Origin: Ramlibacter sp. Leaf400
Lineage (GTDB): Bacteria > Pseudomonadota > Gammaproteobacteria > Burkholderiales > Burkholderiaceae_C
Direction: 5' to 3'
DNA length: 64,000 bases
Assembly (NCBI RefSeq): GCF_001424545.1
Contig: NZ_LMQL01000015.1
Coordinates: forward strand, 62,001-126,000
Shown: positions 1 to 64,000 of the stretch, piece by piece
How positions within the stretch are numbered: position 1 is the first letter of the stretch
How the letters are laid out: each line of letters opens with the position of its first letter
Notes under the pieces: model-generated
What the model was told of the DNA's origin: nothing
What the model saw: the letters and a program-made list of their open reading frames with translations, nothing else
Databases searched by the model: none
Program-made: the position numbers and the translations under genes

Positions 1-169
1 CGTCTTCGCCGACGGCCGCCAGCGCGGCTACGGCGTCACCGAGTTCACCCCGGGCCGCCTGACCACCACGTTGCGCGTGCTGGACGACGCGCGGCGGGCC
101 GATGCCAGCGTCGCCACCCAGGCGCGCTTCACCGTCGAGGACGGCCGCCCGCGGCTGGAACGGGCCTGA
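1..169 (+). CDS. phoD: PhoD-like alkaline phosphatase, C-terminal end (partial)
   Basis: Only the last 55 codons are in the window (frame starting at base 2, TGA at 167-169). The visible peptide runs from VFADGRQRGYGVTEFTPGRL to ...RFTVEDGRPRLERA. This resembles the C-terminal beta region of PhoD-family metallophosphatases, usually secreted phosphodiesterase/alkaline phosphatases; the resemblance is from memory of the family. The catalytic part lies outside the window, so activity cannot be judged. The stop codon overlaps the ATG of the downstream sensor kinase (TGATG), which suggests translational coupling. A PhoD here would fit the phosphate-related genes at the other end of the window, though the two loci are 57 kb apart. 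Confidence 0.6.
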   Translation, partial: VFADGRQRGYGVTEFTPGRLTTTLRVLDDARRADASVATQARFTVEDGRPRLERA

Positions 170-2538
170 TGCGCACCCTGCTGCGGCAGGTGGGCGTGCT
201 GTGGCTGCTGTTCATGGCCGCGCTGCCGCTGCAGGCGGGCGAGGTGCGGCTGTCGCCGGCGCCCAGCTTCAATCTCGCGCGTGCGCTGGAGTACCTGGAG
301 GATCCGGACGGGCGACTCGGGCTGGAGGACGTGCTGCAGCCGCGGCACCAGGAGCGCTTCCGGCGCGTGGCGCCGTTCGGACCCGGCGCCAACTTCGGTT
401 TCTCCCGTTCTGCTTACTGGCTCAAGGTCACCCTGGAGGCGCCGCAGGGCGTGCCCACCCGCTGGCTGCTGGAGGTCGCGTACCCGCCCCTGGACCACGT
501 CGAGGTGTTCGCGCCGGCCGCCCCGTCCGGCTGGTCGCGGCAGGTGGGCGGTGACGCCCTGCCGTTCGCCGGCCGGGCGATCTCGCACCGCAACCATGTC
601 TTTCCCGTGGAGCTGGCGCCGGGCGGCAAGACCACCCTGTACCTGCGGCTGCAGTCGAACAGCACCCTGTCGGCCCCGGTTCACCTGTGGCAGCCGGCCG
701 CGTTGTGGGAACAGGACCAGTTCGCCTACACCGCGCTCAGCCTGTACTTCGGCCTGATGCTGGGCCTGATGTTCTACAACCTGCTGCTGTTCGCCTCGGT
801 GCGTGAGATCGGCTACCTGCTCTACGCGGCCTTCGTCGCCACCATGGGCCTGGCGCAGGCTGCGCTCAACGGCTTCGGCCCGCAGTTCCTGTGGCCGCAG
901 TGGACCGCCTTCAATACCGTGTCCGTGGCGGCCGGCCTGACGATGACGGCGATCTTCGGCCTGATGTTCGCGCGCAACTTCCTGGCCAGCGCGGCCCGCA
1001 CGCCGCGGCTGGACAAGCTGCTGCTGGCGCAGATGGCCGGATGGGGCGTGGCCCTGGTGGCCGCGCTGCTCGTGCACTACCACGTCGCCGCCTACATGAT
1101 CGCGGGGCTGGCGGTGTTGAGCGCGGTCACCCTGGCGACCATCGGATATACCAGCATCCGCCGCGGCCATCCGGGCGCGCGCTGGTTCTTCACTGCCTGG
1201 ACGCTGCTGCTGCTTGGCGTAGTCACCCTGTCGCTGCACAACATGGGCGTGCTGCCGTCCAACGCGCTCACCGCCAATTCGCTGCTGATCGGCTCGGCCC
1301 TGGAGATGGTGCTGCTGTCGTTCGCTCTGGGCGACCGCATCAACGTGGCCCGGCGCTTCAAGGAGCAGGCCCAGGCCCGCATCGCCGCCGAGCAGGCGAT
1401 GGTGGAGGCGCTCAGCCAGTCGCAGGCGCGGCTGCGCGCGACCATGTCCGAGCGCGAGGCGATCCTCAACAACGCGGTGGTGGGCATCGTGCTGTCGATC
1501 AACCGCCGGCACGAGTGGGTCAACGAGAAGTTCGCCCAGATGCTGGGCTACCCGCCGCGTGTGCTGATCGGCCAGTCGTCCATGTACATCCACGCCGACG
1601 AAGCCAGCTGGCTGCGCTTCGGCGAGGAGGCGCGCGCGGCGCTCATCGCCACCAACGGCTACACCTGCGAGCGGCAGCTCAAGCGCCGCGACGGCGGGCT
1701 GTTCTGGGTCGAGATGGGCGGCAGCTGCGTGCGGCCGCACGACCCGGACTCGGGCGTGATCTGGACCTTCCTGGACATCACCGGCCGCAAGAAGTCCGAG
1801 GCCGAGATCCGCGAGGCGCTGGACCAGCAGCGCGCGCTCAACGAGCTGCGCACCCGCTTCGTCGCCATGACCAGCCACGAGTTCCGCACGCCGCTGGCCG
1901 CCATCCTCTCGGCCGAGGAAGTGCTGCGCCACTACGGCGACCGGCTGCCGCAGGCCGAGCGCATGGAGACGCTGGACAGCATCGCCGCCGGCGTGCAGCG
2001 CATGTCCCGGATGATGGACAGGGTGCTGCTGCTGGGCCGCGCGGACGCCGGCATGCTGGACTTCGTGCCGGGCCAGGTCGACCTGCCGGCGCTGTGCCGC
2101 CAAGTGGTCGAGGAGGCCCGCGCCCAGCATCCGGGTTCACGCTGCCAGGTGGTGGCGCGCTGGGGGCCGGGGGTGGGCAAGGGCCTCTTCGACGAGAAGC
2201 TGCTGCGCCACATCTTCGGCAACCTGCTGTCCAACGCGGTGAAGTATTCGCCCGGCGGCGGCGACGTGGGGTTCCATGTGCGCCGCGAGCCGGGCGAGAT
2301 GGTGTTCGAGGTGGTGGACCACGGCATCGGGATCCCGCCGGACGAGGTGCCGCACCTGTTCGGCTCGTTCCACCGGGCCAGCAACGTCGGGCAGATCCAG
2401 GGCACCGGGCTGGGCCTGGCGATCGTCAAGAACGCGGTGGAGATGCACGGCGGCCGCATCGAAGTGGCCAGCCAAATGGGAAAGGGCAGCCGCTTCACGG
2501 TGCGGCTGCCCTTCCAGGTGGAGACGGTGGCGGCGTAG
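169..2538 (+). CDS. 7TM-DISM sensor histidine kinase with PAS domain
   Basis: A 789-residue membrane-bound hybrid-less histidine kinase. Residues 1-24 form a signal peptide. An extracytoplasmic 7TMR-DISM extracellular domain (about 30-170) follows, then seven hydrophobic segments (about 180-400; characteristic FGLMLGLMFYNLLLF). Next come a short coiled coil, a PAS domain (about 430-545), a HisKA dimerisation domain with phospho-acceptor His570 in SHEFRTPLAA, and an HATPase domain with N box (LLSNAVKYSP), G1 box (DHGIGIP) and G2 box (GTGLGLAIVKNAVEMHGG). DISM receptors are thought to sense carbohydrate-like or other extracellular ligands; the ligand here is unknown. No response regulator is adjacent, so the partner must be encoded elsewhere. 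The start overlaps the upstream phosphatase stop, suggesting one transcript. Confidence 0.9.
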   Translation: MRTLLRQVGVLWLLFMAALPLQAGEVRLSPAPSFNLARALEYLEDPDGRLGLEDVLQPRHQERFRRVAPFGPGANFGFSRSAYWLKVTLEAPQGVPTRWLLEVAYPPLDHVEVFAPAAPSGWSRQVGGDALPFAGRAISHRNHVFPVELAPGGKTTLYLRLQSNSTLSAPVHLWQPAALWEQDQFAYTALSLYFGLMLGLMFYNLLLFASVREIGYLLYAAFVATMGLAQAALNGFGPQFLWPQWTAFNTVSVAAGLTMTAIFGLMFARNFLASAARTPRLDKLLLAQMAGWGVALVAALLVHYHVAAYMIAGLAVLSAVTLATIGYTSIRRGHPGARWFFTAWTLLLLGVVTLSLHNMGVLPSNALTANSLLIGSALEMVLLSFALGDRINVARRFKEQAQARIAAEQAMVEALSQSQARLRATMSEREAILNNAVVGIVLSINRRHEWVNEKFAQMLGYPPRVLIGQSSMYIHADEASWLRFGEEARAALIATNGYTCERQLKRRDGGLFWVEMGGSCVRPHDPDSGVIWTFLDITGRKKSEAEIREALDQQRALNELRTRFVAMTSHEFRTPLAAILSAEEVLRHYGDRLPQAERMETLDSIAAGVQRMSRMMDRVLLLGRADAGMLDFVPGQVDLPALCRQVVEEARAQHPGSRCQVVARWGPGVGKGLFDEKLLRHIFGNLLSNAVKYSPGGGDVGFHVRREPGEMVFEVVDHGIGIPPDEVPHLFGSFHRASNVGQIQGTGLGLAIVKNAVEMHGGRIEVASQMGKGSRFTVRLPFQVETVAA

Positions 2539-2546
2539 GCGCCACC

Positions 2547-2571
2547 CGGGAACGTCACCTCGACGTTCCCG
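2547..2571. terminator. Hairpin between convergent genes
   Basis: A perfect 9-bp stem (CGGGAACGT 2547-2555 with ACGTTCCCG 2563-2571) and a 7-nt loop lie between the convergent ends of the sensor kinase and the membrane-protein gene. Neither side has a U-run, so function as an intrinsic terminator is uncertain. The position fits a bidirectional 3'-end structure. Confidence 0.4.
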
Positions 2572-2583
2572 CCGCCGAGGCGG

Positions 2584-3219
2584 TCAGTGCGCGGTGGCGT
2601 GCAGGGGGCGCAGGTCCATCGGGCCGAAGAGCGGCAGGTCCATGCCGGCGTGCCGGGAGCGGTACTCGGCCCAGGCCGTCAGCGCCAGCATGCCGATGAA
2701 GCCGCCGGCGACCATCACCGGGTAGGCGCCCAGGATCTCGGTCAGCGTGAACTTCCAGTTGAGCGGACGGGCGATGCCCAGCATGGCGGCGTAGAACCAG
2801 GACACGCCCGAGACCGCACCGGTGAACAGCGCGACCAGGCGGCGGCGGAACGAAAGGTCCAGCAGCGAACCGGTCTTCTTCAGCCAGGGCAGCACGAACT
2901 GCTGGAGCGCCAGGCCGTTGATGGTCAGCAGGACCACCATGGCGATCTTGGACTGCAGCTTCGGGTTGGCCAGGGTGCCGGCGCCCTTGAGGTAGACGTC
3001 CAGCGCGACCAGGGCGACGCCGGTGATCCAGAGAACGATCAGAGAGCGCGACACCACGGTGTGCAGGCTCTTGAAGTGCGACGGGTCGGTCCGCTCGTCG
3101 CTGGCCCGCAGTAGTTTGCGGACCATGTCGAGATCACCCATGAATACAGTGCCGATGGCAACGCAGCAGGCGATCAGGTGGAGGTAAACAATACCCATCC
3201 GAATGAAATCGGTTTCCAT
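2584..3219 (-). CDS. Multi-pass inner-membrane protein of unknown function
   Basis: I do not recognise this 211-residue protein. It has about five hydrophobic segments, near residues 7-28, 57-77, 89-113, 130-155 and 168-190. Between the first two is a charged loop (LDMVRKLLRASDERTDPSHF), and the C terminus is short and polar. No catalytic motif is evident. The ATG at 3219 was chosen over an upstream in-frame codon because GAGGAA precedes it by 8 bases and the membrane segment starts directly after it; the upstream extension is low-complexity and unconvincing. It is convergent with the sensor kinase and stands alone, with a long upstream gap. Similar small membrane proteins occur as hypotheticals in Comamonadaceae. 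Confidence 0.75.
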   Translation of the reverse strand: METDFIRMGIVYLHLIACCVAIGTVFMGDLDMVRKLLRASDERTDPSHFKSLHTVVSRSLIVLWITGVALVALDVYLKGAGTLANPKLQSKIAMVVLLTINGLALQQFVLPWLKKTGSLLDLSFRRRLVALFTGAVSGVSWFYAAMLGIARPLNWKFTLTEILGAYPVMVAGGFIGMLALTAWAEYRSRHAGMDLPLFGPMDLRPLHATAH

Positions 3220-3611
3220 GTCGTCAATTCCTCTACAGATTGATGGCAGTTCCCTGACCATTGAGAGTTGCCAGCGAGGGCAATCGGTCAAGACTGAAAC
3301 GGGTGCTTGCGTCCCGAGAGATGGACTGTGAGGGAAAACGGGCGAAGTAGAACGTTCAGTTGCAACTCGCTGTAGCGCTGAGGTTCGCCGTGACACGGCC
3401 GAGCATGCGGTTTACGGTTGAGCAGGATGTCACCGCATATGGTCGGTTGCGGCCGAGCGAAAAACCGGCGGCGTGGATGTTCGCCGACGAACATTGAAAC
3501 ATCCCGAAACTAATCCGGGGCCTTTTCAGGCCGTCGGAGGGGGCCTACGAGCTCATCGGAAGGCGATGACGCGCTCATCGGCAGCCGCTGACGCGACCCC
3601 CGGGCGAGCGC
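3220..3611. other. 392-bp intergenic stretch without a recognisable gene
   Basis: No convincing reading frame, RNA gene or strong promoter is visible. It must hold the promoter of the leftward membrane-protein gene. The only structure is an imperfect tandem duplication of 22 bp (3551-3572 and 3573-3594, 19 of 22 identical, each starting GCTCATCGG), plus a weak GGCCT/AGGCC hairpin near 3520-3535. Composition is somewhat less GC-rich than the flanks. Confidence 0.5.
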
Positions 3612-4337
3612 CTACAGGCTCATCACTTCCAGCAGACGGTCGAGCCCACCTTCGTTGATGGCGACCATCGCCTGTTCGCGGACCTTGGGCTTGGCTCGGT
3701 AGGCCACCGAGAGGCCGGCCTCGCCCATCATGGGCAGGTCATTGGCGCCGTCGCCCACCGCGATGGCCTGCTTCGGCGAGATGCCCAGTTGCGCGCAGGT
3801 CTCCAGCAGCATCTTGCGTTTCTCCGCGCCGTCGCAGATGTCGCCCCAGGGCTGGTCGACCAGGCGGCCCGTGAGCTGGCCGCAGTTGGGGCCGGACTCG
3901 ATCTCCAGCACGTTGGAGCGCGTGAAGTCGATGCCCAGGCGGTCGCGCACGCGGTCGGCGAAGAAGGTGAAGCCGCCCGAGACCAGCAGCGTCTTCAGGC
4001 CCGCGGCCCGGCAGGCTTCCACCAGCGCCTGCGCACCGGGATTGAGCTGCAGGCGCGAGGTGTAGACCAGCTCCATGTCGGCCACCGTCACCCCGCGCAG
4101 GAGCGCGACGCGGCGGCGAAGGCTTTCCTTGAAGTCGGCGATCTCGCCGCGCATCGTGGCCTCGGTGATGGCCGCCACTTCGTCCTTCAGTCCCACCGCG
4201 TCCGCGATCTCGTCCACGCACTCGATGTTGATCAGCGTGGAATCCATGTCGAAGGCGATCAGCCCGAAGTCCTTCAGGCGCAGGGGCGGGGCGAAGCCCT
4301 GGACCTGCAGGCCGGGCGCGAAATCTTGGTGCGGCAT
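3612..4337 (-). CDS. serB: Phosphoserine phosphatase
   Basis: Catalyses the last step of serine synthesis, O-phospho-L-serine to L-serine, in the cytoplasm. The 241-residue protein is a HAD-superfamily enzyme. The nucleophile motif is FDMDST (Asp30 and acid/base Asp32), motif II is LLVSGGFTFF, and motif III/IV is AVGDGANDLPMM. It lacks the N-terminal ACT-like region of longer SerB proteins. The start was set at the ATG at 4337, preceded by GGTGAG, because residues upstream of it are non-homologous-looking and Arg-rich. It lies 31 bases downstream of the slipin gene on the same strand and may be read from the same transcript, although no metabolic link is obvious. Confidence 0.93.
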   Translation of the reverse strand: MPHQDFAPGLQVQGFAPPLRLKDFGLIAFDMDSTLINIECVDEIADAVGLKDEVAAITEATMRGEIADFKESLRRRVALLRGVTVADMELVYTSRLQLNPGAQALVEACRAAGLKTLLVSGGFTFFADRVRDRLGIDFTRSNVLEIESGPNCGQLTGRLVDQPWGDICDGAEKRKMLLETCAQLGISPKQAIAVGDGANDLPMMGEAGLSVAYRAKPKVREQAMVAINEGGLDRLLEVMSL

Positions 4338-4368
4338 GGCCAGGATTGTCTCACCGGCCTCGAGCGGT

Positions 4369-5136
4369 TCACGGCTCCGGCGCCCCCGTGAACCGGCGCA
4401 CAAGCGGCCCCAGCATGTCCAGCGGCAGCGGGAAGACGATGGTGGAGTTCTTGTCCGCGGCGATCACCGTCAGCGTCTCCAGGTAGCGCAGTTGCAGCGC
4501 CTGCGGCTGGCGCGCCAGCACCTCGGCGGCCTCGGCCAGCTTGTGCGAGGCCTGCAGCTCGCCCTCGGCGTGGATCACCTTGGCGCGGCGTTCGCGCTCG
4601 GCCTCGGCCTGCCGGGCGATGGCGCGGACCATGGTGTCGTTCAGGTCCACGTGCTTGATCTCCACGTTGGTGACCTTGATGCCCCAGGTGTCGGTCTGCG
4701 CGTCCAGGATCTTCTGTACGTCCAGGTTGAGGCGCTCGCGCTCGGACAACAGGTCGTCCAGGTCGTGCTTGCCCAGCACCGCCCGCAGCGTGGTCTGCGC
4801 CAGCTGGCTGGTGGCCACCAGGAAGTGCTCGACCTGGATGATCGCGCGGGCCGGGTCCACCACCCGGAAGTACAGGACGGCGCTGACCTTCACCGACACG
4901 TTGTCGCGGGTGATCACGTCCTGGCTGGCGATGTCCATCACCACCACGCGCAGGTCCACCCGCACCAGCTGCTGGATGCCCGGGATCAGGATCACCAGGC
5001 CCGGCCCCTTGACCTTCCAGAAGCGCCCGAGCTGGAACACCACGCCCCGCTCGTACTCGCGCAGGATGCGCAGGGCGGCGGCGAAGAACACCGCCAGCAG
5101 GAGGACCACGACGCCGAAGCCGATGCCAGCCACCAT
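4369..5136 (-). CDS. Slipin / stomatin-like SPFH protein
   Basis: A 255-residue member of the stomatin/prohibitin/flotillin/HflK family (slipin). One N-terminal membrane segment (residues 3-22) is followed by an SPFH domain (about 25-185; note [20 protein letters not shown]) and a short helical C-terminal region ([16 protein letters not shown]). Slipins form membrane microdomain scaffolds and are normally partnered with NfeD-type membrane proteases. That partner is encoded immediately upstream (27 bases apart, same strand), so a two-gene nfeD-slipin operon is clear. A strong GAGGAGA ribosome-binding site sits before the ATG. The physiological target of the pair is not known; membrane-protein quality control is the usual proposal. 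Confidence 0.92.
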
Positions 5137-5163
5137 CTCGTTCTCCTCGACGTGAGGGCCCGT

Positions 5164-6522
5164 TCAGGCCGCAACCACTTCCAGCACGCCGTCGTGCAGG
5201 CTGCTCACCCGCACCCGGTCCCCCGCGCGCAGCTGCGCCGGGCCGTGCACCTTCCAGTGCTCGCCCTGCACCAGGGCCCAGCCCTGGCCGCCCGAGAATT
5301 CCAGCAGCTCGCCGCCGGCGCCCACCAGGGTCTGCGCCCCGGTCACCACCGGCCGCCGCTGCGACCGCGCCGCCATGCCGGCCACCAGCAGGACGAAGGC
5401 GGCGGTGACCAGCGCCAGCCCGCCGATCAGCGGCAGCGGGATGCCCAAGCCCGGCGCGTCGCTGTCGATCAGCATCACGCAGCCGAACGCGAAGGCCGCG
5501 ATGCCGCCGAACCCCAGCACGCCGAAACTCGGCAGGAAGGCCTCGGCCACCAGGAAGGCGATGCCCAGCAGGATGAGCGCCAGGCCCGCGTAGTTGACCG
5601 GCAGCATCTGCAGCGCGAACAGCGCCAGCACCAGGCAGATCCCGCCGATCACCCCGGGTGCCACCATGCCCGGATTGCCGAACTCGAACAGCAGCCCGTA
5701 CACGCCGACCATCAGCAGCAGCAGGGCCAGGCTGGGGTTGGTGATCACCGACAGCAGGTGGCTGCGCCAGTCCTCGTCGAAGGCCACCAGCGGCGCGTCG
5801 CGGGTCTGCAGCCGCCGCACGCCGGCGGCCAGCTGCAGCTCGCGGCCGTCCAGCTGCCGCAGCAGGTCGGGCAGGTCGGTGGCGACCAGGTCCACCACCT
5901 TGAGCTTGAGCGCCTCCGGTGCCGACAGGCTCACGGCTTCGCGCACCGCCTTCTCGCCCCATTCGGCATTGCGCCCGCGCAGCTGCGCCAGGCTGCGGAT
6001 GTAGGCGGCGGCGTCCGAGATGCGCTTGGCCGCCAGCACATCGCCCACACCGGTTGCCGGCGAGCTGGCGCCCGACGCCGGCCGGGCCGCAGGCGCGGGG
6101 TTGTCCGGCGGTGGCGCGCCGGGCATGCCGATGGCGACCGGGGTGGCGGCGCCCAGGGTGCTGGCCGGCGTCATCGCCGCGACGTGGCTGGCGTACAGCA
6201 GGAAGGTGCCGGCGCTGGCGGCGCGGGCGCCGCCCGGCGCGACGAAGGTGGCGACCGGCAGCGGCGAGGACAGGATGTCCTTGATCATCCCGCGCATCGC
6301 GCCTTCCAGGCCGCCGGGCGTGTCGATCCGCAGCACCAGCAACTGGGCCTGTTCGCGCGTGGCCCGCTCGAGGCCGCGCCGCAGGTAGTCGGCGCTGGCC
6401 GGCCCGATCGCGCCATCGAGCTGCAGCACCACGATGGGCGCCGGGGCAGCGCTGTCCGCCAGGGCCCAGGGCGCGGCGAGCCACAGGGCCAGGAGGCAGA
6501 GCAGGCGGAGGGCGCGGCTCAT
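5164..6522 (-). CDS. NfeD-family membrane serine protease (ClpP-like, partner of slipin)
   Basis: A 452-residue long-form NfeD (NfeD1b). The signal peptide covers residues 1-23. A ClpP-class protease domain follows, with nucleophile Ser103 in AASAGTF and a candidate general-base Lys166 in AAKRISDAA, by analogy with the archaeal PH1510 Ser-Lys dyad. A Pro/Ala-rich insert (about 133-158) lies between them. Four to five membrane helices follow (about 235-375), and the C-terminal NfeD OB-fold (about 390-452) is the region that contacts stomatin. The family cleaves hydrophobic, stomatin-like substrates at the membrane. The ATG is preceded by TTGACG-N16-TAGACT ending six bases upstream, so the transcript may be leaderless. 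Confidence 0.9.
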   Translation of the reverse strand: MSRALRLLCLLALWLAAPWALADSAAPAPIVVLQLDGAIGPASADYLRRGLERATREQAQLLVLRIDTPGGLEGAMRGMIKDILSSPLPVATFVAPGGARAASAGTFLLYASHVAAMTPASTLGAATPVAIGMPGAPPPDNPAPAARPASGASSPATGVGDVLAAKRISDAAAYIRSLAQLRGRNAEWGEKAVREAVSLSAPEALKLKVVDLVATDLPDLLRQLDGRELQLAAGVRRLQTRDAPLVAFDEDWRSHLLSVITNPSLALLLLMVGVYGLLFEFGNPGMVAPGVIGGICLVLALFALQMLPVNYAGLALILLGIAFLVAEAFLPSFGVLGFGGIAAFAFGCVMLIDSDAPGLGIPLPLIGGLALVTAAFVLLVAGMAARSQRRPVVTGAQTLVGAGGELLEFSGGQGWALVQGEHWKVHGPAQLRAGDRVRVSSLHDGVLEVVAA

Positions 6523-6528
6523 GCGACC

Positions 6529-6556
6529 AGTCTAGGTCGGCGCTGGCGCGCGTCAA
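6529..6556 (-). promoter_or_regulatory. Sigma-70 promoter placed to give a leaderless nfeD mRNA
   Basis: Read on the minus strand, TTGACG (6556-6551) is followed after 16 bp by TAGACT (6534-6529). The -10 hexamer ends six bases before the nfeD ATG (6522), so transcription would begin at or next to the start codon. No Shine-Dalgarno sequence is visible, in agreement. Confidence 0.6.
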
Positions 6557-6601
6557 CGCGATCGCTGGCTCGGCCGTGCGTGGCACGGCCGAGCTGCAAG
6601 C

Positions 6602-9600
6602 CTAGGCCGGCTCCGCCACTTTCGGTTGCCCCAGCGAACGCAGCACGTCGCGCACCATCTGCGCGCGATCCTTGGGTTCCTTGAGCTCGCGCTCGATGCG
6701 CAGCTTCTCGTTGCCGGCCAGCTTGATGTGGCGGTTCTTCTGCACCAGCTCGATGATGCGCAGCGAATCCACCGGCGGGTTGGGCCGGAAAGTGATGTGG
6801 GTGACGCCCGGCGCGGCATCGACCTTGACCACGCCGTAGGGCCGCGCCAGCACGCGCAGGCGATGCACGTCCACCAGCGTCTGCCCCTGCGGCGGCAGCC
6901 TGCCGAAGCGGTCGACCAGCTCCTCCAGCAGCGAGTCGATCTGGTCGGTGCTTTTGGCGGTCGCCAGCTTCTTGTAGAACGAAAGCCGCAGGTGCACGTC
7001 GCCGCAGTAGTCGTCCGGCAGCAGGGCGGGCGAATGCAGGTTGATCTCGGTGGTGACCTGCAGGGGCGCCAGCAGGTCGGGCTCCTTGCCCGCCTTGAGC
7101 GACTTCACCGCCTCGGACAGCATCTCGTTGTACAGCTGGAAGCCCACCTCCAGCATGTTGCCGCTCTGGTTCTCGCCCAGCACCTCGCCGGCGCCGCGGA
7201 TCTCCAGGTCGTGCATCGCCAGGTAGAAGCCCGAGCCCAGTTCCTCCATCTGCTGGATCGCGTCCAGCCGCTGGGACGCCTGCTTGGTCAGGCTCTCGAT
7301 GTCCGGGACCATCAGGTACGCATAGGCCTGGTGGTGGCTGCGGCCCACGCGCCCGCGCAGCTGGTGCAGCTGCGCCAGGCCGAACTTGTCGGCGCGGCTC
7401 ATGACGATGGTGTTGGCCGTCGGCACGTCGATGCCGGTCTCGATGATGGTGGAGCACAGCAGCACGTTGTAGCGCTGGGCCACGAAGTCGCGCATCACGC
7501 GCTCCAGGTCGCGCTCGGGCATCTGGCCGTGCGCCACCGCGATGCGCGCCTCGGGCAGCAGCTGCTCCAGCCGCTCGCGGCGGTTCTCGATGGTGTCCAC
7601 CTCGTTGTGCAGGAAGTAGACCTGCCCGCCGCGCTTCAACTCGCGCAGCACGGCCTCGCGGATGACGCCGTTGCCTTCGTTGCGCACGAAGGTCTTGATC
7701 GCCAGCCGGCGTTGCGGCGCGGTGGCGATGACGGACAGGTCGCGCAGGCCTTCCAGCGCCATGCCCAGCGTGCGCGGGATCGGCGTGGCCGTGAGCGTGA
7801 GCACGTCCACCTCGGCGCGCATCGCCTTCATCGCCTCCTTGTGGCGCACGCCGAAGCGGTGCTCCTCGTCGATGATGAGCAGGCCCAGGTTCTTGAACTT
7901 GATGGTGTTGGACAGCAGCTTGTGGGTGCCCACCACGATGTCCACGCTGCCGTCCGCCAGGCCCTTGGCGGCGGCCGTGATCTCCTTGCCCGAGCGGAAC
8001 CGGCTCATCTCCGCCACCTTCACCGGCCACTTGGAGAAGCGGTCCACCAGCGTCTGGTAGTGCTGCTCGGCCAGCAGCGTGGTGGGCGCGAGGAAGGCCA
8101 CCTGCTTGCCGCCGGTGACGGCGATGAACGCGGCGCGCAGCGCCACCTCGGTCTTGCCGAAGCCCACGTCGCCGCACACCAGCCGGTCCATCGGCTGGGG
8201 CGAGACCATGTCCTGGATCACCGCGTGGATGGCGGCGTTCTGGTCGGCCGTCTCCTGGAAACCGAAGTCGTTGGCGAACACCTCGTAGTCCTGCGCCGAG
8301 AAGCGGAAGGCGTGGCCCTCGCGCGCGGCGCGGCGGGCGTAGATGTTCAGCAGCTCGGCGGCGGTGTCGCGCACCTGTTCGGCGGCCTTGCGCTTGGCCT
8401 TCTCCCACTGGCCGGAGCCCAGCTTGTGCAGCGGCGCCTCGTCGGCCGACACACCGGTGTAGCGGCTGATCTGGTGCAGCTGGCTGACCGGCACGTAGAG
8501 CGTGGCCTTGTCGGCGTATTCCAGGTGCAGGAACTCGGTGCTGCCCTGGCCCAGGTCCATGTTGACCAGGCCCCTGTAGCGGCCGATGCCGTGCTGCGTG
8601 TGCACGACCGGGTCGCCCACGTTCAGCTCCGACAGGTCCTTGATCAGGGCTTCGACGTCGCTGACCTGCTCCTGCTTCTTGCGCCGGCGCGCGGTGGGCC
8701 CGGTGGCGAAGAGCTCGGTCTCGGTGACGAAGTCGATCGCCTCTTCGGCCCAGCGGAAGCCCTCGGTGAGGGCGGCGGTGGCGATGCCCAGCTTCTCGTC
8801 GCTGGCCTGGAACTCCTGCAGCGAATCGAAGGCCGGTGGCGCCAGGTGGCTGGCGCGGAAGAAGTCCAGCAGGCTTTCGCGCCGGCCGGCGCTCTCGGCC
8901 AGCAGCAGCACGCGGCCCGTGGAGGCGGACAGGTGCTGCTTGAGGCGGGCCAGCGGCTCCTCGGCGCCGCGAACCACGGACAGCTCGGGCAACTTCTCGA
9001 ACTCGGCCCAGTCGGACTCCTCGGTGCGCGTGCGCAGCGCAAGCTGCGCGTGCTCGTTGGCGCGCGCATAGAACTGCTCGATGGTGAGGAACAGCGCCTC
9101 GGGCGGCAGGATGGGCCGCTCGGGGTCGCCCTGCAGCAGCCGGTGGCGGTCCCTGGTGTCCTGCCAGAAGCGCTGGAAGGCCGGCTCCAGCTCGCCATGC
9201 AGCACCAGCGCGGCCTGGGGACCCAGGTAGTCGAACACCGTGGCCGTGTCGTCGAAGAAGAGGGGCAGGTAGTACTCGATGCCGGCCGTGGCCACGCCGT
9301 TGCCCATGTCCTTGTAGATGCGGCTCTTGGTCGGGTCGCCCTCCAGCAGCTCGCGCCAGCGGCTGCGGAACTTGGCCCGGGCCTCGTCGTCCATCGGGAA
9401 CTCACGCCCGGGCAGCAGGCGCACCTCGGGCACGGGGTACAGGCTTCGCTGGCTGTCCGGGTCGAACGTGCGGATGGAGTCGATCTCGTCGTCGAACAGG
9501 TCGACCCGGTAGGGCACCAGCGAGCCCATGGGGAAGAGGTCGATCAGGCCGCCGCGCACCGCGTACTCGCCGGGGCTCACGACCTGGGTGACGTGGTTGT

Positions 9601-10045
9601 AGCCGGCCAGCGTGAGCTGGGCCTTGAGCTTCGATTCCTGCAGCTTCTGCTGGACCGCGAAGTGGAACGTGTAGCCGGCCAGGAAGGCGGGCGGCGCCAC
9701 GCGGTACAGCGCCGTGGTGGCCGGCACGATCACCACGTCGGCTTCGCCCTGCGAGATGCGCCACAGCGTGGCCAGGCGCTCGCTGATCAGGTCCTGGTGC
9801 GGCGAGAAGGTGTCGTAGGGCAGCGTCTCCCAGTCGGGGAAGAGGCAGCAGCGCAGGTCGGGCGCGAAGAAGGCCAGTTCGTCGATCAGGCGCTGCGCGT
9901 CGGTCGCGCCGGCCGTGACGATGGCGGTCGGATGGCCCGCGGCCTTGCCGCGCTCGGCCAGGCGGGCGAGCAGCAGGGCGTCCGCCGAGCCGGGCGGGCG
10001 GGGCAGCGCGAACCGCTTGCCGGGTGTGAGCTTGGGCAGGTCCAT
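6602..10045 (-). CDS. mfd: Transcription-repair coupling factor Mfd
   Basis: DNA translocase that removes RNA polymerase stalled at lesions and recruits UvrA for nucleotide excision repair. The 1147-residue protein matches the family length. It has a UvrB-like N-terminal module (about 10-330), the RNA polymerase-interacting domain (near GDPVVHTQHGIGRY), and a RecG-like translocase with Walker A GDVGFGKTEVALRAA, motif II DEEH and motif VI QLRGRVGRS. A C-terminal TRCF/D7 domain ends at 6602. The ATG at 10045 (MDLPKLTPGKRF) was preferred. An in-frame TTG at 10069 would add eight residues, but it sits only three bases after a GAGGGG motif that belongs to a palindrome. The gene is divergent from ispD. 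Confidence 0.96.
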   Translation of the reverse strand: MDLPKLTPGKRFALPRPPGSADALLLARLAERGKAAGHPTAIVTAGATDAQRLIDELAFFAPDLRCCLFPDWETLPYDTFSPHQDLISERLATLWRISQGEADVVIVPATTALYRVAPPAFLAGYTFHFAVQQKLQESKLKAQLTLAGYNHVTQVVSPGEYAVRGGLIDLFPMGSLVPYRVDLFDDEIDSIRTFDPDSQRSLYPVPEVRLLPGREFPMDDEARAKFRSRWRELLEGDPTKSRIYKDMGNGVATAGIEYYLPLFFDDTATVFDYLGPQAALVLHGELEPAFQRFWQDTRDRHRLLQGDPERPILPPEALFLTIEQFYARANEHAQLALRTRTEESDWAEFEKLPELSVVRGAEEPLARLKQHLSASTGRVLLLAESAGRRESLLDFFRASHLAPPAFDSLQEFQASDEKLGIATAALTEGFRWAEEAIDFVTETELFATGPTARRRKKQEQVSDVEALIKDLSELNVGDPVVHTQHGIGRYRGLVNMDLGQGSTEFLHLEYADKATLYVPVSQLHQISRYTGVSADEAPLHKLGSGQWEKAKRKAAEQVRDTAAELLNIYARRAAREGHAFRFSAQDYEVFANDFGFQETADQNAAIHAVIQDMVSPQPMDRLVCGDVGFGKTEVALRAAFIAVTGGKQVAFLAPTTLLAEQHYQTLVDRFSKWPVKVAEMSRFRSGKEITAAAKGLADGSVDIVVGTHKLLSNTIKFKNLGLLIIDEEHRFGVRHKEAMKAMRAEVDVLTLTATPIPRTLGMALEGLRDLSVIATAPQRRLAIKTFVRNEGNGVIREAVLRELKRGGQVYFLHNEVDTIENRRERLEQLLPEARIAVAHGQMPERDLERVMRDFVAQRYNVLLCSTIIETGIDVPTANTIVMSRADKFGLAQLHQLRGRVGRSHHQAYAYLMVPDIESLTKQASQRLDAIQQMEELGSGFYLAMHDLEIRGAGEVLGENQSGNMLEVGFQLYNEMLSEAVKSLKAGKEPDLLAPLQVTTEINLHSPALLPDDYCGDVHLRLSFYKKLATAKSTDQIDSLLEELVDRFGRLPPQGQTLVDVHRLRVLARPYGVVKVDAAPGVTHITFRPNPPVDSLRIIELVQKNRHIKLAGNEKLRIERELKEPKDRAQMVRDVLRSLGQPKVAEPA

Positions 10046-10070
10046 TTGTTTTTCGTGCAGCAAATGCAAA

Positions 10071-10097
10071 CACCCCTCACGGCGCAGGTGAGGGGTG
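10071..10097. promoter_or_regulatory. Perfect palindrome in the mfd/ispD divergent region
   Basis: CACCCCTCAC (10071-10080) and GTGAGGGGTG (10088-10097) are exact inverted copies with a 7-base spacer. The site lies 26 bases upstream of the mfd ATG and 59 bases upstream of the proposed ispD GTG. It could be an operator half-site pair or an RNA hairpin in the mfd leader. Confidence 0.45.
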
Positions 10098-10155
10098 ACG
10101 GGCCGATTCTAGAATGCCCCTCATCTTGGCCGTTGCCCCTCCACCGAATGTCCAC

Positions 10156-10827
10156 GTGCGGTATCACGCCCTGATCCCGTCGGCGGGCACCGGCACGCGT
10201 GCGGGCACGGCGGGCCCCAAGCAGTACGAAAAGCTGGCGGGGCGGCTGCTGGTCCAGCACACGCTGGAGGCCTTCACCCGGTTGGGGCGCATCGCTTCGG
10301 TGCTGGTGGTGGTGGCGCCCGGCGACGAGCGCATGCCCACGGGGCCCGGCTGGCGCGTGAGCGCGTGCGGCGGGGCCACCCGCGCCGCCTCGGTGGCCAA
10401 CGGCCTGGCCGAGCTGAAGGCCCAGGGCGCCGGCGACGACGACTGGGTGCTGGTGCACGACGCGGCCCGCTGCCTCGTCACCCCCGGACAGATCGACCGG
10501 CTGATCGACGCCTGCGGAGCCGATGCGGTCGGCGGCCTGCTCGCGCAGCCGCTGGCCGACACGCTCAAGCAGGAGGAGGGCGGCCGGGTGGCGCAGACGC
10601 TGCCGCGCGAGCGCAAGTGGCTGGCGCAGACGCCCCAGATGTTCCGCCTGGCGCTGCTGCAACGCGCGCTGGCGCAAGCGGGCGATGCGGTGACCGACGA
10701 GGCGTCGGCCATCGAGGCGATCGGCCTCAAGCCCCTGCTGGTGGCGGGCAGCGCGCAGAACTTCAAGGTGACCTGGCCGGAGGATTTCGCCCTGGCCGAG
10801 GCGGTGATCAGGAGCAGGACGAGATGA
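10156..10827 (+). CDS. ispD: 2-C-methyl-D-erythritol 4-phosphate cytidylyltransferase
   Basis: Third step of the MEP isoprenoid pathway: MEP plus CTP gives CDP-ME. The protein (223 residues from this start) has the nucleotidyltransferase glycine loop [14 protein letters not shown] with GPKQY, and the VHDAAR metal/ribose motif. The GTG at 10156 was chosen because family members begin only a few residues before the ALIP motif. The alternative ATG at 10114 overlaps a TAGAAT -10-like hexamer (10110-10115) and would add 14 residues of unlikely sequence. No clear ribosome-binding site is visible for either, so the start is uncertain. The stop overlaps the ATG of ispF (ATGA), typical of the ispDF pair acting in consecutive stages of the pathway. 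Confidence 0.92.
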
Positions 10828-11324
10828 CGGGAATGCGGATCGGCGAGGGTTGGGATGTGCATGCGCTGGTGCCGGGGCGGCCGCTGGTGATCGGCGGCGT
10901 GGTGGTGCCTTTCGACCGCGGGCTGCTGGGGCACTCGGACGCCGACGTGCTGCTGCACGCGATCACGGACGCGATCCTAGGGGCGGCGGGGCTGGGCGAC
11001 ATCGGCCGGCATTTCCCGGACACCGACGTTCGCTTCAAGGGCGCCGATTCGATGCTGCTGCTGACCGAGGCCGCCCAGCGCGCCGCGGCCGCGGGCTGGG
11101 CGATCGCCAACGTGGACAGCACGGTGGTGGCGCAGGCCCCCAAGCTGTCGCCGCACATCGAGGCCATGCGCGAGCGCATCGCCAAGGGGCTGGGCGTGCC
11201 GACCGCGCAGGTGAACGTGAAGGCCAAGACGGCGGAGAAGCTGGGACCGGTGGGACAGGGCCAGAGCATCGAGGCCCGGGCGGTGGTGCTGTTGACCGGA
11301 ACTGGATCCCCACGTACGCCTTAG
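10824..11324 (+). CDS. ispF: 2-C-methyl-D-erythritol 2,4-cyclodiphosphate synthase
   Basis: Converts CDP-ME 2-phosphate to MEcPP in the MEP pathway, acting as a homotrimer with zinc. The 166-residue protein shows the zinc ligands in DVHAL (Asp/His) and the [21 protein letters not shown] signature, plus the CDP-binding tail ([15 protein letters not shown]). It is translationally coupled to ispD (ATG at 10824). The last few codons (GTGSPRTP) appear to derive from a decayed palindromic repeat (11303-11344) that also supplies the region after the stop, so the C-terminal tail is probably recent and dispensable. The next gene, envZ, is convergent. Confidence 0.96.
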
Positions 11325-11344
11325 CTCCTCACGCGGGGATGACG
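11303..11344. repeat. Decayed REP/dRS3-like palindrome at the ispF 3' end
   Basis: CTGGATCCCC (from 11302) and CGCGGGGATGACGG (11333-11346) are the two ends of a repeat resembling the CTGGATTCCC...GGGAATGACGG element found intact elsewhere in the window. ATCCCC and GGGGAT form the inverted core. It covers the ispF stop codon and the convergent intergenic gap. Confidence 0.45.
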
Positions 11345-11363
11345 GCGAGGACGCGCCCCGCCG

Positions 11364-12824
11364 TCAGCTGACTTCTTCGGTCTTCGGGCTGGCGGCCGGC
11401 GCCTCGCCGCTGCTCAGGGGCGAGCGCGGACGCTGCAGCTTGATGTGCGCGGCCAGGCCGCCCGAGGTGGTGTTGGCCAGCGCGAAGATGCCGCCCATGC
11501 GCTGCACCGTCTTGTCGACGATCGCCAGGCCCAGGCCGGCGCCGGTGGCGGCGGTTCGAGCCGCGTCTCCCCGGAAGAACGGCTTGATCAGGTTGGGCAG
11601 CGCCTCGGGCGCCACGCCCATGCCGTGGTCGCGCACCTTGAGCAGCACCCATTCGTTGCGCTGCTTGGCGGCGATGTCCACCACGGCGATGCCCGTCTCG
11701 GGCGTCTTGCCGTAGCGGCGTGCGTTCTCCAGCAGGTTGGAGACCACGCGCGCCAGTTCGACCTCGTCGGCCAGCACGTAGAGCTGCCGGGGCACGTCGG
11801 TGTTGATCCGCATGTCGCCGTGGTCCTGCACCGCATAGACGCAGGCCTCGATGACGTCACGCAGGTTGACCGGCCGCAGCTCGGCGTGGTCGGGGCGTGC
11901 GTAGTCGAGGAACTTGTCGATGATGGCGTCGAGCTGGTCGATGTCCGAGGCCATGTGTTCGCGGGCCTCGCGATCGGCCACGCTCATCTCCGTTTCCAGC
12001 CGCAGGCGCGCCAGGGGCGTGCGCAGGTCGTGCGAGATGCCGGCCAGCATCACGGCGCGGTCCTGCTCGATCTTGGCCAGCTGCTGCGCCATGCGGTTGA
12101 AGCCGATGTTCACCTCGCGGATCTCGCTGGTGACGGCCTTCTCGTCCAGGCGACTGGCATCGAAGTCGCCATCGCGAACGCGGCTGGCGGCGAACGACAG
12201 CTGCTTGAGCGGCCGGTTGATCAGGCGCGCGATCAGCGCGGCGCCGGCCAGCGACAGGCCGGCCGCCGTGATCAGCCAGATGAGCCAGGTGCGGCCGCCC
12301 ACCCGGGTGAAGCGATTGCGGTCCATCAGGAGCCAGTATGAATCCGCATCGATCTTGAAGCCGACCCAGAAGCCTTTTTCTGCGTTGACCGCGGAGGCCA
12401 GCACGGTGCCGGGGCCCAGCCTTGTGACCAGCTCTTCCGACACACGCTCATCCAGGGAGGCGGAGTCGAACACGACGTAAACGTCGGTAGGCTTGCTCGG
12501 AAGGATTCGCACACCTTCCTGCTCGGCCAGCGTCTTGATGAGGGAGACGCGCGCGATGGCGTCGGAGTAACGAAGCGCCGCGCGGCTGAGGTTGACCAGC
12601 GAGGCGATCTGCTGGGCCGTCTGCACCGCGCGCGGCTCGAACTCGAGCGCGCGGAAGGTCTGCAGCCAGGCGACGATGGAGCCGATCAGCAGCAGGGAAA
12701 GCAGGAAGAAGGTGCGCCAGAAGAGCGACAGCCCGACCCGGGGGCGCATCTCCAGCGGCGCGGGAGCTGTTTCCAGCGGCGCCGGGCCCGTGACATTCAT
12801 GCTGGTCGCAACGCCTCGAATCAC
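11364..12824 (-). CDS. envZ: EnvZ-like osmosensor histidine kinase
   Basis: A 486-residue sensor kinase paired with the upstream OmpR. Membrane segment 1 (about 33-55) and segment 2 (about 180-201) flank a periplasmic domain of about 125 residues. A HAMP domain follows (INRPLKQLSFAASRVRDGDF, about 202-255). HisKA has His265 in AGISHDLRTPLARL, and HATPase has N box LLENARRYG, DHGMGV and GAGLGLAIVDKTVQRMGG. The GTG at 12824 was chosen because AGGGGAC lies seven bases before it; an internal ATG at 12800 lacks a ribosome-binding site. It lies 58 bases downstream of ompR on the same strand. In this lineage the pair is expected to control porins and envelope genes; the signal here is inferred only from family. 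Confidence 0.92.
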   Translation of the reverse strand: MIRGVATSMNVTGPAPLETAPAPLEMRPRVGLSLFWRTFFLLSLLLIGSIVAWLQTFRALEFEPRAVQTAQQIASLVNLSRAALRYSDAIARVSLIKTLAEQEGVRILPSKPTDVYVVFDSASLDERVSEELVTRLGPGTVLASAVNAEKGFWVGFKIDADSYWLLMDRNRFTRVGGRTWLIWLITAAGLSLAGAALIARLINRPLKQLSFAASRVRDGDFDASRLDEKAVTSEIREVNIGFNRMAQQLAKIEQDRAVMLAGISHDLRTPLARLRLETEMSVADREAREHMASDIDQLDAIIDKFLDYARPDHAELRPVNLRDVIEACVYAVQDHGDMRINTDVPRQLYVLADEVELARVVSNLLENARRYGKTPETGIAVVDIAAKQRNEWVLLKVRDHGMGVAPEALPNLIKPFFRGDAARTAATGAGLGLAIVDKTVQRMGGIFALANTTSGGLAAHIKLQRPRSPLSSGEAPAASPKTEEVS

Positions 12825-12882
12825 CTGTCCCCTCTAGGAATGCATCGCCCCGGACTCGGCCGGGGCGGGTGAGAGGGTTGGA

Positions 12883-13614
12883 TCAGCCCGCGCCGTCCGG
12901 CACGAACACATAGCCCACACCCCACACGGTCTGAATATAACGTGGGGCCGAAGGATCGAGCTCGACCAGTTTGCGAAGACGCGACACCTGCACGTCCAGG
13001 CTGCGGTCGAAGGGCTCGAACTCGCGGCCGCGCGCCAGCTGAGCCAGCTTCTCGCGCGACAGCGGCTGGCGCGGGTGCCGCACCAGCGCCTTGAGCATGG
13101 CGAATTCGCCCGTGGTCAGCGGCAGCTCGTCACCGTTCTTGCGCAGCGTGCGGGCGCCCAGGTCGAAGGCGAAGGGGCCGAACGTGACCACCTCGTTCTC
13201 GCTGGAGGGCGCGCCGGGTGCTTCCTGGGCCGGGCGGCGGCGCAGCACGGCGTGGACGCGGGCCAGCAGCTCGCGCGGGTTGAAGGGCTTGCCCAGGTAG
13301 TCGTCGGCGCCGACTTCCAGGCCCACGATGCGGTCCACGTCCTCGCCCTTGGCGGTGAGCATGATGATCGGGGTGCGATCATTGGCGGCACGCAGTCGGC
13401 GGCAGATGGACAGGCCGTCCTCGCCGGGCATCATCAGGTCGAGCACGATCAGGTCGGCCGTTTCGCGCAACATCAACCGGTTGAGCGCCTTGCCGTCTTC
13501 GGCCAGGATGACCTCGAAGCCTTCCTGGGTGAGATAGCGCCTGAGCAGGTCGCGGATCCGGGCGTCATCGTCGACGACCAGGATCTTGTCGGTCCGGGCA
13601 GCGGCTTGTGTCAT
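12883..13614 (-). CDS. ompR: OmpR-family response regulator
   Basis: A 243-residue two-component regulator. The receiver domain (10-125) has phosphoacceptor Asp59 in IVLDLMMPGEDG, acidic pocket VVDDD (residues 13-17) and Lys in GADDYLGKPFNPRELLARV. A winged-helix OmpR/PhoB DNA-binding domain follows (about 140-238; LTTGEFAMLKALVRHP and VWGVGYVFVPDG). It is first in an operon with the EnvZ-like kinase. TTGGAGC is the ribosome-binding site. The upstream region carries TGTAACA/TGTTACA motifs that resemble OmpR half-sites, suggesting autoregulation. Confidence 0.94.
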   Translation of the reverse strand: MTQAAARTDKILVVDDDARIRDLLRRYLTQEGFEVILAEDGKALNRLMLRETADLIVLDLMMPGEDGLSICRRLRAANDRTPIIMLTAKGEDVDRIVGLEVGADDYLGKPFNPRELLARVHAVLRRRPAQEAPGAPSSENEVVTFGPFAFDLGARTLRKNGDELPLTTGEFAMLKALVRHPRQPLSREKLAQLARGREFEPFDRSLDVQVSRLRKLVELDPSAPRYIQTVWGVGYVFVPDGAG

Positions 13615-13632
13615 GATGCTCCAAAACGTATT

Positions 13633-13706
13633 TGTAACAGAGCCGATTCTGAGGGCCTCGCCCAGCGAAAAACGGGGTTCGCCGCCGACACTGACACACT
13701 GTTACA
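13633..13706 (-). promoter_or_regulatory. Candidate OmpR-binding half-sites upstream of ompR
   Basis: TGTAACAG (13633-13640) and CTGTTACA (13699-13706) are exact inverted copies. A further TGACACA (13692-13698) stands eight bases before TGTTACA. TGTTACA and TGAAACA heptamers are typical of OmpR sites in enterobacteria. The region is shared with the divergent SIMPL gene. Confidence 0.45.
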
Positions 13707-13778
13707 CAAGTTGCGGCAAGTGGGACTGCTTCACTTTCCAGCCGTGAACTTTCCTTCCCCTGCTACGTTGAAGTCGAG

Positions 13779-14501
13779 ATGAACTTCCCTCTTTTCCCCC
13801 ACAAGACGTATCGAATGCTCATTGCGGCAACCATTGTTGCCGCCGCCGTCCCTCTGCAGGCGCAGACGCTGCCGGTGCCCGAGAACGTGGTCCAGCTCAC
13901 GGCCAGCGCGACCGTGGAAGTGCCCCAGGACTTGCTTTCCTTCGTCATGACGGTCACGCGCGAGGGCAACGACCCCGCCCTCATCCAGACCCAGCTCAAG
14001 GCGGCGCTCGACCAGGCGCTGGCCGACGCGCGCAAGGCCGCCAAGCCCGGCGAGCTGGACGTGCGCACCGGCAACTTCAGCGTCGGCCCGCGCTACGGCC
14101 GGGAAGGGCGCATCACCGGCTGGGTCGGCACGGCCGAGCTGCTGCTGGAGGGCACCGACTTCACCCGCGTGAGCCAGGCGGCCGGCCGCGTGCCCAACAT
14201 GACGGTGGCCGGCGCCTCGTTCCGCCTCAGCCGCGACAAGCGCGAGCAGGCCGAGCGCGAGGCCCAGTCGCAGGCCGTGGCGCGCTTTCGCACCCGCGCC
14301 GGCGAACTCGCCAAGGGCTTCGGCTTCAACGGCTACAGCCTGCGCGAGGTGTCGGTGCACGCGCAGGAGCCGGGCGTCCCGCCGCGGCCGCGCATGATGG
14401 CGATGGAGGCCAAGGCTGCCTCGGCCGATGCGCCCATGCCGGTCGAGGCCGGCAAGGCGGCCGTGATGGTTAACGTGTCGGGTTCCGTACAGCTTCGCTA
14501 G
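13779..14501 (+). CDS. Periplasmic SIMPL-domain (DUF541) protein
   Basis: A 240-residue secreted protein with an N-terminal signal peptide (residues 1-29, cleavage after LQAQ) and one SIMPL domain. The domain opens with VVQLTASATVEVPQDLLSFV, and the long helix with ADARKAAKPGELDVRTGNF and the GWVGTAELLLEG strand are typical. The family function is poorly defined; members oligomerise and have been linked to stress tolerance and outer-membrane protein stability. It is divergent from ompR, across about 160 bp that hold candidate OmpR sites, so envelope-stress control by OmpR is a reasonable inference. The downstream lipid-kinase gene follows after 49 bases on the same strand. Confidence 0.87.
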   Translation: MNFPLFPHKTYRMLIAATIVAAAVPLQAQTLPVPENVVQLTASATVEVPQDLLSFVMTVTREGNDPALIQTQLKAALDQALADARKAAKPGELDVRTGNFSVGPRYGREGRITGWVGTAELLLEGTDFTRVSQAAGRVPNMTVAGASFRLSRDKREQAEREAQSQAVARFRTRAGELAKGFGFNGYSLREVSVHAQEPGVPPRPRMMAMEAKAASADAPMPVEAGKAAVMVNVSGSVQLR

Positions 14502-14550
14502 CCTGCGTCCGACAGGCCGGCGCCGCCGCCGGCCGCGACACTCGGCGACC

Positions 14551-15534
14551 ATGCTGGCCGAGGTCACCGATGCAACCGTGAGCCCCGACGCGTCGAGCGC
14601 CGGGCCCGAACTGTTCGTCCTGATCAACCCCGGCTCCGGCGACACCGACGCGCAGGAGCGGCGCGCCGTCATCGCTCGCGTGTTCGGCGAAGCCGGCCGG
14701 CGCTTCCGCTTCGTCGAACTCGAAGGGCCCTGGGACCTGGCCAAGGCCAGCGAGGCCGCCTGTTCGCTGGCGCACCCGGATGGCGGCATCGTCGTGGCCG
14801 TGGGCGGCGACGGCACCCTCAACACCGTGGCACAGGCCGCATGGAAACGCGGCTGCGTGCTGGGCGTGCTGCCCCAGGGCACCTTCAACCTGTTCGGCCG
14901 GGAATGGGGCATCGCGCAGGACCTGGAGACCGCGGCGCGCGTGCTGCTCGACGCCCAGCCCCAGCCGGTGCAGGTGGGCCAGATCAACGACCGCATCTTC
15001 CTGGTCAATGCCAGCCTGGGCCTGTACCCGCAGCTGCTGCAGGACCGCGAGGCCTTCAAGAAGCAGCTGGGCCGCCACCGCTGGGTGGCCGCGCTGGCCG
15101 GGCTGACGACCATCTTGCAGTGGCGCTCGCAGCTGGCGCTGGAGATCGAGATGGATGGCCAGCGCACGCTGCTCAAGACGCCCACGCTGTTCGTGGGCAA
15201 CAACCGGCTGCAGCTGGAGCGGGTGGGCATGGAGCCGCACGTCGCATCGCGGGTGGGCGAGGGCTGCCTGGCCGCCCTGATCGTCAAGCCGATCAGCACC
15301 TGGACCATGGTGTGGCTGATGCTGCGCGGCGCGTTCGGCCGGCTGGGCGACGCGGACGAGGTGCGCAGCTTCGCCTTCCGCACGGTCACCGTGCGTGCAT
15401 TGCGCCGTCGGCGCATGAAGGTCGCGGCGGACGGCGAGGTGGGCGTGATGACGCCGCCGCTCATGTTCAAGGTGGCGGACCGGCCGCTGCTGCTCATGGT
15501 TCCGCGTCCGGAAGATCGGGCGCCGGTCGAATGA
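14551..15534 (+). CDS. Diacylglycerol/lipid kinase family protein
   Basis: A 327-residue protein with a DAGK catalytic domain. The opening strand LFVLINPGSGDT and the nucleotide motif VVAVGGDGTLNTVAQAA are present, followed by GVLPQGTFNLFGREWGI and a C-terminal beta-rich YegS/LCB5-like domain. Family members phosphorylate diacylglycerol, phosphatidylglycerol or sphingoid substrates; the substrate cannot be told from sequence. The ATG at 14551 precedes a Thr/Ser/Ala-rich stretch of about 20 residues, so a slightly later start is possible. The stop codon overlaps the ATG of the next gene (ATGA), a common pairing of lipid kinase plus metallophosphoesterase in this group. Confidence 0.85.
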   Translation: MLAEVTDATVSPDASSAGPELFVLINPGSGDTDAQERRAVIARVFGEAGRRFRFVELEGPWDLAKASEAACSLAHPDGGIVVAVGGDGTLNTVAQAAWKRGCVLGVLPQGTFNLFGREWGIAQDLETAARVLLDAQPQPVQVGQINDRIFLVNASLGLYPQLLQDREAFKKQLGRHRWVAALAGLTTILQWRSQLALEIEMDGQRTLLKTPTLFVGNNRLQLERVGMEPHVASRVGEGCLAALIVKPISTWTMVWLMLRGAFGRLGDADEVRSFAFRTVTVRALRRRRMKVAADGEVGVMTPPLMFKVADRPLLLMVPRPEDRAPVE

Positions 15535-16346
15535 GCCTGCTGCTGCACATTTCCGATCCCCATTTCGGCACCGAGATGCCGCCGGTGGTCGAGGCCTTGC
15601 GACAGGTCGCGCGCGATCTGCGGCCCGACGTGGTGGTGCTGAGCGGCGACATCACGCAGCGCGCCCGCACGGCGCAGTTCGCCGTCGCCCGGCAGTTCTG
15701 CGATTCGCTGCACGTGCCCCATGTGCTGACCCTGCCCGGCAACCACGACATCCCGCTCTACAACCTGTGGGCGCGGGTGTTCAATCCCTACGGCGGCTAC
15801 CGCGCGGCCTTCGGCGACGAACTCGAACCCGAGCTGGACCTCGATGACCTGCTCGTGCTGTGCGTCAACACGACCCGGCCCTCGCGCCACAAGGACGGCG
15901 AAGTCTCGAAGGCGCAGATCGAGCGGGTGGCCCGGCGCCTCGAGGGCGCGCGGCGCGAGCAGCTGCGCATCGTGGTCACCCACCAGCCGGCGTGCGTGAT
16001 GCGCGAGGAAGACGAGAAGGATCGCCTGCATGGCGGCCACCGGGCCGTGCAGGCCTGGTCCAAGGCCGGGGCCGATCTGGTGCTGGGCGGCCACATCCAC
16101 CTGCCGTACCTGAGCGACCTTTGCGCCCGCGTGAAGGGCACGCAGCGCACCATGTTCTGCCTGCAGGCGGGCACGGCGGTGTCGCACCGGGTGCGCTTCG
16201 GCACGCCGAACTCGATCAACGTGCTGAGGTGGTCAGCGCCGGCGGCGGAGCTGCCGCGCGAATGCACGGCGCAGCGCTGGGACTACGACCTGGCCGACCA
16301 GCGCTTCGAGCTCACGCACAACCACGACCTGAAGCTCGCGGAGTGA
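15531..16346 (+). CDS. Calcineurin-like metallophosphoesterase
   Basis: A 271-residue enzyme of the CpdA/Icc type. Dimetal-binding motifs appear in order: LHISDPHFG (Asp/His), VVLSGDITQ (Asp), LPGNHD (Asn/His), VVTHQP (His) and LGGHIHLPY (His-x-His). Such enzymes hydrolyse phosphodiesters, including cAMP and lipid headgroup substrates; the actual substrate is unknown. It is translationally coupled to the lipid kinase (ATG 15531 inside the previous stop region), which hints at a lipid-related job. Downstream it converges on bdhA with only 13 bases between stops. Confidence 0.9.
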   Translation: MSLLLHISDPHFGTEMPPVVEALRQVARDLRPDVVVLSGDITQRARTAQFAVARQFCDSLHVPHVLTLPGNHDIPLYNLWARVFNPYGGYRAAFGDELEPELDLDDLLVLCVNTTRPSRHKDGEVSKAQIERVARRLEGARREQLRIVVTHQPACVMREEDEKDRLHGGHRAVQAWSKAGADLVLGGHIHLPYLSDLCARVKGTQRTMFCLQAGTAVSHRVRFGTPNSINVLRWSAPAAELPRECTAQRWDYDLADQRFELTHNHDLKLAE

Positions 16347-16359
16347 AGTTCGGGTAGCG

Positions 16360-17130
<771 letters not shown>

Positions 17131-17218
17131 GGAACTGTCTCCGTATTCGGTTGGTACGATCTGGCGCATGCGCCGGGTCCCCGTCCGGGGACGCGCGGAA
17201 GTATCGGACATTTGCCCC

Positions 17219-18124
17219 ATGGTCACCCCTAAGCTGAACTACGTACCCTGTGCCGACGCTGACGGCGGCCACCGCATGGCGTACTGGAGCTGGGGCGACG
17301 ACGAGGCGGCGCGCGTGGTCATCTGCGTGCACGGGCTGTCGCGACAGGGGCGCGATTTCGACGTGCTGTCGCAGCGGCTCATCGAGCGCAGCCGCGATCC
17401 CGTCCGCGTGGTCTGTCCCGACGTGGTGGGCCGCGGGCGCAGCGAGTGGCTGAAGAACCCGCAGGGCTACCAGCTGCCCACCTACGCCGGCGACATGCTG
17501 GCGCTGCTGGCCCAGCTCCAGGCGCAGGCGCCCATCGCCGATCTCTCGTGGTTCGGCACCAGCATGGGCGGCCTGATCGGCATGGGCATCGCGGGCTCGC
17601 CCAAGCTGCCCCTGCCCACGCCGATCCGCCGGCTGGTGCTCAACGACGTCGGGCCCGCGGTGCAGTGGGCGGCGATCCAGCGCATCAGCGGCTACCTGGG
17701 GCAGACCGGCCGCTTCGAGGACCTGCAGCAGGCGGCCGACGCCATGTGGAAGATTTCCACCTCCTTCGGCCCGCACACGCCGCAGCAGTGGCTGGCGCTG
17801 TCCGAGGCCATGGTCAAGCCGCTGGACGGCGGCGGTCTCACGCTGCACTACGACCCGGCCATCTCGGTGCCGGTCAAGGCCATGACCGAGGCCCAGGCCG
17901 CCGAGAGCGAAGCGGCGCTGTGGACCCTCTACGACGCGATCACGGCGCGCACGCTCATCACCCGGGGCGCGCAGTCCGACCTGCTGTCGCGCGAGACGGC
18001 GCTGCGCATGATGCAGCGCGGCCCGCGCGCCGAGCTGATGGAGTTCGAGGGCGTCGGCCACGCGCCGACCTTCGTCGCGCCGGAACAGGTCGAGGCCGCC
18101 GTCAGCTTCCTCCTGCGGCCATGA
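17219..18124 (+). CDS. Alpha/beta-fold hydrolase
   Basis: A 301-residue hydrolase. The oxyanion-hole strand VVICVHGLSRQGRDF, the nucleophile elbow GTSMGGLIGMG (Ser) and the late histidine in GVGHAPTF are visible; the acid is probably the Asp in LITRGAQSDLL. There is no signal peptide, so it is cytoplasmic. The substrate is unknown; proximity to bdhA (divergent, 88 bases between start codons) raises the possibility of a role in hydroxyalkanoate or ester turnover, but this is only context. The stop codon overlaps the relA ATG (ATGA). Confidence 0.87.
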   Translation: MVTPKLNYVPCADADGGHRMAYWSWGDDEAARVVICVHGLSRQGRDFDVLSQRLIERSRDPVRVVCPDVVGRGRSEWLKNPQGYQLPTYAGDMLALLAQLQAQAPIADLSWFGTSMGGLIGMGIAGSPKLPLPTPIRRLVLNDVGPAVQWAAIQRISGYLGQTGRFEDLQQAADAMWKISTSFGPHTPQQWLALSEAMVKPLDGGGLTLHYDPAISVPVKAMTEAQAAESEAALWTLYDAITARTLITRGAQSDLLSRETALRMMQRGPRAELMEFEGVGHAPTFVAPEQVEAAVSFLLRP

Positions 18125-20325
18125 AGCGCCAGATGGCCGAACCCGCGCAGGGCGGCCCGGTCCCCGAGCTGATCGCGGTGACCGAGCAGGCCCTGCCGTA
18201 CCAGACCGACGCGCTGGCGCGGGCCCGTGCTTTCGCCGAGCCCTTCATCGCGTCGGAGACGCTGGACACGGGCGAGAACACGCTCGAGCACGCCGATGCC
18301 GTGGCCGCCATCCTGAAATCCATGGGCGGCTCCGAGGCGATGCAGGCCGCCAGCTACCTGGTCTATGCGTCCACGCACCTGAACAAGCCGCACGAGGTCA
18401 TCGCCAAGGCCTTCGGCGAAAGCTATGCCGCGCTGGCGCTGGAGACCACGGCCCTGGTGCGCGTGCAGCGCCAGGCGAGGGCGGCCGACGAGGCCCCGCG
18501 GCCGCTGGACGACACCAAGGCCCAGACCGAGAACGTGCGCAAGATGCTGCTGGCGTTCTCGCGCGACCTTCGCGTGGTGATGCTGCGGCTGGCCTCGCGC
18601 CTGCAGACGCTGCGCTGGCACGCCGCCCGCAAGGTCCCGGCGCCGCCCAGCGTGGCCCGCGAGTCGCTCAACGTGTTCGCGCCGCTGGCCAACCGCCTGG
18701 GCATCTGGCAGGTCAAGTGGGAGATGGAGGACCTGGCCTTCCGCTTCCTGGAGCCCGAGACCTACAAGCAGGTCGCGCGCCTGCTGGACGAGAAGCGGGT
18801 GGAGCGCGAGGCCTTCGTCGAGCAGTTGCGCCAGCGCCTGCAGGCCGAGCTGAAGGCCCAGGGCATCCGCGCGCAGGTGCAGGGCCGCCCCAAGCACATC
18901 TACAGCATCGTCAAGAAGATGCGCGGCAAGGCGCTGGACTTCGCCAAGGTGTTCGACGTGCGGGCGCTGCGCGTGATCGTGCCCGAGGTGCGCGACTGCT
19001 ACGAAGCGCTGTCGTGGGTGCACGAGCAGTTCGAGCCGATCGCTTCGGAGTTCGACGACTACATCGCCCGGCCCAAGCCGAACGGCTACCAGTCGCTGCA
19101 CACCGTGGTGCGGGACGAGGCCGACCGGCCGATCGAGATCCAGATCCGCACGCAGAAGATGCACGAGCACGCCGAGCACGGCGTGGCCGCGCACTGGGCC
19201 TACAAGGAGGCGGGCAGCAAGGGCTACTCGGGCGTGTCGGCCGCGGGCGAGTACGACGCCAAGATCGCCGTGCTTCGCCAGCTGCTCGCGTGGGAACGCG
19301 ACCTGGCCGGCGCGAGCAAGGGGCTGTTCGAGGACAGCATCTACGTGCTGACCCCGAATGCCGCCATCGTGGAACTGCCGCAGGGCGCCACGCCGGTGGA
19401 CTTCGCCTACACGGTGCACACCAGCCTGGGCCACCGCTGCCGCGGTGCGCGCGTCGATGGGGCCATGGTGCCGTTGAACACGCCGCTGCAGAACGGCCAG
19501 ACCGTCGAGATCGTGGCCACCAAGGAGGGCGGGCCTTCGCGCGACTGGCTCAACGCCGACCTCGGCTTCCTGGCCAGCCACCGCGCCAAGGCCAAGGTGC
19601 GCGCCTGGTTCAACGAGCAGGTGCGCCACGAGACCATCGCCCGCGGTCGCGAGTCGGTGGAAAAGCTGCTGCAGCGCGAAGGCCGCACGTCGCTGAACCA
19701 CGGCGACCTGGCCACGCAGCTGGGGTTCAAGACGCCCGACGACCTGTTCTTCGTGGTCGGCAAGGACGAGTTTTCGCTGCGCAACATCGAGACGCTGCTG
19801 CATCCGCCCGAGGCGCCGCTGCCGCAGGACGAGTACCTGCTGCTGAAGAAGGCGCGCCCCTCCGGCCGCTCGGCCAAGGGCGGCGTGCTGGTCGTGGGCG
19901 TCGATTCGCTGATGACGCAGCTGGCGCGCTGCTGCAAGCCGGCGCCGCCGGACGAGATCGCCGGATTCGTCACGCGCGGCAAGGGCGTGAGCATCCACCG
20001 CACCGACTGCAGCAACTTCCGCGAGATGGCCGCGCGCAACGGCGAGCGGGTGATCGAGGTGGAGTGGGGCCGGCCCAAGGCCGACGGCGGGGCGGTCTAC
20101 CCGGTGGACGTCGCCGTCGAGGCGGCCGACCGCCAGGGGCTGCTGCGCGACATCTCCGAAGTGTTCGCCAAGGAGAAGATGAACGTGATCGGCGTGCAGA
20201 CGCAGTCGGTGCGCGGCACGGCCTGGATGACTTTCACGGTGGAGATCGCCGATTCGGCGCGGCTCGGGCGCGTACTCGGCCTGGTGCGTGAGGTGTCGGG
20301 TGTGCGGCTCGCGCGCCGGCGCTGA
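18121..20325 (+). CDS. relA: (p)ppGpp synthetase RelA
   Basis: Ribosome-associated synthetase of the stringent-response alarmone. The 734-residue protein has an N-terminal hydrolase-like domain in which the catalytic HD pair is replaced (SYLVYASTHL), so hydrolysis should be absent. An active synthetase domain follows (RPKHIYSIVKKM, DVRALRVIV, EFDDYIARPKPNGYQSLHTV; the EFDD motif is typical of monofunctional RelA). TGS (about 405-465), zinc-finger/helical and C-terminal ACT domains (about 655-730) complete it. It overlaps the preceding hydrolase gene by four bases; a second in-frame ATG lies at 18133. tRNA-Val starts 49 bases after the stop. Confidence 0.95.
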   Translation: MKRQMAEPAQGGPVPELIAVTEQALPYQTDALARARAFAEPFIASETLDTGENTLEHADAVAAILKSMGGSEAMQAASYLVYASTHLNKPHEVIAKAFGESYAALALETTALVRVQRQARAADEAPRPLDDTKAQTENVRKMLLAFSRDLRVVMLRLASRLQTLRWHAARKVPAPPSVARESLNVFAPLANRLGIWQVKWEMEDLAFRFLEPETYKQVARLLDEKRVEREAFVEQLRQRLQAELKAQGIRAQVQGRPKHIYSIVKKMRGKALDFAKVFDVRALRVIVPEVRDCYEALSWVHEQFEPIASEFDDYIARPKPNGYQSLHTVVRDEADRPIEIQIRTQKMHEHAEHGVAAHWAYKEAGSKGYSGVSAAGEYDAKIAVLRQLLAWERDLAGASKGLFEDSIYVLTPNAAIVELPQGATPVDFAYTVHTSLGHRCRGARVDGAMVPLNTPLQNGQTVEIVATKEGGPSRDWLNADLGFLASHRAKAKVRAWFNEQVRHETIARGRESVEKLLQREGRTSLNHGDLATQLGFKTPDDLFFVVGKDEFSLRNIETLLHPPEAPLPQDEYLLLKKARPSGRSAKGGVLVVGVDSLMTQLARCCKPAPPDEIAGFVTRGKGVSIHRTDCSNFREMAARNGERVIEVEWGRPKADGGAVYPVDVAVEAADRQGLLRDISEVFAKEKMNVIGVQTQSVRGTAWMTFTVEIADSARLGRVLGLVREVSGVRLARRR

Positions 20326-20347
20326 AGGAGGCGCCTGATCGCTCTGC

Positions 20348-20353
20348 TACAAT
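20348..20353 (+). promoter_or_regulatory. -10 element for tRNA-Val
   Basis: TACAAT about 22 bases before the mature tRNA 5' end, in the correct place for a short tRNA leader. No clear -35 is visible within the end of relA. Confidence 0.4.
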
Positions 20354-20374
20354 CTTGCCTCTCGAACGACATTC

Positions 20375-20451
20375 AGGCGCGTAGCTCAGCTGGTTAGAGC
20401 ACCACCTTGACATGGTGGGGGTCGTTGGTTCGAGTCCAATCGCGCCTACCA
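20375..20451 (+). tRNA. tRNA-Val (anticodon GAC)
   Basis: A complete 77-nt cloverleaf with encoded CCA (20449-20451). The acceptor stem AGGCGCG/CGCGCCT is a perfect 7-bp match. The anticodon arm is CCACC-TTGACAT-GGTGG with GAC at the anticodon, and the T arm contains GGTTCGAGTCC. It reads GUC and GUU valine codons. It lies between relA and phaR on the same strand. Confidence 0.97.
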
Positions 20452-20513
20452 ATTTCCGTCCGCTGTAGCCAACCGTAGGGTAAACCTGCGGCGCTTCGCG
20501 CAGGCGGCCTTCC

Positions 20514-20519
20514 TAGAAT
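20514..20519 (+). promoter_or_regulatory. -10 element for phaR
   Basis: TAGAAT 64 bases before the phaR GTG, following a small CCTGCG/CGCAGG hairpin (20485-20504) that may end the tRNA-Val transcript. No good -35 is seen. Confidence 0.4.
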
Positions 20520-20583
20520 CTTTTGCACCGCCGCATGAGCGTCTGCCGACGCGGCCGCGAAAGAACCCCAGGAGCTCCCCCTC

Positions 20584-21132
20584 GTGCAAAGCAAGAAAGC
20601 AGTCGCCTCTTCCACGCAGCCTGCGCAACCCGTGCAGCGCGTGATCAAGAAGTACCCGAACCGGCGGCTGTACGACACCGACACCTCGACCTACATCACG
20701 CTGGCCGAGGTCAAGCAGCTGGTGATGGACACCGAGTCGTTCACGGTGCGCGACGCCAAGACCAACGAGGACCTGACCCGCAGCATCCTGCTGCAGATCA
20801 TCCTGGAGGAAGAGGCGGGCGGCGCCCCGATGTTCAGCGAGGCCGCGCTGGCCAACATCATCCGTTTCTACGGACACGCGGCGCAGGGCTTCATGGGCAC
20901 CTACCTCGAGAAGAACGTGCAGGCGTTCAGCGACATCCAGGCCAAGCTGGCCGAGCAGTCCAAGCACCTCACGCCCGAGATGTGGGCCCAGTTCATGAAC
21001 ATGCAGAACCCGCTGATGCAGGGGATGATGGGCAGCTACGTCGAACAGTCCAAGACCATGTTCGACAAGATGCAGGAGCAGATGCAAAAGCAGACCGAGC
21101 AGATGCTCGGGGCCTTCATGGGCAAGCGCTGA
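20584..21132 (+). CDS. phaR: Polyhydroxyalkanoate synthesis repressor PhaR
   Basis: DNA- and PHB-binding repressor that controls phasin and PHA genes. The 182-residue protein opens with the conserved PHB/PHA regulator domain (VIKKYPNRRLYDTDTSTYIT, about residues 20-80). The PHB accumulation regulatory domain follows (SILLQIILEEEAGG, MFSEAALANIIRFYG), then a Met/Gln-rich amphipathic C terminus (KMQEQMQKQTEQMLGAF) expected to touch the granule surface. The start is GTG, with AGGAG nine bases upstream. It is monocistronic, between tRNA-Val and a strong terminator. With bdhA it supports a PHB-accumulating lifestyle. Confidence 0.93.
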   Translation: MQSKKAVASSTQPAQPVQRVIKKYPNRRLYDTDTSTYITLAEVKQLVMDTESFTVRDAKTNEDLTRSILLQIILEEEAGGAPMFSEAALANIIRFYGHAAQGFMGTYLEKNVQAFSDIQAKLAEQSKHLTPEMWAQFMNMQNPLMQGMMGSYVEQSKTMFDKMQEQMQKQTEQMLGAFMGKR

Positions 21133-21155
21133 GCGCGGGCCCATCGGTTTGCACC

Positions 21156-21187
21156 AAGGCCGGGCTTTCCGGCCTTTTCTCTTTTTC
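21156..21187 (+). terminator. Rho-independent terminator after phaR
   Basis: The stem AAGGCCGG (21156-21163) pairs with CCGGCCTT (21169-21176) around a 5-nt loop, followed by a pyrimidine/U-rich run (TTTTCTCTTTTT). It is a strong intrinsic terminator 24 bases after the phaR stop. Confidence 0.85.
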
Positions 21188-21234
21188 GGGCCGCCCCGCG
21201 GCCGGCAAATCGTCCCTTTGGGACAATACGAACC

Positions 21235-22614
21235 ATGAGTGATTCCACTGTCGCCGAGGCCGCCCCGAAGGTGGGCTTCGTCAGCCTCGGCTGCCCCAAG
21301 GCGCTGACCGATTCCGAGCTGATCCTGACCCAGCTGTCCGCGGAAGGCTATCGCACGTCCAAGACCTTCGAGGGCGCGGACCTGGTGATCGTCAACACCT
21401 GCGGCTTCATCGACGACGCCGTCAAGGAAAGCCTGGACACCATCGGCGAGGCCCTGGCCGAGAACGGCAAGGTGATCGTCACCGGCTGCCTGGGCGCGCG
21501 CTCGGGCGAGGGCGGCGGCAACATGGTGCGCGAGATTCATCCTTCGGTGCTCGCCGTCACCGGCCCGCACGCCACGCAGGAGGTGATGGACGCGGTCCAC
21601 ACCCACCTGCCCAAGCCGCACGATCCCTTCGTGGACCTGGTGCCGGCGGCCGGCATCAAGCTCACGCCCCGGCACTACGCCTACCTGAAGATCAGCGAGG
21701 GCTGCAACCACCGCTGCACCTTCTGCATCATCCCCTCGATGCGCGGCGACCTGGTGAGCCGGCCGGTGGGCGACGTGCTCAAGGAGGCGCGGGCGCTGTT
21801 CGAGAGCGGCGTGAAGGAGCTGCTGGTGGTCAGCCAGGACACGTCGGCCTACGGCGTGGACACGAAGTACCGCACCGGCTTCTTCGACGGCCGTCCGGTC
21901 AAGACCCGCATGCTGGAGCTGGTGCAGGCGCTGGGCGAACTCGCGCAGCCGCACGGCGCCTGGGTGCGGCTGCACTACGTCTATCCCTATCCCTCGGTCG
22001 ACGAGGTGATCCCGCTGATGGCCACGGGCGCGGTGCTGCCGTACCTGGACGTGCCGTTCCAGCACAGCCACCCCGACGTGCTGCGCCGGATGAAGCGTCC
22101 GGCCAGCGGCGAACGCAACCTGGAGCGGCTGCAGAAATGGCGCGAGGCCTGCCCCGAGCTGGTGGTGCGCAGCACCTTCATCGCGGGCTTCCCGGGCGAG
22201 ACGGAAGAGGAGTTCCAGCACCTGCTGGACTTCGTGCGCGAGGCGCAGATCGACCGGGCCGGCTGCTTCGCCTACAGCCCGGTGGAGGGCGCGGCCGCCA
22301 ACGAGTTGCCCGGCATGCTGCCGGCGCAGGTTCGCGAGGAGCGCCGGGCCCGCTTCATGGCGGTGGCCGAGGAGGTCTCGGCCCAGCGCCTGCAGCGGCG
22401 CGTCGGCGCCACGATGCAGGTGCTGGTGGATTCCGCGCCCGGGCTCGGACGCAAGGGCGGCGTGGGCCGCAGCTACGCGGACGCCCCGGAGATCGACGGC
22501 ACGGTTCGGCTGCTGCCCCCCGAGAAGCTGAGCAAGCAGCTGAAGGTGGGCGAGTTCACCCGCGCGCGCATCGTGGCCACCGAAGGCCACGACCTGGTCG
22601 GGCTTCCGGTCTGA
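21235..22614 (+). CDS. rimO: Ribosomal protein S12 methylthiotransferase RimO
   Basis: A radical-SAM enzyme that adds a methylthio group to the conserved aspartate of ribosomal protein S12. The 459-residue protein has an N-terminal MTTase domain with three cluster cysteines ([25 protein letters not shown]). A radical-SAM core carries [15 protein letters not shown], and a C-terminal TRAM domain (about 380-450) is present. These features separate it from the tRNA enzyme MiaB. It is monocistronic: it follows the phaR terminator and ends at a bidirectional terminator shared with tRNA-Leu. Confidence 0.95.
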
Positions 22615-22631
22615 ACCGGATGCCCAAACGA

Positions 22632-22657
22632 ATAAAGCCGGCTTGCGCCGGCTTTAT
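22632..22657. terminator. Bidirectional terminator between rimO and tRNA-Leu
   Basis: A perfect 11-bp palindromic stem (ATAAAGCCGGC 22632-22642, GCCGGCTTTAT 22647-22657) with a TTGC loop. The A/U-rich stem base gives each direction a short U-tract. It serves rimO on the plus strand and tRNA-Leu on the minus strand. Confidence 0.8.
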
Positions 22658-22666
22658 GATTTGTCT

Positions 22667-22751
<85 letters not shown>

Positions 22752-22800
22752 ATTTCAGGAAAGAAAAGGATTCTATATCAAAAACATCGGACCTCAACAC

Positions 22801-25035
22801 GTGAGCGGCCTCCTCGATGAAGTCGAGGGAGTGATCCAGGGGCATCGCGACGGTCACGGCTACGTCGTGCGCGACGACGGCGAAACCGACATCTACCTTC
22901 CCCCCAACGAGATGCGCGCGGTGCTGCACAAGGACCGCGTGCGCGCACGCATCGTGCGCCACGACCGCAAGGGCCGGCCCGAAGGCCGCGTGGTCGAGAT
23001 CGTGGAGCGCCCGCCCCAGCCGATCATCGGCCGGCTGCTGCACGAGAGCGGCGTCTGGCTGGTCGCGCCGGAGGACAAGCGCTACGGGCAGGACGTCCTG
23101 ATCCCCAAGGGCGCCACCGGCACGGCCAAGCCGGGCCAGGTGGTGGTGGTGGAGCTCACCGAGCCGCCCAGCCTCTATGGCCAGCCGGTCGGCCGGGTCA
23201 AGGAAGTGCTGGGCGAGATCGACGACCCCGGCATGGAGATCGAGATCGCGGTGCGCAAGTACGGCGTGCCGCACGAGTTCTCCGAGCCCTGCATCGCGCA
23301 GGCGCGGGTGCTGGCGGACAAGGTCCAGCCCAAGGACCGCAAGCACCGCGTGGACCTCACCGACATCCCGCTGGTCACCATCGACGGCGAGGACGCGCGC
23401 GACTTCGACGATGCCGTCTACTGCGAGCCGGCCAAGGTCGGCCGCGGCAAGGGCTGGCGCCTGCTGGTCGCCATCGCCGACGTCAGCCACTACGTGGAGA
23501 CCGGCGCGGCGATCGACGTCGACGCCTACGACCGCGCGACCAGCGTGTACTTCCCGCGGCGGGTGATCCCCATGCTGCCGGAGAAGCTGTCCAACGGGCT
23601 GTGCTCGCTCAATCCCGAGGTGGATCGCCTGTGCATGGTCTGCGACATGCTGATCGCGGCCACCGGCGAGATCCAGGCCTACCAGTTCTACCCGGCCGTG
23701 ATGTGGAGCCATGCCCGCTTCACCTACACCGAGGTGGCGGCCATCCTGGGCAACACGCGCGGTCCGGAGGCGCAGCGGCGCAAGGAGCGGGTGGGCGACC
23801 TGATGAACCTGCACGACGCGTACCGGGCGCTGCTCAAGTCGCGCCAGGCGCGCGGCGCGGTGGACTTCGAGACCACCGAGACGCAGATCGTCTGCGACGA
23901 GAACGGCCGCATCGAGAAGATCGTGCCGCGCACGCGCAACGAGGCGCACCGCCTGATCGAGGAGTCCATGCTGGCCGCCAACGTGTGCGCCGCCGACTTC
24001 ATCCAGAGCGGCAAGCACCCGGGCCTGTACCGGGTGCACGAAGGCCCGACGCCGGAGAAGAAGGAGATCCTGCGCAACTACCTCAAGGCCATGGGCGTGG
24101 GGCTGTCGATCAGCGACGAGCCCATGCCCGGCGAGTTCCAGAAGATCGCCGAGGCCACCAAGGACCGCCCGGACGCGCAGCAGATCCACACCATGCTGCT
24201 GCGCTCCATGCAGCAGGCCATCTACACGCCGATCAACAGCGGCCACTTCGGCCTGGCCTACGACGCCTACACGCACTTCACCAGCCCGATCCGGCGCTAC
24301 CCGGACCTGCTGGTGCACCGCGTGATCAAGGCCATCCTGGCCAGCGGCCACTACACGCTGCCCACGCTGCCCACGCCGGGCGAGGCGCACGAGAAGCTGG
24401 CGCGCCGCCTGGCCAGCCGGGTCGCGCCGCCCAGCCACAAGCTGAAGAAGGTGGCGCCCCCCACCAAGGAGACGCAGGCCTGGGAAGCCGCTGGCCTGCA
24501 CTGCAGCGCCAACGAGCGCCGGGCCGACGAGGCCAGCCGCGACGTCGAGGCCTGGCTCAAGTGCAAGTACATGCGCGAGCACCTGGGCGAGGAATACGGC
24601 GGCGTGGTCAGCGCGGCCACCACCTTCGGCATCTTCGTCACGCTGGACGCGCTCTATGTCGAGGGCCTGGTGCACATCACCGAGCTCGGCGGCGAATACT
24701 TCAAGTTCGACGAGGCGCGCCAGGAACTGCGCGGCGAGCGCACCGGCATCCGCTACGCCATCGGCTCGCGCGTGCGGGTGCAGGTCAGCCGGGTCGACCT
24801 GGACGGCCGCAAGATCGACTTCCGCCTGGTGCGCGAAGGCGAGGAACTCGAGTCGCGCGCGATGCGCGACAAGGGCGCCTCGTCCGGTCCGTCCGGCAAG
24901 GCCGCCGGCAAGCGCGCCGCGGCCCGCAGCAAGACGGCCAAGGCCGGCGAGCACTCGCCGATCCAGAACCTGAAGGCGGCCGTCAAGAAGGCCGCCGCTT
25001 CCGCCAAGAGCAAGGGCCGCAAAGGGCGGCGCTGA
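22801..25035 (+). CDS. rnr: Ribonuclease R
   Basis: A processive 3'-5' exoribonuclease that degrades structured RNA. The 744-residue protein has cold-shock-like OB domains (about 1-150; GVIQGHRDGHGYVVRDD), the RNB catalytic domain (about 200-540) with DGEDARDFDDAV, and an S1 domain (about 590-670; EEYGGVVSAATTFGIFV). A Lys/Ala/Arg-rich tail (about 690-744) is expected to bind RNA. GTG at 22801 was chosen because it is the first plausible start after the oppositely oriented tRNA-Leu; anything further upstream would be translated tRNA antisense. The usual N-terminal helix-turn-helix region of enterobacterial RNase R is therefore missing. The SDR gene follows after nine bases. Confidence 0.9.
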   Translation: MSGLLDEVEGVIQGHRDGHGYVVRDDGETDIYLPPNEMRAVLHKDRVRARIVRHDRKGRPEGRVVEIVERPPQPIIGRLLHESGVWLVAPEDKRYGQDVLIPKGATGTAKPGQVVVVELTEPPSLYGQPVGRVKEVLGEIDDPGMEIEIAVRKYGVPHEFSEPCIAQARVLADKVQPKDRKHRVDLTDIPLVTIDGEDARDFDDAVYCEPAKVGRGKGWRLLVAIADVSHYVETGAAIDVDAYDRATSVYFPRRVIPMLPEKLSNGLCSLNPEVDRLCMVCDMLIAATGEIQAYQFYPAVMWSHARFTYTEVAAILGNTRGPEAQRRKERVGDLMNLHDAYRALLKSRQARGAVDFETTETQIVCDENGRIEKIVPRTRNEAHRLIEESMLAANVCAADFIQSGKHPGLYRVHEGPTPEKKEILRNYLKAMGVGLSISDEPMPGEFQKIAEATKDRPDAQQIHTMLLRSMQQAIYTPINSGHFGLAYDAYTHFTSPIRRYPDLLVHRVIKAILASGHYTLPTLPTPGEAHEKLARRLASRVAPPSHKLKKVAPPTKETQAWEAAGLHCSANERRADEASRDVEAWLKCKYMREHLGEEYGGVVSAATTFGIFVTLDALYVEGLVHITELGGEYFKFDEARQELRGERTGIRYAIGSRVRVQVSRVDLDGRKIDFRLVREGEELESRAMRDKGASSGPSGKAAGKRAAARSKTAKAGEHSPIQNLKAAVKKAAASAKSKGRKGRR

Positions 25036-25044
25036 GGAGACCGC

Positions 25045-25809
25045 ATGGACAGCAAGACCCAACCCGGCCGCGTGGCCATCGTCACCGGCGCCGGCAGCGG
25101 CATCGGCAAGGCCGCCGCACTCGCCCTGCTGGCCGACGGCTGGCGCGTGGCGCTGGCCGGCCGCCGGCAGGACGCGCTGGCCGCGGTCAGGGAGCAGTCG
25201 GGGGCCGGCGAGCGAGCGCTCGCGGTGCCCACCGACGTCACCGACCCGGCGTCGGTGGCGGCCCTGTTCGAGGGCGTCGTGAAGGCCTGGGGTCGCGTGG
25301 ACCTGCTGTTCAACAACGCGGGGGTCGGCGCGCAAGGCGTGCCGCTGGACGAACTGCCGCTGGACGCCTGGAAGAGGGTGGTCGACACCAACCTGAACGG
25401 GATGTTCTACACCATCCAGCAGGCCTTCCGCGTGATGAAGGCGCAGTCGCCGCGCGGCGGCCGCATCATCAACAACGGCTCGATCTCGGCCCATGCGCCG
25501 CGGCCCAACTCCATCGCCTACACGGCGACCAAGCACGCGGTCACCGGCCTGACCAAGGCGGCGTCGCTCGACGGCCGCAAGCACGACATCGCGGTGGGCC
25601 AGATCGACATCGGCAACGCGCACACCGAAATGGCGGCGCGCATGGCCAACGGCGTTCCGCAGGCCAATGGCGAGATCGCGCCCGAGCCGCTGATGGACGT
25701 GGCCGTGGTCGGCCAGTCGGTGCTCTACATGGCCAACCTGCCGCTGGAGGCCAACGTGCTGTTCCACACGGTGATGGCCACCAAGATGCCTTTCGTCGGG
25801 CGCGGCTGA
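25045..25809 (+). CDS. Short-chain dehydrogenase/reductase
   Basis: A 254-residue classical SDR. The Rossmann motif is [19 protein letters not shown], followed by NNAGVG, catalytic Ser in [10 protein letters not shown] and Tyr/Lys in [10 protein letters not shown]. The Arg-rich turn after the second strand (AGRRQDAL) suggests NADP(H) preference. The substrate is unknown. A GAGGAGA ribosome-binding site precedes the ATG. It is probably cotranscribed with rnr (nine bases apart) and abuts the convergent nnr gene, with no gap between stop codons. Confidence 0.87.
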
Positions 25810-27300
25810 TCAGAGTGCGCGGGCCAGTGCGCCGGCGGTGAGCGCGGGACCTGCGGGCCAGCGGTCGGCGACCGCTCCGTGGCGCCAGGCGGCCGCTGCG
25901 GCGGCATTGGCCGGGGCCGCTCCGGCCGCCATCAGCGCGGCGATGAATCCCGCAAGGACGTCGCCCGTGCCGGCGGTGGCGAGGCGGGCATTGCCGGTCG
26001 GATTGATCCGCGGCAGGCGCATCCCTTCTCCGGGCAGGCTCGACCCATCCCCGTCATTCCCGCGGAGGCGGGAATCCAGTCCCGGCGCCGCGATCACCGA
26101 CCCGGATCCCTTGAGCAGCACCGCGCAGCCGTAGCGCGCCGCCAGCGTCGTCGCGCTGCGGATCCGGTCGGCCTGCACCTCGCCCGTCGTGCAACCAAGC
26201 AGTCGCCCGGCCTCCAGCGGATGCGGCGTCATCACCGTCGCCTGGCCGCGCTCGGTCCTGCGCAACAGTGCGTGTTGCAGCGCAGGCTCGGCGGCGATCG
26301 CGTTCAGCGCATCCGCATCCAGCACCAGCGACTTCGCGCGGCGCAGCACGTCGGGCAGCACGCCGGCCACGTCGGCGCCGCCGCCGCACCCGCAGGCCAC
26401 GGCCATCGTCTCCAGGGGCAGCCCGGCGGCTTGCCGCACCATCAGTTCGGGCTGGCCCGGCACCAGCGCGCCGGCCAAAGGCGCGAGCGGGCACAGGTAC
26501 ACGCGACCGGCACCGGCCTGCAAGGCGGCGGAGGCCGCGAGGACCGCGGCGCCCACCATGCCGGCTGCGCCCCCCACCACCGCCACATCGCCATAGCTGC
26601 CCTTGTGGCTGGCATGGAGCCGCGCCGCAGGAGGTGGTGGTCCCGCGAGCCAGGCCGATGCCCGTTCGTCCTGCGCGGCCAGCGCCAGGTCGTCGAACCA
26701 CACCTGCCCGCACCGATCGCGCCCGAACGCCGTGAACAGCCCCGGCTTGAGCGTGAGAAGGCTGAGCGTGTGCGTGGCGCGGACCGACTCGCCCGTGCCG
26801 GTGTCCGCCGAGAGGCCGCTGGGCACGTCGACCGCGAGGACGGTGCCGGGGCCGGCATTGATCGCATGCACCACGGCGGCGAGCTCGCCCTCCAGGGCCC
26901 GGGCGTTGCCGATGCCGAGCAGCGCGTCGATGCACAGGTCCCAGTCGCGTGGCGGCTGCTCGGCGCGCGCCAAGCCGGCCGCCTGGCACCTGGCCCAGGA
27001 AGCCGCCGCATCGGGCGGAAGCCGGGCCGGGTCGCCCGACAAGGTCAGCACCACCGGCTTGCCCCATCGGTGCAGGTGCACGGCGGCCTCCAGCCCGTCG
27101 CCGCCGTTGTTGCCGGGGCCGCAGGCGATCCAGGCCGTCTTCGCGTGGGGCGCAATGGCCAGCGCGAGCCGCGCCGTGGCCAGGCCGGCCCGCTGCATCA
27201 GCGTGTGGAAGGGCAGGGCGGCCGCGGCCTCGCGCTCGAGCGCGCGCGTGGTCGCGACGTCGAAGAGGGGCCAGGGGCGGTCCGCGGTGACCTGGAGCAT
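25810..27300 (-). CDS. nnr: Bifunctional NAD(P)H-hydrate epimerase / ADP-dependent dehydratase
   Basis: Repairs damaged nicotinamide cofactors. The N-terminal NnrE epimerase domain (about 1-215; GPGNNGGDGLEAAVHLHRWG, DALLGIG) interconverts R and S hydrates. The C-terminal NnrD dehydratase (about 230-490; HKGSYGDVAVVGGAAGM, MTPHPLEAGRLLG, NPTGNARLATAGTGDVLAG) restores NAD(P)H using ADP. Total 496 residues. Residues about 407-431 (LDSRLRGND... to MRLP) interrupt the strand leading to the GTGD motif. They are encoded by a dRS3/REP-like palindrome (26056-26075) inserted in frame, a loop that relatives should lack. It is the last gene of the minus-strand group; dadA lies upstream, 31 bases away. 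Confidence 0.93.
   Translation of the reverse strand: MLQVTADRPWPLFDVATTRALEREAAAALPFHTLMQRAGLATARLALAIAPHAKTAWIACGPGNNGGDGLEAAVHLHRWGKPVVLTLSGDPARLPPDAAASWARCQAAGLARAEQPPRDWDLCIDALLGIGNARALEGELAAVVHAINAGPGTVLAVDVPSGLSADTGTGESVRATHTLSLLTLKPGLFTAFGRDRCGQVWFDDLALAAQDERASAWLAGPPPPAARLHASHKGSYGDVAVVGGAAGMVGAAVLAASAALQAGAGRVYLCPLAPLAGALVPGQPELMVRQAAGLPLETMAVACGCGGGADVAGVLPDVLRRAKSLVLDADALNAIAAEPALQHALLRRTERGQATVMTPHPLEAGRLLGCTTGEVQADRIRSATTLAARYGCAVLLKGSGSVIAAPGLDSRLRGNDGDGSSLPGEGMRLPRINPTGNARLATAGTGDVLAGFIAALMAAGAAPANAAAAAAWRHGAVADRWPAGPALTAGALARAL
26051..26080. repeat. dRS3/REP-like palindrome inside nnr
   Basis: The core is ATTCCC-GCGGAGGC-GGGAAT (26056-26075), flanked by GTC on one side and CCAG on the other. 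This is the same ATTCCC-N8-GGGAAT architecture as the copies at 60206 and 60307. On the coding strand it reads LDSRLRGND, the peptide typically produced when this repeat enters a gene. Confidence 0.8.
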
Positions 27301-27331
27301 GGCGCGGATTGTGCGCCGCGCCTGCGCCGGC

Positions 27332-28603
27332 TCAGCCGGCCAGGCGCTCGATGCCCAGGCCTTCGATGTCCAGCAGCGGGTCGTGGCCGGACATCAGGTC
27401 GGCCACCACGCGGGCGCTGCCGCAGGCCAGGGCCCAGCCGCTGGAGCCGTGCCCCAGGTTGAGCCACACGCCCGGGATGCCGGAGGCGCCCAGCACCGGC
27501 GGGCCGTCGGGCAGCATGGGCCGCGCGCCCTTCCACTCCTGCACGGCCGCGCCCTTGTTGGAGAGTTGCGCGGCCCCCGGGAACCAGTCGTGCAGCACCT
27601 TGTAGAGCGTCTGCAGCGCGGCCGGGTTGCGGCGCTTGAGGGTGCCGCCGATCTCGGCGCTGCCCGCCACGCGCACGCGCTGGCCCAGGCGCGTGATCGC
27701 GACCTTGTAGCGCTCGTCCATCAGCGCGCTGCGCGGCGCGTTGAGGGCCTCGCGCAGCGGCGCGCTGATCGAGTAACCGTAGACCGGGGCCATCGGCACC
27801 TGCAGGCCGAGCGGCCGCAGCAGCGCCACCGACTCCAGGCCGCCGCACACGACCACGGCCTGGAACTGCAGCGCGACCGGCGGGTCCTCGCCCTGCTGCA
27901 CGGTCAGCCGGGCCGGCGAGGCCCGGTCCAGCGGCAGCACGTTGGTGTTGAAGTTGAACCGGGCCCCCGCCGTCTTGGCGGCGTCCTTGAGCAGCAGGGC
28001 GAACTGGCGGCAGTTGCCGGCCTCGTCCTCGGGCAGGTGGATCGCGCCGAGGAAGGGCGTGTCGGGATTGAGCGCCGGCTCGACCTGCCGCGTGGTCGCG
28101 GCGTCGATCTCGTGGAAGCTCACCCCGGCTTCGCGCAGCACCTGCAGGCCCGGCTGCACCATGCGCTGGTCCTTCTCGGAGCGCAGCAGCACCAGGTAGC
28201 CGGGGCTGCGGTCGTAGTCCAGCTGCAGCGAGTCGACCAGCCAGTGCAGGCGTTCGCGGCTGTAGAAGGCCAGACGCTGCAGCCGCGCGCGGTTGGCCAT
28301 GTAGGCGTCGAGCTTGCAGGCGCGCCACCACTGCACCATCCAGCCGAGCTCGGCGGCCGACAGCGGCAGGGTGAGCTTGACCGGGGCGTGGCGGCTGAAC
28401 AGGTAGCGCAGCACCTTGGCCGGCATCCCCGGCGCGGCCCAGGGCGTGACGTAGCCCGGCGCCACTACGCCGGCGTTGGCGAAGCTGGTCTCCTCGGCCA
28501 CGGCGCCGCGGCGTTCGAAGACGGTGACCTGGTGCCCGTCGGCGGCCAGTTCGTACGCGGTGGTGACGCCGACGATGCCGGCGCCGATGACGGCGACTTT
28601 CAA
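27332..28603 (-). CDS. dadA: D-amino acid dehydrogenase small subunit
   Basis: An FAD-dependent, membrane-associated oxidation of D-amino acids (typically D-alanine) to keto acids, feeding electrons to the respiratory chain. The 423-residue DAO-family protein opens with the FAD motif VIGAGIVGVTTAYELAADGH, then SFANAGVVAPGYVTPWAAPG typical of DadA. FAD-domain residues GSAEIGG and LGHGSSGWALACGSARVVAD lie near the end. The start is TTG with GGGAG nine bases upstream; no ATG lies before the FAD motif. It is 27 bases downstream of the amidase gene, so a D-amino-acid/amide catabolic operon is possible. Confidence 0.9.
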   Translation of the reverse strand: MKVAVIGAGIVGVTTAYELAADGHQVTVFERRGAVAEETSFANAGVVAPGYVTPWAAPGMPAKVLRYLFSRHAPVKLTLPLSAAELGWMVQWWRACKLDAYMANRARLQRLAFYSRERLHWLVDSLQLDYDRSPGYLVLLRSEKDQRMVQPGLQVLREAGVSFHEIDAATTRQVEPALNPDTPFLGAIHLPEDEAGNCRQFALLLKDAAKTAGARFNFNTNVLPLDRASPARLTVQQGEDPPVALQFQAVVVCGGLESVALLRPLGLQVPMAPVYGYSISAPLREALNAPRSALMDERYKVAITRLGQRVRVAGSAEIGGTLKRRNPAALQTLYKVLHDWFPGAAQLSNKGAAVQEWKGARPMLPDGPPVLGASGIPGVWLNLGHGSSGWALACGSARVVADLMSGHDPLLDIEGLGIERLAG

Positions 28604-28630
28604 GCGGATGCGCTCCCTGCCTTCGGCACG

Positions 28631-29965
28631 TCAGGAGCGCCGGCCGGCGGCCAGCGCGGCCTCGACCGCCAGGCCGGCGTCGAGCACCGCGTCGTCGTGC
28701 ATCGCGCCGTGCCACAGCATCAGCCCGACGGGCAGGCTGCCCGGCGCCTGGCAGGGCAGGGACAGGGCGCAGCCGTCGAGCATGTTCACCACGCTGGTGT
28801 TGCGCAGCAGCAGGCCATTGACCCGGAAGAAGGCCTCGTCGCGTTCGGCGCCGGGCGCCACCTCCGCCACCGGCGGGGCGACGATCGGCACGGTGGGCGA
28901 GAGCACGGCGTCGAAGCCGGCCAGCGCGGCTTCGACTCGGGCGACCCAATCGACCCGCGCGCGCACCAGGTCCAGGTACTCCCAGGCCTTCATGTTCGCG
29001 CCGCGCTCGATTCGGGTGCGCACGCGTGGGTCGTAGCCGGCGCCGGCGCGATCCAGCAGCGGCCGGTGCCAGGAGTAGCTCTCGGCGGCGGTGAAGCCGC
29101 CGGTCGACTGGATGGAGCCGAGGTCGCGGATGTCTTCCAGCGCGATCTCCTCGATGCGCGCGCCGGCGTCGCGCAGCGTGCGCAGCGCGGCCTCGAACGC
29201 CTGCGCCACCGGCAGGTCGAGGCCGTCGAGCATCTGGGTGCGGGCCACGGCGAAGCGGCGCGCCGACAGGGGCCGGTGCTCCAGCGCCACGGCGCGGGCG
29301 GCCAGCACCTCGTGCGCCAGCACCGCATCGCGCACCGATCGCGTCATCGCGCACACCGTGTCCAGCGTCGTGGACAGCGGCAGCGCGCCGTCGAGCGGCG
29401 CCAGGCGGGCGGTGTTCTTGAAGCCGACGATGCCGCACAGGGCGGCGGGGATGCGGATGGAGCCGCCGGTGTCCGAGCCCAGGCCGATGAAGGCGGCGCC
29501 GGTGGCCACCGACACGGCCGCGCCCGACGACGACCCGCCCGGGATGCGCGGCGTGGCCGCGTCGGCCGGGTTCACCGGCGTGCCGTGGTGCGGGTTCACG
29601 CCCACGCCCGAGAAGGCGAACTCGGTCATGTTGGTGCGGCCGACCAGGCTGGCGCCGGCCGCCCGCAGGCGCGCGACCGCCGCGCTGTCGGCCGCGGCCG
29701 GCGGCGCATCGGCCAGCACCACGGAACCCGCGGCGGTGACCTGGCCCTGCACGTCGAACAGGTCCTTGACCGAGACCGGCAGGCCGGCCAGCGGCAGGCC
29801 CGCGGCGGCCGCCGAGCCGGCCACGCGGGCCTCGTGCGGCAGCGTGCGAAGGAACGCCTTGTCGCAGGCGGGAGACTGGGCGATGGCGAGCGCGCGGCGG
29901 AACTCTTCTGCGGCGTCGGTGCGGCCGAGCCCGAGCTGCTCCCGGGTGGCGATGAGGTCCTGCAT
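28631..29965 (-). CDS. Amidase (amidase-signature family)
   Basis: A 444-residue amidase-signature hydrolase. The Ser-cisSer-Lys triad is visible: Lys in PVSVKDLFD and the two serines in GGSSSGAAVSVATG and GSDTGGSIRIPAALCG. There is no signal peptide. It lacks the downstream features of GatA, and no gatB or gatC is nearby, so a catabolic amidase is more likely than the tRNA amidotransferase subunit. The ATG at 29965 has no obvious ribosome-binding site. It heads the amidase-dadA-nnr minus-strand group and is divergent from rpsB. The substrate is unknown. Confidence 0.85.
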   Translation of the reverse strand: MQDLIATREQLGLGRTDAAEEFRRALAIAQSPACDKAFLRTLPHEARVAGSAAAAGLPLAGLPVSVKDLFDVQGQVTAAGSVVLADAPPAAADSAAVARLRAAGASLVGRTNMTEFAFSGVGVNPHHGTPVNPADAATPRIPGGSSSGAAVSVATGAAFIGLGSDTGGSIRIPAALCGIVGFKNTARLAPLDGALPLSTTLDTVCAMTRSVRDAVLAHEVLAARAVALEHRPLSARRFAVARTQMLDGLDLPVAQAFEAALRTLRDAGARIEEIALEDIRDLGSIQSTGGFTAAESYSWHRPLLDRAGAGYDPRVRTRIERGANMKAWEYLDLVRARVDWVARVEAALAGFDAVLSPTVPIVAPPVAEVAPGAERDEAFFRVNGLLLRNTSVVNMLDGCALSLPCQAPGSLPVGLMLWHGAMHDDAVLDAGLAVEAALAAGRRS

Positions 29966-29989
29966 GAGGGGAATGGCGTCGAGGGCCTG

Positions 29990-29998
29990 TGTTAGAAT
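29990..29998 (+). promoter_or_regulatory. Extended -10 promoter of the rpsB operon
   Basis: TGTTAGAAT (TGn-TAGAAT) lies 150 bases upstream of the rpsB ATG with no good -35, the usual look of an extended -10 promoter. It would give a leader of about 140 nt containing two hairpins. Confidence 0.5.
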
Positions 29999-30013
29999 CT
30001 TGCGGTTTTGCTG

Positions 30014-30121
30014 GGTGGCGGCGCACGGTGCGCCACCGCAGGACAGCGAAACAAATCCCGAATCCGTCCCAACCAGGTGTCGCGAGGGCTACTCAAGGCC
30101 CGGCGATTGCGGGCCGGATTC
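30014..30121 (+). promoter_or_regulatory. Structured 5' leader of rpsB (possible S2 autoregulatory leader)
   Basis: Two hairpins lie between the promoter and rpsB. The first is GGTGGCG (30014-30020) with CGCCACC (30031-30037), with further pairing inside its loop. The second is GGCCCG with CGGGCC near 30094-30113. rpsB leaders in other bacteria bind S2 to repress rpsB-tsf; homology to those RNAs cannot be judged by eye. Confidence 0.4.
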
Positions 30122-30147
30122 TAGACCCAACCTAGGAAGAATTCCCC

Positions 30148-30900
30148 ATGGCAGTCTCCATGCGCGAAATGCTGGAAGCCGGCGTCCATTTCGGACACCA
30201 GACCCGCTTCTGGAACCCCAAGATGGCCCCGTTCATCTTCGGCCATCGCAACAAGATCCACATCATCAACCTGGAAAAGTCGCTTCCGATGTTCCAGGAC
30301 GCGACCAAGTTCGTGAAGCAGCTGACCGCCAACCGCGGCACCGTGCTGATGGTGGGCACCAAGCGCCAGGCCCGCGACATCGTCGCCACCGAGGCCCGCC
30401 GCGCCGGCGTGCCCTTCGTCGACCAGCGCTGGCTGGGCGGCATGCTGACCAACTTCAAGACGGTCAAGACCTCCATCAAGCGCCTGAAGGACATGAAGGC
30501 CCAGCAGGAAGGCGGCCTGGAGGCGATGAGCAAGAAGGAACAGCTGATGTTCCAGCGCGAGATGGAAAAGCTCGAGAAGGACATCGGCGGCATCCAGGAC
30601 ATGAACGGCCTGCCCGACGCCATCTTCGTGATCGACGTGGGCTTCCACAAGATCGCCGTGTCCGAGGCCAAGAAGCTCGGCATCCCGCTGGTGGGCGTGG
30701 TCGACTCCAACCACTCGCCCGAGGGCATCGACTACGTGATCCCCGGCAACGATGACTCGGCCAAGGCCGTCGCGCTGTACGCCCGCGGCATCGCCGACGC
30801 GGTGCTGGAAGGCCGCAACAGCGCCACCACCGACGTGGTGCGCGCCGTCTCCGAAGGCAGCGACGAATTCGTCGAAGTCCAGGAAGGCGCCGGCGCCTGA
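30148..30900 (+). CDS. rpsB: 30S ribosomal protein S2
   Basis: A 250-residue protein of the small ribosomal subunit, first gene of a long operon. The N-terminal signature [20 protein letters not shown] and the internal [37 protein letters not shown] motifs are diagnostic. GGAAG lies nine bases before the ATG. A hairpin plus U-run follows the stop and probably reduces read-through into tsf, setting a higher S2 than EF-Ts transcript level. Long structured leader upstream. Confidence 0.98.
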
Positions 30901-30922
30901 TCGCGCGACCCCCGCTTCAAGG

Positions 30923-30945
30923 AAGGGGCTCTAGGGCCCCTTTTT
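30923..30945 (+). terminator. Intrinsic (partial) terminator between rpsB and tsf
   Basis: The stem AAGGGGC (30923-30929) pairs with GCCCCTT (30936-30942) around a 6-nt loop, followed by TTT. It probably acts as an attenuating terminator within the operon, since tsf follows with its own ribosome-binding site and no strong new promoter is visible. Confidence 0.75.
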
Positions 30946-30972
30946 ACCGTCCGAATCACTGAAAGGATCGAA

Positions 30973-31893
<921 letters not shown>

Positions 31894-31971
31894 CCCCCGC
31901 CGGGCCCGCGGCACCCGCCGCGCGGCCCGCGCCGCTAAACTCGTCCACCACCGAACCCGGAGCCTCGTCCA

Positions 31972-32691
31972 ATGCCTGCTTCCCCCGCGCACAAGCGCAT
32001 CCTGCTCAAGCTGTCCGGAGAGGCGCTGATGGGGGACGACCCGTTCGGCATCAACCGCTCGACCATCGTGCGGATGGTGGAAGAGGTGGCCGACGTGGTG
32101 CACAGCGGCGTGCAGCTGGCCGTGGTCATCGGTGGCGGCAACATCTTCCGCGGCGTGGCCGGCGGCTCGGTCGGCATGGACCGGGCGACGGCCGACTACA
32201 TGGGCATGCTGGCCACGGTGATGAACGCGCTGGCGCTGGCCGACACCATGAACAAGCAGGGCCTGGTGGCCCGGGTGATGTCGGCCATCGCCATCGAGCA
32301 GGTGGTCGAGCCCTACGTGCGGCCCAAGGCGCTGCAGTACCTCGAGGAAGGCAAGGTGGTGATCTTCGCCGCCGGCACCGGCAACCCCTTCTTCACCACG
32401 GACACTGCGGCCGCCCTGCGCGGCGCCGAGATCGGCGCGGAGATGGTGCTCAAGGCCACCAAGGTGGACGGCGTCTATTCGGCCGACCCCAAGAAGGACC
32501 CCTCGGCCACCCGCTACAGCAAGATCACGTTCGACGAGGCGATGGCGAAGAACCTGGGCATCATGGATGCCACGGCCTTCGCGCTGTGCCGCGACCAGAA
32601 GCTGCCGATCAAGGTCTTCTCCATCGTCAAGCACGGCGCCCTCAAGCGCGTGGTGATGGGCGAGGACGAAGGCACGCTGGTGTACGCCTGA
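31972..32691 (+). CDS. pyrH: Uridylate kinase (UMP kinase)
   Basis: Phosphorylates UMP to UDP, acting as a hexamer feedback-inhibited by UTP. The 239-residue amino-acid-kinase-fold protein shows [14 protein letters not shown], the glycine motif [11 protein letters not shown], the uridine-site region [18 protein letters not shown] and the ATP-site [18 protein letters not shown]. It sits between tsf (78 bases upstream) and frr (25 bases downstream), the standard beta-proteobacterial order. Confidence 0.97.
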
Positions 32692-32716
32692 GAGATTTGG
32701 AGAGGAAGGAGACCCC

Positions 32717-33280
32717 ATGGCCACGATCGCCGAGATCAGGAAATCCACCGAGGGCCGGATGGACCAGTCCATCGCCGCCTTCAAGCACAACCTGACCAAG
32801 ATTCGCACGGGTCGCGCCAACCCCGGCCTGCTGGACACGGTGCATGTCGACTACTACGGCTCGTCGGTGCCGATCAGCCAGGTCGCCAACGTGTCCCTGC
32901 TGGACTCGCGCACGATCAGCGTGCAGCCCTGGGAAAAGGGCATGGGCCCCAAGATCGAGAAGGCCATCCGCGAGAGCGACCTGGGCCTCAATCCCGCCTC
33001 CATGGGCGACCTGATCCGCGTGCCGATGCCCCCCATGAGCGAGGAGCGCCGCAAGGAGATGACCAAGCTGGTGCGCCACGAGGGCGAGAGCGCCAAGATC
33101 GCCGTGCGCAACATGCGCCGCGACGGCAACGAGGCGGTCAAGAAGCTGGTCAAGGACAAGCTCGCCTCCGAGGACGAGCAGAAGCGCGCCGAGTCGGACA
33201 TCCAGAAGGTGACCGACCGGCACATCGCCGAGATCGACAAGATGGTCGAGGCCAAGGAACAGGAGATCATGGCCGTCTGA
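32717..33280 (+). CDS. frr: Ribosome recycling factor
   Basis: Splits post-termination ribosomes together with EF-G. The 187-residue protein has the long three-helix bundle ([40 protein letters not shown]) and the small beta domain ([15 protein letters not shown]). The AGGAAGGAGA ribosome-binding site is strong. It is followed after 40 bases by uppS. Confidence 0.97.
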
Positions 33281-33320
33281 GCGCCCCGCGCCCGACGTCC
33301 GTCCTCCCACCAAGGCCAAA

Positions 33321-34037
33321 GTGACCGTACCCCACCATATCGCGATCGTCATGGACGGCAACGGGCGCTGGGCGACCCGTCGCTACCTGCCCCGCGTCGC
33401 CGGCCACAAGAAGGGCGTCGACGCGCTGCGGGCGTGCGTGCGCCATTGCGGCGAACGCGGCGTCAAGGTCCTCACCGTTTTCGCGTTCTCGTCCGAGAAC
33501 TGGAACCGCCCGCCCGAGGAAGTCTCCGGCCTGATGGAGCTGCTGGCCGTGGCGCTCTCGCGCGAGGTGCCCCACCTCAAGGCCGAAGGCGTCCGCATCC
33601 ACTTCGTGGGCGACCGCTCGGCGCTGTCCGAGAAGGTGCGCAACGGCCTGGCCCAGGCCGAGGCCGCCACCGCTTCCAACACCCGGCTGGTCTTCAACGT
33701 CTGCTTCAACTACGGCGGGCGCTGGGACATCGCCCAGGCCGCCGCCCGCCTGGCCGCCCGCGGCGAGGCCATCACCGAGCAGTCGCTGGACGAGGCCATG
33801 GCGCTGGCCCACGTGCCCGATCCCGACCTGCTGATCCGCACCGGCGGCGAGCAGCGCATCAGCAACTTCCTGCTCTGGCAGGCGGCCTACTCCGAGCTGT
33901 ACTTCAGCGACAAGCTCTGGCCCGAGTTCGACGATGCGGCGCTGGATGCGGCCATCGCCGACTACGCGCGCCGCGAGCGCCGCTTCGGCCGAACCTCCCA
34001 GCAGGTCCAGGAACCGGTGGCCAAGAAGGCTGCCTGA
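33321..34037 (+). CDS. uppS: Isoprenyl (undecaprenyl) diphosphate synthase
   Basis: A cis-prenyltransferase making the C55 lipid carrier for peptidoglycan and O-antigen. The 238-residue protein has the substrate motif IVMDGNGRWATRRYLPRVAGH with the essential Asp, FAFSSENWNRP, and the C-terminal DLLIRTGGEQRISNFLLWQ and YSELYF. The start is GTG at 33321 with AAGG upstream; no ATG fits before the HHIAIVMDG strand. Isoprenoid precursors for this enzyme come from the MEP pathway, whose dxr gene lies two genes downstream. Confidence 0.96.
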   Translation: MTVPHHIAIVMDGNGRWATRRYLPRVAGHKKGVDALRACVRHCGERGVKVLTVFAFSSENWNRPPEEVSGLMELLAVALSREVPHLKAEGVRIHFVGDRSALSEKVRNGLAQAEAATASNTRLVFNVCFNYGGRWDIAQAAARLAARGEAITEQSLDEAMALAHVPDPDLLIRTGGEQRISNFLLWQAAYSELYFSDKLWPEFDDAALDAAIADYARRERRFGRTSQQVQEPVAKKAA

Positions 34038-34041
34038 GCCC

Positions 34042-34896
34042 ATGCTCAAGCAGCGAATCATCACGGCCGTCGTCCTGCTGGCCATCCTGCTGCCGGCGCT
34101 CTTCTGGCCTTCGCCCTGGCCCTTCGCGGCCATCACCCTGGTGCTGATCGCCGCCGCGGCCTGGGAGTTCGGACGCCTCAACGGCTGCAGCGAGGCCGCG
34201 GCCGTGTCGCTGGGCGTGCTCTGCGTGGCCCTCTGCGCCGCGGCCTGGGGCGCCGGCTGGCTGGAGCGCCCGCTGCCGCTGCTGTGGATAGCGGCCGGCG
34301 GCGCCTGGGTGCTGGCCGGCGCCGTGCTGCTGCGCGGCTCGGTCGCGGGCTGGCCGCGCATCCCGCGCGGCGTGCGCCTGGCCGGCGGCCTGCTGGCCTT
34401 GTGGCTGGCCTGGATCGCCGTCGCGCAGGCGCGCGTGGCGGGCATCAACTTCCTGATGTCCGTGCTGCTGCTGGTGTGGGTGGCGGACATCGCCGCGTAT
34501 TTCGCGGGCCGCACCTTCGGTCTGAAATTCACCCGCCAGAAGCTGGCGCCCTCCATCAGCCCCGGCAAGAGCTGGGAAGGCGTGTGGGGCGGCATGCTGG
34601 GCGTGCTGGTCCTGGCCTTCGCCTGGGTCGCGGCCGACACCCACTGGCGCGCCGAGGTGCCCAGCCTCTACACGCGGCTGGCGGGCACCGGCTGGTGGCT
34701 GGTCGTGCTGGGGGCCATCTTCCTGGCCGCGATGAGCGTGGTGGGCGACCTGGCCGAATCGCTGGTCAAGCGCAGCGCCGGCGCCAAGGATTCCAGCGGC
34801 CTGCTGCCGGGCCACGGTGGCGTGCTCGACCGGGTCGACGCCTTGCTGCCCACGCTGCCGCTGGCGATGATGCTGGCAACCCTGTCTTCCCGATGA
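34042..34896 (+). CDS. cdsA: Phosphatidate cytidylyltransferase
   Basis: An integral membrane enzyme making CDP-diacylglycerol from phosphatidate and CTP, the entry to phospholipid headgroup synthesis. The 284-residue protein has about seven to eight membrane helices and the CdsA signature near the C terminus (SVVGDLAESLVKRSAGAKDS plus LLPGHGGVLDRVD). The ATG at 34042 is four bases after the uppS stop, and its own stop overlaps the dxr ATG (ATGA), indicating tight coupling. Confidence 0.95.
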   Translation: MLKQRIITAVVLLAILLPALFWPSPWPFAAITLVLIAAAAWEFGRLNGCSEAAAVSLGVLCVALCAAAWGAGWLERPLPLLWIAAGGAWVLAGAVLLRGSVAGWPRIPRGVRLAGGLLALWLAWIAVAQARVAGINFLMSVLLLVWVADIAAYFAGRTFGLKFTRQKLAPSISPGKSWEGVWGGMLGVLVLAFAWVAADTHWRAEVPSLYTRLAGTGWWLVVLGAIFLAAMSVVGDLAESLVKRSAGAKDSSGLLPGHGGVLDRVDALLPTLPLAMMLATLSSR

Positions 34897-36083
34897 TCCG
34901 CCAGCGCGTCGCCATCCTCGGCTCCACCGGTTCGGTGGGCGCCAACACCCTGGACGTCCTCGCGCGCCATCCCGGGCGCTACGAGGTGACGGTCCTCTGC
35001 GCCGGCTCGCGCGTCGAGCCGCTGCTGGCGCAGTGCGCGCGCTGGAAGCCCCGCTATGCCGTGATGGCCGACGAGGCCGCCGCGCGCCAACTGGCCGGGC
35101 GCATCGAGGCCGAGCGCCTGCCGGTCAAGGTTCTGGCCGGCGATGCGGCCCTCGAAGACCTGGTCGTGAGCGAGCACGTCGACACGGTCATGGCCGCCAT
35201 CGTCGGCGCGGCCGGCCTGGCGTCCTGCCTGGCGGCGGCGCGCGCGGGCAAGCGGCTGCTACTGGCCAACAAGGAAGCCCTGGTGGTCGGCGGCGAGCTG
35301 TTCATGGCGGCCGTCCGGCAGGGTGGGGCGACCCTGCTGCCGATCGACAGCGAGCACTCGGCCATCTTCCAGTCCCTGCCCGAGGACCCGGCGTCGTGGG
35401 ACCAGCGGGTCGACAAGATCATCCTCACCGCGTCGGGCGGGCCGTTCCGCACGCGCGCGCCGGCGAGCCTGCGCGACGTCACGCCCGAGCAGGCCTGCGC
35501 CCACCCCAACTGGGTGATGGGGCGCAAGATCTCGGTGGATTCGGCGACCATGATGAACAAGGCGCTGGAGGTGATCGAGGCGCGCTACCTGTTCGGCCTG
35601 CCGCCGCAGCGGCTGGAGGTGGTCATCCATCCGCAGAGCGTGATCCACTCCATGGTGCAGTACCGGGACCATTCGGTGGTCGCCCAGCTGGGCACGCCCG
35701 ACATGCGCGTGCCCATCGCCGTCGGCCTGGCCTGGCCCGAGCGCATCGCCTCGGGCGCCGAGCCGCTGGACTTCACCTCGCTGGCCGACATGACGTTCGA
35801 ATCGCTCGACCGCCACGGCCACCGCGAGCGCTTCCCCGGGCTGGCATTGGCCTGGGAGTCGCTGCAGGCGCCGGCCGGCACCACCGCCGTGCTGAACGCC
35901 GCCAACGAGGAGGCCGTGGCCGCCTTCCTGGACCGCCGCATCCGCTTCGACCAGATCCATTCGGTCAACCTTGCAACTTTGGAGCGCGTCGTGCCCTCCA
36001 AACCCCAGGCGCTGGCGGACCTGCTGGCGCTGGACGAGCGCAGCCGGCAGGCTGCGCGCGCCTACATCGCCGCCAGCGGCTGA
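34893..36083 (+). CDS. dxr: 1-deoxy-D-xylulose 5-phosphate reductoisomerase
   Basis: First committed step of the MEP pathway, DXP to MEP with NADPH; also the fosmidomycin target. The 396-residue protein shows NADPH motif ILGSTGSVGANTLDV, LLLANKEALVVGGELF, metal/substrate residues in PIDSEHSAIFQ and the WVMGRKISVDSATMMNKALE catalytic loop. Dxr is separated from ispD and ispF, which are 24 kb away. The start overlaps the cdsA stop; rseP follows after 12 bases. Confidence 0.97.
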   Translation: MIRQRVAILGSTGSVGANTLDVLARHPGRYEVTVLCAGSRVEPLLAQCARWKPRYAVMADEAAARQLAGRIEAERLPVKVLAGDAALEDLVVSEHVDTVMAAIVGAAGLASCLAAARAGKRLLLANKEALVVGGELFMAAVRQGGATLLPIDSEHSAIFQSLPEDPASWDQRVDKIILTASGGPFRTRAPASLRDVTPEQACAHPNWVMGRKISVDSATMMNKALEVIEARYLFGLPPQRLEVVIHPQSVIHSMVQYRDHSVVAQLGTPDMRVPIAVGLAWPERIASGAEPLDFTSLADMTFESLDRHGHRERFPGLALAWESLQAPAGTTAVLNAANEEAVAAFLDRRIRFDQIHSVNLATLERVVPSKPQALADLLALDERSRQAARAYIAASG

Positions 36084-36095
36084 GCCGGGAGAACC

Positions 36096-37466
36096 ATGCT
36101 GACCACCCTCGTCGCCTTCCTCGTCGCTCTGGGCCTGCTCGTGGCCGTGCATGAATGGGGGCACTACCGGGTGGCCGTGGCCTGCGGCGTCAAGGTGCTG
36201 CGCTTCTCGGTCGGCTTCGGCAAGACGCTGTACCGCTGGAAGCCGCGCCGCCAGCGCCCCGGCCAGGACACCGAATTCGTCATCGCCGCCTTCCCGCTGG
36301 GCGGCTACGTGAAGATGCTGGACGAGCGCGAGGGGCCGGTCGCGCCCGAAGAGCGCCACCTGGCCTTCAACACCCAGCCGCTGCGCTCGCGGGCGCTGAT
36401 CGTCGCGGCCGGTCCGGCGGCCAACCTGCTGCTGGCGGTGCTTCTCTACGCCGGCGTCAACTGGTGGGGCGTGCAGGAGCCGCGCCCGGTGCTGGCGTCG
36501 CCGGTCGCGGGCTCGCTCGCCCAGCAGGCCGGGCTGCGCGGCGGCGAAACCGTCACGACGGCCGGCTTCGAGGGCCAGGAGCAGGCCCCGGTGCGGTCGT
36601 TCGAGGAAGTGCGGTGGATGCTCACGCGCGGCGCGCTCGACGCGATGGACCTGCGCCTGACGGTCACCGACGGCCGCCAGCAGCGCGAGGTGCTGCTGCC
36701 CCTGAGCCGGATCGAATCGCCCGACGCCGATGCGCAGCTGTTCCGCCGCATCGGCCTCCTGGGCCCGCTCACCCAGCCGGTGCTGGGCGAGGTGGTCGAG
36801 GGCGGCGCCGCCCAGCGCGCGGGCCTGCGCAAGGACGACCGCGTGCTGCGCGTGGGCGGGGTCGACGTGGTCGACGGCCAGCAGCTGCGCGAATGGATCC
36901 GGGCCCAGGTGCGCAACGGCCAGGCGGTGGCTTCCCCCTGGCGCGTGGAACGCGAAGGCCGCGTGATCGAAATCGAAGTGCGGCCCGACGTGGCGCAGGA
37001 CGGCAGCGGCGCCATCGGTCGCATAGGCGCCTACGTCGGCGCGCCGCCGCAGATGGTGGAGGTGCGCTACGGCCCGATCGATGGCCTGTGGCGCGGCGCG
37101 GTCAAGACCTGGGAGGTGTCGCTGCTCACGGTGCGCATGCTCGGTCGCATGGTCATCGGCGAGGCGTCGCTGAAGAACCTGAGCGGCCCGCTCACCATCG
37201 CCGACTACGCCGGCAAGTCCGCCAGCATGGGGCTGCTGCAGTACGTGGTGTTCCTGGCGATGATCAGCGTGAGCCTGGGCGTGCTGAACCTGCTTCCTCT
37301 GCCTGTCTTGGACGGAGGTCACCTGATGTATTATCTTTGGGAGGCGGTCACGGGGCGAAGCGTCCCGGACGCGTGGTTGGAGAGGCTGCAGCGGGGCGGG
37401 GTGGCGGTGCTTCTGGTGATGATGACCATCGCACTGTTCAACGACGTCACGCGTCTCTTCGGTTGA
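36096..37466 (+). CDS. rseP: Site-2 regulated intramembrane protease RseP
   Basis: A zinc metalloprotease that cleaves the anti-sigma factor RseA within the membrane, releasing sigma-E, and also clears signal-peptide remnants. The 456-residue protein has active-site HEWGH (residues 19-23) in the first membrane helix and two periplasmic PDZ domains (about 125-190 and 225-290; VVEGGAAQRAGLRKDDRVL). The third metal ligand is in LLPLPVLDGGHLMYY near residue 403, within the second catalytic helix. Position before bamA couples envelope-stress signalling to outer-membrane assembly genes. Confidence 0.96.
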   Translation: MLTTLVAFLVALGLLVAVHEWGHYRVAVACGVKVLRFSVGFGKTLYRWKPRRQRPGQDTEFVIAAFPLGGYVKMLDEREGPVAPEERHLAFNTQPLRSRALIVAAGPAANLLLAVLLYAGVNWWGVQEPRPVLASPVAGSLAQQAGLRGGETVTTAGFEGQEQAPVRSFEEVRWMLTRGALDAMDLRLTVTDGRQQREVLLPLSRIESPDADAQLFRRIGLLGPLTQPVLGEVVEGGAAQRAGLRKDDRVLRVGGVDVVDGQQLREWIRAQVRNGQAVASPWRVEREGRVIEIEVRPDVAQDGSGAIGRIGAYVGAPPQMVEVRYGPIDGLWRGAVKTWEVSLLTVRMLGRMVIGEASLKNLSGPLTIADYAGKSASMGLLQYVVFLAMISVSLGVLNLLPLPVLDGGHLMYYLWEAVTGRSVPDAWLERLQRGGVAVLLVMMTIALFNDVTRLFG

Positions 37467-37524
37467 TACAACAACACGGCTCGCAGCGGCCAGCCCCGAT
37501 GACGGCGGGGCCACCCAGGACTCG

Positions 37525-39819
37525 ATGAAGAACCATTTCAAGCGCATTCGCGCGCGCACCGTCTCGGGCATGGTGGCCGCCGCGTTTGCGGTCAATGCGT
37601 GGGCGGTCGATCCGTTCACGGTCCGCGACATCCGGGTCGAAGGCCTGCAGCGTGTCGAGCCCGGCACCGTCTTCGCCTCGCTGCCGTTCCGCGTCGGCGA
37701 CCAGTACAACGACGAGAAGGGCTCGGCCGCGATCCGCGCGCTGTTCGGCCTGGGCCTGTTCAAGGACGTGCGCCTGGAGGTCGCGGGCGACGTGCTGGTG
37801 GTCATCGTCGAGGAAAGGCCCACCGTGGCCGCCGTCGACTTCGCCGGCACCCGCGAGTTCGACAAGGAAGCCCTGACCAAGGCGCTGCGCGAGATCGGGC
37901 TGACCGAGGGCCGGCCCTACGACCAGGCCCTGGCCGACCGCGCCGAGCAGGAGCTGCGCCGCCAGTACATCAACCGCAGCCTCTACGGCGCCGAGGTGGT
38001 CACCACCGTCACGCCGATCGAGCGCAACCGCGTCAACCTGACCTTCACCGTCACCGAAGGCGAGCCGGCCCGCATCCGCGACATCCGCATCGTGGGCAAC
38101 CGCAGCTTCAGCGAAGGCACGCTCAAGGGCCTGTTCGACCTGGACACGGGCGGCTGGCTGTCCTGGTACACCAAGTCCGACCGCTACTCGCGCGCCAAGC
38201 TCAACGCCGACCTGGAGACGCTGCGGTCCTACTACCTCAGCCGCGGCTTCCTGGAGTTCACGATCGACTCCACCCAGGTCGCGATCTCGCCGAACAAGCA
38301 GGACATCAGCATCACGGTGAACGTCACCGAGGGCGAGCGCTTCGTCGTCAGCGGCGTCAAGCTCGAGGGCAATTACCTCGGCAAGGAAGAAGAGTTCAAG
38401 AGCCTGGTGCGCATCCGCGCCGGCGAGCCCTACAACGCCGACCAGGTGGCCGAGACGACCAAGGCCTTCACCGACTACTTCGGCAGCTTCGGCTACGCCT
38501 TCGCCAACGTCGAGGCCCGCCCCGACATCGACCGCACCCGCAACCTGGTGTCCTTCACGATCGCGGCCGAGCCTTCGCGCCGCGCCTACGTGCGCCGGGT
38601 CAACATCGCGGGCAACAACCGCACCCGCGACGAAGTCGTCCGCCGCGAGTTCCGCCAGTTCGAATCGAGCTGGTACGACGGCGACAAGATCAAGCTCTCG
38701 CGCGACCGCATCGACCGCCTGGGGTACTTCCGCGACGTCAACATCGAGACCGTCGACGTGCCCGGCGCGCCCGACCAGGTCGACCTGAACGTCGCCGTGG
38801 TCGAGAAGCCCACCGGCAGCCTGCAGCTGTCGGCCGGCTTCTCCAGCGCCGAGCGCCTGGGCCTGGGCTTCTCCATCAAGCAGGAGAACGCTTTCGGCAC
38901 CGGCCAGTACCTCAGCGCCGAGCTGAACACCAGCAAGTACAACCGCAGCCTGGCGCTGACCTCGGTGGACCCGTACTTCACCCAGGACGGCATCTCCCGC
39001 GCGGTGGACGTCTACTACCGCAACTCGCGTCCGTACGAGGAGCAGGGCGGCAACTACTCGCTGGCAACGACCGGCGCTTCGCTGCGCTTCGGCATCCCCT
39101 TCAGCGAGTTCGACACCGTCTACTTCGGCGCCGGCCTGGAGCGCACCGAGGTGCGCCCCGGCACCAACATCCCGGCCGCCTACCTCGCGTATGCCAACGA
39201 GGCCGGCTTCACCAGCGTCAACGTCCCCTTCACCATCGGCTGGACGCGCGACGACCGCGACAGCGCCATCGCACCCACCAGCGGCCGGCTGCAGCGCCTG
39301 GGCGCCGAGGCGAGCATGCTGGGCGACGGCCGCTACGTGCGGGCCAACTACCAGTACCAGCACTACGTTCCGCTGAACAAGCAGTTCACCATCGCCTTCA
39401 ACGGCGAGCTGGGCCTGGGCAAGCCGCTGGGCGGGCGCCTGTTCCCGGTGTTCAAGAACTTCTATTCCGGCGGCCTGGGCTCGGTGCGCGGCTTCGAGCA
39501 GGGCACGCTGGGCCCGCGCGACGTCACCGGCGCCAGCATCGGCGGCACGCGCAAGATCACGCTCAATGGCGAGCTGTTCACGCCGTTCCCCGGCGCCGGC
39601 AACGACCGCTCGCTGCGCCTTTTCGGTTTCGTCGACGTCGGCAACGTCTACGGCGAGAACGAGAAGGTGGATTTCGGCCAGCTGCGCGCTTCCACCGGCG
39701 TCGGCGTGTCCTGGCTGTCCCCCATCGGCCCGCTGCGGCTGGCGATCGCCCAACCGGTGCGCAAGTTCGCTGGCGATAGAATCCAGCGACTCCAATTCCA
39801 GATCGGAACCGCTTTCTGA
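37525..39819 (+). CDS. bamA: Outer membrane protein assembly factor BamA
   Basis: The core of the BAM complex that inserts beta-barrel proteins. The 764-residue protein has a signal peptide (1-28, ending NAWA), five POTRA domains (about 29-425; first begins FTVRDIRVEGLQRVEPGTVF) and a 16-strand barrel. The conserved loop 6 motif is SVRGFEQGTLGPR, and the C-terminal beta-signal ends in Phe (QIGTAF). It overlaps the next gene by one base (TGATG). The length fits beta-proteobacterial BamA. Confidence 0.97.
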   Translation: MKNHFKRIRARTVSGMVAAAFAVNAWAVDPFTVRDIRVEGLQRVEPGTVFASLPFRVGDQYNDEKGSAAIRALFGLGLFKDVRLEVAGDVLVVIVEERPTVAAVDFAGTREFDKEALTKALREIGLTEGRPYDQALADRAEQELRRQYINRSLYGAEVVTTVTPIERNRVNLTFTVTEGEPARIRDIRIVGNRSFSEGTLKGLFDLDTGGWLSWYTKSDRYSRAKLNADLETLRSYYLSRGFLEFTIDSTQVAISPNKQDISITVNVTEGERFVVSGVKLEGNYLGKEEEFKSLVRIRAGEPYNADQVAETTKAFTDYFGSFGYAFANVEARPDIDRTRNLVSFTIAAEPSRRAYVRRVNIAGNNRTRDEVVRREFRQFESSWYDGDKIKLSRDRIDRLGYFRDVNIETVDVPGAPDQVDLNVAVVEKPTGSLQLSAGFSSAERLGLGFSIKQENAFGTGQYLSAELNTSKYNRSLALTSVDPYFTQDGISRAVDVYYRNSRPYEEQGGNYSLATTGASLRFGIPFSEFDTVYFGAGLERTEVRPGTNIPAAYLAYANEAGFTSVNVPFTIGWTRDDRDSAIAPTSGRLQRLGAEASMLGDGRYVRANYQYQHYVPLNKQFTIAFNGELGLGKPLGGRLFPVFKNFYSGGLGSVRGFEQGTLGPRDVTGASIGGTRKITLNGELFTPFPGAGNDRSLRLFGFVDVGNVYGENEKVDFGQLRASTGVGVSWLSPIGPLRLAIAQPVRKFAGDRIQRLQFQIGTAF

Positions 39820-40337
39820 TGAAGTATCTGAGCCTTCGCCTTCCCTCGCTGTGGGCCCTGGTCGGCGCCCTGGCGCTCGCCGCCGCTCCTGCGATGGCGC
39901 AGGAATTCCGCGTGGGCTTCGTCAGCCTCGATCGCATCCTGCGCGAGGCCGGCGCGGCCAAGACCGCCCAGGCCAAGCTGGAGCAGGAGTTCTCGCGTCG
40001 CGAGAAGGAACTCAATGACCTGGGTGCCTCGCTCAAGACGCAGTCCGAGCGCTACGAGCGCGAGGCGCCCACGCTGTCCGAGAGCCAGCGCCAGCAGCGC
40101 CAGAAGGCGCTGATCGACCAGGACCGCGAATTCCAGCGCAAGCGCCGCGAGATCCAGGAAGACATGACGTCGCGCAAGAACGAGGAACTGCAGCAGGTCC
40201 TCGAGCGGGCCAACCGCGTCGTGCGCCAGGTCGCCGAGCAGGAGAAGTACGACCTGATCCTGCAGGAAGCGGTCTACATCAACCCCAAGCACGACATCAC
40301 CGAGAAGGTGATCAAGGCGCTCAACAACGCCCGGTGA
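39819..40337 (+). CDS. skp: Periplasmic chaperone Skp/OmpH
   Basis: A trimeric jellyfish-shaped chaperone that holds unfolded outer-membrane proteins on the way to BamA. The 172-residue precursor has a signal peptide (1-28, cleaved after AMAQ), a core strand [15 protein letters not shown] and two long charged helices that form the tentacles ([40 protein letters not shown]). Directly coupled to bamA and followed by lpxD seven bases later. Confidence 0.95.
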
Positions 40338-40344
40338 GGCCCTC

Positions 40345-41310
40345 GTGCAGCTCCGCCTGGGCGACATCGTGGACTCGCTCGGCGGGCAACTGCATGGCGA
40401 GCGGGAAGCGGCGATCGACGGCCTGGCGCCGCTCGAATCCGCCGGCCCCGGACAGCTCAGCTTCCTGAGCAACCCCAAGTACCAGTCGCAGCTGGCCGCC
40501 ACCCGGGCCGGCTGCGTCATCGTCGGCCCCGCCATGCGCGATGCGGCGCTGGCCCGCGGCGCGGCCATCGTCGCCGACGATCCCTACCTTTATTTCGCGC
40601 GCGTCACCCAGCTGTGGAAGGCGCGCAGGGCGCCCGCCGCCGGACCGGCCGTGCATCCGAGCGCGGTGGTGGACCCGCAGGCCGTGGTCGATCCCTCCGC
40701 CCGCATCGGACCGCTTTGCGTGGTGGAGCGCGGCGCGCGCATCGGCGCCGGCACCGTGCTCACCTCGCGCGTCAGCGTGGGCGAGGACTGCGTGCTGGGC
40801 GAGCGCTGCCTGGTGCATCCGGGCGTGGTGATCGGCGCCGACGGCTTCGGCTTCGCGCCGCGCCAGGGCGAGTGGGAAAAGATCGAGCAGCTGGGCGCCG
40901 TGCGCATCGGCAACGACGTGGAGATCGGCGCCAACACCTGCATCGACCGCGGGGCGCTGGCCGACACGGTGATCGAGGACGGCGTGAAGCTCGACAACCT
41001 GATCCAGGTCGGCCACAACGTGCGCATCGGCCGGCACACGGCCATCGCGGGCTGCGCGGGCATCGCCGGCAGCGCCACCATCGGCGCCCACTGCACCATC
41101 GGCGGCAGCGCCGGCATCCTGGGCCACCTCACCATCGCCGACCACGTTCACATCTCGTCGTTCTCGCTGGTGACGCGTTCCCTCCTCAAGCCCGGCCATT
41201 ACACGGGCGTGTTCCCCATCGACGAAAATGCCGCCTGGGAGAAGAACGCCGCCTCGCTCAAGCAGTTGCATTCGCTGCGCGACCGTGTTCGCGCACTAGA
41301 GAAAAAATGA
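40345..41310 (+). CDS. lpxD: UDP-3-O-(3-hydroxyacyl)glucosamine N-acyltransferase
   Basis: Third step of lipid A synthesis, adding the N-linked hydroxyacyl chain. The 321-residue protein has an N-terminal uridine-binding domain ([15 protein letters not shown] to about residue 100) and a left-handed beta helix of hexapeptide repeats ([20 protein letters not shown] onward). The catalytic histidine is expected in [18 protein letters not shown]. The C-terminal helix ends [14 protein letters not shown]. The start is GTG at 40345. Its stop overlaps the fabZ ATG. Confidence 0.96.
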
Positions 41311-41753
41311 CCACGTTAGACATCCACCAGATCCTCAAGCAGCTGCCGCACCGCTACCCCATCCTGCTGGTGGACCGGGTGCTCGACCTCGAACTGGGCA
41401 AGAGCATCCGGGCGATCAAGAACGTCACGATCAACGAGCCGTTCTTCACCGGCCACTTCCCGCACCGCCCGGTGATGCCGGGCGTGCTGATGCTGGAGGC
41501 GATGGCCCAGGCGGCGGCGCTGCTGTCGTTCGCCACGCAGGGCGTGACGCCGGACGACAAGACGGTCTACTACTTCGCCGGCATCGACGCGGCCCGCTTC
41601 AAGCGGCCGGTGGAACCGGGCGACCAACTGGTGATGGACGTGACGCTCGAGCGGGCCAAGGCCGGCATCTACAAGTTCAAGGGCATCACCCGCGTCGGCG
41701 AAGAGATCGCCTGCGAGGCCGAGCTGATGTGCACCATGAGGAAGGTGGGCTGA
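41307..41753 (+). CDS. fabZ: 3-hydroxyacyl-ACP dehydratase FabZ
   Basis: Dehydrates hydroxyacyl-ACP in fatty-acid elongation and competes with LpxA for 3-hydroxyacyl-ACP, so its place inside the lipid A cluster balances both pathways. The 148-residue hot-dog-fold protein has catalytic His in [20 protein letters not shown] and the matching Glu in the same helix, plus [13 protein letters not shown] at the N terminus. ATG at 41307 (ATGA overlap with lpxD). Confidence 0.97.
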
Positions 41754-41755
41754 AG

Positions 41756-42547
41756 GTGGCCATCCACCCGACCGCCGTCGTCGACCCCAAGGCCGAGATC
41801 GACAGCACGGCCAGCATCGGGCCGTACTCGGTGATCGGGCCGGACGTGAGGATCGGGGCGCGCACGACGGTCGGGGCGCACACGGTCATCGAGGGCCGCA
41901 CCACCATCGGCCAGGACAACCGGATCTTCCATTTCGCCGCGCTGGGCGGCATCCCGCAGGACAAGAAGTACGCGGGCGAGCCCTGCGAGCTGGTCATCGG
42001 CGACCGCAACACCATCCGCGAGTTCAGCAGCTTCCACATCGGCTCGCCCGGTGGCGGCGGCGTCACCCGGGTGGGCAACGACAACTGGCTGATGGCCTAC
42101 GTGCACCTGGCGCACGACTGCGTGGTGGGCAACCACACCATCTTCGCCAACAACTCCCAGCTGGCCGGCCACGTCGAGGTGGGCGACTGGGTCATCCTGG
42201 GCGGCTTCACGGTCGTGCACCAGTTCGTGCGGATCGGCGCGCATGGCATGACCGCCATGTGCTCGCTGCTGTTCGCCGACCAGCCGCCCTTCGTGATGAG
42301 CCAGGGCCAGCCCGCGCAGGCACGGTCGATGAACTTCGAGGGCCTGCGCCGGCGCGGCTTCTCGCCCGAGCGCATCTCGGCCGTCAAGGCCATGCACAAG
42401 GCGCTGTACCGCGACGGACTCACGCTCGAGGCGGCGCGCGCGCGCATCGAGCAGCTGGCCGCCGCCACCCCGCAGGCGCAGCCGGACGTGCGCCTGATGT
42501 CCGACTTCCTGGCCGGCGTGTCGCCGCAGCGCGGCATCGTGCGATGA
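41756..42547 (+). CDS. lpxA: UDP-N-acetylglucosamine acyltransferase
   Basis: The first lipid A enzyme, transferring 3-hydroxyacyl from ACP to UDP-GlcNAc. The 263-residue trimeric beta-helix protein has many hexapeptide repeats ([20 protein letters not shown]) and a catalytic His in the [14 protein letters not shown] region. The [18 protein letters not shown] motif starts the helical C-terminal domain. The GTG at 41756, three bases after the fabZ stop, gives the normal family length; the upstream frame is only fabZ sequence out of frame. Confidence 0.95.
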
Positions 42548-43755
42548 CCGGTCCCGGCCGGGCCGAACCGGTCTGGATCCCCGACCACGCGCGGGACGAC
42601 CCCACCCACCCCCCGGGCGCCAGCCCCAGGATCGCGATGGTCGCGGGCGAAGCCTCGGGCGATCTCCTGGCCGGCCTGCTGCTGGGCGGGCTGCGGCGCC
42701 GCTGGCCGGCCCTGCAGGCCGTGGGCATCGGCGGCCCGCGGATGCAGGCCCAGGGGTTCCAGGCCTGGTGGCCGCACGAGAAGCTGGCCGTGCGCGGCTA
42801 TGTCGAGGTGCTGCGCCACTACCGCGAGATCGTGGGCATCCGCCGCCAGCTCAAGGACCGCCTGCTGCGCGAGCCGCCCCGGCTGTTCGTCGGCGTGGAC
42901 GCGCCCGACTTCAACCTCGACCTGGAGGCGGACCTGCGCGCCGCCGGCCTCAAGACCGTCCACTTCGTCTGCCCGTCGATCTGGGCCTGGCGCCCCGAGC
43001 GCATCGCCAGGATCCGCTCCGCCTGCGACCACGTGCTGTGCATCTTCCCGTTCGAGCCGCAGCTGCTGGCCCGCAACGGCGTGCGCGCCACCTACGTCGG
43101 GCATCCGCTCGCGGGCGTGATCCCGCTGCAGCCCGACCGCGCGGCCGCGCGCCAGGCGCTGGGCCTGCCCGAGCAGGGCGAGGTGCTGGCGATCCTGCCG
43201 GGCAGCCGCGCGTCCGAGGTCCAGTACCTGGCGCGGCCGTTCTTCGATGCCGCGGTGCTGCTGCAGCGGTCCCGGCCGGGCCTGCGCTTCGTGGTGCCGG
43301 CGCTGCCCAGCCTGCGCCGCGCGATCGAAACCGCCGCGCACCGCGCCGGCCTGCGCGACGGTCTGCACATCGTCGATGGCCAGTCGCACGAAGTGCTCGC
43401 GGCCTGCGACCTGACGCTGATCGCCAGCGGCACGGCCACGCTCGAGGCGGCCCTCTTCAAGCGGCCGATGGTGATCGCCTACCGGATGAACGCGATCAGC
43501 TGGCAGATCATGCGCAGGAAGCAGCTGCAGCCCTGGGTCGGCCTGCCCAACATCCTCGCCGAGGACTTTGTAGTGCCCGAGTTGCTGCAGCACGACGCGA
43601 ACCCCCGCGCCCTCGCGCGCGCCGTCTTGGAATGGCTCGAGGCTCCTGCCAGAATGGCGGCCGTTCAGGAAAAGTTCACCGTGCTGCACCACCAGCTGCG
43701 GCGCGATACGGCAACGTTGGCCACCGATGCGATTGAAAAAGTTATCCAAGGGTGA
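42544..43755 (+). CDS. lpxB: Lipid-A-disaccharide synthase
   Basis: Joins UDP-2,3-diacylglucosamine and lipid X. The 403-residue GT19 protein shows [41 protein letters not shown] and [12 protein letters not shown], with the C-terminal [20 protein letters not shown]. The ATG at 42544 overlaps the lpxA stop. About 28 residues precede the conserved [12 protein letters not shown] start, including [10 protein letters not shown]. That peptide looks like translated REP-type repeat (TCTGGATCCCC...CGCGGGACGAC, about 42571-42600), so the N-terminal extension is probably repeat-derived. It overlaps rnhB by 29 bases. Confidence 0.94.
42571..42600. repeat. Possible REP-derived segment at the lpxB 5' end
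   Basis: The sequence GGTCTGGATCCCC followed by GCGCGGGACGACC resembles the CTGGATTCCC...CGGGAATGACG repeat found intact elsewhere in the window. It encodes [10 protein letters not shown], a peptide of the kind seen where such repeats sit in coding sequence. Confidence 0.4.
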
Positions 43756-44380
43756 ACAAGCCCGACTGGCGTGGGACCCGGTGGGCCTGCAGGCCGGCGT
43801 CGACGAGGCGGGCCGCGGGCCGCTGGCCGGCCCGGTGGTCGCCGCCGCCGTCATCCTCGACGACGCCAAGCGCATCCGGGGCCTGGCCGACTCCAAGGAG
43901 CTCACGCCCCTGCAGCGCGACCGCCTCTACGACCAGATCATGGACCGGGCGCTGTGCTGCTCGGTGGCGCAGGCCAGCGTCGGGGAGATCGACACGCTCA
44001 ACATCTACCACGCGACGATGCTGGCGATGAAGCGCGCGGTCGAGGGCCTGCGCCTGAAGCCGGCCCGGGTGCTGGTCGACGGCAACGCGCTGCCGCGCAT
44101 CGACGTGCTGGCCGAGGCCATCGTCGGTGGCGACGCCAAGATCAGGTCGATCTCCGCGGCCTCCATCCTGGCCAAGGTGCACCGCGACCGCCTGCTCACC
44201 ACGCTGCACGAGGAATTCCCGCAGTACGGCTTCGCCTCGCACAAGGGCTACAGCACGCCCGAGCACCTGCAGGCCCTGCGCGTGCACGGCGCCTGCCCCC
44301 ACCACCGCCGCTTCTTCAGCCCGGTGGCCGCCACGTTCACGGTCACCGAGGGCGGCGGCGTCGCCGCCGCGGTGCAGTGA
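43727..44380 (+). CDS. rnhB: Ribonuclease HII
   Basis: Removes RNA from RNA-DNA hybrids and misincorporated ribonucleotides. The 217-residue protein has the DEDD active site: Asp-Glu in [20 protein letters not shown], Asp in [11 protein letters not shown], and the later Asp in KVHRDRLL. The motif [13 protein letters not shown] is characteristic. ATG at 43727 lies inside the end of lpxB (29-base overlap); a later start such as GTG 43778 would also leave the catalytic core intact, so the N terminus is uncertain. Confidence 0.93.
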
Positions 44381-45144
44381 GCGAGGCCGAACCCGCGGTC
44401 ATCCGCTCGGCGTCCAACGCGCAGTTCAAGGCCTTGCGCCTGCTGGCCCACGACAGCACGGCCTGGCGCAAGCAGGGCCGCATATGGCTCGAAGGCGACC
44501 ACCTCTGCCGCGCGGCGCTCGCGCGCGGCGTCCAGCCCGAATCCGCCGTGTACGCCGAGTGCTGCCCGGCCGACCAGCGCCTGCCCGCGCCCAGGTCCCT
44601 GGTGCTCGCCGATCCGCTGTTCGCGGCGGTCAGCGCACTGGAGTCGCCCGCCCGCATGGCGTTCGTCATCGCCTTGCCGGCCGCTCCGGCGCTCGATCCG
44701 CAGGCGTCCACCGTGGTGCTGGACCGCCTGCAGGACGCCGGCAACGTGGGCTCCGTCCTGCGCAGCGCCGCGGCCTTCGGCTTTCGCCAGGTGGTGGCGC
44801 TCAAGGGCACGGCCGCGCTGTGGTCGCCCAAGGTGCTGCGCGCTGGCATGGGGGCGCACTTCGGTTTGACGCTGTTCGATGCCGCCGAAGCCGACGTGCT
44901 GGACCAGCTGGCCGTGCCGCTGCTCGTTACCAGCTCGCATGGCGGCGAGGCCCTGGGACGGGCGCGCCTGCCCTGGCCGTGTGCCTGGGTCCTGGGCCAC
45001 GAAGGGCAGGGCGTCTCGCCTGAAATGGAGGCGCGGGCCGACCTGAAAGTGCGCATCGAGCAGCCCGGCGGCGAGGAGTCGCTCAACGTCGCGGCGGCGG
45101 CGGCGATCTGCCTGCACGCCAGCGCGGCCGCACGCCCGGACTGA
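44377..45144 (+). CDS. TrmH/SpoU-family RNA 2'-O-methyltransferase
   Basis: A 255-residue SPOUT methyltransferase. The small N-terminal substrate-binding domain ([31 protein letters not shown]) is followed by the knotted domain with the three SpoU motifs: [31 protein letters not shown] and [19 protein letters not shown]. Target nucleotide unknown; members modify 23S rRNA or tRNA. The GTG at 44377 overlaps the rnhB stop (GTGA), making this the last gene of the rpsB-to-rnhB run. Confidence 0.9.
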
Positions 45145-45179
45145 CAGCCTCACGCAAGAGCCGGGCGCTGCCGGCGGGC

Positions 45180-45185
45180 TATAAT
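45180..45185 (+). promoter_or_regulatory. -10 element of the carA promoter
   Basis: A consensus TATAAT 128 bases upstream of the carA GTG, with no good -35 at 16-18 bp. Transcription would start near 45192 and give a leader of about 115 nt that includes a terminator-like hairpin. Confidence 0.6.
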
Positions 45186-45251
45186 CAAGGGCTTTCCCGC
45201 AAACCCGTACGCCTAGCGCCGCCGAAGCTCCTCCCCTGAACAAAAGCAACA

Positions 45252-45279
45252 CCGGAAGTGCCGCTTCCGGCTGTGTTTT
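45252..45279 (+). terminator. Terminator-like hairpin in the carA leader (possible attenuator)
   Basis: CCGGAAG (45252-45258) pairs with CTTCCGG (45264-45270) around a 5-nt loop, followed by CTGTGTTTT. It lies between the promoter and the carA start, a layout expected for transcription attenuation of a pyrimidine/arginine gene. The U-run is interrupted, so strength is uncertain. Confidence 0.5.
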
Positions 45280-45307
45280 GGGCGTACCGCACCTCACGGA
45301 GACCCCA

Positions 45308-46470
<1,163 letters not shown>

Positions 46471-46480
<10 letters not shown>

Positions 46481-46504
46481 GGGCTGGGGGCTAGGGACTA
46501 GGGA
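46471..46504 (+). repeat. Left arm of the heptad-repeat cassette
   Basis: Units GGGACTA (46473-46479), GGGGCTG (46480-46486), GGGGCTA (46487-46493), GGGACTA (46494-46500) and GGGA. It contains the carA stop TAG (46478-46480). It ends at the A of the start codon of the inserted gene, so its last G-rich units are also the only candidate ribosome-binding sequence. Five G-runs of three or more with 3-4-base loops satisfy a G-quadruplex pattern on the coding strand. Confidence 0.9.
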
Positions 46505-46878
46505 TGGAGATTCGAAGCTACAAGGACCTGATCGTCTGGCAGCGGGCGATGGATCTCACGTATCGCCTTTACCGGTTCTCCTCCCTGCTTCCTGCCGATG
46601 AGCGATTCGGACTGACCTCTCAGTTGCGCCGGGCAGCGGTATCCGTGCCTGCGAACATTGCCGAAGGCCGCCAGCGGACCACAACCAAGGATTTTTTGCG
46701 TTTTTTGTCGATTGCAGCGGGCTCACTCGCCGAACTCGAAACTCTGATCGAGTTGGCGGGCCGCTTGTACCAACATCAATCTGCCCAGGTCGACGAACTG
46801 GCTCGGGAGGCCGATGAGGTGGGAAAGATGCTCCGGTCGCTCCAGCAGCGCCTGGAAGCAAAGCTCCCTAGCCCCTAG
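46504..46878 (+). CDS. Four-helix-bundle protein (23S rRNA intervening-sequence / Avd-like family)
   Basis: A 124-residue helical protein of the TIGR02436/S23-IVS family. The signature residues are SYKDLIVWQRAMDLTYRLYR, FGLTSQLRRAAVSVPANIAE and FLRFLSIAAGSLAELETLIE; the four helices span about 5-28, 36-55, 60-88 and 92-119. The first relatives were found in intervening sequences of Leptospira 23S rRNA. The fold is shared with Avd, the nucleic-acid-binding accessory protein of diversity-generating retroelements. There is no rRNA or reverse transcriptase nearby. The start codon abuts the left heptad arm and the stop TAG (46876-46878) lies inside the right arm. Codon use is less GC-biased than in neighbours, suggesting transfer. 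Its role, perhaps binding the heptad repeats, is inference. Confidence 0.9.
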   Translation: MEIRSYKDLIVWQRAMDLTYRLYRFSSLLPADERFGLTSQLRRAAVSVPANIAEGRQRTTTKDFLRFLSIAAGSLAELETLIELAGRLYQHQSAQVDELAREADEVGKMLRSLQQRLEAKLPSP

Positions 46879-46898
46879 CCCCCAGCCCCTAGTCCCTC
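46865..46898 (-). repeat. Right arm of the heptad-repeat cassette
   Basis: The inverted copy of 46471-46504 with one mismatch. Its TAG supplies the stop of the four-helix-bundle gene. carB starts eight bases after the arm, and the C-rich strand leaves carB with no Shine-Dalgarno sequence. Confidence 0.9.
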
Positions 46899-46905
46899 AA
46901 AACAA

Positions 46906-50160
<3,255 letters not shown>

Positions 50161-50174
50161 GCGCCGGGCCGGCC

Positions 50175-50201
50175 TTGGCGCCGGCCCTGATTCGGTATCA
50201 T
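50175..50201 (+). promoter_or_regulatory. Promoter upstream of greA
   Basis: TTGGCG (50175-50180) and TATCAT (50196-50201) with 15-bp spacing, just after the carB stop. Transcription would begin near 50208, directly before a terminator hairpin. Confidence 0.45.
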
Positions 50202-50216
50202 CACGCCCACGAAACA

Positions 50217-50249
50217 CCGCCGGCCGGCAACGTCCGGCGGTTTTCATTT
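50217..50249 (+). terminator. Terminator/attenuator in the greA leader
   Basis: CCGCCGG (50217-50223) pairs with CCGGCGG (50234-50240), followed by TTTTCATTT. It ends the carAB transcript. It may also release short leader RNAs from the greA promoter, 28 bases before the greA ATG. Confidence 0.75.
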
Positions 50250-50276
50250 GACAGACCAAATACAGGTAGACGAGAC

Positions 50277-50753
50277 ATGGCGACCATCCCCATCACCAAA
50301 CGCGGCGCGGAGAAACTCAAGGCCGAGCTGCACGAACTCAAGACCAAGCAGCGGCCCTGGGTGATCAACGCCATCGCCGAGGCCCGGGCCCAGGGCGACC
50401 TGTCGGAGAACGCCGAGTACGACGCCGCCAAGGACCGCCAGGGCTTCATCGAGGGCCGCATCCGCGAGCTCGAGAGCAAGCTCGCGGCCGCGCAGATCAT
50501 CGACCCCACCGCGCTGGACGCGGGCGGCAAGGTGGTGTTCGGCGCCACGGTCGAGCTGGAGGAAGAGGAGTCCGGCGACAAGGTCAAGTACCAGATCGTC
50601 GGCGAGGACGAGGCCGACCTGAAGGAAGGCCTGGTCAACATCTCCAGCCCGATCGCCCGCGCGCTGATCGGCAAGGAGGAGGGCGACACCGCCGAAGTGC
50701 AGGCGCCCGCCGGCATCAAGCGCTACGAGATCGTCGCGGTCGACTACGTCTGA
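50277..50753 (+). CDS. greA: Transcription elongation factor GreA
   Basis: Rescues backtracked RNA polymerase by stimulating transcript cleavage. The 158-residue protein has the N-terminal coiled coil with tip acidic residues (GDLSENAEYDAAKDRQGFIE) and the C-terminal FKBP-like domain (VVFGATVELEEEESGDKVKY, ISSPIARALIGKEEGD). The length equals that of E. coli GreA. ATG at 50277. A promoter-plus-terminator leader precedes it. The DUF4149 gene follows after eight bases. Confidence 0.97.
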   Translation: MATIPITKRGAEKLKAELHELKTKQRPWVINAIAEARAQGDLSENAEYDAAKDRQGFIEGRIRELESKLAAAQIIDPTALDAGGKVVFGATVELEEEESGDKVKYQIVGEDEADLKEGLVNISSPIARALIGKEEGDTAEVQAPAGIKRYEIVAVDYV

Positions 50754-50761
50754 GCGAGCCG

Positions 50762-51178
50762 ATGGCCTGGCGCGAGCGGGTGGCGGTGCTGGCGGCCGCC
50801 CTGTGGTGGGGCAGCCTGAGCGCCATCGGCTTCCTGGCCGTGCCGCTGCTTTTCGCGAACCTGCCCACGCCCGCGCTGGCCGGCCAGACCGCCGCCCGGC
50901 TGTTCACCGCCCAGAGCTGGGTGGGGCTGGGCTGTGGCGTGCTGCTCCTGCTGGCGTCGCACCGCAGGGGCGAATCGGCCCGGATGGGCGGCTCGGGTGG
51001 GGCGCTCGCCTTCGTCCTGGCCGGGATGCTGTTGGCGCTGCTGGGAGAGTTCGCGGTGGCGCCGCGGATCATGGCGCGCGAGAACCTGCGCCTGTGGCAC
51101 TCGGTCGGCAGCGGGATGTGCCTGCTGCAGTGGGGGTGTGCGCTGGTGGTGCTGCTGAAAGCCACTCGCCGCACGTAA
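50762..51178 (+). CDS. DUF4149 membrane protein
   Basis: A 138-residue integral membrane protein with four hydrophobic segments (about 7-30, 48-66, 78-100 and 112-132). An Arg-rich cytoplasmic loop (SHRRGESARMG) is present, and AVAPRIMAREN is the most conserved-looking segment. It resembles the DUF4149 family often found after greA in Comamonadaceae; the function is unknown. It is probably cotranscribed with greA. Its stop is followed by a long inverted repeat separating it from convergent yhbY. Confidence 0.75.
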   Translation: MAWRERVAVLAAALWWGSLSAIGFLAVPLLFANLPTPALAGQTAARLFTAQSWVGLGCGVLLLLASHRRGESARMGGSGGALAFVLAGMLLALLGEFAVAPRIMARENLRLWHSVGSGMCLLQWGCALVVLLKATRRT

Positions 51179-51181
51179 GTT

Positions 51182-51289
51182 CTTGCTCCTTCCCCCTCTG
51201 GGGGAAGGTCGGGATGGGGGCGCACCGGCAGCTCACCAGTGCCCGGCGCGCCCCCACCCCAGCCCTCCCCCGGAGGGGGAGGGAGCAAG
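51182..51289. repeat. GC-rich inverted repeat with 47-bp arms
   Basis: Arms at 51182-51228 and 51243-51289 match at 40 of 47 positions in inverted orientation, with a 14-bp centre. Each arm contains its own smaller palindrome (TCCCCCTC/GGGGGA). It fills the gap between the convergent DUF4149 gene and yhbY exactly, ending at the base before the yhbY stop. It could serve as a bidirectional terminator and looks like a dispersed intergenic repeat rather than part of either gene. Confidence 0.8.
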
Positions 51290-51763
51290 TCAGTCCAGCC
51301 GCCCCTTCTTCACCGACTTCTGCTTGGGCTTGGCGCGCTTCACCTTGCCGCCGGGCGTCAGCCGCTGGTTGCCCAGCACGCGCAGCGTCTTCACCTCGGG
51401 CCGTTGCCCGCCGCGCTTGCTGTACTTGAGCACCTTGAAGTCGCGCGGACCGGGCTTGCGGTCTTCGTCGACCGCCTTTTCCTTCTCGGCCTTGGGCCGC
51501 CACAGCACCAGCAATTTGCCGATGTGCTGGATGGGCGCGGCGTTCAGCCGGTCGGCCAGCTGCTGGTAGATCTCCTCGCGCTGGGCGCGGTCGTCGCCGA
51601 GCACGCGGACCTTGATCAGGCCGTGGGCGTCCAGGGCGGCTTCGGTTTCCCGCACGATGGCCGGCGTCAGCCCGTCGTTGCCGATCATCACCACGGGGTC
51701 GAGGTGGTGGGCTTCGGCGCGGTGCGCCTTGCGTTCGGCGATGGTCAATTGGAGAGCGGGCAT
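51290..51763 (-). CDS. yhbY: YhbY-family RNA-binding (CRM domain) protein
   Basis: A 157-residue protein. Residues 1-100 form the CRS1-YhbY domain ([47 protein letters not shown]), which binds pre-50S particles in E. coli. A basic C-terminal tail of about 55 residues ([20 protein letters not shown]) is longer than in E. coli YhbY (97 residues). The ATG at 51763 is 34 bases from the divergent rlmE ATG, so the two ribosome-maturation genes share a promoter region. The longer frame to a TTG at 51856 would run into rlmE and was not used. Confidence 0.9.
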
Positions 51764-51797
51764 GGGGCGATTATCCCCGCGGCGACAATGGACCCCA

Positions 51798-52460
51798 ATG
51801 AAGGTGAAAACAAAGAGCCGCAAGGTCAACAAGGCCTGGCTGAACGACCACGTCAACGACCCCTACGTGAAGCTGGCGGCCCGGGAGGGCTACCGCGCCC
51901 GCGCGGCGTACAAGCTCAAGGAGATCGACGAGCAGCTCGGCCTGATCCGCCCCGGTTCGCTGGTGGTCGACCTGGGATCCACGCCCGGCGCCTGGAGCCA
52001 GTACGTGCGCCGCAAGCTGTCGCCCGGCGGTGCGGCCGTGGGCCAGCTGGACGGCGTCATCGTGGCGCTGGACCTCCTGCCGATGGACCCGGTCGAGGGC
52101 GTCACTTTCCTGCAGGGCGACTTCCGGGAGCCCGAGGTCGTGGCCCGGCTGGAGGAGGCCGTGGGCGGCCGCAAGGTCGATACCGTGGTCTCGGACATGG
52201 CGCCCAACCTGTCGGGCATCGAGTCGGCCGACGCGGCCCGCATCAGCCACCTGGTCGAGCTGGCCGTGGACTTCGCCCAGGCCCACCTCAAGCCCGAGGG
52301 GGCGCTGGTGGCCAAGGTGTTCCACGGCAGCGGCTACAGCCAGCTGGTCAAGCTCTTCAAGGAGAACTTCCGGGTAGTCAAGCCGCTCAAGCCCAAGGCC
52401 TCCCGCGACAAGTCGTCCGAGACCTTCCTGGTCGGGATCGGCCTCAAGAAACCGGCCTGA
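51798..52460 (+). CDS. rlmE: 23S rRNA (uridine-2'-O-)-methyltransferase RlmE
   Basis: Methylates the A-loop uridine (U2552 in E. coli) late in 50S assembly. The 220-residue protein has SAM motif [14 protein letters not shown], catalytic K-D-K-E residues (Lys in [16 protein letters not shown], Asp in [11 protein letters not shown], Lys in [10 protein letters not shown], Glu near [11 protein letters not shown]) and the usual basic N terminus. In many proteobacteria rlmE-ftsH is a heat-shock unit. Here ftsH follows with its own sigma-32-like promoter in the 165-bp gap. Confidence 0.95.
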
Positions 52461-52557
52461 ACGAGGCCTTCTCCCGCCTGCGGACGGCACTTCGGCCGGC
52501 TACCGGCTGTCACCGTTTTGCCTATGGTGTCCTTTGGCACTTTGCATCGTCGCGCTT

Positions 52558-52585
52558 GTTGAAACCTCTAGAATGGGCCGCATCT
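52558..52585 (+). promoter_or_regulatory. Sigma-32-like heat-shock promoter of ftsH
   Basis: GTTGAAA (52558-52564) is followed after 13 bp by CCGCATCT (52578-52585), close to the sigma-32 pattern CTTGAAA / CCCCATnT. A TAGAAT (52569-52574) lies inside the spacer but has no matching -35. ftsH is heat-shock controlled in enterobacteria, in agreement. Confidence 0.55.
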
Positions 52586-52625
52586 GCCTGGCGTGCCGCC
52601 CAGGCTCGCTTCCCCGGAGTTCGAT

Positions 52626-54539
52626 TTGAACAATCAGTGGTTCTCGAAAATTGCCGTCTGGCTCGTCATCGCGCTCGTGCTTTTCACGGTGTTCAAGCAA
52701 TTCGACACCCGTGGCGCCGCCGGCGCCAGCGTGATGGGCTATTCGGACTTCCTGGAGGAAGTGCGGGCCAAGCGCATCAAGAACGCCGTCATCCAGGAAG
52801 GCCAGGGCGGCACCGAGATCGTCGCCATCACCACCGATGACCGCAAGATCCGCTCCACGGCCACCTACCTCGACCGCGGCCTGGTCGGCGACCTCATCAA
52901 CAACGGCGTCAAGTTCGACGTCAAGCCGCGCGAGGAAAGCTCGCTGCTGATGACGCTGCTGGTCAGCTGGGGCCCCATGCTCCTGCTCATCGGCGTGTGG
53001 ATCTACTTCATGCGCCAGATGCAGGGCGGCGGCAAGGGCGGCGCATTCTCCTTCGGCAAGAGCAAGGCTCGCATGCTGGACGAGAACAACAACCAGGTCA
53101 CGTTCGCGGACGTTGCCGGCTGTGACGAAGCGAAAGAAGAGGTCAAGGAAGTCGTCGACTTCCTGAAGGACCCGCAGAAGTTCCAGAAGCTGGGCGGGCG
53201 CATCCCGCGCGGCCTGCTGCTGGTCGGGCCCCCCGGCACCGGCAAGACGCTGCTGGCCAAGGGCATCGCCGGCGAGGCCAAGGTGCCGTTCTTCTCCATC
53301 TCCGGCTCCGACTTCGTCGAGATGTTCGTCGGCGTGGGCGCGGCCCGCGTGCGCGACATGTTCGAGAACGCCAAGAAGAACGCCCCCTGCATCATCTTCA
53401 TCGACGAGATCGACGCGGTCGGCCGCCAGCGCGGCGCCGGCCTGGGCGGCGGCAACGACGAGCGCGAGCAGACCTTGAACCAGATGCTGGTCGAGATGGA
53501 CGGCTTCGAGACCAACCTGGGCGTGATCGTCATCGCGGCCACCAACCGCCCCGACATCCTGGACGCCGCCCTGCTGCGCCCGGGCCGCTTCGACCGCCAG
53601 GTGTACGTGCAGCTGCCCGACATCCGGGGCCGCGAGCAGATCCTCAACGTGCACATGCGCAAGATCCCGATCGGCCAGGACGTCCGGGCCGAGATCATCG
53701 CGCGCGGCACCCCGGGCATGTCGGGCGCCGACCTGGCCAACCTGTGCAACGAGGCCGCCCTGATGGCCGCGCGCCGCAACGCCCGCGTGGTCGAGATGCA
53801 GGACTTCGAGAAGGCCAAGGACAAGATCCTGATGGGCCCGGAGCGCAAGAGCATGGTCATGCCCGAGGAAGAGCGCCGCAACACGGCCTACCACGAGTCC
53901 GGCCACGCGCTCATCGGCAAGCTGCTGCCCAAGTGCGACCCGGTCCACAAGGTCACCATCATCCCGCGCGGCCGCGCGCTGGGCGTGACGATGAGCCTGC
54001 CCTCGCAGGACCGCTACAGCTACGACCGCGAGTACATGCTGCACCAGATCAGCATGCTGTTCGGCGGCCGCATCGCGGAAGAGGTGTTCATGAACCAGAT
54101 GACCACCGGGGCTTCCAACGACTTCGAGCGGGCCACGCACCTGGCGCGCGACATGGTGATGCGCTACGGCATGTCAGACGCGCTGGGCCCGATGGTCTAC
54201 GCCGAGAACGAGGGCGAGGTGTTCCTGGGCCGCTCGGTCACCAAGACCACCAACATCTCCGAGCAGACCATGCAGAAGGTCGACGGCGAGGTGCGCCGCA
54301 TCATCGACGAGCAGTACGCCCTGGCGCGCAAGCTCATCGAGGACAACCGGGACAAGATGCACGCCATGGCCAAGGCCCTGCTGGAGTGGGAAACCATCGA
54401 CTCCGAGCAGCTGGACGACATCATGGCCGGCAAGGATCCGCGTCCGCCCAAGGACTTCACGCCCCGCTCGCCGTCCTCCGGCGGCGGCTCCGGCGGCAGC
54501 GCCGTGGGCGCCGACAACCCCGCTCCGACGGCGGCCTGA
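52626..54539 (+). CDS. ftsH: ATP-dependent zinc metalloprotease FtsH
   Basis: A membrane-anchored AAA+ protease degrading membrane proteins and regulators such as sigma-32 and LpxC. The 637-residue protein has two membrane helices (about 8-26 and 105-125) flanking a periplasmic domain. The AAA module carries Walker [14 protein letters not shown], Walker [15 protein letters not shown] and [23 protein letters not shown]. The zinc site is HESGH with a later Asp. The C terminus is Gly/Ser/Pro-rich. The start is TTG at 52626, with GGAG six bases upstream; it matches the family N terminus ([17 protein letters not shown]). Upstream GTG 52593 has no ribosome-binding site and overlaps the promoter region. 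Confidence 0.96.
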
Positions 54540-54562
54540 GGGCGCTCGCACGGCTTCGCGCA

Positions 54563-54663
54563 GGGACTAGGGGCTGGGGGCTAGGGGCTAGGGAAACCTG
54601 GCCCTTTGTCTTTCTGTCCATCCCCAGCCCCCAGCCCCCAGCCCCCAGCCCCTAGCCCCTGAG
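54563..54663. repeat. ORF-less heptad-repeat inverted element between ftsH and folP
   Basis: The left arm 54563-54593 consists of GGGACTA, GGGGCTG, GGGGCTA, GGGGCTA, GGG. With one flanking base on each side it is identical over 33 bases to the right arm of the carA-carB cassette (as reverse complement). The right arm 54622-54663 is the inverted type with six units, mostly CCCCCAG. The 28-bp centre (54594-54621) carries no gene and does not match the four-helix-bundle gene by eye. It fills most of the gap between ftsH (stop 54539) and folP (ATG 54677). The transcript would form a very stable hairpin. Confidence 0.85.
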
Positions 54664-54676
54664 CCAAAATCCCCCA

Positions 54677-55531
54677 ATGCACTGGCAGACCGCCCGGTAC
54701 CGCATCGACCTCGCGCAGCCGCGGGTGATGGGCATCGTCAACGTCACGCCCGATTCGTTCTCCGACGGCGGCCGCTGGGACAACACCGGCGCGGCGCTCG
54801 CGCATTGCGAGCAGCTGCTGGCCGAAGGCGCGGACCTGCTGGACATCGGGGGCGAATCCACCCGGCCCGGCATCGCGCCGGTGACGCTGGAGGAAGAGCT
54901 CGCCCGCGTGCTGCCGGTGGTGCGCGAGGCGGTGCGCCTGGACGTGCCGGTCTCCGTCGACACCTACAAGCCGCAGGTGATGCGCGAGGTGCTGGACGCT
55001 GGCGCGGACATCGTCAACGACGTCTGGGCGCTGCGCCAGCCCGGCGCCGCCGACGTGGTGGCACGTCACCCCACCTGCGGCGTCTGCCTGATGCACATGC
55101 ACGGCGAGCCGCAGACCATGCAGCGCTCGCCCATGGCCGGCGATGCCGTGCCGCAGGTGCTCGCGTTCCTGCAGGAGCACACGCGGTCGCTGCTGGCGCT
55201 GGGCGTCGCGGCCGACCGCATCGCCTGGGACCCGGGCATCGGCTTCGGCAAGTCGCCCGAGCAGAACTTCGCGCTCCTGGCCCGCCAGGAGGAGTTGCTG
55301 GCCGACGGCCATCCGCTGCTGGTGGGCTGGTCGCGCAAGTCCTCGCTGGGACAGGTCACGGGCCTGGGCGTGGACGAGCGGGCCGTGCCCAGCGTGGCGG
55401 CCGCGTTGCTGGCCGTGGAGCGCGGCGCGACCATCGTGCGCGTCCACGACGTCAAGGAAACGGTGGCGGCCCTGAAGGTCCGGGCCGCCGCGATCAGGAT
55501 GAATCCGAGGCAAGGAAGCCCCACACCATGA
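54677..55531 (+). CDS. folP: Dihydropteroate synthase
   Basis: Condenses p-aminobenzoate with the pterin diphosphate in folate synthesis; the sulfonamide target. The 284-residue TIM-barrel protein has signature 1 [15 protein letters not shown] and signature 2 [12 protein letters not shown], with [17 protein letters not shown] and the late GWSRKSSLG substrate loop. The ATG follows the heptad-repeat element by 13 bases, and no good ribosome-binding site is visible. The stop overlaps glmM (ATGA); folP-glmM is a conserved pair. Confidence 0.96.
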
Positions 55532-56862
55532 GCAGAAAACATTTCGGCACCGACGGCATCCGGGGCACGGTCGGGCAGGCGCCCATCACCCCCGACTTCG
55601 TGCTGCGCCTGGCGCACGCCGTGGGCCGGGTGCTCAAGCGCACCGAAGAGCGCCCCACCGTGCTGATCGGCAAGGACACGCGCATCTCCGGCTACATGCT
55701 GGAGAGCGCGCTGGAGTCGGGCTTCAACTCCGCCGGCGCCGACGTGGTGCTGCTCGGCCCGCTGCCCACGCCGGGCGTGGCCTACCTCACCCGCGCGCAG
55801 CGCGCCAGCCTGGGCGTGGTGATCAGCGCCAGCCACAACCCGTTCGCCGACAACGGCATCAAGTTCTTCAGCGCCCAGGGCACCAAGCTGTCCGACGCCT
55901 GGGAGCGCGACGTCGAGGCCGCGCTGGAGGAGCCGCCGGTCTGGGCCGACTCCGCCAGCCTGGGCAAGGCGCGCCGGCTCGACGACGCGGCCGGCCGCTA
56001 CATCGAGTTCTGCAAGAGCACGTTCTCCAACGACCTCACGCTCAAGGGCCTGAACATCGTGGTCGATGCGGCCAACGGCGCGGCCTACCACATCGCTCCC
56101 AAGGTGTTCCACGAGCTGGGCGCCGAGGTGCACTGCATCGGCTGCTCGCCGGACGGCCTGAACATCAACCGCGAGTGCGGTGCCACGCACCCCGACGCGC
56201 TGGTGCAGACCGTGCGCGAGCGCCGCGCCGACTTCGGCATCGCGCTGGACGGCGACGCCGACCGCCTGCAGGTGGTGGACGGCGCCGGGCGCCTGTACAA
56301 CGGCGACGAGCTGCTGTACCTGATGGTGATGGACCGCCTGGCCAACGGCGAGCGCGTGCCCGGCGCGGTCGGCACGCTGATGACCAACATGGCCGTGGAA
56401 GTGGCCCTGCGCGCGCGCGACGTGGAGTTCGTGCGGGCCAAGGTCGGCGACCGCTACGTGCTGGAGGAGCTGGATAAGCGCGGCTGGCTGCTGGGCGGCG
56501 AAGGCTCGGGCCACCTGCTGGCGCTGGACAAGCACACCACCGGCGACGGCCTGATCAGCGCCCTGCAGGTGCTCAAGGCCTGCGCCCGCAGCGGCAAGAA
56601 GCTGGACCGCCTGCTCGAGGGCGTGAAGCTCTATCCGCAGACCCTCATCAATGTGCGCCTGGCCCCCGGCCAGGACTGGAAGCAAAGCCGCCAGCTGCCC
56701 CAGGCGCAGGAAGCGCTGGAAAAGCGCCTGGACGGCCGCGGCCGCATCCTGATCCGACCCAGCGGCACCGAGCCTGTGGTGCGCGTGATGGTCGAAGCCC
56801 AGGACGAGACGCTGGCCCGCCAGGGCGCGCAGGACCTCGCCCAGGCCCTCCAGGCGGGGTGA
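55528..56862 (+). CDS. glmM: Phosphoglucosamine mutase
   Basis: Interconverts glucosamine 6- and 1-phosphate for UDP-GlcNAc, feeding peptidoglycan and the lipid A genes in this window. The 444-residue protein has N-terminal FGTDGIRG, phosphoserine loop [17 protein letters not shown], metal site LDGDADR, sugar-binding GGEGSGH and phosphate-binding [19 protein letters not shown] at 55528 overlaps the folP stop. The end overlaps the GTG of the MOSC gene. Confidence 0.97.
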
Positions 56863-57407
56863 TGGCCCCGGCGCGGGTCGAGGCGGTCCACCGCAGCAGC
56901 GTCCACGGCTTCAGCAAGCACGCGGAGGACGCCATCGCGCTGGTGGCCGGCCTCGGCGTGGAGGGTGATGCGCACGCCGGCGCCACGGTCAAGCACCGCT
57001 CGCGCGTGCGCCGCGACCCGACCCAGCCCAACCTGCGCCAGGTGCACCTGATGCACGCCGAGCTGTTCGAGGAGCTGATGGCCGCGGGCTTTCCCGTCTG
57101 GCCGGGCGAGCTGGGCGAGAACGTCACGACCCGCGGGCTCGACCTGCTGGGGCTGTCCACCGGCACGCGGCTGCGGCTCGGCACGCAGGCGCTGGTCGAA
57201 GTGACGGGCCTGCGCAATCCCTGTTCGCAACTGGACAAGTTCCAGCCGGGCCTGATGCAGGCGGTGCTGGAACGGCGCGACGACGGCACGCTGGTGCGCA
57301 AGGCCGGCGTGATGGCCGTGGTCGTGCAGGGCGGCGAGGTTCGCCCCGGCGACGCGATCGAGGTGCTACCGCCCGAAGGCGCGCACCGGCCGCTGGAGCC
57401 GGTCTAG
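56859..57407 (+). CDS. MOSC-domain protein
   Basis: A 182-residue stand-alone MOSC (molybdenum cofactor sulfurase C-terminal) protein of the YiiM-like kind. It has [33 protein letters not shown] with the loop around a conserved Cys ([11 protein letters not shown]), and [20 protein letters not shown]. Such proteins are thought to carry sulfur or molybdenum-cofactor ligands, or to reduce N-hydroxylated compounds; the substrate is unknown. GTG at 56859 overlaps the glmM stop, and ATG at 56862 follows at once, so either may start it. No link to the neighbouring polyphosphate genes is evident. Confidence 0.85.
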
Positions 57408-57510
57408 CGCCTGGCCGCGCTGGCCGTGCCGCGCCACGAGGCCCGGCTGCGCGCGCGGCTCTTCCATGGCTTCCTGGTGCCCGCGCGGCCGGCGCCCTCG
57501 GCGCGCCCGA

Positions 57511-57561
57511 TTGTCACGACAATGTCATCCAGGCCGTGAACACTCGTCACGATCCCGTCAC
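57511..57561 (+). promoter_or_regulatory. Extended Pho box upstream of ppk (11-bp phased heptamers)
   Basis: Heptamers TTGTCAC (57511), ATGTCAT (57522), GCCGTGA (57533, degenerate), TCGTCAC (57544) and CCGTCAC (57555) are spaced exactly 11 bp apart, the spacing of tandem PhoB half-sites (7 bp plus 4-bp linkers). The array ends 12 bases before the ppk ATG. A -10 at the usual distance would overlap the start codon, so the real promoter may use an earlier repeat or the mRNA may be nearly leaderless. Confidence 0.7.
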
Positions 57562-57573
57562 ACGTGCCCACCG

Positions 57574-59670
57574 ATGACAGGCAAGGCCTCGCTCGATAGC
57601 GAGATCCCGTTCCTCGACCGCGACCACAGCATCCTCTCCTTCAACGAGCGGGTGCTCGACTGGGCGCGGCGCCCCGACGTGCCGCTGCTGGAGCGGCTGC
57701 GCTACCTTTGCATCGTCTCGTCCAACCTGGATGAGTTCTTCGAGGTGCGGATGGCGCCGCACCTCACGGCGCTGGGCAACGGCGGTGCCAAGGGCCCGTC
57801 CACGGCCGAGAGCTTCCAGGCGCTCTCCGCCGCGGTGCACCGGCTGGTGGCGCAGCAGTACGCGCTCTTCAACGACGCGCTCACGCCCGCGTTCGAGGCC
57901 GAGAACCTCGCCATCGTCTCGCACGGCGACCGCAACCCGGCGCAGCGGCGCTGGGTCGACGAGTACTTCGAGCGCGAAGTCAAGCCGCTGCTGATCCCGG
58001 TCGGGCTGGACCCGGCCCACCCGTTCCCGCAGGTGGCCAACAAGTCGCTCAACTTCATCGTGCGGCTGGGCGGCGCCGACGCCTTCGGCCGCGAGAACGA
58101 GATCGCCATCGTCAAGGTGCCGCGCGTGCTGCCGCGCGTGATCCGCATGCCGGCCCGGGTGGCGGGCAGGAAGGCGCTGTTCGTCTCGCTTTCCAGCGTG
58201 ATCCGCGCGCACCTGCAGGACCTGTTCCCCGGCCGCGAGGTGGGGCAGTTCTCGCAGTTCCGCGTGACCCGCCACTCCGACCTGGCGGTGGACGAGGACG
58301 AGGTGCGCAACCTGCGCACCGCCCTGCGCCTGGGGCTGCAGCACCGTCACTACGGCCAGGCGGTGCGGCTGGAGGTGTCGTCGGGCTGCTCGGAGTTCCT
58401 GGCGAACTTCCTGCTGCAGCAGTTCGGCCTGCCGGCGGGCGCGCTGTACCGCGTGCCGGGGCCGGTGAACCTGGTGCGCTTCCAGCAGCTGATCGACCTG
58501 GTCGATGCGCCGCACCTGCTGTTCCCTCCGTACCACCCGAGCTTTCCCCTGGGCCTGGTGCCAGGGCAGTCGGTGTTCGAGCAGCTGCGCCAGCGCGACA
58601 TGCTAATCCACCAGCCCTTCGAGAGCTTCGATGGCGTGCTGGCCTTCCTGCGCGAGGCGGTGCACGACCCGGCGGTGCTGGCCATCAAGCAGACCATCTA
58701 CCGCACCGGCTCGGACCCGGTGCTGATGGACCTGCTGCGCGAGGCGGTGCGCCAGGGCAAGGAGGTCACCGCGGTCGTCGAACTCAAGGCCCGTTTCGAC
58801 GAGGAGACCAACATCAACTGGGCCGAGCAGCTGGAGTCGGTGGGCGCCCAGGTGGTGTACGGCGTGGTGGGGCTCAAGACCCACGCCAAGATGCTGCTGG
58901 TGACACGTCGCGAGGGGCGCCAGCTGGTGCGCTATGCCCACCTCTCCACCGGCAACTACAACCCGCGCACGGCGCGGCTCTACACCGACCTGAGCCAGCT
59001 CACCTCCAACCCACAGCTGACCGCCGACGTGGACGCGATCTTCGTGCACCTGGCCAGCCAGACCCGGCTGCCGCGGCTGAACCAGGCGCTGATGGCGCCG
59101 TTCCACCTGCACCGGCGGATGATCGAGAAGATCGACGTGCTGGGCGAGGCGGCGGCGCGCGGCCTGGAGGCGCGCATCGTGCTGAAGATGAATTCGCTCA
59201 CCGACGAGCCGCTGATGCTGGCGCTGGTGCGGGCGGCGCGGCGCGGCGCCAGGGTCGACCTGATCGTACGCGGCGCCTGCCTGCTGCCGGCCGGCCTGCC
59301 GGGGGCCGCCGAGAACATCCGGGTGCGGTCCATCATCGGGCGCTTCCTCGAGCATTCGCGCGTGTTCTATTTCCGCGCCGGCGCCGAGGAGGAGCTCTAC
59401 CTGTCCAGCGCCGACTGGATGAACCGCAACATGCTCCGGCGCATCGAACTGGCCTGGCCGGTCCTCGATCCGGCGCTGCGCCAGCGGGTGATCGACGAGT
59501 GCCTGGTCGCCTACTTGCATGACGACCGCGACGCCTGGGACCTGATGGCAGACGGGACCTACCGCCGCGTCAAGGGCGCCGGGGAGCCCCGGGGCCACGG
59601 GGCCCAGGCGGCGCTGATGGCGCGCCACGGCGCGCGCGACCGAGTATCGGAGGAACTGCTGTGGACCTGA
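57574..59670 (+). CDS. ppk1: Polyphosphate kinase 1
   Basis: Polymerises ATP gamma-phosphate into polyphosphate, reversibly, at the membrane. The 698-residue protein has the N domain (DRDHSILSFNERVLDWARR, LCIVSSNLDEFFEVRM), the head domain, and two phospholipase-D-like catalytic domains. The autophosphorylated His is expected in YAHLSTGNYNPRTARLYTDL, with VVELKARFDEETNINWAEQL supplying metal and ATP contacts. The C-terminal part has IVRGACLLPAGLPG and ADWMNRNMLRRIELAWP. ATG at 57574 was chosen because PPK normally begins shortly before the LSFNERV helix. It is the first gene of ppk-sixA, preceded by a PhoB-type array. Confidence 0.96.
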   Translation: MTGKASLDSEIPFLDRDHSILSFNERVLDWARRPDVPLLERLRYLCIVSSNLDEFFEVRMAPHLTALGNGGAKGPSTAESFQALSAAVHRLVAQQYALFNDALTPAFEAENLAIVSHGDRNPAQRRWVDEYFEREVKPLLIPVGLDPAHPFPQVANKSLNFIVRLGGADAFGRENEIAIVKVPRVLPRVIRMPARVAGRKALFVSLSSVIRAHLQDLFPGREVGQFSQFRVTRHSDLAVDEDEVRNLRTALRLGLQHRHYGQAVRLEVSSGCSEFLANFLLQQFGLPAGALYRVPGPVNLVRFQQLIDLVDAPHLLFPPYHPSFPLGLVPGQSVFEQLRQRDMLIHQPFESFDGVLAFLREAVHDPAVLAIKQTIYRTGSDPVLMDLLREAVRQGKEVTAVVELKARFDEETNINWAEQLESVGAQVVYGVVGLKTHAKMLLVTRREGRQLVRYAHLSTGNYNPRTARLYTDLSQLTSNPQLTADVDAIFVHLASQTRLPRLNQALMAPFHLHRRMIEKIDVLGEAAARGLEARIVLKMNSLTDEPLMLALVRAARRGARVDLIVRGACLLPAGLPGAAENIRVRSIIGRFLEHSRVFYFRAGAEEELYLSSADWMNRNMLRRIELAWPVLDPALRQRVIDECLVAYLHDDRDAWDLMADGTYRRVKGAGEPRGHGAQAALMARHGARDRVSEELLWT

Positions 59671-60119
59671 TCCTGTGGCGGCATGCCGAAGCCGAGGAGG
59701 CCCGCGAGGGCCAGGACGACCTGGACCGGGCGCTCACCGCGCGCGGCGAGAAGCAGGCGGCCCGCGTGGCCGGTTGGCTGGACCGGGTGCTGCCGGAAGG
59801 CACGCGCATCCTGGCCAGCCCGGCCCGGCGCTGCGAGCAGACCGTGCTGGCGCTGGGGCGCAAGTACAAGCTCAAGCCGGAGATCGCGCCCGGCGCCACC
59901 GTGGAGCAGCTGCTGCAGGCCGCGCAGTGGCCCGATGCGCGCCAGCCCGTGCTGCTGGTGGGCCACCAGCCGGTGCTGGGCGAGGCGCTGGCGCACCTGC
60001 TGGGCATCTCGAGCGACTGCCCGGTGCGCAAGGGCGCCGCCTGGTGGCTGCGCTGCCGCGAGCGGGATGGCGCGAGGCAGACGGTGATCGTCGCGGTGCA
60101 GGCGCCGGATTCGGCTTGA
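59661..60119 (+). CDS. sixA: Phosphohistidine phosphatase SixA
   Basis: A 152-residue histidine-phosphatase-superfamily protein. The RHG-type motif is LILWRHAEAEE (catalytic His), followed by ILASPARRCEQTVLALG and the second catalytic His in LLVGHQPVLGEALAHLLG. SixA removes phosphate from phosphohistidine in phosphotransfer proteins; in this group it regularly accompanies ppk. GTG at 59661 overlaps the ppk stop by ten bases, so the two are cotranslated. A dRS3-like repeat array follows before convergent ppx. Confidence 0.92.
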   Translation: MDLILWRHAEAEEAREGQDDLDRALTARGEKQAARVAGWLDRVLPEGTRILASPARRCEQTVLALGRKYKLKPEIAPGATVEQLLQAAQWPDARQPVLLVGHQPVLGEALAHLLGISSDCPVRKGAAWWLRCRERDGARQTVIVAVQAPDSA

Positions 60120-60135
60120 TTTCCGCCTTCGATCC

Positions 60136-60335
60136 GTCGTCCTCGCGAAGGCGGGGACCCAGCGCAGCGCGCTGACGAGGCCGGGTATGAAAGCGGAAGC
60201 CCTGGATTCCCGCCTTCGCGGGAATGACGCGAGTCGTCGTCCCCGCGAAGGCGGGGACCCAGCGCGGCGCGCCGACGTGGGCCGGGTATGAAAGCGGAGG
60301 CCCTGGATTCCCGCCTTCGCGGGAATGATGGGAAT
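60136..60335. repeat. Tandem pair of about 100-bp composite dRS3/REP-like units
   Basis: Two units start at 60136 and 60236 (period 100 bp) and are about 90% identical. Each consists of an inverted half (CGCGAAGGCGGGGACCCAGC), a linker containing CCGGGTATGAAAGCGG, and a full palindrome ATTCCC-GCCTTCGC-GGGAAT (60206-60225; 60307-60326). They occupy the 261-bp space between the convergent sixA and ppx genes. On the plus strand AATTTTTG follows the second unit, so a transcription-terminating role is possible. Confidence 0.85.
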
Positions 60336-60380
60336 TTTTGTGGTCCTCGCCGGGGCCGCCCGGGGGCGGGCGAATGCCGC

Positions 60381-61865
60381 TCAGGCCAGCGCGAGCGACC
60401 AGGCCGTCTTCTGCCAGGCGATGCGTTCTTCGCGCAGCAGGTGGGCCGATTGCGGGAAGTGGCGCGCCCAGTCGGGCGGCACGGTTAGGCGAAAGCCGGC
60501 GCCCTTGCCGGCGAGCACCAGCCCCTCCAGCTCGGGATCGCGGCGGGCGTGGCACAGGATGACGGCCAGCCGCAGGCACAGCAGCTGCTGCACGAAGCGC
60601 TCGTCGCCCAGCTGGCCCTCCAGCTTGCGCAGCTTGCCGCGGTGGCCCAGGACCAGCATGCCCAGGCGGTGCAGCTCGGGCTGCGCGAAGCCCGGCGCAT
60701 CGGCGTTGTCCAGGATGTAGGCGCCGTGCTTGTGGGCGTCGCTGTGGGAGATCAGGCTGCCGATCTCGTGCAGCATAGCGGCCCAGCGCAGCTTGCGCTC
60801 GTGGCGCGCGAGCCGGTCGCGGTCGTCGGCCGCGCCGCGCAGCTGGCGCAGCAAGTGCGCGGCGACGTCGCCCACGCGCCCGGCCTGGGCCAGGTCCACG
60901 CCGAAGCGGGTGGCCAGGCGCTGCACGGTGGTCGAGCGCACGTCGCCGCTGGCCTGCTCGCGGTCGAGCAGGTCATACAGCACGCCGTGCCGCAGGGCGC
61001 CGTCGGCCGGCTGCATGTGCTGGATGTCCAGCAGGTCGAACACCGCCAGCAGCACCGACAGCCCGCCGCCGATCACCGGGCGGCGGTCGTCCTTCAGGCC
61101 TTCGAGCCGCACCCGGTCGGCGTGGCCGGCGGCCAGCAACCGCTCCATCAGCCAGGCGAGGCCCCGGCGCGAGATGCCGGGCCCCTGGCCCGCGGCGGCC
61201 AGGATGTCGCCGATCGCGCCTATGGTCCCGGAGGAGCCGTAGGCCAGGTTCCAGTGGCCGCGCGCGTAGCGGCCCTCGGCGTCGTCCAGGATGGCCTGCG
61301 CCGCGACCTCGGCGCGCTCGAACGCGGCCTCGCTGAACTCGCCCTCGGGGAAGTAGCGCATCGACCAGGCCACGCTGCCCACGCGGTAGCTCTCGGTCAC
61401 CTCGGCCTCGTACTGGTGGCCCAGGATGAGTTCGGTGGAGCGCCCGCCGATGTCCACCACCAGGCGGCGCTCGTCGGACTGGGGCAGCAGGTGGGCCACG
61501 CCCTGGTAGATCAGGCGCGCTTCCTCGCGCCCGGAGATGACCTCGATGGGAAAGCCCAGCACGCGGTGCGCGCGGGCCAGGAACTCGTCGCGGTTGCGCG
61601 CCTCGCGCAGCGTCTGCGTGGCGACCGCGCGCACCTGGGAGCGCTGGAAGCCCGCCAGCCGCTCGGCGAAGCGGGCCAGGCAGTCCAGGCCGCGCGCCAT
61701 GGCCTCGGGCGTCAGGTTGCGCGCCTCGTCCAGCCCCGCGCCCTGGCGCACCGTCTCCTTCAGGTACTCGACCCGCTGGATCTGCCCATGGTCGTGGCGG
61801 CCGATCTCCAGCCGGAAACTGTTGGAGCCGAGGTCCACCGCGGCCAGGAGTGTTCCGTTCTGCAT
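60381..61865 (-). CDS. ppx: Exopolyphosphatase (Ppx/GppA family)
   Basis: Hydrolyses terminal phosphates of polyphosphate, and possibly pppGpp, opposing ppk1 and linking to RelA. The 494-residue protein has actin-like domain I (LAAVDLGSNSFRLEIGRHD), phosphate loop VVDIGGRSTELILG, AYGSSGTIGAIGDILAA and GGGLSVLLAVFDLL. A C-terminal HD-like helical domain follows (about 315-494; WAAMLHEIGSLISHSDAHKHGAYIL). It is convergent with ppk-sixA and upstream faces the solute-binding protein gene on the same strand, 46 bases away. Confidence 0.93.
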   Translation of the reverse strand: MQNGTLLAAVDLGSNSFRLEIGRHDHGQIQRVEYLKETVRQGAGLDEARNLTPEAMARGLDCLARFAERLAGFQRSQVRAVATQTLREARNRDEFLARAHRVLGFPIEVISGREEARLIYQGVAHLLPQSDERRLVVDIGGRSTELILGHQYEAEVTESYRVGSVAWSMRYFPEGEFSEAAFERAEVAAQAILDDAEGRYARGHWNLAYGSSGTIGAIGDILAAAGQGPGISRRGLAWLMERLLAAGHADRVRLEGLKDDRRPVIGGGLSVLLAVFDLLDIQHMQPADGALRHGVLYDLLDREQASGDVRSTTVQRLATRFGVDLAQAGRVGDVAAHLLRQLRGAADDRDRLARHERKLRWAAMLHEIGSLISHSDAHKHGAYILDNADAPGFAQPELHRLGMLVLGHRGKLRKLEGQLGDERFVQQLLCLRLAVILCHARRDPELEGLVLAGKGAGFRLTVPPDWARHFPQSAHLLREERIAWQKTAWSLALA

Positions 61866-61911
61866 GCGAAATCCAGCATAGCAAACGGGTTGCTCTTCGA
61901 TGGGGTGCTTT

Positions 61912-63051
61912 TCAGCCGACGACGCGGCCGTCCTGAGTGAGCAGGGTCTGGGTGACGAAGCCGCCGCTGCGCCGGCGCGCGTCGAAGCTCACGCGAAAGC
62001 CCCCCACGTCCAGCGTCGTGCGGCGCTGGAAGGCGGCCAGCGCGACCTGGCGGGTAAGCGGGCCCTCGATCTCGGACAGCACCTCGTGCGTGTAGCGGGC
62101 CGCGATGAAGCCGGCCAGCGACAGCGGGGCCGGTGGCTCGTCGAACAGCCTCGCGAGCGTCTCGCGGTAGGCGCGCACCACCGGCAGGGCGGCCGTCACC
62201 ATCGGCACGGCCTGCGTGGCGATGACGGGCGTGCTGCGGGTGCCGCCCACCTGCGTGAGGGTCTGCAGGTTCACGTCGGCCAGCGCGACCAGGTAGCGCT
62301 GGCGCTGCTGCCGGTCCAGGCCCTGGGTGAACTGCACCAGCTCCGGCGTTCCGCCGACGAACAGCAGGATGGCCGGCGTGCCGGGCGTCAGGCGCTGGCC
62401 CATGCGGTCGAGGTCGCCGTCGGCCCGGAAGGTCTGCAGGCGCAGCTTCAGCTCGGCGGCGACCCGCTCCACGTCCTCGCGGTACTGGCGGAAATCGGCC
62501 GGCGTGGCGTAGACCGCGCCGATGTCCTGCACACCCACCGCCGTCAGCGAGCGCAGCGCATGGCCGATCTGCTCCTGGCGGGCGGCGAAGATGGGGAAGG
62601 TGCGGTCGTCCACCGCGAGGCTGGAGTTCTGCAGCCAGGGCGCGGCGTGGGCGATGGCGAGGTTGTCCTCGCGCAGCAGCCGCGCCACTTCGCTGGCCAC
62701 GGGGTCGCCCGCGCTGCCGGAGAGCACCACGCCGGCAGGGTTGTCGCGCACCGCCGCCAGGGCGGCGCGCACGCCGGCCGTGCTGCCGTCCACCTCCAGC
62801 GCGAGGTGCGTGACCGGCCGGCCGCGCAGGCCGCCGCGGGCGTTGATGTCCTGCCAGGCCGCGCGCGAGCCGACCAGGAAGTCCTTGGAGACGTCCTGCT
62901 GGGCCGCCGAAGTGTCGATGATCTGCGCCACCGTGACGGGCTTGCCGGCGGCGCGGCCCGGCTGGGCGAAGGCGGCGGGCGCCGCCAGGGTGGCGGCGGT
63001 GGACAGCAGCAGCGCGCGGCGCCGCGGCGCGATCGGAGCGCGCGAGTTCAT
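61912..63051 (-). CDS. ABC transporter substrate-binding protein (branched-chain amino acid type)
   Basis: A 379-residue periplasmic binding protein of the Peripla_BP_6/LivJ-like class. The N-terminal signal (residues 1-29) carries an RRRALLLSTAATLAAPAAFA region that could use the Tat or Sec route. The fold then starts PVTVAQIIDTSAAQQDVSKD, with DINARGGLRGRPVTHLALEV and VVLSGSAGDPVASEVARLL. No permease or ATPase is in the window, so it is either an orphan or a receptor-like protein. An (AAC)n tract precedes its ribosome-binding site AAAGGA. The neighbouring phosphate genes do not reveal its ligand. Confidence 0.85.
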   Translation of the reverse strand: MNSRAPIAPRRRALLLSTAATLAAPAAFAQPGRAAGKPVTVAQIIDTSAAQQDVSKDFLVGSRAAWQDINARGGLRGRPVTHLALEVDGSTAGVRAALAAVRDNPAGVVLSGSAGDPVASEVARLLREDNLAIAHAAPWLQNSSLAVDDRTFPIFAARQEQIGHALRSLTAVGVQDIGAVYATPADFRQYREDVERVAAELKLRLQTFRADGDLDRMGQRLTPGTPAILLFVGGTPELVQFTQGLDRQQRQRYLVALADVNLQTLTQVGGTRSTPVIATQAVPMVTAALPVVRAYRETLARLFDEPPAPLSLAGFIAARYTHEVLSEIEGPLTRQVALAAFQRRTTLDVGGFRVSFDARRRSGGFVTQTLLTQDGRVVG

Positions 63052-63063
63052 GGGTAGGGTCCT

Positions 63064-63080
63064 TTGTTGTTGTTGTTGTT
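63064..63080 (-). repeat. (AAC)n microsatellite in the 5' leader of the binding-protein gene
   Basis: 5.7 copies of TTG on the plus strand (AAC in the transcript) lie directly upstream of the AAAGGA ribosome-binding site and 13 bases from the ATG. Simple repeats of this length are uncommon in 70% GC sequence and can slip. Confidence 0.7.
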
Positions 63081-63109
63081 CGCAGGCGCGGGGCAGGCCC
63101 CGCCGGGGG

Positions 63110-63598
63110 TCAGCGGCGGGCGGGCGCCGGCGGCGTCAGCACGCGGTCGACCGTGTGCACCACGCCGTTGGTGGCGGCGATGTCCGACGTCTGCACCATG
63201 GCTTCCTCCACGATCAGGAAGGTGCCGGCCTTCGACAGGGCCACGCTGGCGCCCTGGGCGGTCCTGGCGTTGCCGACCTTGGCATCGGCGGCCGTCACGC
63301 GGGCGGGGAGCACGTGGTAGCTCAGCACTTCCTTCAGGCGGGCGGGGTTCTGGCCCAGCTCCTCCAGCGTCCTGGCCGGCATCTTGGCGAAGGCCTCGTT
63401 GGTCGGCGCGAACACGGTGTAGGGGCCGGCGGCGTCGAGCGTCTCCTTCAGGCCCGCCTTTTGGACCAGGCCGTTGAGCGTGGACAGCTCGGGATCGCGG
63501 GCGATGGTGTCGGCCACGGTGGCGGGGCCGGACAGGCTGGCGCAGGCGGAGAGCAAGGCGGCGCTGGAGAGCGCGAGGATGAGGCGACGGGTGGACAT
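63110..63598 (-). CDS. Fasciclin-domain lipoprotein
   Basis: A 162-residue lipoprotein. The signal peptide has lipobox LLSAC (Cys lipidation site near residue 19), followed by a single FAS1 domain with H1 motif PYTVFAPTNEAFAKM, YHVLPARVTAADAK and the C-terminal NGVVHTVDRVLTPP. FAS1 domains mediate adhesion or binding of small ligands; the role here is unknown. ATG at 63598 has an excellent GGAGGAG ribosome-binding site. On its own strand four heptamers phased by 11 bp and a -10 (TACGCT) lie upstream, so it should belong to the phosphate-starvation regulon together with divergent pstS. Confidence 0.9.
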   Translation of the reverse strand: MSTRRLILALSSAALLSACASLSGPATVADTIARDPELSTLNGLVQKAGLKETLDAAGPYTVFAPTNEAFAKMPARTLEELGQNPARLKEVLSYHVLPARVTAADAKVGNARTAQGASVALSKAGTFLIVEEAMVQTSDIAATNGVVHTVDRVLTPPAPARR

Positions 63599-63635
63599 GA
63601 AACTCCTCCGGAAAGTGTTGTTGGAAACGGCCGCG

Positions 63636-63691
63636 AGCGTAGGCAGGGGCCGTGACGGGACAGTGACGGGTCCATGACGCATCGATGACGC
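63636..63691 (-). promoter_or_regulatory. PhoB-type promoter of the fasciclin gene
   Basis: Reading leftward, GCGTCAT, GCGTCAT, CCGTCAC and CCGTCAC (plus-strand positions 63685-63691, 63674-63680, 63663-63669 and 63652-63658) are separated by exactly 4 bp. TACGCT (63641-63636) follows ten bases after the last heptamer, the standard Pho box to -10 distance. Confidence 0.7.
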
Positions 63692-63720
63692 CAAGGCCGG
63701 GCTGGCGGCCGGGCGGGGAT

Positions 63721-63754
63721 CTGTCACGCGCCTGTCACGAAGCCTTCCTACAGT
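63721..63754 (+). promoter_or_regulatory. PhoB-type promoter of pstS
   Basis: CTGTCAC (63721-63727), a 4-bp linker and CTGTCAC (63732-63738) form a near-perfect Pho box. TACAGT (63749-63754) is a -10 ten bases downstream. It sits 35 bases before the pstS ATG. Confidence 0.85.
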
Positions 63755-63788
63755 TCCCGTCATCCCCAACCGGATCAGGAACTCAACC

Positions 63789-64000
63789 ATGATGAACTTC
63801 TACCGCGTCGCCGGCCTTGGCCTGGTCTCCCTGTCGTTCGCCGGCCTGGCCTCGGCCCAGGACGTCACCGGCGCCGGCGCCAGCTTCCCGGCGCCGCTGT
63901 ACGCCAAGTGGGCGGCCGACTACAACAAGGCCACCGGCGTGAAGATCAACTACCAGTCGGTCGGCTCCGGCGCCGGCATGCGGCAGATCGAGGCCAAGAC
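63789..64000 (+). CDS. pstS: Phosphate ABC transporter substrate-binding protein PstS (partial, 5' end)
   Basis: The first 70 codons of the periplasmic phosphate-binding protein; the gene runs off the window. The signal peptide [20 protein letters not shown] ends at ASAQ, and the mature start [20 protein letters not shown] is the hallmark of PstS, followed by [17 protein letters not shown], whose Ser/Gly residues bind phosphate. Two adjacent ATGs (63789, 63792) are possible starts, with CAGGAA upstream. The Pho box in front supports induction by phosphate starvation. pstCAB and phoU would be expected next, outside the window. Confidence 0.96.

Follow-up and report, generated by a model that had tools for sequence, protein, structure and literature searches.

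The carA-carB junction of Ramlibacter sp. Leaf400 raises the question of what a single gene between two inverted heptad-repeat arms is doing within a pair of neighbouring genes, and whether the arms belong to the protein that they enclose. The 428-bp cassette (46471-46898) lies in the window, the 64,000-nucleotide stretch of DNA that was analysed. Upstream, carA (45278-46480, forward strand) runs into the 5' arm (46471-46504, forward strand), which contains its last codons and stop and consists of five AGGG/GGGG boxes at 7-nt spacing. The start codon of the S23 (23S rRNA-intervening-sequence) protein gene (46504-46878, forward strand) directly adjoins the last of these boxes. The 3' arm (46865-46898, reverse strand) is an inverted copy of the 5' arm and includes the S23 stop codon, and carB (46906-50160, forward strand) follows. 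The arms are made of GGGRCTR heptads, 34 nt each, with 360 nt between them, and the TAG stops of carA (46478-46480) and S23 (46876-46878) both fall inside them.

A first-pass annotation, made from the letters alone, had described 34-nt inverted GGGRCTR arms around one 124-aa gene of deviant composition with T-tracts, and this description holds. The arms are 97% complementary, and the GC content of the S23 gene is 0.592 against 0.698 for the whole window, a value as low being found in 30/2545 sliding windows of the same size. GC3 is 0.70 in S23 compared with 0.94 in carA and 0.97 in carB, and S23 has two T6 runs whereas carA and carB have no run of five or more T. The arms exceed chance: an arm model detects both with E values of 8e-12 and 1.3e-11 (the left arm belonged to its training set), and the flank controls given below score far lower. 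A carA-S23-carB transcript is predicted to fold into a long stem enclosing S23 (z -5.7). An Rfam search of 45800-47500 with E up to 1 gave no match, and the element lies outside any 23S rRNA gene.

The S23 family (PF05635) is present in many phyla and to our knowledge has no assigned role. Membership of this family and a relation in fold to Avd of diversity-generating retroelements (DGRs), both proposed earlier, were confirmed. The cassette protein scores 124.9 bits against PF05635 (cut-off 33.8) and 121 bits against TIGR02436 (cut-off 24), and its AlphaFold model is a confident four-helix bundle (mean pLDDT 94.3). The best solved relatives, XCC0516 (2gsc) and BT_0352 (2rld), have five chains each, and the Xanthomonas S23 protein is described as a homopentamer with toroidal structure (PMC4990558). 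Avd proteins are the next structural matches (Foldseek 8ub7, a DGR ribonucleoprotein, and 4dwl; TM 0.75 each, E 0.014 and 0.047). The cassette protein shares their four-helix-bundle fold but stays below the cut-offs of the Avd profiles (Avd 26.5 vs 80; bAvd 23.7 vs 40), and its immediate neighbours are carA and carB. No transposase or catalytic family is among the profile matches of S23, the sole ORF between the arms in the S23 reading. Among the four carA-carB copies, dN/dS is 0.08-0.12 in the four of six pairs that are not saturated, with dS of 1.7-2.8, and judged from these coding sequences the protein looks to be under constraint.

Named loci of Ramlibacter paludis (L002) and R. lithotrophicus (L003) include the 1-kb cores of loci from two genomes assigned to the genus, in keeping with a Ramlibacter host. 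A search for the junction in 59 genomes of the genus gave a match in 58, and 30 junctions were read. Twenty-one are short and empty, the carA stop and carB start lying within about a dozen bases; four hold the cassette (the window genome G000, G011, G029 and G043), one holds a degenerate heptad pair that lacks a gene (G030), and four have other insertions. Clean empty sites, for which the first-pass annotation had suggested looking in relatives, make up 21/30 junctions, and the genus did not show the contrary arrangement, in which every carA-carB junction would have the gene without arms. In the filled junctions carA ends in a heptad TAG, the insertion point is equal to within a few bases in all four species, and no target duplication was seen by eye. 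A remnant of S23 in the short G030 pair was considered and is unsupported, the alignment scores being within the range of shuffles. By eye, palindrome-like intergenic insertions occur at the same junction in G032 (L234), G028 (L254) and G008 (L250), and the carA-carB junction seems to be a tolerant site.

The S23 genes of the four occupied species are 62-71% identical in nucleotide sequence; for carA and carB beside the junction, comparison of the same species in 130-nt windows gives 73-98% identity. Trees were made from carA-carB (30 genomes, 2.5 kb) and from three loci (27 genomes, 9.7 kb, by a quick method). Both pair G000 with G013 and G011 with G020, neither G013 nor G020 having the cassette, and the distribution of species with S23 requires four changes on them. 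Given the missing target duplication, the shared junction and the divergence of S23 to 62-71%, an old insertion followed by repeated loss of S23 and arms, aided by recombination, fits at least as well as repeated movement and is on balance the best fit. Repeated targeted gain is possible, and the carA-carB cassette as a self-contained mobile unit, which the earlier reading had proposed, is unproven.

The first-pass annotation had also expected these repeats to accompany the protein family in other genomes. The contrary outcome, no association elsewhere, was tested for and not found; the cassette is real, and the association is wider than had been reported. For each S23 gene the upstream flank was compared with the downstream flank for inverted similarity, and a score of 14 was taken as the threshold. 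The first set combined the best 80 of 344 loci (by protein similarity, with one genome for each of 84,980 species) with 27 loci from the window genome and its relatives, and 106 of these 107 had enough flank to be scored. Across many phyla, a score of at least 14 was reached at 82/106 S23 loci compared with 7/331 other ORFs from the same loci. For the second set, a class-wide draw of 369 genomes of which 77 have S23, 66 of 110 listed matches were used and 65 scored; excluded were the window's own locus, fragments, reading frames interrupted by stops, and most copies that were weak or repeated. Here 48/65 S23 loci reached the threshold, compared with 16/650 mismatched flank pairs. No arm pair above threshold was found at 24/106 loci of the first set and 17/65 of the second. 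In this remainder of the first set, a one-sided run of at least three near-identical 7-nt units occurs at 3/24 loci vs 5/226 random stretches. Away from the arms, named S23 loci seldom have a further array of their unit within 3 kb (5/54 vs 3/270). A preference of S23 for co-directional operons was considered and set aside, as 53/83 classified loci are not clearly above the background of 168/224 other adjacent ORF pairs.

S23 is also carried by plasmids. Thirty-three plasmid records with S23 were found, 10 of them predicted to be conjugative, and the ten S23 loci of cyanobacterial plasmids that were read show inverted arrays in nine cases and same-direction arrays in the tenth. In a Pseudanabaena galeata plasmid (L364, about 1870-2500) S23 separates cas6 from cas4, and its two arrays (AAAAGCT upstream, AAAAGCC downstream) point in the same direction; in Anabaena sp. 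90 (L359) S23 occupies the same cas position but the arms are inverted. In the Nostoc edaphicum plasmid pNe_5 (L358) the genes for ribonucleotide reductase alpha and beta are separated by an S23 gene that has inverted TAGGGAG arms and lies on the opposite strand. Two Calothrix plasmids with near-identical S23 were examined as a possible case of cassette movement, and they share 3608 nt at 97.5%, a larger segment than the cassette alone.

The arms obey a common architecture with a changing word. The best arm period is 7 at 117/130 armed S23 loci. The unit varies widely (GGGRCTR, TAGGCAG, CAGTGGC, TAGCTTT, GGCAGTC, AATGGAT and others), agreeing between both arms of one locus and differing between species. 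The 5' arm has more G than C at 123 loci and more C than G at 4. The trinucleotide [CT]AG occurs within the unit at 73/117 loci (shuffled mean 33.5, maximum 47) and AG at 101/117 (shuffled mean 70.4, maximum 83). The commonest arm length is 4-5 heptads, found in 58/117 5' arms and 77/117 3' arms by strict in-register counting. Similarity of protein and similarity of unit are weakly correlated (rho 0.137, with 0/1000 permutations as high), which may come from shared ancestry alone. Many S23 arms are without GGG tracts, and G-quadruplex (G4) formation was therefore rejected as their general principle.

Heptad arms are not confined to S23 loci: species of the genus with S23 also have gene-less pairs of this kind in intergenic regions of the host. 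In the genus the number of arms tends to follow the presence of the gene. The heptad pattern matches the window genome 83 times on each strand, its reversed control not at all. S23 is present in 4/60 genus genomes, and a model trained on the window's unit finds 57 arms in the window genome and 56, 18 and 12 in the three other species with the gene. The 56 genus genomes without S23 have 16, 16, 10, 4, 4, 2, 2, 2, 2 and 1 arms, then none in 46; those keeping most are G020 (16), G001 (16) and G021 (10). The sister of the window genome, G013, has 0 arms against 57. With a broader pattern applied to 147 relatives, at least 14 matches on a strand occur only in G000, G011, G029, G043 and G110, all of which have S23; G122, also with S23, has 7 and 8 matches, and no genome without S23 exceeds 8.

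A unit-tolerant pattern of four AGGG boxes at 7-nt intervals was run on the 369 class genomes. It matched both strands in 16/77 genomes with S23 vs 1/292 without (Fisher p 4.8e-11), and any match was found in 20/77 vs 15/292. The exception is G412, with 122 matches and no S23, whose congener G301 has S23 and 305 matches; the other 14 genomes that have matches without S23 show them on a single strand only, at most 7. In 57/77 class genomes with S23 this one pattern has no match, which a different repeat unit could explain. The reversed control also describes a heptad array (GGGANNN) and gives matches of its own, for example 10 in G202 and 7 in G466, both without S23, and strong signals in several genomes with the gene. 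Many arrays of GGGA every 7 nt, a unit type that the AGGG pattern does not count, are seen in G393, G479, G405 and G395, which have S23.

The first-pass annotation did not mention the dozens of further arms in the genome, nor a second pair in the window (54562-54660). This pair encloses no gene and lies between ftsH-like and folP-like genes, with its left arm at 54562-54593 (forward strand) and its right arm at 54633-54660 (reverse strand, as matched by the arm model at model positions 1-28). GGGRCTR arms are found at this place in G000 and G011, and most of 30 regions have a terminator-like hairpin there (by eye). G012, a species without an S23 match, has a different convergent heptad pair of GTTGAGC type between ftsH and folP (L320).

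Besides the cassettes, 27 loci in G000 and 30 in G011 were read closely. Five boxes are present in 37/53 arms in G000 and 37/56 in G011, and adjacent arm pairs are all convergent (26/26 in each genome). GGGG is the third box in 21/52 cases in G000, compared with 1/104 for the first two boxes and 1/46 for the third box in G011. In G000 unit identity is 0.422 within pairs and 0.420 between them; the corresponding values for G011 are 0.257 and 0.282. As arms within a pair are no more alike than arms across pairs, the dispersed arms look like sites held to a consensus, not fresh slippage or fresh copies, and quasi-palindrome repair by local copying from arm to arm is likewise unsupported. Many pairs follow shortly behind a stop codon or stand just upstream of a start codon (by eye). 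Copies of a MITE would have an internal sequence in common; the spacers of the dispersed pairs are mostly unlike each other, apart from an AACAGCC/GGCTGTT motif inside 14/26 pairs in G000 and 8/29 in G011 (L289, L290, L294 and L281, for example), which hints at a common ancestor or a second motif.

One locus, L142, bears on what the dispersed pairs enclose. The block GGCCAAGTGGTCAGGCCAATTA between the G000 arms is present in 30/30 orthologous regions with at most three mismatches, mostly without arms, and we take it from its place for a host promoter or operator. The conserved spacer indicates that at least one dispersed pair brackets host DNA and not a copied transposon core. By eye, long arms are present on both sides in G000, G011, G029, G020 and G021 (the last with a variant left unit), and G022 has a short left arm. 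In several relatives without arms, TAGGG or CCCTAG stands where the arms would be, as either a seed or a remnant.

The closest described elements are the intervening sequences (IVS) of 23S rRNA, which account for 3/173 S23 loci (L104, L106 and L034, the first also by Rfam). All three have arm scores of at least 14, with CAGGAAT-type arms in L104 and L106; these two, with the same score in one genome, were considered as a transposition pair, and both proved to be 23S rRNA loci. In the IVS as in the window element, an S23 ORF lies between terminal inverted repeats. The Coxiella IVS is reported in PMC4990558 as 428 nt long, similar in size to the window element, with inverted termini and heptameric direct repeats (GACAGAT) before the S23 ORF. 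The window element differs in sitting between protein genes, in having heptad arrays as arms, and in sharing its unit with dispersed gene-less pairs. The first-pass annotation had regarded a system of this composition as undescribed. That is too broad, as 23S rRNA IVS are already S23 genes between inverted repeats, but a link between S23 proteins and heptad arms was recognised nowhere in the open-access full texts searched, a collection outside which most subscription papers fall. What is known is the S23-bearing IVS with inverted ends; what is new, as far as searched, is that arms of five boxes are dispersed through genomes, re-coded, and associated with S23.

Heptamer repeats themselves have been described. 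In Xanthomonas and Nostoc, GGGNATC heptamers are over-represented in non-coding regions and form G4 in vitro; they occur as 70 and 75 convergent pairs, and four units are preferred (PMC4692102). Like the window arms they are G-rich and convergent and have GGG tracts, a feature that is not general for S23 arms elsewhere; the main text of that paper names no S23 partner, and X. campestris encodes an S23 protein (2gsc). TAACTGA repeats of Beggiatoaceae are heptamer arrays beside start codons, proposed as sites of an unknown post-transcriptional regulator; they are almost all direct, not inverted as in the window, and no S23 or four-helix partner is named in the main text (PMC4679880).

The reading that we prefer, to which we give close to even chances, is that the cassette is an IVS-like stand-alone element whose pentameric protein recognises the five-box arms, probably as single-stranded RNA or DNA. 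The cassette would be a stand-alone relative of the S23-bearing 23S rRNA IVS, and its convergent arms would be recognition sites of its own protein. TRAP is a ring whose subunits each bind one of a series of short, regularly spaced boxes, eleven in all; it is unrelated to S23 and serves as an analogy only. By this analogy each subunit of the S23 protein, presumably a pentameric ring like its solved relatives, might bind a single box (commonly YAG) on the G-rich strand of RNA or DNA in single-stranded form. The arm polarity, with the G-rich strand on the 5' side in either reading direction, fits recognition of the 5' arm of the transcript. In RNA, pairing of the arms could enclose the S23 message in a stem of about 32 bp. 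RNase III could excise this structure as in rRNA IVS, leaving carA and carB expressed. Because the start codon adjoins the last box, a ring on the 5' arm could limit S23 synthesis. The dispersed pairs would then be a regulon or a parasitic family with its sequence maintained by the S23 protein. Counted against this are the S23 loci without an arm pair above threshold, the species that keep arms without S23, G412, the 57/77 genomes without a pattern match, the weak correlation of protein with unit, and the few same-unit arrays within 3 kb (5/54 vs 3/270). The AACAGCC/GGCTGTT motif inside pairs is not predicted if the arms are purely binding sites.

REP/RAYT systems are dispersed palindromes tied to a single dedicated protein, RAYT, which is a Y1 transposase, and they resemble the S23 system in joining dispersed inverted repeats to one protein. 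A minimal mobile element of this type is possible though rather doubtful. Enzymes of the host, or others acting in trans, would move S23 and arms as a unit, and the dispersed pairs would be its non-autonomous copies. It would account for the empty and filled carA-carB sites, the patchy occurrence of S23 (4/60 genus and 77/369 class genomes), its presence on plasmids (10/33 records predicted conjugative) and at different gene junctions in different species, and the internal motif common to 14/26 and 8/29 pairs. Unlike RAYT, however, S23 has no catalytic domain that could be found; no target duplication is visible at the filled sites, and the S23 copies there are old. The spacer at L142 is conserved host DNA, so that at least one pair is not a copied core, and 12/28 sites, the cassette included and one by its left flank only, are common to G000 and G011, two species of different clades.

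That the arms are host-made microsatellites or G-quadruplex motifs expanding by slippage, with S23 as incidental cargo, is unlikely. The G4 formed in vitro by the Xanthomonas and Nostoc heptamers (PMC4692102) fits this origin, and the L142 arms look by eye as if grown outward from AGGG...CCCT seeds. It was already weakened by the many S23 loci whose arms lack GGG tracts, and the strict convergence and five-box mode of the arms, their co-occurrence with S23, and the 57 vs 0 arms of the sisters G000 and G013 speak against it as well. Still less probable is that the arms are transcription or mRNA-end hairpins replacing terminators, of which S23 is merely a user. The ftsH-folP pair does occupy a place at which a terminator-like hairpin is seen in most of the 30 regions, many pairs closely follow a stop codon or precede a start codon (both by eye), and the RNA stem is strong (z -5.5), but such a role explains neither the link to one protein family nor why the dispersed arms of a genome have the unit of its S23 arms.

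Recognition of the arms by S23 can be extended to a wider proposal, which we offer tentatively. S23 may be the missing partner of bacterial heptamer repeats, a pentameric ring that recognises, on RNA or DNA in single-stranded form, five boxes spaced 7 nt apart, with the word re-coded in each lineage, so that 23S rRNA IVS, the Xanthomonas and cyanobacterial heptads and the window arms would be one S23-dependent system without a catalytic enzyme. Through its link with the arms S23 gains a candidate ligand, a 32-mer with which binding is easily tested, and becomes a candidate reader for heptamer repeats described at least twice with no partner named in the main texts (PMC4692102, PMC4679880). The link also makes the IVS of fragmented rRNA part of a broader class of elements. 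Should unit and protein be re-coded together, these loci would form a natural series of protein-nucleic acid specificities.

A further observation concerns copy number. The 1.5-Mb genome G470 (L226) has eleven low-scoring S23 matches, one a fragment and ten full-length in two score classes, and eight of the ten full-length matches lie within the first 90 kb of the contig.
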